DNA of 33,374 bases from Acidobacteriota bacterium (GTDB lineage Bacteria; Acidobacteriota; Polarisedimenticolia; Gp22-AA2): NCBI GenBank assembly GCA_003223165.1, contig QHXZ01000003.1, forward strand, positions 6,303 through 39,676, in the 5' to 3' direction. Below, piece by piece: positions 1-33,374 of the stretch (position 1 is its first letter; each line of letters opens with the position of its first letter). The notes under the pieces are model-generated. The model was not told the DNA's origin, did no database searches, and saw only the letters and a program-made list of their open reading frames with translations. Position numbers and translations under genes: made by a program.

Positions 1-297
1 GATCTGCAGCGGGTGGAGGCCACCGGCGCCGTGGCCGTCAAGCAGGGCACCGCCTTCGGCACGGCCAGGAGCGCCGAGTACCTGCCCGACCAGGATCTCC
101 TCGTGCTGAAAGATGAGGAGGGGCTCGCGGATCTCGTGGATAGCGCCACCGGGCGGACCCTGCGGGGCCGTACGTTGACATTCGATCTGGCGGGCGATAG
201 GATTCTGACCGAATCCGAGCACGGCGGCCGGACTTGGATCACCCTGAAGCCCGAGAGCAAGGACGTGCAGTCCCTTGAGCCGAAAACTAGTCATTGA
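1..297 (+). CDS. LptA/OstA-like protein, 3' end (5' truncated)
   Basis: The reading frame is open from the first base of the window, so only the C-terminal ~98 residues are visible. They show the repeating beta-strand pattern of OstA/LptA-family periplasmic proteins that carry lipopolysaccharide from the inner to the outer membrane: a Gly-Thr-Ala strand, then [12 protein letters not shown], then [14 protein letters not shown]. The identification is supported by lptB starting inside its last codons (23-nt overlap), the usual arrangement in diderms. The GTG at 13 in the ORF track is an internal codon, not the start. The fragment could equally be the end of a fused LptC-LptA protein; the missing upstream part would decide. 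Confidence 0.7.
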
Positions 298-1048
298 GGG
301 GCTGAGCAAGAGTTACCGCGGCCGACCCGTCATCAAGGACATCTCCCTCCACATCCAGGGTGGTGAGGTGGTCGGGCTCCTCGGGCCAAACGGCGCGGGG
401 AAGACGACGACCTTCTATTGCGTGGTCGGCCTGGTCCAGCCGGACCAGGGGCGGGTGCTCCTGGGCGGGCACGACGTGTCGCGCCTGCCGATGTACCTGC
501 GGGCGCGGAGCGGCATCAGCTACCTGCCGCAGGAGCCGTCGATCTTCCGCAAGATGACGGTCGAGGAGAACATGATCGCCATCCTGGAGACGCTCGACAT
601 GCCCCAGGAGGAGGTCCGGCAGCGCACCGCGGCCGTCCTCGATGAACTGAAGATCGCCCATCTGGCCAAGAGCCCGGCCTACAACCTGTCGGGAGGGGAG
701 CGGCGCCGGGCGGAGATCGCCCGCGCGCTGGTGATCTCCCCCTCCTTCATCCTCCTGGACGAGCCGTTTTCCGGCATCGATCCGATCGCCGTCGCCGACA
801 TCCAGAAGATCATCTATCAGTTGAAGGGAAAGGGGATCGGGCTGCTGATGACGGATCACAACGTCCAGGAGACGCTGCGCATCACCGACCGGGCCTATAT
901 TATCGCCGAAGGCCGGATCTTCCGGAAAGGCACGCCGGACCAGCTGGCGGCCGACCCGAAGGTCCGGGAGGTCTACCTGGGCGCCAACTTCCGTCTGGTG
1001 CCCGGCGAGCCGGTGGAGGCGCCTCCGAGCGCCTACCCGGGGGACTAG
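275..1048 (+). CDS. lptB: LptB, LPS export ABC transporter ATP-binding protein
   Basis: This 257-residue ABC ATPase is the expected length for LptB, the cytoplasmic motor that drives lipopolysaccharide extraction by LptFG. Visible motifs in order are Walker [10 protein letters not shown] (about residues 37-45), the Q-loop [15 protein letters not shown], the ABC signature LSGGERRR, Walker [13 protein letters not shown] and the switch His in TDHNVQE. The FSGIDPIAV stretch and the short C-terminal tail are typical of LptB rather than of amino-acid transporters. It begins with TTG inside the preceding lptA-like gene, suggesting translational coupling, and ends 8 nt before rpoN. The lptA-lptB-rpoN-hpf order is a long-known conserved cluster in Gram-negative bacteria. 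Confidence 0.95.
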
Positions 1049-1056
1049 GGAGAGCG

Positions 1057-2535
1057 ATGGCACTCGAGCAGAAGCTCAATCTGCGGATGTCGCAGAAGCT
1101 GATCATGACGCCGTCGCTCCAGCAGGCGATCAAGCTCCTGCAGATGACCAAGCTCGAGCTGCAGGAGGAGATCACGCAGGAAGTGACCGAGAATCCCCTT
1201 CTCGAGGAAATGACCGAAGGGCCCGCCGAGGGGGAGAAGGCCGAGGGCGAGGAGGCCGCGCCGGGGGAGGCGGGAGAGGCGGCCGAGGGCGAAGCGCCCG
1301 CGGTGGACGCCCCGGCCGCCGAGGAGAAGGAGAGCGATTCCTTCGACGAGATCGACTACGAGTCTTATTTTCAGGACTACATGGAGATGAGCTACGTTCC
1401 CCAGGCGCCGGCCGAGGAGATCGAGACGCCGCCCCTGGAAAACATCCTGACCAAGCCCCAGAGCCTTTCCGGCCACCTGCTCTGGCAGCTCGACATGACG
1501 GTCATCTCCGCCCGCCAGAAGGAGATCGCCCGCGCCATCATAGGCAACCTCGACGATGACGGCTATCTGCAGGCCTCGCCCGACGAGATCGCCGCCATGG
1601 GCCCCTACAACCTCGAGGAAGTGGAGCGCGCCGTGCACGTGGTGCAGGACTTCGATCCGTCCGGCGTCGGCGCGCGCGACCTCAAGGAATGCCTGCTGAT
1701 CCAGCTCGCCTTCCACGACATGGAAGGGACCCCGGCGGAGCGCATCGTCAAGGAGCACATGGACCTCCTGCAGACCCGACGCTTCCGCGACCTGGCCCAG
1801 GCGCTCGGGTGCAGCCAGGAAGAGGTGATGCATTACGTCGAGACCATCCGCACGCTCGACCCGAAGCCGGGGACGAAGTACAACGCCGGCAGCAACAACT
1901 ACGTGCTGCCCGACGTCTACGTGGTGAAGGTGGACAAGGGGTACACGATCATTCTCAACGAGGACGGGCTGCCGCGCCTGCGCATCAGCCCTTTCTACCG
2001 ACGCATGATCGATCGCAACAACACCGACGTGTCGCGCGAGACGCGCGAGTACGTGCGCGAGAAGTTCCGCTCGGCCTTCCGCCTCATCAAGAGCCTGGAA
2101 GAGCGCCAGCGCACCATCTACAAGGTGGCGAAGAGCATCGTCAAGCACCAGCAGGGCTTCCTCGACTTCGGCTACGAGCACCTCAGGCCGCTCATCCTCA
2201 AAGACGTCGCCGACGACATCGGCATGCACGAGTCGACGGTCAGCCGGGTCGTGAACCACAAATACATGCATACGCCACGCGGCCTTTTCGAGATGAAGTT
2301 CTTCTTCCATTCGAGCATCAGCTCGGCGCAGGGGGAGGACGTCTCCTCGCTGACCGTCAAGGAGCGCATCAAGAGGGTCGTGGCCGACGAGGACCCCAAG
2401 CACCCGATGTCGGACGCGGCGATCGTGCAGAGGCTCAGCGACGACGGCCTGCGCATCGCGCGCCGCACCGTCGCCAAGTACCGCGAGGAGCTTCGCATCC
2501 CATCCTCCAACGAGAGACGACAGGGATTCCGCTGA
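1057..2535 (+). CDS. rpoN: RNA polymerase sigma-54 factor RpoN
   Basis: This is the alternative sigma factor that recognises -24/-12 promoters and needs AAA+ activators. The 492-residue product has the Gln/Leu-rich region I (MSQKLIMTPSLQQAIKLLQ) that contacts activators, then an unusually acidic Glu/Ala-rich region II (about residues 55-115), then the core-binding domain. It ends with the DNA-binding part: a helix-turn-helix (DIGMHESTVSRVVNHKYM) and the RpoN box ARRTVAKYRE at about residues 468-477, which is intact. Start ATG 1057 follows an AGGGAG Shine-Dalgarno sequence. It lies between lptB and hpf, the standard context. I did not find a convincing -24/-12 element in this window, so its regulon is not evident here. 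Confidence 0.97.
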   Translation: MALEQKLNLRMSQKLIMTPSLQQAIKLLQMTKLELQEEITQEVTENPLLEEMTEGPAEGEKAEGEEAAPGEAGEAAEGEAPAVDAPAAEEKESDSFDEIDYESYFQDYMEMSYVPQAPAEEIETPPLENILTKPQSLSGHLLWQLDMTVISARQKEIARAIIGNLDDDGYLQASPDEIAAMGPYNLEEVERAVHVVQDFDPSGVGARDLKECLLIQLAFHDMEGTPAERIVKEHMDLLQTRRFRDLAQALGCSQEEVMHYVETIRTLDPKPGTKYNAGSNNYVLPDVYVVKVDKGYTIILNEDGLPRLRISPFYRRMIDRNNTDVSRETREYVREKFRSAFRLIKSLEERQRTIYKVAKSIVKHQQGFLDFGYEHLRPLILKDVADDIGMHESTVSRVVNHKYMHTPRGLFEMKFFFHSSISSAQGEDVSSLTVKERIKRVVADEDPKHPMSDAAIVQRLSDDGLRIARRTVAKYREELRIPSSNERRQGFR

Positions 2536-2578
2536 CCCACGGGGCGGCCCGCCGGAGGCCCCGGACGAGGAGACCGCG

Positions 2579-3142
2579 ATGACCATCCTGTTCACCGGAC
2601 GGAAGGCCCACCTGACCGGTCCCCTGAAGACCTTCGCCGAGGAGAAGCTGGCGAAGCTCGAGCGTGTCCTGGACGGCGTCCTCGATGTCCACGTCATCCT
2701 GACGCTCGAGAAGCACCGCCACCTGGCGGAAATCGTCGCCAAGGCGCGTACCGCAACGCTCACCGCCAAGGCCGAGGCGATCGAGTTCCAGGACTCGATC
2801 ACCGAGTGCGTGAGCCGCCTCCTGGCCCAGGCGAAGAAGCACCGCGAGCGGCTGGCGCGCGAACGCAAGCGCCAGGGCCGGCGCGCCTCGCCCCGGCGCC
2901 CCGGCGCGGCGATCCCGGCGCTCGGCGACCTCGGGCTCGCCCCGCCGCGGCGGGACGACCGGCCGCCCGTCGTGCGCATGGGCCGCATCCCGGTGAAGCC
3001 GATGTCGGTGGAGGAGGCTCTCCTCCAGGTCCAGGACGCCCGCCATCCCGTGCTCGTCTTCCGGGACGCCGAGTCCCAGCAGGTTTCGGTCCTCTTCAGG
3101 CTCCAGGACGGCCAGTACGGCCTCCTCGAGGCGGAGGCCTGA
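2579..3142 (+). CDS. hpf: Ribosome hibernation-promoting factor, long form
   Basis: The 187-residue length fits the long HPF class that dimerises 70S ribosomes into inactive 100S particles in stationary phase. Residues 1-100 are the S30AE/YfiA domain (begins MTILFTGRKAHLTGPLKTFAEEKLAKLERVL, quoted here only to show the family opening in part). A basic linker rich in Arg/Lys/Pro follows, then a C-terminal dimerisation domain (KPMSVEEALLQVQ to the end) that short HPF and YfiA lack. The start ATG is preceded by GAGGAGA. Its position directly after rpoN is conserved across Proteobacteria and relatives. It ends 4 nt before the acyl-CoA dehydrogenase GTG, so read-through into the next block is possible. 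Confidence 0.93.
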   Translation: MTILFTGRKAHLTGPLKTFAEEKLAKLERVLDGVLDVHVILTLEKHRHLAEIVAKARTATLTAKAEAIEFQDSITECVSRLLAQAKKHRERLARERKRQGRRASPRRPGAAIPALGDLGLAPPRRDDRPPVVRMGRIPVKPMSVEEALLQVQDARHPVLVFRDAESQQVSVLFRLQDGQYGLLEAEA

Positions 3143-3146
3143 GCGC

Positions 3147-4300
3147 GTGGCGTTCGATTGCACGCTCTCCCGCGAGCAGGAGATGGTCCGCGAGACCGTG
3201 CGGGCCTTCGCCGAGGACGTCCTCAAGCCCCGCGCCGCGGCGCTCGACCGCACCCGCGAGTTCCCCCACGACAACTACCGCCGTGCCGCCGCGCTGAACC
3301 TGACGGGCATGATGGTTCCCGAAGCCTACGGCGGCGCGGGCTTCGACGCCGTCTCCTACGTGATCGCCATCGAGGAGGTTTCCCGCGCCTGCGCCTCGAC
3401 GGGCGTGGTGCTGTCGGTGAACAACTCCCTGTTCTGCGGCCCGATCCTCAAGTACGGCAGCGAGGAGCAGAAGCGCCGCTACCTCGTCCCGCATGCGCGC
3501 GGAGAACGGATCGGCGCCTACTGCCTGACGGAGCCGGGCAGCGGGTCGGACGCGGCGGCCCTGCGCACTTCGGCGGTCCGGCGCGGCGACCGCTATGTTC
3601 TCAGCGGCAACAAGGTGTTCGTCACCAACGGCGTCGCCGCCCACACGTTCATCGTCTACGCCACGATCGACGCGAAGCTGCGGCACCGCGGGATCAGCGC
3701 CTTCATCGTCGAGCGCGACTTCCCCGGACTGCGGACCGGCAAGCCGGAGCACAAGATGGGGATCACCGCGTCGGGCTCGGTGGAGATCGTGCTCGAGGCC
3801 TGCGAAGTGCCGGCCGGGAACCTTCTCGGCGCGGAAGGAGAGGGCTTCAAGATCGCCATGAACACCCTGGACGGCGGCCGCATCGGCATCGCGGCCCAGG
3901 CCCTGGGCATCGGCGCCGCCGCCCTCGAGGAGTCCCTGGCCTACAGCCGGAGCCGCCAGGCCTTCGGGGCGCCGATCGCCCAGCTGCAGGCCATCCAGTG
4001 GAAGCTGGCCGACATGGCCACCGAGCTGGAGGCCGCCCGCCTTCTGGCGTACCGCGCCGCCTGGGCACGGGATCACCTCGAGCGCTACTCGCTCGAAGCG
4101 TCCATGGCCAAGCTCTTCGCCTCCGAGGCCTGCATGCGGGCCGCGAAGGAGGGGGTGCAGATCCACGGCGGCTACGGCTACATCAACGAGTACACGGTGG
4201 AGCGCCTGTTCCGCGACGCCAAGATCACCGAGATCTATGAAGGGACCTCGGAGATCCAGAGGCTGGTCATCGCCAAGGAGATCCTCAAGGGGGGGCCGGC

Positions 4301-4304
<4 letters not shown>
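3147..4304 (+). CDS. Acyl-CoA dehydrogenase, short-chain (butyryl-CoA) type
   Basis: A 385-residue FAD-dependent acyl-CoA dehydrogenase that would introduce the alpha,beta double bond into an acyl-CoA and pass electrons to ETF. Visible family signatures are the FAD/substrate-loop region [16 protein letters not shown], the helical C-terminal domain, and [20 protein letters not shown] followed by [10 protein letters not shown]. The Glu of YEGT (about residue 365) is the catalytic base at the position used by short- and medium-chain enzymes. GTG 3147 gives a standard N-terminus ([16 protein letters not shown]). It overlaps the mutase large subunit by ATGA, which argues for coupled expression. 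By context its substrate is probably a C4 acyl-CoA such as butyryl- or isobutyryl-CoA, but specificity cannot be read from sequence alone. Confidence 0.92.
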
Positions 4305-5985
<1,681 letters not shown>

Positions 5986-5989
<4 letters not shown>

Positions 5990-6402
5990 AGGCCGGCGAG
6001 GGGAAGGTCCGCCTCCTGGTCGGCAAGGTCGGCCTCGACGGCCACGACCGCGGGGCAAAGATCATCGCCCGGGCGCTGCGTGACGCCGGTTTCGAGGTGA
6101 TCTACACCGGCCTGCACCAGACACCGGAGATGGTCGTCGCCACCGCCCTCCAGGAGGACGTGGACGGCATCGGGCTGTCGATTCTTTCCGGCGCCCACAA
6201 CACCATCTTCCCCAAGATCACCCGGCTGCTCCGGGAACAAGGCGGGGCCGACATCGTCGTCTTCGGGGGCGGGATCGTTCCGGACGAGGACGTCCCCGGC
6301 TTGCTTCAGGCCGGAGTCAGGGCTATCTTCACGCCCGGCACCACCACCCGGCAGGTCATCGACTGGGTGATGGCAGAGGTCAAACCGCGCCGCCGCGGCT
6401 GA
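5986..6402 (+). CDS. Acyl-CoA mutase small, cobalamin-binding subunit (IcmB-like)
   Basis: A 138-residue B12-binding (Rossmann-like) subunit. It carries the DxHxxG motif as DGHDRG with His20 as the predicted lower axial ligand to cobalt, then [14 protein letters not shown] and the nucleotide-tail-binding [11 protein letters not shown] and FTPGTTT loops. The ORF track shows it only as the tail of a long 4237-6402 frame; the upstream part of that frame is antiframe noise over icmA. The true start is GTG 5986, which overlaps the large subunit stop as GTGA and gives the expected N-terminus ([20 protein letters not shown]). It works as a heterodimer or heterotetramer with the preceding gene product. 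Confidence 0.9.
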
Positions 6403-6432
6403 CACCCGGGCGGCCTCGAAGGGACACGCGGC

Positions 6433-7761
6433 ATGGCTCTCAAGGGAATGCGCCCCGTCCACGTGGTGGCAGGCGGGGTCAGCAAGTTCGCCAAGGCCCG
6501 TCCCGACCGCACCTTCCAGCCGATCGTCAAGGAGGCGTTCGACGAAGCCCTGCAGGACCTGGGGCTGGAATTCGGCCGCGCCAACGAGCTGATCGACGGC
6601 ACCGTCGGCTGCTACTTCTCGGATCACTTCATGCGCCAGCTGAAGGCGGCCACCATGGTGCAGGACTACCTCGGCCTCTGCCCCAAGCCGTCGCACCGCG
6701 TGGAAGGGGGCGGGGCGACGGGCGGGCTCGGGTTCCAGGAGGGCTGGAAGAGCGTGGCCTCCGGGCTGATGGATGTCTGCCTGGTCTTCGGCTGGGAGAC
6801 CATGTCGCACGTCCAGACCTGGAAGGGGAACGAGTTCATCGCGCTGGCGTCGGACGTTTCGTTCGACTACCCGGTCGGAGGGTTCTACTCGGGCTATTAC
6901 GCCATGATGGTCGTGCGCCACATGCACGAGTTCGGCACGACGGTGGAGCAGATGGCGCACGTCTCGGTGAAGAACCACACCAACGCCCTCCACAATCCCT
7001 ACGCCCAGAAGCGCCTGAAGCTCTCCGTCGCGGACGTGCGCGCGGCCCCGATGGTCGCCTACCCGCTGACGCGGCTCGACATCTGCGTCATGTCGGACGG
7101 GGCGGCCTGCGTCTTGCTCGCCTCGGAGGAGGGGCTCGCCTCGATCGAGAAAGCGGCCGGGCGCTCCCTGCCGCGCGTCGTGGTGACGGGGGTGGGGCGC
7201 GGCACCGACGCCATGCGCATGGCGGACCGCCCGCACGGCGAGGTGATCCTGTTGCCGCACGAGAAGCCGTCCGACTACAAGGGACTGAAGTACCCCGGCG
7301 TGCACTCGTTTCGGGCCGGGCGCATGGCCAGCAAGCAGGCCTACGAGATGGCCGGCGTCAAGAACCCGATCAAGGATCTCAGCTTCGTCGAGCTGCACGA
7401 CGCCTACACCTCGTCGGAGGTGCAGACCTACGAGGACATGGGGCTATGCCGTTACGGTGAGGGTGGCCCTTTCGCCGCGTCGGGGAAGGCGTTCCTGCCC
7501 GGCATCGATTACGGCCTCAGGTTGAGGGGCCAGGGGACGATACCGGTCAACCCGTCCGGAGGGTTGATCGCCTGCGGTCATCCCGTCGGGGCGACCGGCC
7601 TGATGCAGGCCGTCTTCGCCCTCTGGCAGCTGCAGGGGACGATCCCCAGGCACTTCGGCGACGCGGCGCTGCAGGTGAAGGATGCGCGGCGCGGCGCCAT
7701 CCACAGCCACGCGGGCACCGGCACCTACGTCACCGTCAGCATCCTGGAACGCCAGGATTAG
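6433..7761 (+). CDS. Thiolase-like protein (lipid-transfer/SCP-x type) lacking the nucleophilic Cys
   Basis: A 442-residue thiolase-fold protein, with the second-half motifs ELHDAYTSSEV and NPSGGLIACGHPVGATG containing the conserved His residues. In the first half, where SCP-x thiolases read VExxCASG, this protein reads VEGGGATGG at residues 90-98, so the acyl-accepting Cys is replaced by Gly94. That makes ordinary Claisen thiolysis doubtful. Thiolase-fold partners of DUF35 proteins such as Ltp2, which act as retro-aldolases, also lack this Cys. The next gene encodes exactly such a DUF35 partner. Start ATG 6433 has GAAGGGA upstream. Likely role (inference): carbon-carbon bond formation or cleavage on an acyl-CoA handled by the upstream dehydrogenase and mutase. 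Confidence 0.85.
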   Translation: MALKGMRPVHVVAGGVSKFAKARPDRTFQPIVKEAFDEALQDLGLEFGRANELIDGTVGCYFSDHFMRQLKAATMVQDYLGLCPKPSHRVEGGGATGGLGFQEGWKSVASGLMDVCLVFGWETMSHVQTWKGNEFIALASDVSFDYPVGGFYSGYYAMMVVRHMHEFGTTVEQMAHVSVKNHTNALHNPYAQKRLKLSVADVRAAPMVAYPLTRLDICVMSDGAACVLLASEEGLASIEKAAGRSLPRVVVTGVGRGTDAMRMADRPHGEVILLPHEKPSDYKGLKYPGVHSFRAGRMASKQAYEMAGVKNPIKDLSFVELHDAYTSSEVQTYEDMGLCRYGEGGPFAASGKAFLPGIDYGLRLRGQGTIPVNPSGGLIACGHPVGATGLMQAVFALWQLQGTIPRHFGDAALQVKDARRGAIHSHAGTGTYVTVSILERQD

Positions 7762-7796
7762 GGCCCGCAACCCCTCCGGGCAGCGAGGAGCCTCTC

Positions 7797-8405
7797 ATGG
7801 CCAGGCGCCGACAGCCACGACGGATAGCAAGGCCGACGCGCCGGGCGAGGCGCGCGCCGCCGGCCCGCCCCGGCGCCCCGGCCGGGACGCCCGCGCCCGG
7901 CCGCGCCGAGACCCTCGAAGGGACCGTGGTCTTCCGAGTCCCCTTCCCGGAGCAGCTCGACGATCTCAAGGGGATGAGCCCGATCATCGTCAAGCAGCCG
8001 TACCACATCGACTACGTCCACTCGTTCGGGCAGGACTCGCCGTTCTTCGCGGGGCTGGCCAACCGCCGCCTGCTGGGCACACGATGCCCGCGCTGCGACT
8101 ACACCTATGCCACGCCTCGTCTTTCCTGCATGGTCTGCGGATCGGAGACCGACTGGGTGGATCTCCCCAAGACGGGCCGCGTCCACACCTTCACCACCTG
8201 CTATTTCGGGAGCGAGGAGTTCCTGCCCGAGTGCCCGTTCAGCTTGATCCTGGTCGAGTTCGAGGGGGCCGACACCCTGTTTCTGGCACGCCTGGTCGGC
8301 GCCCAGCCCAAGGAGATCCGCGTCGGCATGGAGGTCGAGGCGCGTTTCCTGCGCAACGCCAAGTTCAAACCGACCGACGTCTATTTCGTCCCCCGACGCC
8401 CCTAG
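7797..8405 (+). CDS. Zn-ribbon/OB-fold DUF35 protein, thiolase partner
   Basis: This 202-residue protein has a rubredoxin-like zinc ribbon CPRCDYTYATPRLSCMVCG (two CxxC pairs, about residues 98-116) followed by an OB-fold domain (GRVHTFTTCYFGSEEF to VEARFLRNAKF). DUF35 proteins bind and position acyl-CoA for thiolase-fold enzymes, as in the archaeal thiolase/HMG-CoA synthase complex and the Ltp2-ChsH2 aldolase; the adjacent thiolase-like gene fits this. ATG 7797 has a good AGCGAGGAG Shine-Dalgarno sequence. However, the first ~43 residues are an Arg/Pro/Ala-rich stretch unlike the family. An in-frame GTG at 7926 (VVFRVPFPEQL) is the alternative start; its GAAGGGA is only 2 nt away, so I keep 7797. 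Confidence 0.85.
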   Translation: MARRRQPRRIARPTRRARRAPPARPGAPAGTPAPGRAETLEGTVVFRVPFPEQLDDLKGMSPIIVKQPYHIDYVHSFGQDSPFFAGLANRRLLGTRCPRCDYTYATPRLSCMVCGSETDWVDLPKTGRVHTFTTCYFGSEEFLPECPFSLILVEFEGADTLFLARLVGAQPKEIRVGMEVEARFLRNAKFKPTDVYFVPRRP

Positions 8406-8418
8406 GAGCCTGTCCGGA
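8402..8418 (+). repeat. Copy 1 of a 17-nt repeat beginning at a TAG stop codon
   Basis: The sequence ctaggagcctgtccgga covers the TAG stop of the DUF35 gene. A copy differing at one base (ctaggagcccgtccgga) sits in the same position over the glnE stop at 30607-30623. A looser relative follows the secreted-protein stop at 25179. Immediately downstream, CGGAGA-gccg-TCTCTG can form a small hairpin without a T-run. Confidence 0.5.
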
Positions 8419-8432
8419 GAGCCGTCTCTGCC

Positions 8433-8461
8433 TTGACAGGGCGCGGACTTTGGGCTAGTTT
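8433..8461 (+). promoter_or_regulatory. Sigma-70-type promoter for the CheW-like genes
   Basis: A perfect -35 TTGACA (8433-8438) is followed by a 17-nt spacer and a weak -10 TAGTTT (8456-8461). It lies in the gap after the DUF35 gene. The predicted transcript would start about 7 nt before ATG 8475, which also argues against the upstream TTG start (8433) used by the ORF track, because that codon is part of the -35 box. Confidence 0.6.
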
Positions 8462-8474
8462 CTGCCTCAGGGCG

Positions 8475-8867
8475 ATGAAGCTCCTCCTGATCAGCGTCGG
8501 AAGGGGACGTTATGCCGTTGCGGCCGACGCGGTCACCCGGATCCTGGATCCGGAGCGCCAGCCCGACTTCCGGCGGGAGGGAGGCGGCGGAGACGCGATC
8601 GAGCGCGGCGTGCGTTACCCTGTGCTGGATCTGCACGCCGCGGCCGGGGAGACACCGGGGCCTTCCTGCGTCTACCTGATGGTGGAAGGGCGCGGAGGGC
8701 GGGCGGTGCTTCCGGTCGACAGCGCGGAGGCGATCCGGGAGGTCGCCGCGAGCGCCATCGCGCCGCTTCCGTCCTTCATCTTCGCCTCGCCGAAGCGCCT
8801 GTTCCGCGGAATCTTCTCGGATGGCCTGGAGCCCCGCCTGCTGCTGGACGTGGACGGCCTGTCGTGA
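8475..8867 (+). CDS. CheW-like domain protein 1
   Basis: A 130-residue protein with the two-lobed beta-barrel pattern of CheW: LLLISVGRGRYAVAADAVTRIL, then PVLDLHAAA, then VYLMVEGRGGRAVLPVDSAEAIREV and a closing LLLDVDGL. CheW domains are scaffold proteins that link receptors to CheA kinases. It is short and lacks several usual CheW residues, so it may be a divergent docking subunit. ATG 8475 is chosen because the longer TTG-start ORF would run through the promoter. Its stop overlaps the next CheW-like gene start (GTGA), so the two are probably made in fixed ratio. Confidence 0.7.
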   Translation: MKLLLISVGRGRYAVAADAVTRILDPERQPDFRREGGGGDAIERGVRYPVLDLHAAAGETPGPSCVYLMVEGRGGRAVLPVDSAEAIREVAASAIAPLPSFIFASPKRLFRGIFSDGLEPRLLLDVDGLS

Positions 8868-9379
8868 GCCGCGGCGCGGCGGCCCGGCTCCTGGGGTTCC
8901 GGCTCGGCGCGACGCCGGCGGCGCTGCCGCTGGAGGCGGTACGCGAGGTGCTCGAGGCCCCCTGGATCGTGCCGATCCCCGGGAGCCATCCGCACGTGGC
9001 CGGTGTGGCGTTGAACCGGGGCGTGGCTCTTCCCGTTTACGATTTGACGCGCTTCGTCCCGCTCTGGGAGGCGCGGGTCGCGCCGGTCCGCGCAGCGGGA
9101 CGCCTGCAGGCGCCTCACTTGATCGTGTGCGGGTTCGAGGAGGTCCTGCTCGGGGTGCTGGGCGATGGCGTCGACCTGGTGAAAGACCCGTCGCCCGTCG
9201 AGGCACCGGAGGAGTTGGGCGCCGTGCGGCTCGAGTACGTAAGAGGTCTGGTGTTGAGCGGCGACGAGGTGGTGGCCCTCCTCGATCCCGCCAAGCTCTT
9301 TCCGTCTTTGGGCGTGCCGGCGGAGGGGTCCCCATCCGCCAGGGAGGATGCCGGTGAAGAAGATCCTGCTGGCCGATGA
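8864..9379 (+). CDS. CheW-like domain protein 2
   Basis: A 171-residue CheW-family protein, closer to canonical than its neighbour. It shows GFRLGATPAALPLEAVREVLEAP, then VPIPGSHPHVAGVALNRGVALPVYDL, which matches the typical PxxPxxVxGVxxxRGxxxPVxDL core. A second lobe ends in VVALLDPAKLF. It starts with GTG overlapping the stop of CheW-like protein 1 and its 3' end overlaps the response regulator gene by 32 nt. The order suggests an adaptor-adaptor-regulator unit. No receptor (MCP) or CheA kinase is present in the window, so its partners are elsewhere. Confidence 0.8.
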   Translation: MSRGAAARLLGFRLGATPAALPLEAVREVLEAPWIVPIPGSHPHVAGVALNRGVALPVYDLTRFVPLWEARVAPVRAAGRLQAPHLIVCGFEEVLLGVLGDGVDLVKDPSPVEAPEELGAVRLEYVRGLVLSGDEVVALLDPAKLFPSLGVPAEGSPSAREDAGEEDPAGR

Positions 9380-10565
9380 CAGCATCACCATCCAGAAGGT
9401 GGTGGAGCTGACCTTTTCGGAGGGGGACTACCAGGTCCTCTGCGTCAGCAACGGCGCCCAGGCCTTGAAGAAGATCACGGAGGTGCGCCCCGATATCGCC
9501 CTCCTCGACGTCATCATGCCGGAGAAGAACGGCTACGAGGTCTGCGAGCAGATCAAACGCAACCCCGCGACCTCCGGGATCCCCGTTCTCTTATTGACCG
9601 GCACCTTCGAGCCGTTCGACAAGAAGCGCGCCGACGCCGCCGGCGCCAACGGCCATCTGACCAAGCCGTTCGAGTCCCAGGTCCTGGTCTCCAAGGTGGA
9701 AGAGCTGATCGCCGCCAGGCCGTCCGTGGTCTCTTCGGAGGAGGCCGGCGTGATGACCGTCATCTCGGGGGGCGACCTCTATAATGTCGGAGGGGGGCGC
9801 TCCGAGGAGGGCATGCGACCGGTGGCGCCTTCCTACGGGCCCGCCCAGGCCCAGGGCGGCGCTCCGGGGACCGAGGGCCCGGCCTTTCCGCCTCGCTCGC
9901 CGTCCCCTTCCGGGCCACCCGCAAGCGACACGGCGCCCCATCCCGCCCTCCAGTCCCCGGACCCCGCCTCCGGCGGCTCGTACGTCGGTTTCGCGGACCT
10001 CGGCGTCGGGATGGGGGAGGGAGGAGAGATCGTCCCCGATCGCTACGATGACCCGGTCGGCGGCGCCTCTCCCGCGACCCTCCGCCTGCGGCGCGACGCC
10101 ATCCCGCCCCGTCCGGCGACCGCCTCCACCTCCCCGGGACAGGTCGAGGAGATCGGCCCGGACAGCAGCTTCTCGGGAGAGCGGATGGAGGGGCTGACCG
10201 GAGGCTTCGAGATCCAGGACGCCGCCTCCCCGGGCTCGCCCGACGCCTCGGAGCCGCCCGGGCTGCGGGACCTCGGCGGCATCGAGGAGGAGACCGCCTG
10301 GGCGCCTCCTCCCGAGGCGCCGCCGGCCGAGACCTGGCAGACGCCGGAGGAGGAGCCGATGCGGGCAGCTCCCGCGGCCGCGCCGCTCCCCGGGAACGGA
10401 GCGCCGGGCCTGACACCCGAGGCGATCGATCTGATCGCGGAGAGGGTGGTGCAGAGGATGTCCGACCGCGTGGTGCGCGAGATCGCCTGGGAGGTCATCC
10501 CCGAGGTCGCCGAGGCGATCGTCCGCCGCCGTATCAAGGAGCTCGAGGAGAAAGGCTCCGGCTAG
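9348..10565 (+). CDS. Response regulator with REC domain, Pro-rich linker and conserved C-terminal helix
   Basis: This 405-residue protein has an N-terminal receiver domain (residues 1-125) with the acidic pair D10-D11, phosphoacceptor Asp54 (LLDVIMPE), the switch Thr in LLLTG and Lys in LTKPF. Residues ~140-345 are low-complexity Pro/Ser/Gly/Glu-rich linker. The last ~50 residues form a well-ordered amphipathic helical segment (LIAERVVQRMSDRVVREIAWEV to VRRRIKELEEK) with no recognisable DNA-binding motif. It is therefore unlikely to be a transcription factor and more probably acts through protein contacts, perhaps with the CheW-like proteins or the MglA-type GTPase further on. ATG 9348 overlaps the previous gene; a strong hairpin terminator follows. 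Confidence 0.85.
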   Translation: MPVKKILLADDSITIQKVVELTFSEGDYQVLCVSNGAQALKKITEVRPDIALLDVIMPEKNGYEVCEQIKRNPATSGIPVLLLTGTFEPFDKKRADAAGANGHLTKPFESQVLVSKVEELIAARPSVVSSEEAGVMTVISGGDLYNVGGGRSEEGMRPVAPSYGPAQAQGGAPGTEGPAFPPRSPSPSGPPASDTAPHPALQSPDPASGGSYVGFADLGVGMGEGGEIVPDRYDDPVGGASPATLRLRRDAIPPRPATASTSPGQVEEIGPDSSFSGERMEGLTGGFEIQDAASPGSPDASEPPGLRDLGGIEEETAWAPPPEAPPAETWQTPEEEPMRAAPAAAPLPGNGAPGLTPEAIDLIAERVVQRMSDRVVREIAWEVIPEVAEAIVRRRIKELEEKGSG

Positions 10566-10598
10566 GCCCAGAGCGCACGACGACGGCGGGGACGATCC

Positions 10599-10640
10599 CC
10601 GGGCAAAGTAGGTGCCGCGCCTACTTTTTTTGTTGCCCGG
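10599..10640 (+). terminator. Intrinsic terminator / possible valS leader hairpin
   Basis: AAAGTAGGTG (10605-10614) and CGCCTACTTT (10618-10627) form a 10-bp stem with one G-U pair and a CCG loop, followed directly by a T-run (to 10631): a classic rho-independent terminator after the response regulator gene. Flanking arms CCGGGC (10599-10604) and GCCCGG (10635-10640) can extend the hairpin across the T-run, leaving a 7-nt bulge. That extra layer could be a bidirectional or regulated terminator in the valS leader. Confidence 0.85.
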
Positions 10641-10662
10641 CAGGCGCATCCCGCCCCACCCC

Positions 10663-13356
10663 ATGAGCACGACTCGTCCGAGCGAACTCGAGAAGGCCTT
10701 CGACCCGTCGCGGTTCGAGGACCGGTGGTACGCCCACTGGATCGCCCTGGGCGTGTTCACGGCCCGGCCCGCCTCGTCACGCCCGCCCTTCTCCATGGTG
10801 ATCCCGCCGCCCAACGTGACCGGCCGCCTGCACATGGGTCACGCCCTGAACAACACGCTGCAGGACATCCTGGCGCGCTGGCGCCGGATGAAGGGGGACG
10901 ATGTCCTCTGGCTCCCGGGCACCGACCATGCCGGGATCGCGACCCAGATGGTCGTCGATCGCGAGCTGGCGCGCGAGGGGACGAGCCGCCAGACGCTCGG
11001 CCGCGAGGCGTTCGTCGCCCGGGTCTGGACGTGGAAGGAGGAGTACGGCGGCGCGATCATCGCGCAGCTCAAGAGGCTGGGCTGCTCGTGCGACTGGACG
11101 CGCGAGCGCTTCACCATGGAGCCGGCGCTGTCCCGCGCCGTCCGGGAGGTGTTCGTCCGCCTGTACGAGGACGGCCTGATCTACCGCGACAAGTTCATCG
11201 TCAACTGGTGTCCCCGCTGCCGCACGGCCATCTCCGACCTGGAGGTGATCCCGCACGAAACGCAGGGCCACCTTTACACCATCGCCTATCCCTACTCCGA
11301 GGGCGGCGGCGCGATCGAAGTGGCCACCACGCGCCCGGAAACGATGCTGGGCGACACGGGCGTGGCCGTCCATCCGGAGGACGAGCGCTACCGGGACAAG
11401 GTCGGGCGCACGGTCATTCTGCCCCTCGTGGGACGCAGGCTGCCGATCGTGGCCGACGCCTTCGTCGATCGGGCCTTCGGCACCGGGGCCGTGAAGATCA
11501 CGCCGGCCCACGACGCCAACGACTACGCCGCCGCGCAGCGCACGGGCCTTCCCGTCCTGGTGGTCATGGACGAGGAGGCGCGCATGAACGACAACGTGCC
11601 GGCGCCCTACCGCGGCCTGGATCGCTTCGAAGCCCGCCGCCGCGTGGTCGAGGACCTGAAGGCGGCCGGGGCCCTGCGGAGCGTCAAGGACCACGTCCAT
11701 AACGTCGGCCGCTGCCAGCGCTGCCAGACGGTGGTCGAGCCTTACCTCTCGACACAGTGGTTCGTGCGGGTGCGGCCCCTGGCCGATGCCGCCGTGCAGG
11801 CGGTGGCCGACGGCCGCGTGCGCTTCACACCGCCGCACTGGGTCAACAGCTACAACGAGTGGATGTCGAAGATCCACGACTGGTGCATCTCCCGCCAGCT
11901 GTGGTGGGGGCACCAGATCCCGGCGTGGTACTGCGACGCCTGCGGCCATGTCACGGTGGCGCGCGACACCCCGGCGCAGTGCGCGGCATGCGGGACGGCC
12001 GCTCCGTGGCAGGACCCGGACGTCCTCGACACCTGGTTCTCTTCGGCGCTCTGGCCGTTCTCCACGCTGGGCTGGCCCGAGAGCACTCCCGAGCTGCGGC
12101 GTTACTACCCCGGGACGGTGCTCCTGACCGCGTTCGACATCCTGTTCTTCTGGGTGGCCCGCATGGTCATGATGGGGCTGCGTTTCATGGGAGACGTGCC
12201 GTTCCGTCGCGTCTACATCACCGGTCTGGTGCGGGACGCCGAGGGCCAGAAGATGTCCAAGACCCGCGGCAACGTCGTCGACCCTCTCGAACTCATCGCG
12301 CGCCATGGCGCGGACGCCGTGCGCTTCACCATGGCCGCCATGACCACGCCCGGAGGCGCCGACCTGCCCCTCTCCGAGGAACGGATGGCGGGCTACCGTG
12401 CCTTCGCCAACAAGATCTGGAACGCGGCCCGCTTCGTGCTGATGAACCTGGGCGAGGCGGGGGCGGCCCCCCGACCGCCGGCGGTACCGGCGCGGGACGC
12501 CCTGACCCTTCCGGACCGCTGGATCCTGAGCCGGCTGGCGCGCCTGGCGGCCGACGCGGACGCGGCCCTCTCGGAATTCCGCTTCGACGAGATGGCCAAC
12601 GCGCTGTACCAGTTCCTGTGGCACGAGTACTGCGACTGGTATCTCGAGATGGCCAAGCCCCACCTGGCCGCGCAGGCGGCTCCCGCGGACGCCGCACGCA
12701 CGCGCTCCGTCCTGCTGCACGTGCTGGAGAGGGTCCTGCGCCTGCTGCACCCGGTCATGCCGTTCCTGACGGAGGAGCTGTGGCAGCGTCTGCCCCACGA
12801 GGGCGAGTCGATCGCGCTGGCGCCCTATCCGGCTCCCGAGGAGGCGCGGCGCGACGACGAGGCCGAGCGCCGGGTGGCCCTGCTGATGGAGGTCGTCGGC
12901 AAGATCCGCAACGTGCGCGCCGAGCTCAACATCGACCCGGGACGCCGTCTTCCTTTGCGCTACCACGCGAGCGACGACGAGGCGGCCCGCACCCTCGCAG
13001 GGGCGCGCGCGGTCCTCATCACGCTCGCCCGGCTGGAGGACGCCCAGGAGGCGTCCGGCCTCGACGGCCTCGGCCCCGCCGCCCGGGCCGTGGCCGCGGG
13101 GGTCGACCTGGCGGTGCCGCTGGCCGGGGTGCTGGACGTCGGCAGCGAGCGGCGCCGCCTCGAGCGCGAGATCGAAAAGCTGTCGCGGGAGAGGGAGGGG
13201 CATGCCCGCAAGCTGGGGAACGCGGACTTCATCGGCAAGGCCCGCCCCGAGGTTGTGGAGAAGGTGCGCGCCATCCATCGCGAGCTGGACGAGAAGGCGA
13301 ACCGCCTGCGCCGCACCCTGGTATCGCTCGAAGGGACCGGCGACGCCTCGCCTTGA
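10663..13356 (+). CDS. valS: Valyl-tRNA synthetase
   Basis: Class I aminoacyl-tRNA synthetase that charges tRNA-Val. Starting at ATG 10663 it has 897 residues, close to the family norm. The HIGH signature appears as [12 protein letters not shown] (about residues 51-62) and KMSKS as KMSKT (about 529-533). The ValRS-specific editing domain region ([19 protein letters not shown]) and the C-terminal coiled coil ([22 protein letters not shown]) that grips the tRNA are present. A four-Cys segment CDACGH...CAACG may bind zinc. The ORF track start (GTG 10612) lies inside the terminator hairpin and is rejected. There is no strong Shine-Dalgarno sequence before 10663. The gene ends in a TGA that is also part of the nadC -35 box. 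Confidence 0.97.
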
Positions 13357-13381
13357 CCACCCTCGCACCCTGTGGGAGAAT
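13353..13381 (+). promoter_or_regulatory. Promoter for nadC operon, -35 overlapping valS stop
   Basis: TTGACC (13353-13358) contains the valS TGA stop. After a 17-nt spacer comes GAGAAT (13376-13381), preceded by TG at 13373-13374, an extended -10 arrangement. Predicted transcription would begin only about 4 nt before the nadC ATG. Confidence 0.5.
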
Positions 13382-13391
13382 CCGCCCACCC

Positions 13392-14252
13392 ATGATCGAT
13401 CCGGAGATCCTGCGCCGCGCCGTCCGGGCGGCACTCGAGGAGGACCTCGGGCCGGGCGACATCACCTCTCAGGCCGTGGTCGGCGAAGCCGCGCGCGGGC
13501 GCGGCCGGATCGTGGCCCGCGAATCCCTGGTGGTGGCCGGGCTGCCCGCGGCCCGGGAGGCCTTCCGCCAGGTCGATCCCGGCCTGGCCTTCGACGAGGC
13601 GGCCGCGGAGGGAGAACGCCGCGGAGCCGGCGAGCCGATCGCCTTCGTCAGCGGAGCGGCCCGGTCGATCCTGGCGGCGGAGCGGACCGCCCTCAACTTC
13701 CTGCAGCGGATGTCCGGCATCGCCACGGCCGTCCGGCGCCTGGTCGATCGGGTCGGAGAATCGGGCCTGCAGGTCGCCGACACGCGCAAGACCGCCCCCG
13801 GACTGCGGGCCTTCGACAAGTACGCCGTCCGCGTCGGCGGGGGCACGAATCATCGCTCCGGGCTCCACGACGCAGTCCTGATCAAGGACAACCACTGGCG
13901 GCTGGCCGGAGGCGTGGCGGCGGCCGTGAGCCGGGCGCGCCAGGCCATGGCGGACCGTGGCCCCGGCGCCGGGCGCCGCGCGCGCATCGAGGTGGAGGTG
14001 GGGACGATCGCCGATCTCGAGGAGGCCCTGGAGGCCGGGGCGGATGCGATCCTGCTGGACAACATGGACGCCACCACGCTGGAACGCGCGGTGACCAGGG
14101 CGCGTGGCCGGGCCTTCCTGGAGGTTTCGGGGGGCGTCGGCGAGGACGATCTCCAGCGCCTCGCCGCCCTGGGGATCGACAGGGTTTCGATCGGATCGCT
14201 GACCCACTCCGTCCGCGCGGCGGATATCGCCCTCGAACTGGAGGCCGCATGA
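13392..14252 (+). CDS. nadC: Nicotinate-nucleotide pyrophosphorylase (carboxylating)
   Basis: Quinolinate phosphoribosyltransferase, converting quinolinate and PRPP to nicotinate mononucleotide in de novo NAD synthesis. From ATG 13392 the product has 286 residues, normal for the family. Visible features are ALEEDLGPGDITS at the N-terminus, ERTALNFLQRMSGIAT, the substrate-binding DTRKTAPGLRAFDKYAVRVGGG, HDAVLIKDNHW, and the barrel-closing IEVEVGTIADLEEALEAGAD with LLDNM and EVSGGV. The ORF track frame (11757-14252) starts far upstream over valS and is not the gene. It overlaps birA by ATGA and opens a cofactor-biosynthesis operon with birA and coaX. nadA and nadB are not in the window. Confidence 0.96.
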   Translation: MIDPEILRRAVRAALEEDLGPGDITSQAVVGEAARGRGRIVARESLVVAGLPAAREAFRQVDPGLAFDEAAAEGERRGAGEPIAFVSGAARSILAAERTALNFLQRMSGIATAVRRLVDRVGESGLQVADTRKTAPGLRAFDKYAVRVGGGTNHRSGLHDAVLIKDNHWRLAGGVAAAVSRARQAMADRGPGAGRRARIEVEVGTIADLEEALEAGADAILLDNMDATTLERAVTRARGRAFLEVSGGVGEDDLQRLAALGIDRVSIGSLTHSVRAADIALELEAA

Positions 14253-15124
14253 AGCGCCCCGCGCCCCCGCCGCGCGATCCGCCGGCCGCCGGCGTCCTCT
14301 TCGGACCTCCGCAACCCTCCGGAGACGAGGCGTTGACTCCGGCGGCCCTGCAACGCCGCCTGCGCACGGCCGTCTTCGGCCATCGCGTCTTCTACTACCC
14401 GAGCATCGGCTCCACCAACGACCGGGCCCTGGAGCTGGCCGCTGCCGGCGAGCCGGAGGGGAGCCTGGTCCTGGCCGAGGAACAGACCCTGGGGCGCGGC
14501 CGGCGGGATCGCTCCTGGAGCTCGCCACCCTGCTCCGGAATCTATGCCACCCTCATCCTGCGCCCCTCCGTGCCGGCGCCGCGCGCGCCGCTCTTCACCT
14601 TCATGGCGGCGGTCGCGGTGACCGAGGCCCTCGAGGAGGCGGCCGCCGTGCCGGCGCGCATCAAGTGGCCCAACGACGTCATGGTCGGCACGCGCAAGAT
14701 CGCCGGCATTCTCGGCGAGGTGCGCGGCTCCGATCCCGAGATCCGGGAGCTCGTCGTGGGCTTCGGGATCAACGTCAACCATGGGCCCGAGGACTTCCCG
14801 GCCGACCTGCGCGGGCGGGCCACCTCGGTGAGGGTCGAGACCGGAGTGCCGGCGGAGCGGGCGTCGATCCTGGCCCGGCTCCTGGAAGGTCTCGAACGCC
14901 GCTACGGCCGCCTGCTGCGCGGCGAAGCCTCCGACCTGCTGCGGGAGTGGGAAGGACTTTCGGCCCTGCCGCCGGGAGAGCGGGTGGTGGTGCAGGGACC
15001 CGGGGGACGCGTGGAGGGGAGCGTCGTCGGCGTGGACGACGAGGGGGCGCTCCTGCTGCGCGATGGGGACGGCCGCGCGGTGCGGGTCCCGTTCGGGGAG
15101 ATCGTCCGGTGCTTCTGGCCCTGA
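14249..15124 (+). CDS. birA: Biotin--protein ligase, group I (no HTH domain)
   Basis: A 291-residue ligase that makes biotinyl-AMP and transfers biotin to carboxyl carrier proteins. The catalytic core shows SIGSTNDRAL, the adenylate-binding GRGRRDRSW, KWPNDVMVGTRKIAGIL and VVGFGINVNH, then a C-terminal SH3-like domain (GERVVVQGPGGRVEGSVVGVD). In place of the winged-helix domain of E. coli BirA there are only ~30 residues of Pro-rich sequence, so it should not act as a biotin repressor. The true start is ATG 14249, overlapping nadC as ATGA; the longer track ORF from 13202 is a shadow. It is followed 13 nt later by coaX, a common pairing. Confidence 0.95.
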   Translation: MKRPAPPPRDPPAAGVLFGPPQPSGDEALTPAALQRRLRTAVFGHRVFYYPSIGSTNDRALELAAAGEPEGSLVLAEEQTLGRGRRDRSWSSPPCSGIYATLILRPSVPAPRAPLFTFMAAVAVTEALEEAAAVPARIKWPNDVMVGTRKIAGILGEVRGSDPEIRELVVGFGINVNHGPEDFPADLRGRATSVRVETGVPAERASILARLLEGLERRYGRLLRGEASDLLREWEGLSALPPGERVVVQGPGGRVEGSVVGVDDEGALLLRDGDGRAVRVPFGEIVRCFWP

Positions 15125-15137
15125 GGGAGCGTCCGCC

Positions 15138-15905
15138 ATGCTCCTGGTGATGGACGTCGGCAACAGCAACACCGTCCTGGGAGTCTACGACGGCACGCGC
15201 CTCCTGGCCCACTGGCGCCTGACCACGGTGCGCGACCGGACCGTGGACGAGTACGGGGTCCTGGCGCGCAACCTCTTCTCGATCGCCGCCATCGAGGCCC
15301 GCTCGATCGACGGCCTGATCATCGCCTCGGTCGTGCCACCGCTCAACGGCGTTCTCGAGGAGATGGCCCGCGTCTACCTCAAGCTGAAGCCGCTGTTCGT
15401 CGAGCCGGGCATCAAGACGGGAATGCCGATCCTCTACGAGAACCCTCAGGAGGTCGGCGCCGATCGCATCGTCAACGGGGTCGCCGCCTTCGAGCGCTTC
15501 AAGAGCGCGGTGATCGTGGTGGACTTCGGCACCGCCACCACCTTCGACGCCATCTCATCCAGGGGCGAGTACCTGGGAGGGGCGATCGCCCCCGGGCTCG
15601 CCATCTCGGCGGAGGCCCTCTTCCAGCGCGCCGCGCGCCTCCCGCGCGTCGACATCCGCCGGCCGCCGCACGTCATCGGGCGCAACACCACGCACAGCGT
15701 GCAGTCCGGGCTGTTCCATGGATATGTGTCCCTGGTGAGCGGCATCCTTTCGCGCATGCGGGAGGAAGTGGGGGAGCCCGCCCGTACCATCGGCACCGGC
15801 GGCCTGCTCGTGCCTCTCGAGGCCGAGCTGCGCGCCCTGCTCGATACCCTGGACCCCGACCTCACCTTGGAAGGGCTGCGGATCATCTACGACCGGAACC
15901 GATGA
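15138..15905 (+). CDS. coaX: Type III pantothenate kinase
   Basis: First step of coenzyme A synthesis, phosphorylating pantothenate. The 255-residue product has the ASKHA-fold motifs of CoaX: DVGNSNTVLGVYDG (phosphate 1), the substrate region ENPQEVGADRIVN, VDFGTATTFDAI (phosphate 2) and GTGGL near the C-terminus. Type III enzymes are not feedback-inhibited by CoA, as known for the family. ATG 15138 has GGGAG upstream and gives the correct short N-terminus MLLVMDVGNSN; the track's 15063 start lies inside birA. The 3' end overlaps the following unknown gene by ATGA, so four genes are likely cotranscribed. Confidence 0.96.
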   Translation: MLLVMDVGNSNTVLGVYDGTRLLAHWRLTTVRDRTVDEYGVLARNLFSIAAIEARSIDGLIIASVVPPLNGVLEEMARVYLKLKPLFVEPGIKTGMPILYENPQEVGADRIVNGVAAFERFKSAVIVVDFGTATTFDAISSRGEYLGGAIAPGLAISAEALFQRAARLPRVDIRRPPHVIGRNTTHSVQSGLFHGYVSLVSGILSRMREEVGEPARTIGTGGLLVPLEAELRALLDTLDPDLTLEGLRIIYDRNR

Positions 15906-16612
15906 TCGGGCCGCCCGACCCCGACGCCTACTACCGTGCCATCGAGGAGGAGTTCGTGCGGCGTCGCAAGGCGCCGATGATCCTGTCGCCGCGGGACTGG
16001 GCCCTGATGGGCGCCTGGCGGGAGGCGGGCATCCCGCTGCGCATCGTGCTGCAGGGGATCGACAACGTGTTCGAGGCATTCGAGAGTCGTCCCCACGCGC
16101 CCGCGCGCCGCATCAACTCTCTCTCCTACTGCCGCCAGGAGGTCCTGAGCCTGCATCACCTGCACCAGCGCCTGCAGGCCGTCGAGGCCGGCCGTCCCGC
16201 CGGCTCCGGGCGCGAGGCCGCGGCCGGGGTGGCGCGCCACCTCGGCCAGCTGGCGCGGCGGGTGCGCCAGGCGATGGGCGCCGCCTCGGAGGCCCGACTC
16301 GATCCCCTGGTCGCCGCGCTCGCCGGCGCTGCGGCCGATCTCAAGCGCCTGCGTAGCGAAATCAAGGCCGGGTCGCTCCAGCCCTCGCGGCTCGAGGAGG
16401 AGCTGCACCATCTCGAGGAGGGGGTCCTCGACGCGGCGCGCCGCGCGTTGCCCGAGGGCGAGGTCGTCGCCCTGGAGGCGGACGCCGCGCGGGAGCTGGA
16501 GGGGGAGCGTACGCGCATGACGCCCGATGGCTTCGCCGCCACCCGCCGCGCGCTCGTGGCGCGCGCCTTGCGCCGGCGCTGCCGGCTGCCGCGCCTCACG
16601 CTCTTCGACTGA
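15902..16612 (+). CDS. Conserved-looking hypothetical protein in cofactor operon
   Basis: A 236-residue protein I cannot assign. The N-terminal ~75 residues look conserved: YYRAIEEEFVRRRKAP, then LSPRDWALMGAWREAGIPLRIVLQGID and RINSLSYCRQEV. The rest is helical, Ala/Arg/Glu-rich, with a possible coiled coil around LKRLRSEIKAG and LEEELHHLEEGVLDAARR. There is no signal peptide, membrane segment or catalytic motif. It begins by ATGA overlap with coaX, so it is translated with the nadC-birA-coaX operon, and it is the last gene before the comEC promoter. The LSPRDW...GIPL..VL.GID pattern resembles uncharacterised proteins of Acidobacteriota and Myxococcota (recollection, unverified). Function unknown. 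Confidence 0.75.
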   Translation: MIGPPDPDAYYRAIEEEFVRRRKAPMILSPRDWALMGAWREAGIPLRIVLQGIDNVFEAFESRPHAPARRINSLSYCRQEVLSLHHLHQRLQAVEAGRPAGSGREAAAGVARHLGQLARRVRQAMGAASEARLDPLVAALAGAAADLKRLRSEIKAGSLQPSRLEEELHHLEEGVLDAARRALPEGEVVALEADAARELEGERTRMTPDGFAATRRALVARALRRRCRLPRLTLFD

Positions 16613-16628
16613 CCGCCCCGCGAGGATC

Positions 16629-16657
16629 TTGACCGGGCGAGTCGCGGGGACTAGCAT
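16629..16657 (+). promoter_or_regulatory. Sigma-70-type promoter for comEC
   Basis: TTGACC (16629-16634), a 17-nt spacer and TAGCAT (16652-16657) lie in the 83-nt gap before comEC. The predicted start point would be about 30 nt upstream of GTG 16696. Confidence 0.6.
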
Positions 16658-16695
16658 CGTACGCCTGCCTGGAGAGCCGGCAAGCCGGGGCGCTC

Positions 16696-19179
16696 GTGGG
16701 CCTCCCCCGATCCGAGCGAAACCGATCGCCGGCCGGCGCACGGAGCCTGGCCTTCGCGTCGGCCTGCGCCGCGGGCGTCCTTCTGGCCGCGCCCGCCGGA
16801 CCCGAGGCCGCGGTCACGCTCCTCGCGCTGCTGGCGCTCGCCGCGGCGCTCCCGGCCCACCGGACGCCTCCCTTCCGCATCTTCCTGGCGCTCGCCCTGG
16901 GCGCCGCGAGCGTGTCGCTTCATGCCTGCCGTGACGGGACCGCCGGCCTGGCGCGCCTGATCGCCCGTGCCGCTCCGGGGCCCGTCGGCCTGCGCGCCAG
17001 GCTCCTCGAGGTGGAGACTCTCCCCGAGAGCCGCGCCGCCCTGCTGGTCGATCTCGAGAGGTATGCCCTCCCGGGCGGCGACCGTGACTGGCGCCTGCCG
17101 CCCGGGGATGCCCGCCTGCGTCTCACGGTGCCGCTCGATCCGGCGGGCGGGGAGCCGCCCTGGCGCCCGGGGGATCTCCTCGAGATGAGCGCGCGCGTGT
17201 CGCCGCCCCGGCGCTTCGCGAATCCCGGCTCGTTCGATTACGCGGCCCATCTCGCCGCGCGCGGCATCGGCCTGGTGGGATCGATCAAGAACGCGCGCCT
17301 GATCGAGGTCCTTCCCGGCAGCGGACGGCCATGGCTCGACCTCCTGCCGGCGCTGCGCCGGGAGATCGTGGCGCGCCTGCGGCGTGCCGCGGGTCCCGGT
17401 CCCGGTGGGGAGGGAACGGCCTCCTTCCTGGCCGCAATCCTGGTGGGGGAGAGGGGCGATCTGCCGGCCGAGCTCGAGGAGCGGCTGCTGCGCGCCGGGG
17501 TCTACCACATCATCGCCCTCTCAGGGCTCAACGTGGGCCTGGTCGCCCTGCTGGTGGGGGGCGCGTTCCGTCTCCTGCCGCTGCGCCAAGGCCGGCGGCA
17601 CGCCCTGGCGGCGGTGGCGGTCGCGCTGTACTGGGGCGTCGCCCGTCCGGGAGGATCGATCGCGCGCGCCGCGCTGATGGTGCTGCTGCAGCTGTCCGCC
17701 GGCGGGCTCCGGCGCCGGGTCCCGCCGCTCGCCACGCTCTCCGTCTCCGGGCTCCTGCTGCTCCTCGCCCGGCCCGCCAACGCCTTCGACGTCGGCTTCC
17801 AGCTGACCTTCTCCGCCACGCTCGGCATCCTGCTCCTGGGACGACGGCGTACCCCGGCGGGCGAGACACCCGGGCGACCGGGTGGAACCCTCTTCCGATG
17901 GGTGCGGACGTCGCTGCGCACCTCGGCCGCCGCCCTGGCCGCCACGGCGCTCTGCACCGCGCACCACTTCCACACCATGACCGCCGCGGCGCTGGCGGCC
18001 AACCTGTTCGCCATCCCGATCGCCGGTCTCCTGCTGGTGCTGGCGTTCGCGATCGCCATCCTGCCGTCGCTCGCCTTCGGACCCGCGGCGCTCCTGGCTT
18101 CCGTGGCCGGGGCCGCGATCGACCTTCTCGGCCGCCTGTGCGCGCTCGTGTCGAGGCCGCCTGGCGCGTCGTTCTTCGTCCTCCCACCGGCGGGAGCGCT
18201 GGCGCTGTGGGGGAGCGCCCTGGTGGTGATCATCGGCCAGGCACCTCGCGCCGCGGTCCGCCGGGCGGCCTTCGCGGCGCTCCTGGGCGGCCTCGCCTGG
18301 ACGGCCGCCGCCGGCCGCCAGGGGAGCGGGCCGGGTGAGTTGCAGCTCGTCGCGCTCGACGTGGGCCAGGGGGATGCGCTCCTGATGCGTCTGCCCGCGG
18401 GGATCACGATGCTGATCGACGCCGGGGGCTTCGCCCGCTCGGAGTTCGACGTCGGTGCCAAGGTGGTCGGGCCCGCCCTCAGGTCGCTCGGCCGCCTGCG
18501 CCTGGACATCCTGACCGTGACCCACGCGCACCGCGATCACCTGGGGGGCGCCGCGGCCATCCTGCGGCAGTTCCATCCCGGCGCCCTCTGGCTGGGGCGC
18601 ATGCCGCCCGGCGATCCGTCGGTCGGCGCCCTGGAGAGGCTGGCCGAGGAGGAGGGCACCGCCGTCGTGCGGCCGCGGCGTGGCGTCCTCCTGCGCACCG
18701 GCGGGGCGCTGCTCGAGATCCTCAACCCGGGCGCCGGCGTGCCGGAGCGGACCCAGGCTGCGAACGATGACAGCCTGGTGATGCGGATCACGTTCGGGCG
18801 CCGGAGCGTCCTGTTGACCGGCGATCTGGAAGCGCCCCTCGAGGCGGTCCTGGTCCGCGAAGGGAGGGGCCTGAGCGCAACACTTCTCAAGGTGGGGCAC
18901 CACGGCAGCCGCACCTCCACGACCGCCCCCTTCCTGGCGCGGGTGGGCCCGCGGCTGGCCGTGGTCTCGGTGGGGGCGAGCAACCCGTGGGGCCATCCCG
19001 ACCCGGAGGTCCTCGACAGGCTCGCGGCGGCCGGAGCGCGGGTCTACCGCACCGATCGGGACGGCGCCGTCCGCTTCCGCACCGACGGCCTCGCCCCCTG
19101 GTCCGCCGCGCGGCTGGCGCCGCCGGGCGCGCAGGAGGCGGACGGGATCAGCGCGCCACGCCGACCGGTTGCGGAATGA
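16696..19179 (+). CDS. comEC: ComEC/Rec2-family DNA internalisation protein
   Basis: An 827-residue inner-membrane protein forming the channel that carries single-stranded DNA into the cytoplasm during natural transformation. The N-terminal part has hydrophobic helices and an OB-like soluble segment. The central competence domain carries the diagnostic GVYHIIALSGLNVGLVALLVGG followed by many membrane segments. The C-terminal metallo-beta-lactamase-like domain begins LVALDVGQGDALLMRL, has the metal site THAHRDHLGG (HxHxDH), LLTGDLEAPLE and VGHHGSRTST. All domains are full length. GTG 16696 is used because the promoter lies just upstream. Its 3' end overlaps the converging M50 protease gene by 32 nt. 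No other competence genes are visible. Confidence 0.95.
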   Translation: MGLPRSERNRSPAGARSLAFASACAAGVLLAAPAGPEAAVTLLALLALAAALPAHRTPPFRIFLALALGAASVSLHACRDGTAGLARLIARAAPGPVGLRARLLEVETLPESRAALLVDLERYALPGGDRDWRLPPGDARLRLTVPLDPAGGEPPWRPGDLLEMSARVSPPRRFANPGSFDYAAHLAARGIGLVGSIKNARLIEVLPGSGRPWLDLLPALRREIVARLRRAAGPGPGGEGTASFLAAILVGERGDLPAELEERLLRAGVYHIIALSGLNVGLVALLVGGAFRLLPLRQGRRHALAAVAVALYWGVARPGGSIARAALMVLLQLSAGGLRRRVPPLATLSVSGLLLLLARPANAFDVGFQLTFSATLGILLLGRRRTPAGETPGRPGGTLFRWVRTSLRTSAAALAATALCTAHHFHTMTAAALAANLFAIPIAGLLLVLAFAIAILPSLAFGPAALLASVAGAAIDLLGRLCALVSRPPGASFFVLPPAGALALWGSALVVIIGQAPRAAVRRAAFAALLGGLAWTAAAGRQGSGPGELQLVALDVGQGDALLMRLPAGITMLIDAGGFARSEFDVGAKVVGPALRSLGRLRLDILTVTHAHRDHLGGAAAILRQFHPGALWLGRMPPGDPSVGALERLAEEEGTAVVRPRRGVLLRTGGALLEILNPGAGVPERTQAANDDSLVMRITFGRRSVLLTGDLEAPLEAVLVREGRGLSATLLKVGHHGSRTSTTAPFLARVGPRLAVVSVGASNPWGHPDPEVLDRLAAAGARVYRTDRDGAVRFRTDGLAPWSAARLAPPGAQEADGISAPRRPVAE

Positions 19180-20095
19180 AGCAGAGCAGGAAGATGGCCA
19201 AGGCCAGCCAGGCGATCGCCAGCCTGCCACGGTCGAGGGCGGAGTCCTCCTCGAGAAGAGGGGGATGCCGCCAGCCGATGATGGCGAAGATGACCCCGAA
19301 GGTCACGAGCGGCCAGGCCTGGAACACCACCCCGAAGACGATCATGACGGGGATTCCGTAGCGCGACACCCTGGCGTGAAGGCGGGGCGAGAGGGCGTAC
19401 AGCATGTGGCCGCCGTCGAGTTGTCCGATCGGGAGCAGGTTCAGCGCGGTGGCCAGGAGGCCGAGCCACGCGGCGGCGAAGACCGGGTGGATCCGGATCA
19501 AGGTCTCGGGCCCGAGCCGGAAGAAGAGTGGGTACAGGACCTCGAGCAGCAGGCACGATCCCAGGCCGATGTCGCCGGGTCGCGCCGGCTGCCGGGTCAC
19601 CGTGGAGTGCGCCAGGCCGTACAGCAACACCGGTATCGCCACGACGAAGCCGGCGAGGGGCCCCGCCACGCCCACGTCGAACAGCGCCCGGCGGTGCGTG
19701 AAGGGGGCGCGGATGCGGATCAGCGCTCCGAACGTCCCGAACATGTGAGGCGCCGGCAGGAAGAAGGGGAGCGACGCTTCGATGCGGTAGATCCGGCAGG
19801 CGATGTAGTGCCCCATCTCGTGCGAGCCGAGGATCAGCAGCAGGCTCAGCGAGTAAGGGATCCCGAGCGTCCAATACCGCGGGCCGAGCAGGACCTCCCG
19901 CGCCGCCCTCCAGCTCGGGTCATCCAGGGTCATGAGCGCCCCCGCCACGATGGTCGAAACCAGAGTCGCGAGAAGGCACGCCAGGTTGACGGCGGGCGGG
20001 AAGGGACGTCCACGGCGGCGCGCGGGACCGGGAGGCGGCGGAGGGGACCAGCGCGGGTCGCCCGGAGGAGGGTGGATCTCGAGAGCTTCCTGCAC
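19148..20095 (-). CDS. Site-2 protease family (M50) membrane metalloprotease
   Basis: A 315-residue polytopic membrane protein with the zinc-binding HExxH motif as SHEMGHYIACR in a transmembrane helix and the third ligand motif as NLLPIGQLDGGH. This arrangement matches site-2 proteases that cut membrane-embedded substrates such as anti-sigma factors. No PDZ domain is visible between the two motifs. The N-terminal ~35 residues are Pro/Arg-rich and cytosolic. It starts with GTG at 20095 whose first base is the last base of the HU gene stop (TAGTG), implying coupling with that gene. The 3' end overlaps comEC on the other strand. Its substrate is unknown. Confidence 0.88.
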   Translation of the reverse strand: MQEALEIHPPPGDPRWSPPPPPGPARRRGRPFPPAVNLACLLATLVSTIVAGALMTLDDPSWRAAREVLLGPRYWTLGIPYSLSLLLILGSHEMGHYIACRIYRIEASLPFFLPAPHMFGTFGALIRIRAPFTHRRALFDVGVAGPLAGFVVAIPVLLYGLAHSTVTRQPARPGDIGLGSCLLLEVLYPLFFRLGPETLIRIHPVFAAAWLGLLATALNLLPIGQLDGGHMLYALSPRLHARVSRYGIPVMIVFGVVFQAWPLVTFGVIFAIIGWRHPPLLEEDSALDRGRLAIAWLALAIFLLCFIPQPVGVAR

Positions 20096-20364
20096 TACCT
20101 CAAGTTCCTGAGGTTCTTGCCTGGCTTGAAGCGGATGGTCTTGCCGGGAGGGATGCGCACCTCGGTTCCGGTCCTGGGGTTGCGGCCGATCCCCTTCTTG
20201 CGCGGCTTGACCTGGAAGACGCCGAAGCCGCGCAGCTCGATCCTTTCGCCGCGGCGCATCGACTCCTTCATCGCATCGAGGATCGCCTCGACCGCGACCA
20301 CCGCCTTGACGCGGGTGATGTCGGCCGTCTTGGCGACATTATTGATGATGTCGGTCTTGATCAT
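20095..20364 (-). CDS. HU/IHF-family DNA-binding protein
   Basis: An 89-residue nucleoid protein of the HU/IHF family that bends DNA as a dimer. The helical half (DIINNVAKTADITRVKAVVAVEAILDAMKESMRRGERIELRGFGVF) is followed by the DNA-arm motif GRNPRTGTEVRIPP, which contains the conserved Pro that intercalates into DNA. The tail KTIRFKPGKNLRNL is standard. ATG 20364 is preceded by a GGGGAGG ribosome-binding site and a strong promoter. It is the first gene of a two-gene operon with the M50 protease. I cannot say whether it is HU or an IHF subunit; GTEVRIPP leans towards IHF. Confidence 0.93.
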   Translation of the reverse strand: MIKTDIINNVAKTADITRVKAVVAVEAILDAMKESMRRGERIELRGFGVFQVKPRKKGIGRNPRTGTEVRIPPGKTIRFKPGKNLRNLR

Positions 20365-20413
20365 CCCCGGGCCTCCCCTTCAAGCATCGTGAAAATGCTC
20401 GTAAGTTGCTGAA

Positions 20414-20442
20414 AGTATAGGAATCTAGACGCGGACTGTCAA
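20414..20442 (-). promoter_or_regulatory. Strong sigma-70-type promoter for the HU/IHF gene
   Basis: On the minus strand, TTGACA (20442-20437), a 17-nt spacer and TATACT (20419-20414) form a near-consensus promoter. The predicted start lies about 43 nt upstream of ATG 20364. The leader contains a small inverted repeat AGCAT/ATGCT (20383-20399 region), which could be an operator or a hairpin. Confidence 0.85.
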
Positions 20443-20463
20443 GCCGGCCCCGAAGAGCCGCTG

Positions 20464-20472
20464 TGATATATT
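20464..20472 (+). promoter_or_regulatory. Extended -10 promoter for der
   Basis: TGaTATATT reads as an extended -10 element (TG-n-TATAAT). No good -35 is present at 17 nt, which is typical for extended -10 promoters. It faces away from the HU promoter, making a divergent regulatory region of about 150 nt between the two start codons. Confidence 0.5.
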
Positions 20473-20518
20473 CCATTCTGACTCAAGGACTTCCGAAGGA
20501 TCCCGGGGAGGTGGCGCG

Positions 20519-21830
20519 ATGCCGCTGCCGGTGGTCGCCATCGTCGGCGCACCGAACGTGGGCAAATCCACTCTGCATGCTGGGGCGCCGGCAGGCGATC
20601 GTGTCGGACCTCCCAGGGGTGACGCGAGACAGGATCGCCGCGTCCTGCGATCTCTATGGCGACCGGGTGACGCTCGTCGACACGGGCGGGGTGGTCACCG
20701 GGGCGGCCGACGATCTCACCCGCCGCGTGCGCGCCGAGGCGCTCAAGGCGGTCGAGGAGGCCGACCTGATCCTCTTCGTGGTGGACGCGCGCGCAGGCCT
20801 GACGGCCCTCGACCTCGAAGTGGCCTCTCTCCTGCGTGTCTCGGGGAAGCGGGTCCTGACCGTCGCCAACAAGATCGACGCGGCCAGCCTCGAGGGGAGC
20901 GAGGGGGAGGCCCACGGCCTCGGCCTGGGCGAGGTGGTGCCTCTGTCGGCCGAGCAAGGGCGCGGGATCGACGAGCTCGTCGATCGGCTGCGCGCCGCCC
21001 TGCCGCCCCGCGCCTCCACGGAGGAGCAGCGCGGGGTTCCGATCGCCATCATCGGCCGCCCCAACGTCGGCAAATCCTCCCTCTTCAACCGCATCGTCCG
21101 CGAGGAGCGCGTCGTCGTCGCTCCGGAGCCGGGCACGACGCGCGATCCGATCGACGCCCTCTTCGAGCATCGCGGCGTCCTGTACCGCGTCATCGACACG
21201 GCCGGCATCCGCAGGCGCGCCAAGAGCAGCGGCGAGGAGGTCGAGTGGGTCAGCGTGCTCAAGGCGCGGCAGGCGCTGGACGAGGCGGAGATCGCCATCG
21301 CCCTCGTGGATGCCTCCGTGGCGGTCGGACACCAGGACCTGGCCTTGCTCGGCCTCATGGCGCAGGGCCACACGCCCACCGTGCTGGCGGCCAACAAGAT
21401 CGATCGGCTGGCGGAGCGCGCCGGCGCGCTCGAGGAGGCGCTGGCGTCGATCGGCGGCGCGCTGCGATTCGCGCCGCACGTGCCGCTGGTGCCGATCTCG
21501 GCCCTGAACGGACAGGGGATCCCGCGACTCCTCGATACCGTCGAGCGCGTGCGCGAGGAGAGCCGCCGGTCCTTCCCCACCGCGGACCTGAACCGCGCGC
21601 TGGCCGACGTCCTGCGGGAGAAGCAGCCGCCCTCCGACGGCGGCAGGGAAGTCCGCTTCTACTCCATGGCGCAGACAGGCGGCCCGCCCCCGCGCTTCGC
21701 GATCTTCGGCAACGGCCGCAGGGTGGACGCTTCCTACCAGCGCTTCATGGAGAGCCGGCTGCGACAGAGGCTCGGCCTCGACGCGACGCCGCTCGTCCTC
21801 AGCTTCCGCCGCCGGCGGGCCTCGCGTTGA
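20519..21830 (+). CDS. der: Ribosome biogenesis GTPase Der (EngA), with frameshift near codon 20
   Basis: Der has two tandem GTPase domains and a KH-like domain and acts in 50S subunit assembly. The start MPLPVVAIVGAPNVGKST is in the frame of ATG 20519, while everything from MLGRRQAIVSDLPGVTRDR onward is in the frame of the 20463 track ORF. The frame changes at about 20573-20577. The family expects GKSTLFNRxLGRR; here FN and part of a codon are missing, consistent with an 8-nt loss. Restoring 8 nt gives 439 residues, the normal size. Other motifs are intact: DTGG, NKID, second P-loop GRPNVGKSS, DTAGIRR, second NKID and the KH domain (RFYSMAQTGG to VLSFRRR). Der is normally essential, so an assembly or sequencing error is the likeliest explanation. 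Confidence 0.88.
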
Positions 21831-21855
21831 CCCTCCCTGGAGCGGATGTTATATT
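21827..21855 (+). promoter_or_regulatory. Promoter for the MglA-like GTPase gene, -35 overlapping der stop
   Basis: TTGACC (21827-21832) includes the der TGA stop codon. A 17-nt spacer leads to TATATT (21850-21855), preceded by TG (21847-21848) as an extended -10. The predicted leader before ATG 21877 is about 15 nt and contains GGGAGA as the ribosome-binding site. Confidence 0.75.
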
Positions 21856-21876
21856 GCCGTCGCCCTGGGAGATCGG

Positions 21877-23208
21877 ATGGTCCTCTTCAATTACTCGACC
21901 CGCGAGCTGACGGCGAAGATCGTCTACTACGGCCCCGGCCTCTGCGGCAAGACCTCCAACCTCCAGTACGTCTACGACTCCCTGCCCGACAGCGTCAAGA
22001 AAGGAAAGATGCTGTCGCTCGCCACCAAGACCGACAGGACCCTCTTCTTCGATTTCCTGCCGATCGAGCTCGGCCAGATCCGCGGCATGAAGACCCGGCT
22101 GCAGCTCTACACCGTCCCCGGCCAGGTCTTCTATAACTCGACCCGCAAGCTGGTGCTCAAGGGTGTGGACGGCGTCGTCTTCGTCGCCGACTCCCAGGGG
22201 AAGATGCTCGAGGCGAACGCCGAGAGCTACAAGAACCTCGAGGACAACCTGCGCGAGATGGGGATCCGCCTCGAGGAGATCCCGCTCGTCATGCAGTTCA
22301 ACAAGCGGGATCTGCCGAACCTCGCCTGCGTGGAAGAGATGAACACCGAGATCAATCGACACAACGCCCCTTTCTACGAGGCGGTGGCGACGACCGGCAT
22401 CGGCGTCGAGGACACGCTCAAGGCGATCACCAAGCTGGTGCTGAACAACCTCTCGGCGAAATACAAGCTGGAGGGAGGAGGGCCGCCCGCCGAGGCGCCC
22501 GGGCCGCACCCGGCCGCCGACCGCCCTCCCGCGGTCGCCGCGCCACGGCCCGCTCCGCCTCCGCGCGCCGCCGCTCCCGCGCGCGCCGTCGCCCCCGCCG
22601 CGGCGCGCTCTGCCGCGGCGCCCGCCCATGAGCCGTACCTCGAGGAGGGCGCTCTCGATCTGGAGGAGGTGGAGCCCCTGGAGACCCCGCTCCCGCCCTC
22701 CGCCCGCCGCGCCGTCCGCCCCGCGGCGGCGCCCTCGCCACCCGCGCGCCCGCGCGCCGCGCCCTCCTCCGCGCCCGCCGACGAAGAGATCTTCGACCTG
22801 GGCGACGAGATCGACCTGCCGGGCCTCGAGGAGCCGCAGAGCGGCACCATCGACCTGGGGGAGGACCTCCTGCAGGAGCTGGAGGAAGAGCCGGTCCGCG
22901 CCGCGATGCCTCAGGCACCCGCCCGACCGCCGGCGCGCGCCGCCGCGCCGGGGCCTCCGCTGCGCGCCGTGCGAGCCGAGGCGCCGGCGGCGATCGAGGA
23001 GCCGCTCGATCTCGACGAACCGCTGGACCTGGGCGAGGAATGGGACGAGCCGGCCCCCTCCACCTCTTCTCCCGGGCCGGACGCGCCGATCGACATCGGC
23101 CCCCTGGCGCCCGGGCAGGAGAAGGCCATCGCCGTGCCGGTGACCGCGACCATCAACGGGAGGCCGGTGCGCCTCACCCTGAAGGTCACGGTCCGCCTGC
23201 CGCGCTGA
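21877..23208 (+). CDS. MglA-like small GTPase with long acidic/Pro-rich C-terminal extension
   Basis: Residues 1-195 form a bacterial Ras-like GTPase of the MglA family: P-loop GPGLCGKTSN (19-28), RLQLYTVPGQVFYNSTRKL (switch region), VVFVADSQ and the specificity motif NKRD. MglA sets cell polarity and switches motility in Myxococcus. The remaining ~245 residues are unusual. An Ala/Pro/Arg-rich linker is punctuated by repeated acidic short motifs (LDLEEVEPLE, FDLGDEIDLPGLEE, IDLGEDLLQELEEE, LDLDEPLDLGEEWDEP, IDIGPL). A final ~40-residue segment predicted as beta strands (AVPVTATINGRPVRLTLKVTVRLP) closes the protein. The gene has its own promoter and is followed 13 nt later by a CPBP protease. 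No mglB is nearby. Confidence 0.9.
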   Translation: MVLFNYSTRELTAKIVYYGPGLCGKTSNLQYVYDSLPDSVKKGKMLSLATKTDRTLFFDFLPIELGQIRGMKTRLQLYTVPGQVFYNSTRKLVLKGVDGVVFVADSQGKMLEANAESYKNLEDNLREMGIRLEEIPLVMQFNKRDLPNLACVEEMNTEINRHNAPFYEAVATTGIGVEDTLKAITKLVLNNLSAKYKLEGGGPPAEAPGPHPAADRPPAVAAPRPAPPPRAAAPARAVAPAAARSAAAPAHEPYLEEGALDLEEVEPLETPLPPSARRAVRPAAAPSPPARPRAAPSSAPADEEIFDLGDEIDLPGLEEPQSGTIDLGEDLLQELEEEPVRAAMPQAPARPPARAAAPGPPLRAVRAEAPAAIEEPLDLDEPLDLGEEWDEPAPSTSSPGPDAPIDIGPLAPGQEKAIAVPVTATINGRPVRLTLKVTVRLPR

Positions 23209-23221
23209 GACACCCCGGCCG

Positions 23222-24037
23222 ATGAGCGACGGCGACGCCCCTCCGCTCGCGCCGGCCCCGCCGCCGGGCGCGAGCGCGCGGCGGCTGAGACGGGCCCCCG
23301 AGCAGCGCGAGATGGCCCTGATCCTGGGGCTGGCCTTCTTCCTCAACCTCTTCCCGGGATCCCTCCTGCAATGGCTCCATTTCCGCTGGGGCCTGCTCCT
23401 CACCCAGACTCTGTTCATCGCCGGTCCGGCGGTCCTGGCGATCCGCTGGTTCTACCTCGACGGTCGCGTCGTCCTGCGGCTGCGGCGGCCGAGCCTGGCG
23501 GCGCTCGGCGGCACCGCCCTGGCGACCGCCGGGCTCAACCATCTCCTGAACCTGGCCGGTGCCTGGCAGGACCGGGTCTTTCCGATGCCCGAGGCCCTGC
23601 GCGTCCTGTGGGAAGGGCTGCTGGCCTACCATGGGCCGCGAGATTTCGCGCTTCTGATCCTCCTGTTCGGAGTCGTTCCGGCCATCTGCGAGGAGATCCT
23701 TTTCCGCGGCTTCCTGCAGGCTGGATTCGTGCAGGTCCTGGAGAGTCCCGCGAAGGGGATCGCCCTGACCGCCCTGGTGTTCGCCGGCTTCCACCTGGAT
23801 CCTTGGCGCTTTCCGACCCTGCTCGTGCTCAGCCTGTTCCTCGGTTACCTCGCGCACGCGACGGGGAGCCTGGCGCCGCCGATATTGGCGCACGCCCTCA
23901 ACAACGTGATGTCGATCAGCCTGGCCGATGCGAGCGGCCAGGGATCCGGCGCGCTCGGCGCGTCGGCGCCGGGCATCCTCGGTGCGCTGGTCCTCTGCGC
24001 GGCGGGAATGCTGCTGGTGCGCCGCTCCGCCGCGTGA
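23222..24037 (+). CDS. CPBP-family intramembrane metalloprotease
   Basis: A 271-residue polytopic membrane protein with the three CPBP (CAAX protease/bacteriocin-processing) motifs in order: EExxxR as CEEILFRGFLQ, FxxxH as FAGFHLD and HxxxN as HALNNV. These supply the catalytic Glu and zinc-type ligands of the Rce1-like fold. In bacteria the family is linked to peptide maturation, bacteriocin self-immunity and signalling, so the substrate here is unknown. The first ~25 residues are basic and Pro-rich. ATG 23222 lies 13 nt after the GTPase gene and is probably cotranscribed with it. The stop codon lies next to the promoter of the next gene. Confidence 0.88.
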   Translation: MSDGDAPPLAPAPPPGASARRLRRAPEQREMALILGLAFFLNLFPGSLLQWLHFRWGLLLTQTLFIAGPAVLAIRWFYLDGRVVLRLRRPSLAALGGTALATAGLNHLLNLAGAWQDRVFPMPEALRVLWEGLLAYHGPRDFALLILLFGVVPAICEEILFRGFLQAGFVQVLESPAKGIALTALVFAGFHLDPWRFPTLLVLSLFLGYLAHATGSLAPPILAHALNNVMSISLADASGQGSGALGASAPGILGALVLCAAGMLLVRRSAA

Positions 24038-24053
24038 AGCGCGGAAGGGCGCG

Positions 24054-24062
24054 TGCTATACT
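24054..24062 (+). promoter_or_regulatory. Extended -10 promoter for the secreted-protein gene
   Basis: TGcTATACT is a good extended -10. The hexamer 17 nt upstream (GTGAAG, 24034-24039) is only a half match to TTGACA and overlaps the CPBP stop codon. ATG 24102 follows a strong GAGGAGG ribosome-binding site. Confidence 0.6.
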
Positions 24063-24101
24063 TTCGGTTTCGCGACATCGCGCAGAGGAGGATCCGCCAC
24101 C

Positions 24102-25182
24102 ATGAACGTCTCCCGTGCCGCGGCCCTGGGCGCGGCAATCTGCCTGGCTCTCGCCGCTCCCGCGGCGCCGGAGTCCGGCCCGCTGTTCAGCTCCTACCCG
24201 TCCTTCGGCGCCAAGTTCAACCTCGACACGGAGAAGTTCTCCCTGGTCACGAACCTCGTGGTCTACAACATCAGCGGCCAGACCTTCACCGACGTGAGCT
24301 TCAAGCAGACCTACCCGGACGGCGTGACGGTGAAGGAGACCTACCAGCGGGACGTGGGGACCGAGGCGACGGGGGAGCAGTCGTCGGCGCGCAAGGTCGA
24401 GGGGAACGTCTTCTTCGCCAGCCTGCAGACCTACAAGAACCGCCAGTACGTGGTCATCTTCAACGAGCTCGACCTGGCCCGGCGCCTCAACCAGATCACT
24501 TTCCCCGGGGTCGAGATCACCTACACCGATCCCGCCGGGCAGCGCCAGACGGCCAAGCTGCAGGACAGCAGCTACGATCTGTTCATCTACTCGAACGTGG
24601 TCGGCGGGCTCGAGCGCTTCATCCGCAAGTACAACTTTCGCGCCCATCGCCGCCAGCGCGCAGGGCCGCTTCCCGACCGGCATCATCGGCACGTTCCCCG
24701 GCGAGGACCAGTACAACGGCCACTTCCGCCTGCGCAGCGGCCCGCCGGACGACAACATCCAGATCGTGGTGGCCTACAGAGGGGTCAACAAGAAGGAGAA
24801 AGTCGCCGACCGCGACACGCTGCTCAAGAACCTGCGCGACTACCTGCGCTGGTGCGGCGAGTTCGAGATCCGCCAGGAGGGCCTCCAGGTGACCCAGGGC
24901 AACTGGAAGAAGTACGACGGCGCCTGGAGCGTCGAGGGGCGCTGGGTGGACACCATCAAGGACCGCCTGGGCGAAGGTCCCTTCAAGGCGAAGGTCTTCT
25001 TCAGCGGGCGCGAAGACGTCGAGTACTACGTCCTGGGCGTGGCCCATGGCCGCGGACTGGGAGCGGAAGGCAGCGCCAAGCCGAACCCCGAGAAGGAGGC
25101 GCAGCTGGCCGCCCAGATCGATCGCCTCCTCGACACCTTCAAGTCGGACATCGTGCCCCTCTCCTACGAGAGGCGGCACTAG
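24102..25182 (+). CDS. Secreted protein of unknown function, with +1 frameshift
   Basis: The product starts with a signal peptide (MNVSRAAALGAAICLALAAPAAPES, cleavage likely after an Ala). It continues as a beta-rich domain: FSSYPSFGAKFNLDTEKFSLVTNL, then FTDVSFKQTYPDGVTV, then GVEITYTDPAG. The frame is lost at 24636-24638: FIRKYNF is in the ATG frame, whereas APIAASAQGRFPTGIIGTFPGE and all the rest are in the frame of the 24766 track ORF. Removing one T from the TTT run restores a single 359-residue protein. The second part ends in SYERRH and contains the segments RDTLLKNLRDYLRWCGEFEI and KVFFSGREDVEYYVLGVA. I recognise no family. The gene has its own promoter; the two track ORFs covering it should be read as one gene. 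Confidence 0.8.
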
Positions 25183-25197
25183 GACCCTGTTCCCCGA

Positions 25198-25989
25198 TCA
25201 GGATCGCCCGGGTGAGGCGGGGGATGGCGAAGCCCCCGGCTCCGCGGGAAGCGGCGCCGGCTGGGGAGGGGGCCGGGGACCGGAGATGGTCTCGGCCGTG
25301 AACACCTCGATGCGCGCCCCTTGCGCCCAGGCACCCGGGGGCAGCGCCGCCTGCTTGCACAATTCGTCCAGCGCCCGTTCGGCGTTCAAGCCCTGGGAGC
25401 CGGCCACTCCGGGCAGGAAGACCGCGCGCCGCCCCCACTTCTCCAGGAAGATCCCGTGCCGATCGATCTGGATGGCCTCCGGCCCGCCGACCCGGTGGCG
25501 CTCGCCGATCACCTCGATCTCGACCGCGAGGTCGGGAAGCTCGAGGTCGGTCAGCGGCAGGAAGCGCGGGTCGCGCGTGGCGGCGCGGCGCGTGAAGACG
25601 ATCACCTGCTGGTAGAGCGGCCGCGTCGGCTCGATGTCGCCCTGCCGCCCCCGCACCTTGTCCCCCTTCTTGAGGGTCACGAAGCAACCCCGCTTGGCCA
25701 TCAGGCGCGGCGTGAAGGCGTATCCCTCCAGGTCGCTGTCCCTGATCGGATGGTTCGTCAGGTGTCCGGCGAGGGTCCGCCAGGCGAGGCTCAGGAGCAG
25801 GTCGCGCTCTCCCGGCTCGAGCCGAGCGTTCAGGTCGACGGTCGGCGTGGACGAAGGGGAGGGCGCGGGGGTGGGGGTCTCCTCGGGTGGAACTTCCGGG
25901 GGCGGGGCCTCCTGCGGGGGCGTCTGGGCGCGGGCGGCCGGCGGGCACAGGAGCAAGGCGAGCATCGTGGCGAGCAGGCTTCGACGCAT
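25198..25989 (-). CDS. Exported AMMECR1-like protein
   Basis: From ATG 25989 the protein has 263 residues. It begins with a signal peptide (MRRSLLATMLALLLCPPAARAQ), then a Pro/Glu/Thr-rich stretch of about 35 residues, then an AMMECR1-like domain. Matches to that fold include RGCFVTLKKGDKVRG, VIVFTRRAATRDPRFLPLTDLELPDLAVEIEVI, HGIFLEKWGRRAVFLPGVA and a C-terminal Pro-rich tail. The family's invariant LRGCIG is replaced by VRGRQG. Most AMMECR1 proteins are cytoplasmic, so export is unusual. The track start at 26007 (MLQCAG) would lie upstream of the predicted transcription start and adds residues before the signal peptide, so 25989 is preferred. It converges on the secreted-protein gene with 15 nt between stops. 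Confidence 0.8.
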   Translation of the reverse strand: MRRSLLATMLALLLCPPAARAQTPPQEAPPPEVPPEETPTPAPSPSSTPTVDLNARLEPGERDLLLSLAWRTLAGHLTNHPIRDSDLEGYAFTPRLMAKRGCFVTLKKGDKVRGRQGDIEPTRPLYQQVIVFTRRAATRDPRFLPLTDLELPDLAVEIEVIGERHRVGGPEAIQIDRHGIFLEKWGRRAVFLPGVAGSQGLNAERALDELCKQAALPPGAWAQGARIEVFTAETISGPRPPPQPAPLPAEPGASPSPASPGRS

Positions 25990-25997
25990 GCCCGCAC

Positions 25998-26026
25998 ACT
26001 GTAGCATCGGGGCGCTGGCCCATCAA
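25998..26026 (-). promoter_or_regulatory. Candidate promoter for the AMMECR1-like gene
   Basis: On the minus strand TTGATG (26026-26021), a 17-nt spacer and TACAGT (26003-25998). Both boxes match four of six consensus bases. The predicted start would be about 2 nt before ATG 25989, i.e. an almost leaderless transcript. Confidence 0.4.
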
Positions 26027-26065
26027 GGCGGATACGGCCGCCGCGCGCCGCCCGCCGGGCGCGCG

Positions 26066-26093
26066 TTGACGGGGGACGGCGCTATGCTATAAT
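26066..26093 (+). promoter_or_regulatory. Strong sigma-70-type promoter for glnA
   Basis: TTGACG (26066-26071), a 16-nt spacer and a perfect TATAAT (26088-26093) preceded by TGc, i.e. an extended -10. The leader before ATG 26145 is about 45 nt and carries GGAAAGGAG as ribosome-binding site. No sigma-54 -24/-12 element was found here, although glnA is often sigma-54 controlled elsewhere. Confidence 0.9.
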
Positions 26094-26144
26094 TCGCGCC
26101 TTCACCGGGCACCCCTCATCCACGGAAAGGAGCGACCGACCCCC

Positions 26145-27560
26145 ATGAGAAAGCCGGCGGACGTGTTGAAGCTGGTCAAGGACAACGACATCAAGATCGT
26201 CGACCTGCGGTTCATGGACCTGCCCGGTCTGTGGCAACACTTCTCGGTGCCGACGCACGAGCTGAGCGAGAAGTCGTTCGAGGAGGGGTTCGGGTTCGAC
26301 GGCTCGAGCATCCGGGGATTCCAGGCGATCAACGAGAGCGACATGCTGGTCGTGCCGGATCCCGAGGGCGCCTTCGTCGATCCGTTCACCGAGGTCCCGA
26401 CCCTCAACATCATCTGCAACGTCGTCGATCCGGTGACCAAGGAGCGCTACGGCCGCGACCCGCGCGCCATCGCCCAGAAGGCCGAGAATTACCTCCAGTA
26501 CACGCGCATCGCCGACACGGCGTACTTCGGGGCCGAGGCCGAGTTCTTCATCTTCGACGACGTGCGCTTCGATCAGAACGCGCACTGCGGCTACTACTAC
26601 GTCGACTCGGTCGAGGGACAGTGGAACTCGGGCCGCGAGGAGGGCCCGAACCTCGGGTACAAGCCCCGGCACAAGGAAGCCTACTTCCCGGTGCCGCCCC
26701 ACGATCACTTCCAGGACCTGCGCTCGGAGATGGTGCTGAACCTCGAACGTTGCGGGTTGACCGTCGAGGCGCACCATCACGAGGTCGCGACGGGCGGGCA
26801 GATGGAGATCGACGTCCGCTACAACAGCCTGACGCGCGCCGCCGACAACGTCACCATCTACAAGTACGTGGTCAAGAACACGGCCATCAAGCGGGGGAGG
26901 TCGGTCACTTTCATGCCGAAGCCGCTCTTCGGGGACAACGGCTCGGGCATGCACTGCCACCAGAGCCTCTGGAAGGGCGGCAAGAACCTGTTCGCCGGGG
27001 AGGGATACGGCGGATTCTCCGAGATGGGGCTGCACTACATCGGCGGCCTGCTGAAGCACTCGGCCGCCCTGGCGGCGATCATCGCCCCCACCACCAACTC
27101 CTACAAGCGCCTGACCCCCGGCTTCGAGGCCCCGGTGAACCTGGCTTATTCCCGGCGCAACCGCTCGGCCGCCATCCGCATCCCGATGATCTCCACCAGC
27201 CCGTCGGCCATCCGGCTCGAGTACCGGCCGCCCGATCCGTCCTGCAATCCCTACCTCGCCTTCGCGGCCATGATGATGGCGGGGCTCGACGGGATCGAGA
27301 ACCGGACCGACCCGGGCAAGCCGCTCGACAAGGACATCTACGGGCTCGGGCCCCAGGAACTGAAGAACATCCCCTCGCTGCCGGGGTCGCTCGACGCGGC
27401 CCTGAAGCACCTCGAGGACGATCACGACTTCCTCCTCAAGGGCGACGTCTTCACCGAGGACAACGTCCGCCTGTGGATCGAGTACAAGCGCGAGCGCGAG
27501 GTGAACCCGATGCGCCTGCGGCCTCACCCGTACGAGTTCGCCCTCTACTACGACATTTGA
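26145..27560 (+). CDS. glnA: Glutamine synthetase, type I-beta
   Basis: Central nitrogen-assimilation enzyme joining ammonia to glutamate with ATP; active as a dodecamer. The 471-residue length is the GSI norm. Motifs include [17 protein letters not shown] (N-terminal beta-grasp latch), [12 protein letters not shown] (metal ligands), [35 protein letters not shown] and NRSAAIRIP. The loop [10 protein letters not shown] contains Tyr399 at the position of the adenylylated tyrosine of E. coli GS (DKNLYDL), so the enzyme is predicted to be controlled by adenylylation. The adenylyltransferase gene glnE follows directly, which fits. The gene has a near-consensus promoter. Confidence 0.98.
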
Positions 27561-27718
27561 TCCGGGGGGCGACCCTTCTCCATGCCCGCGCACCCGACTA
27601 GCGAGGCCCGCGGCTGACCGGACCCGAGGCCGCGGCCGCGCTGTCGCGCCTTCTGCCGGCGGAGGACGCCGCGATCCTGGCCGGCCACGTCGCCCGCCTG
27701 CCCGACCCGGATGACGCG

Positions 27719-30610
27719 GTGCGCCACCTGGAACGGCTGGCGGCGTCGGGGGCCCTGCCTTCCGGACGCGACCGCCTGCAGTCTTTCCTGACCCTCGCCG
27801 GATCGAGCCCGTACCTGGGCCGGCTCCTGGTCCAGAACCCCTCCTTCCTCGACACGCTCCCCGCCGGCGGATCGGCGCGCGCGCCGCGCACCCGCGAGGA
27901 CCTCGAGGAGGACCTGGCGCGTTTCCTGGCCCTGAACTCCGGGCGCGACCCTTCGGCGGCGCTGCGCCTCTTCAAGCAGCGCGAGTACCTCGGCATCGCC
28001 CTGGCCGACTTCCTCGGCACGGCCGACCTGCCCGCCATCACCCGCGCCCTGTCGCTCCTCGCGGACGTCCTCCTCGACAAGGCGGTGCAGATGGCCTGGG
28101 CCCCGCTCGAGCGGCGCTTCGGCGCGCCCACCAGGCGCGACGACCAGGGCCACCTCGAGCGCGCCACCTTCGCCGTCATCGCCCTCGGCAAGCTCGGGGG
28201 CCAGGAGCTGAACTACAGCAGCGACATCGATCTCCTCTACCTCTTCTCGCGGGACGGCGAGACCTCCGGGAGCGGCGCGGAGAGCGGCGGCACGATCGGC
28301 AACAAGGAGTTCTTCACCCGCCTGGCGAGCGATGTGACGCGCCTGATCGCGGGCCGCGATCCCGAGGGGCAGGTGTTCCGCGTCGACCTCGACCTGCGCC
28401 CGGGCGGCAGGGACGGCGAGCTGGTGATCCCCCTGGGCGCGGCGGTGGCCTACTTCCGCAACTGGGCCGATGCGTGGGAGCGCCAGGCGCTCATCAAGGC
28501 GCGCGCCGCCGCCGGATCGCCCGCCCTCGGCCGCCGCTTCATCGATCTCGTCGAGCCCCTCGTCTACCCCGAGACGCCCGATCCGTTTCTGACCATGGAG
28601 ATGACCGCCATGAAGGACCGCATCGACGCCCGGCTCTCGTCCGAAGGGCGATCGGAGACCGACATCAAGCTCGGAAGGGGGGGGATCCGCGAGATCGAAT
28701 TCGCCGTCCAGGCCCTGCAGATGCTGCACGGCGGGCGCGATCCCTGGCTGCGGCAGGCGAACACCCTCCTGGCCCTGCACCGGCTGGCGGAAAAGGGGTT
28801 GGTCGGCTACGCCGAGTACGCCACCCTCTCGGAGGCCTACACCTTCCTGCGCGACCTGGAGCACCGCCTGCAGCTCGGCCACGACCGCCAGACGGCGACC
28901 CTGCCGACCGACCCGGCCGGCCTGCGGATCCTGGCGCGGCGCATGCGCCTGGGGGGGGCGGCGCCGGGTGACGAGACCTCGGCGCTGGCGGAACGGCTCG
29001 AGCGCCACCGCTCCACCGTGCGGGCGTTCTATGATTCCGTGTTCGGCAGGGCCGCCCAGAAGGAAATCACCGAGGAGGAAAGCGAGGACCTCTGGGTCGA
29101 GAGGTTGGACGAGGAGCGCACGCTGGCCCGCCTGCGGCAGCACGGCCTGCGTGACCCCGAGACGTTGCTCAGGCCGGTCAGGGCCGTCCGCCGCCTGCTG
29201 CGCCCCGCGGCGACCACGCCCGAGATCCGCCGCCTGCTGCGCAAGGCGGGGCCCATCCTGCTCAAGGGAGCCGCCGAGGCCGTCGACGCGCGTCGCGCGT
29301 TCGACAATCTCGAGAAGCTGCTCTCGGCGATCGGCGCCGATCCGCTCGGGCTTTTAGGCTTTCTGTCGCGCCGCGAGGTCCTGGCGCCCACGATGCGCCT
29401 GCTGGGGGCGAGCGATTTTCTCGCCGGGCTGTTCCTGCGGCAGCCGGGGCTCGTGGCGACCCTCGGTGATCGCGCCCACGTGCTGAGGACGCCGCCGCCC
29501 GAGGAATACCGGGCGAGCCTCCTGGAGGCGGCCGCGGGCCGAGACCCGGCGCGCGCCCGCGAGGGGGAGCTGCGGCGCCGCCACAACGCCGCCCTGGCCT
29601 ACATCGCCATACGCGACATCAACCGCCAGGCCACCCTGCGCGAGGTCCTGAAGAGCCTCTCGAACCTGGCGGACGGGACGCTCGAGGCCGTCGTGCGCCT
29701 GGCGGCGGAGGAGGCCGGGGCGGACGAGCCGGGCGGCGGGACGGGCCCGCGCCTGTCCGTCCTCGGGCTCGGGCGTCTGGGCTATCGCGAAATGGACTAC
29801 GGCTCCGATCTCGACCTGGTCTTCGTGCGCGAGGGCGGGGACGACGAACGCGCGCGCGCCTTCGCGCGGCGCTGGTGCGAGGCGATCGTGCGCGTCCTGT
29901 CCACCCTGAGCCGCGACGGCCAGCTCTACAAGGTCGATCTGCGCCTGCGGCCCTCGGGACGCGAAGGGGACCTGGTGGTGTCGCTCGAGCGCCTGCGCGA
30001 CTATCTCCGGGACAGCGCGGAGGTCTGGGAGATGCAGTCGTTCCTGAAGGCTCGCCACGTCGCGGGGGACCCGGAGCCGGGCGCGCGGGCGATCGACAGC
30101 GTCGAGTCGATCGTGCACGAGCGCGCGCGCGCGGCGGGCGCCGCCGCCCTCGCATCCGCCGTCACCGGGATGCGCCGCCGGCTCCTGCAGGACGCGCCGC
30201 GGCCGGAACGCCGGCCGCTCGACCTGAAGGCCCGCGAAGGGGGCCTGATGGACGTGCACTTCATCGTCGAGTTCCTGCAGCTGCGCGACGCGGTGCCCAA
30301 CCCGGCGGACAAGGACACGCTGAGGCTCCTGCTGCACCTGAACGCGGCGGGGTCGCTGGACGAGGAGGGCATGCGGATCCTCCACGAGGGCTACCTCTTC
30401 TTCCGGGCCCTGGATCACCAGGTGCGCCTGATCCACGCTCGCCCCCTGCCGCACCCGGCCGCCGACGAGGCGCGGCTGGCCGAGCTGGCCCGCGCCCTCG
30501 ATCCCGCGGCTCCCGCCGACGCGGCCGCCGCCGCGCGGGGCCTGATGGAGAAGCTCCAGGACCACACCACGTCCGTCCACCGCGTCTTCGAGCGGATCGT
30601 CACGGGCTAG
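27719..30610 (+). CDS. glnE: Glutamine synthetase adenylyltransferase/adenylyl-removing enzyme GlnE
   Basis: A large two-headed nucleotidyltransferase that adds and removes AMP on GlnA. The N-terminal adenylyl-removase half has YSSDIDLLYLFSRDG, RVDLDLRPGGRDGELV and RGGIREIEFAVQALQ. The C-terminal adenylyltransferase half has YGSDLDLVFVREGG, KVDLRLRPSGREGDLV and REGGLMDVHFIVEFLQ. Both catalytic Asp-x-Asp pairs are intact. The first ordinary start codon is GTG 27719, but coding-like sequence extends upstream in frame to 27602. The true start may be CTG 27614, with GCGAGG 7 nt before it, or ATG 27582 if one base was lost near 27614. It immediately follows glnA, its substrate gene. No glnD or PII gene is in view. 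Confidence 0.93.
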   Translation: MRHLERLAASGALPSGRDRLQSFLTLAGSSPYLGRLLVQNPSFLDTLPAGGSARAPRTREDLEEDLARFLALNSGRDPSAALRLFKQREYLGIALADFLGTADLPAITRALSLLADVLLDKAVQMAWAPLERRFGAPTRRDDQGHLERATFAVIALGKLGGQELNYSSDIDLLYLFSRDGETSGSGAESGGTIGNKEFFTRLASDVTRLIAGRDPEGQVFRVDLDLRPGGRDGELVIPLGAAVAYFRNWADAWERQALIKARAAAGSPALGRRFIDLVEPLVYPETPDPFLTMEMTAMKDRIDARLSSEGRSETDIKLGRGGIREIEFAVQALQMLHGGRDPWLRQANTLLALHRLAEKGLVGYAEYATLSEAYTFLRDLEHRLQLGHDRQTATLPTDPAGLRILARRMRLGGAAPGDETSALAERLERHRSTVRAFYDSVFGRAAQKEITEEESEDLWVERLDEERTLARLRQHGLRDPETLLRPVRAVRRLLRPAATTPEIRRLLRKAGPILLKGAAEAVDARRAFDNLEKLLSAIGADPLGLLGFLSRREVLAPTMRLLGASDFLAGLFLRQPGLVATLGDRAHVLRTPPPEEYRASLLEAAAGRDPARAREGELRRRHNAALAYIAIRDINRQATLREVLKSLSNLADGTLEAVVRLAAEEAGADEPGGGTGPRLSVLGLGRLGYREMDYGSDLDLVFVREGGDDERARAFARRWCEAIVRVLSTLSRDGQLYKVDLRLRPSGREGDLVVSLERLRDYLRDSAEVWEMQSFLKARHVAGDPEPGARAIDSVESIVHERARAAGAAALASAVTGMRRRLLQDAPRPERRPLDLKAREGGLMDVHFIVEFLQLRDAVPNPADKDTLRLLLHLNAAGSLDEEGMRILHEGYLFFRALDHQVRLIHARPLPHPAADEARLAELARALDPAAPADAAAAARGLMEKLQDHTTSVHRVFERIVTG

Positions 30611-30623
30611 GAGCCCGTCCGGA
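30607..30623 (+). repeat. Copy 2 of the 17-nt repeat beginning at a TAG stop codon
   Basis: ctaggagcccgtccgga begins one base before the glnE TAG stop and matches the copy at 8402-8418 at 16 of 17 positions. The remaining ~150 nt to the end of the M23 gene show no gene; they include two tandem CCTGTGnAAA motifs near 30654-30674. Confidence 0.5.
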
Positions 30624-30769
30624 AATGGGCGACGGCCGCGGCATCAACAATTCCTGTGCAAAAGCCTGTGGAAATCTGCTCGCGCGCGGCGGCAATCCCC
30701 TGCATGACGGGAGGATAGAGCGCTCTGCACTCGATTTCGGCAGGACGCGGGGCGGGGGAGAGCCGGCGG

Positions 30770-33194
30770 TCAGCGGACCTCGAAGGCGGCTTCGGCCGGA
30801 TCGGAGAGGTTCCCCGCCTTGTCGGTGGCCCGGATCTCGAGGCGGTGCGGCCCGGGCGACAGGTCCGGGACGTCGAGCACCCTGGACAGGCCACGGTCCG
30901 GGTCGAACTCCGACTCCAGCGGCCGGCCGTCGAGCACGAACGCCACGCCGTCGAAATCGAGCCCCTCGCCGTCCTCTTCGACATGCGCCCAGATCGGCGG
31001 TCGTCGCCCGACGTTGCGCGCGCCGGCGGGCGGGCTCACCGCGCCGACGACCGGCGGGGAGGCGTCCTGCAGCAGCGCGAAACGCCCGTAGCGCCGGAAG
31101 GCCAGCGTCAACGCGCGGCCGGTGGAGTCGACGTCGCCCCCCTCGTACGTCCAACGGGCGTGGAAGGAGTCCCAACGGTAGATGCCGAGCGCGCGCGGAT
31201 CGAGCACGGCATCGCTGAGCTCGAAGGCCAGCGTGGCGCGCTCGTTCAGGGCCTCGCCCTCGGGCAGCAGCTCGACGGCGTCGCTCATCGCCGGCAGGCG
31301 GCTCTCTCCCGCGGTCGGAACGGCACGGACCAGCAGCGGCCCCGGGAAGAAGCGGCTCCCGGCCGGCAGCCGCACCTCGAAGCCGGGGCCGCGGTAGGTC
31401 AGCGCGTCCTGCGGGCCCAGGAAGCGGGCGTCGATCGCCAGGCGGGCCAGGACCCCGCCGGGCGCTCCCGGCGCGGCAATCGCCAGAGGCTCCGCGCCCG
31501 CCAGGCGGCGGTGGTCGATGGAGGCGCCGCACCGCAGGCCGTCCCGGTAGAGGAACGGTGCCAGTGTCGCGCCTTCCGGACCGCCCGTGAGCCGGAGCTC
31601 GGGGACGACCGGGGCGTCCAGCGCCAGCATCACGTCCAGGAACCCGGGCCAGGCCTCGAGGGTCGGTTCCGATGCCGGGGGCACCGCGGCCACGGCCCCC
31701 TCGGGAAGCGCCAGGACCCAGGGACCCTGGACCCCGTCTCGCACCTCGCGCAGGCGCGCAGTCCGATCGCCGACCCCCGCATCCCGTGGCGCGAGGCACG
31801 CGCCCTCGCGGAGGCTGCAGGAGAGCGGCTGGAAGCGCTCTCCCTCCCCGCTCCAGATCTCGGCTTCGACACCGGGCCCGCCGGCCACGCAGCCCCCAAC
31901 TCCGGCGCCCTTCGCCTCCGGTCGTGGGGGCGCGGCGGCATCGGCGAGCGCGAAATGGACGAGCACCCCGCCCCGTGAGCCGTCGCCGTCCCGCCACGCG
32001 CGAGGCGTGCCAGGGTGGCCCACCAGCAGGCAGACGACGGCCCGGCTGCGGTTGCCCGCCTCGTCGCCCGCCCGGATCTCCATGCGGTGCATGCCAGCAG
32101 GGAGATCGAGGGCCCCCGGCTCTGCGGCGCTCTCCGCTCGCGGGGCGGGCTCCGCCGGGCCTCCCTCGGCCAGCTGGTTGCCGGGCAGGCGCAGGAGACG
32201 GTAGGTGAACTGCGCCGGTCCGAGGCGGCTCCTGCGGTGGTCGAAGATCAGTCCCGCCTGGGGATACTGCTCGAAACGGAAGGAGCGCGGCGCGAGGTGG
32301 TACACGGTGCGGCCGTCGATCGCCATCTCCAGGGAGGCGATCCCGGCCTTGCCATCCGGCCCGGCCGGGTCGTACGCGCTGACCGCGGCGAGGAAGGGGC
32401 CGCTGACGCGGACCGGGCCGGAGGGTGCCGCCGCGCCCGCGCCTTCGACCAACGGGTAGACCTGTTCCCGCAGGGCGCCGTCGACGAACGTGGTCTCGCT
32501 CGCGGCGGTGATGGTCAGCGACTCCAGCACCGGGCGGCGCCGATCCTCGGGCGGGGCCAGGCCGGCCGCGAACGGGTCGAGCGGAGCGTCGTCGCCGTCG
32601 CGCACCTCGAAGTGCAGATGGGGGAGGCCGACCCCGGACTCCCCCGAGTAGGCGACGACCTGTCCGCGGCGCACGGGGAGGGGAGGGTCGAGGTAGATGT
32701 CGCCCGGGTAGCGCGTGCGCGCCTCCGCCTGGCGGCGCGCCACCCGTCTCTAGGAGGCGGTCCTCGTAGCGCTCCAGGTGGCCGTACACGGTGACCCGCC
32801 CGCCGGCGTGCCGGATGTAGAGCGCCCGCCCGTAGCCGCGCCATTCGACCTTGAGTCGGTAGATCGATCCGGACTCCGCGGCGCGGACCTTGTACCCCGT
32901 TCCACCCCGGGTGGAGATGTCGACGCCCGCATGCAGGTGGTCGTAGCGGTACTCGGCGAACGTGCTCAGCAGGACACCCGGGATCTCCAGCGGCCAGAGG
33001 AGCGATCCCCGGACCGGCCGCCTCCCGCCGGCGGAGGGGCGCGGGGCAGACCGTCTCTCCGGCGCGGCGGGCGCCGCCCGCGCGGGGCCGGGCGAGGGGC
33101 CCGCCCCGCTGACCAGGAAGAGCGCCAGGGCGCCCGCCGCCGGTGAGGCGCGCCTCCAGAATCTCTTCGACCGCAGGCTCCACGTCGGGCGCAT
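30770..33194 (-). CDS. M23 (LytM) family peptidase with large C-terminal extension, frameshifted
   Basis: The protein starts with a basic N-terminus and a hydrophobic export segment (AGALALFLVSGAGPSP). The M23 metallopeptidase domain follows: YRYDHLHAGVDIST, RGYGRALYIRHAGGRVTVYGHLERYEDRLLE. The frame is then lost at about 32746-32754. It resumes with RTRYPGDIYLDPPLPVRRGQVVAYSGESGVGLPHLHFEVRDG, which holds the second zinc motif HLHFEV. Removing one base yields a single 807-residue protein. Its C-terminal ~600 residues are beta-rich, end in an Ig/cadherin-like repeat (SPPAGARNVGRRPPIWAHVEEDG to KAGNLSDPAEAAFEVR) and are probably periplasmic or extracellular. The 30600-33194 track ORF runs on in the wrong frame after the break. 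It is convergent with glnE. Confidence 0.85.
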
Positions 33195-33245
33195 GGCAGC
33201 GGCATTCTAGCGGCAAACCATCCCCGCGCGCACCCGAACCGAGGT

Positions 33246-33275
33246 TTGACAAGGCTTCCGGCCATCCATTATCAT
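33246..33275 (+). promoter_or_regulatory. Sigma-70-type promoter for the last, partial gene
   Basis: TTGACA (33246-33251), an 18-nt spacer and TATCAT (33270-33275) lie about 50 nt upstream of GTG 33326. The boxes match six and five of six consensus bases. Confidence 0.75.
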
Positions 33276-33325
33276 CGCCCGCGGTGTTGCGCGTCTAAGT
33301 CCATCCTGGGCAAAGGAATAGCCAC

Positions 33326-33374
33326 GTGGCCGCCGACCCGTTCAAGGACCTCACCATCCGGTTCAAGAAGGCCG
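33326..33374 (+). CDS. Start of an unidentified gene (3' truncated)
   Basis: GTG 33326 follows an AAAGGA ribosome-binding site at good spacing and a clear promoter. Only 16 codons are visible (begins MAADPFKDLTIRFKKA), too few to identify the product. It is divergent from the M23 peptidase gene. Confidence 0.5.
   Translation, partial: MAADPFKDLTIRFKKA

Follow-up and report, generated by a model that had tools for sequence, protein, structure and literature searches.

AMMECR1 occurs in conserved form in organisms ranging from archaea to humans, and the literature searched establishes no biochemical activity for it. The LRGCIG hexapeptide of the protein is highly conserved, and a point mutation in it has been reported as the cause of a human developmental disorder (PMC5502304). 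The protein described here shares with AMMECR1/AmmeMemoSam_A (PF01871, TIGR04335) the domain, the fold and the RG..G, DPRF, LP and W positions, but has the near-invariant Cys, Lys, Gln and Arg replaced, carries VRGRQG where LRGCIG would be expected, and is encoded by a gene adjoining neither a Memo nor a radical SAM gene. It matches the AmmeMemoRadiSam set in occurring together with Memo and a radical SAM protein within a genome, but not in a shared compartment or a fusion to Memo. Exported Memo-AMMECR1 fusions (annotated amrB) of Acidobacteriota and Segatella have in common with it a signal peptide and an AMMECR1 domain; the fusions, however, contain a Memo domain and RGC[IV]G, whereas our protein has neither and carries only a Pro-rich linker ahead of the domain. 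No report of exported AMMECR1 members was found in the literature searched.

In this work we analyzed a window of 33,374 bp (contig QHXZ01000003.1 of assembly GCA_003223165.1) from an Acidobacteriota bacterium, in which an exported AMMECR1 homologue with an altered signature motif had been predicted from the DNA sequence, together with the corresponding loci of related genomes.

Results

In the window the gene is present on the minus strand as an open frame of 269 aa (25198-26007), with a listed start at ATG 26007 (MLQCAGM) that falls within the -10 box ATGCTACAGT. Alignment of the regions upstream of the orthologues showed TA[TCG]AGT in all of them, 7-9 nt ahead of an ATG or GTG which starts a signal peptide, and the window has the arrangement TTGATG-N17-TACAGT-N8-ATG, with the ATG at 25989. 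The -10 box and spacing shared by the orthologues therefore place the likely gene start at 25989 and not at 26007; the start used in the original prediction was probably six codons too early, and the corrected ORF (25198..25989, minus strand) encodes 263 aa. The promoter TTGATG-N17-TACAGT (25998..26026, minus strand), with its -10 box 8 nt ahead of the start codon, was assigned from the orthologue upstream regions and from the consensus match alone. With this layout the mRNA is probably leaderless.

From ATG 25989 the protein begins with the signal peptide MRRSLLATMLALLLCPPAARA (25927..25989, minus strand) followed by QTPP, with predicted cleavage between ARA and QT and a hydrophobicity peak of 2.44 over 12 residues. 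The same 12-residue peaks range from 2.2 to 3.1 in the exported orthologues, all of which keep the signal peptide, as opposed to 0.4-1.5 in cytosolic paralogues. No lipobox was found in the protein, and the simplest reading of its predicted localization is thus a free periplasmic or secreted protein. The signal peptide is followed on the minus strand by a Pro-rich linker of about 35 aa (25822..25926), the AMMECR1 domain (PF01871; 25288..25791) and a Pro-rich C-terminal tail (25201..25278), linker and tail being Pro-rich in the orthologues also. AMMECR1 is the single Pfam domain (residues 73-240 of the 269-aa frame; PF01871, 123.7 bits, E 7e-36, cut-off 25); the protein passes NCBIfam TIGR04335 (AmmeMemoSam_A; 124.5 bits, cut-off 99) and stays under the cut-off of TIGR00296 (80.1 bits, cut-off 91). 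An AlphaFold2 model of the core domain has a pLDDT of 92, and Foldseek matched it significantly only to solved AMMECR1 structures, the three being 1vaj, 1zq7 and 1wsc (E 4e-18 to 1zq7, TM 0.83 to 1vaj). By this structure prediction, which had been suggested as a check, the AMMECR1 fold is predicted to be retained. The signal peptide, Pro-rich spacer, AMMECR1 domain and VRGRQG motif that had been read from the DNA are thus all present in the ORF.

The altered motif (25639..25656, minus strand) replaces LRGC[IVL]G with VRGRQG, by which Cys121 is lost and Gln122 gained. Seven readable exported sequences were compared with 48 other Acidobacteriota AMMECR1 domains. Cys121 is present in 48/48 of the latter and in none of the seven exported sequences, which have M, L, R or S; Lys219 (48/48 elsewhere) is Q in all seven, Gln200 (46/48 elsewhere) is G or A, Arg76 (39/39 elsewhere) is W in 6/6, and position 122, which is I, V or M elsewhere, is Q in 7/7. 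All seven readable orthologues have the motif RGxQG (x = R, M, L or S), the Cys being always gone and the Gln always present, which refines the variant first noticed in the window into one shared by its relatives. Arg119, Gly120, Gly123, Asp146, Arg148, Leu198 and Pro199 are retained, and with them RG..G, DPRF and LP. Cys217 is the sole Cys of the mature domain common to all complete exported copies, and members of the wider family do not all have it. RGC is likewise kept in all of 42 further domains from outside the clade (40 from Acidobacteriota), and no Cys-less AMMECR1 was found outside the exported clade among the Acidobacteriota sequences examined. Values of dN/dS among the exported orthologues are 0.12-0.42, which are rough figures given synonymous distances near 1, and on these sequence comparisons the exported copy is under purifying selection.

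An exported copy is present in all eight sampled genomes of this Acidobacteria family, which belong to four genera, and at the same locus each time; the presence of orthologues in all seven other genomes shows that the exported gene is not due to chance. Two of these orthologues are incompletely readable: in one the contig has a run of N across the N-terminal region, and in the other about one third of the domain is missing from its start. In this latter copy (L016, G001:C47) the missing stretch, in frame, takes with it most of the RGxQG motif; this may represent a genuine loss, the domain then being dispensable in that genome, or a wrong assembly. All eight genomes also have a separate cytosolic AMMECR1 with LRGC[IV]G. 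In the window genome this second copy lies on a different contig (G000:C188, locus L001) and shares the domain and about 36% identity with the exported copy, but it has no signal peptide, keeps LRGCIG intact and is not the nearest relative of the exported clade in the trees. The sister family of the same order (4 genomes) had standard AMMECR1 only, and the exported clade is represented in 0/33 genomes of the class other than the eight. When a profile built from the exported clade itself was run on a phylum-wide sample of 396 genomes, it scored 224-352 bits on the eight and at most 150 bits elsewhere. A scan of genome contigs with the single exported protein gave no match, the same scan with the clade alignment returned five loci only, all in family genomes already counted, and a plasmid search found only two distant Memo-AMMECR1 fusions.

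The gene order in all eight genomes is mglA, a gene for a CAAX-type protease, a gene for a secreted protein, the exported AMMECR1 gene convergent with the latter, and the divergent glnA-glnE; in one of the eight mglA lies beyond the stretch available. The secreted protein (24102..25182, plus strand), onto which the AMMECR1 gene converges as originally described, is intact and 64-80% identical in the seven other genomes and gave no match in a Pfam search; the window copy is frameshifted near 24640, where about 17 codons common to all relatives are missing. On the other side glnA (26145..27560, plus strand), with glnE next, completes the conserved frame of the locus. A strong consensus glnA promoter (TTGACG-N16-TATAAT; 26066-26093, plus strand), is conserved in most of the family, and the -35 box of the AMMECR1 gene, which is transcribed divergently, lies about 40 bp away. 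The locus of the sister family is alike, but in its 4/4 genomes the slot flanked by the secreted gene and by glnA is occupied, in the same orientation, by a gene for an exported DsbD_N-type protein (PF11412; L126-L129). This protein shares slot, orientation and export with the exported AMMECR1, but is an unrelated domain with a Cys pair and is a positional analogue only. In the exported-AMMECR1 family no DsbD_N gene was found in this slot, and its DsbD_N matches come from long frames (about 970-1290 aa) at other places. We read the difference as a replacement within the slot.

Memo and the radical SAM protein are each present in 7/8 family genomes, unlinked to the exported AMMECR1 gene. Memo has no signal peptide and is thus predicted to be cytosolic; the cytosolic AMMECR1 paralogue is a likelier partner for these two proteins than the exported copy. 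One genome also encodes, at G007:C7:2977-4020, a second AmmeMemoRadiSam radical SAM protein that scores 583 bits, against about 270 bits for the usual one. Export was surveyed among Memo-AMMECR1 fusions taken from the best profile matches (L047-L087, L169-L188), which are thus a non-random sample: 25 of the first 27 were over a simple cut-off on hydrophobicity taken to mark a signal-peptide-like N-terminus and a 26th (L071), just under it, has a clear signal by inspection, while 20 of 21 further fusions were over a slightly lower cut-off, 19 from Acidobacteriota (19/19) and one from Segatella (Bacteroidota). The signal-bearing fusions keep [LV]RGC[IV]G, with the Cys intact in all; by itself, then, export is not new, and it does not go together with the change of motif. 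The family had been taken to be normally intracellular, which does not describe Acidobacteriota, where 26/27 and 19/19 sampled fusions have export signals, and part of the AmmeMemoRadiSam system appears from these signals to lie outside the cytoplasm.

In both trees the exported copies form one clade with support of 100/100, as the family tree had been proposed to decide. The stem of this clade is long (about 0.95), and its internal branches are similar in length to the branches of the cytosolic paralogue. The clade could have originated from the exported Memo-AMMECR1 fusions of Acidobacteriota, with loss of the Memo half, retention of the signal peptide and drift of the motif once Memo was gone, a scenario which we hold at somewhat under even odds. 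The nearest rows to the clade in the first tree are exported fusions (81/57), fusions give the top profile scores outside the clade, export signals are widespread among the sampled Acidobacteriota fusions, and in a larger tree with 42 added sequences a starred branch (99/83) joins the cytosolic copies to other standalone proteins and excludes the clade. That larger tree, however, does not fix the place of the clade, which has a long stem, a grouping of the clade with the cytosolic paralogues is not rejected by the AU test (p 0.13), and no Memo-AMMECR1 fusion was found in the family or at the locus. This origin is compatible with what we propose below for the function.

Discussion

We favor, at a probability of roughly 0.5, the reading that the exported protein is a periplasmic, neofunctionalised binding domain for which canonical AMMECR1 chemistry would be impossible. 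It would be a Sec-exported free periplasmic protein, specific to this family and paralogous to the cytosolic AMMECR1 that belongs to the AmmeMemoRadiSam set. The Cys, Lys, Gln and Arg, judged by their invariance alone, would belong to the canonical active site or ligand site, and with their loss the exported copy would be incapable of the canonical chemistry. The domain would instead be held in the envelope on its Pro-rich extensions, acting without a Memo partner and binding a new ligand or partner via a newly conserved set of polar residues (Q122, Q134, R140, R170 and the EKWGRR loop); it should be noted that the invariance of these residues within the clade is that of seven related sequences and partly reflects shared ancestry. 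A role in envelope protein or thiol/metal upkeep is faintly suggested, because the exported DsbD_N-type protein of the sister family occupies exactly that slot.

An enzyme with altered chemistry is the main competing explanation, and one we consider unlikely while giving it real weight. Here Q122, Q134, R140 and R170, or the retained Cys217, Asp146 and Arg148, would form a different active site for an exported substrate, for which the strong constraint on the new polar positions and on C217 and the retention of D146 and R148 would be expected. Against it, no catalytic or metal motif can be recognised in the protein, C217 varies in the wider family, and the literature searched gives no canonical reaction. 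A further proposal, which we regard as doubtful, is that the Cys-less exported AMMECR1 took over both role and slot of the exported DsbD_N-type protein beside the secreted protein. The exchange of one exported protein for another at this position makes functional replacement no more than a suggestion, and the swap may be a coincidence; were the takeover true, it would link the AMMECR1 fold with envelope thiol/metal upkeep and provide a handle on the ligand of the fold.

That the gene is a decaying duplicate with a chance signal-like start is very improbable and was largely refuted: key residues are gone, one copy is shortened within the domain and the window neighbour is frameshifted, but synteny is kept in 8/8 genomes over four genera, the dN/dS of 0.12-0.42 and the conserved promoter indicate maintenance, and the within-clade rate resembles that of a functional paralogue. 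The combination of a long stem and later constraint is more in line with an altered function than with decay. A signal peptide created by start choice or assembly is scarcely credible and is refuted, since the listed start, truly off by six codons, gives way to one that improves the signal peptide and since the same layout of promoter, start and signal recurs on independent contigs of other genera.

Returning to the proposed neofunctionalised periplasmic domain, the novelty of the exported protein is the loss of conserved residues and the absence of Memo, and not export. The original prediction thus stands as regards the single clade and the altered motif (100/100; RGxQG in 7/7), and neither condition named as refuting it holds, the orthologues having kept the signal peptide and no frame or start error having created it, while export as an exception in the family does not, in view of the signal-bearing fusions. 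The exported protein is a real, selected, family-restricted variant of AMMECR1 in uncultured soil and groundwater Acidobacteria, and an ancient fold seems to have taken on another use outside the cytoplasm. Exported AMMECR1, in the form of Memo fusions, is common in Acidobacteriota, and any functional model must accommodate it. A selected natural variant without the hallmark Cys, and without three further residues that are near-invariant elsewhere, offers a ready comparison for the role of those residues.
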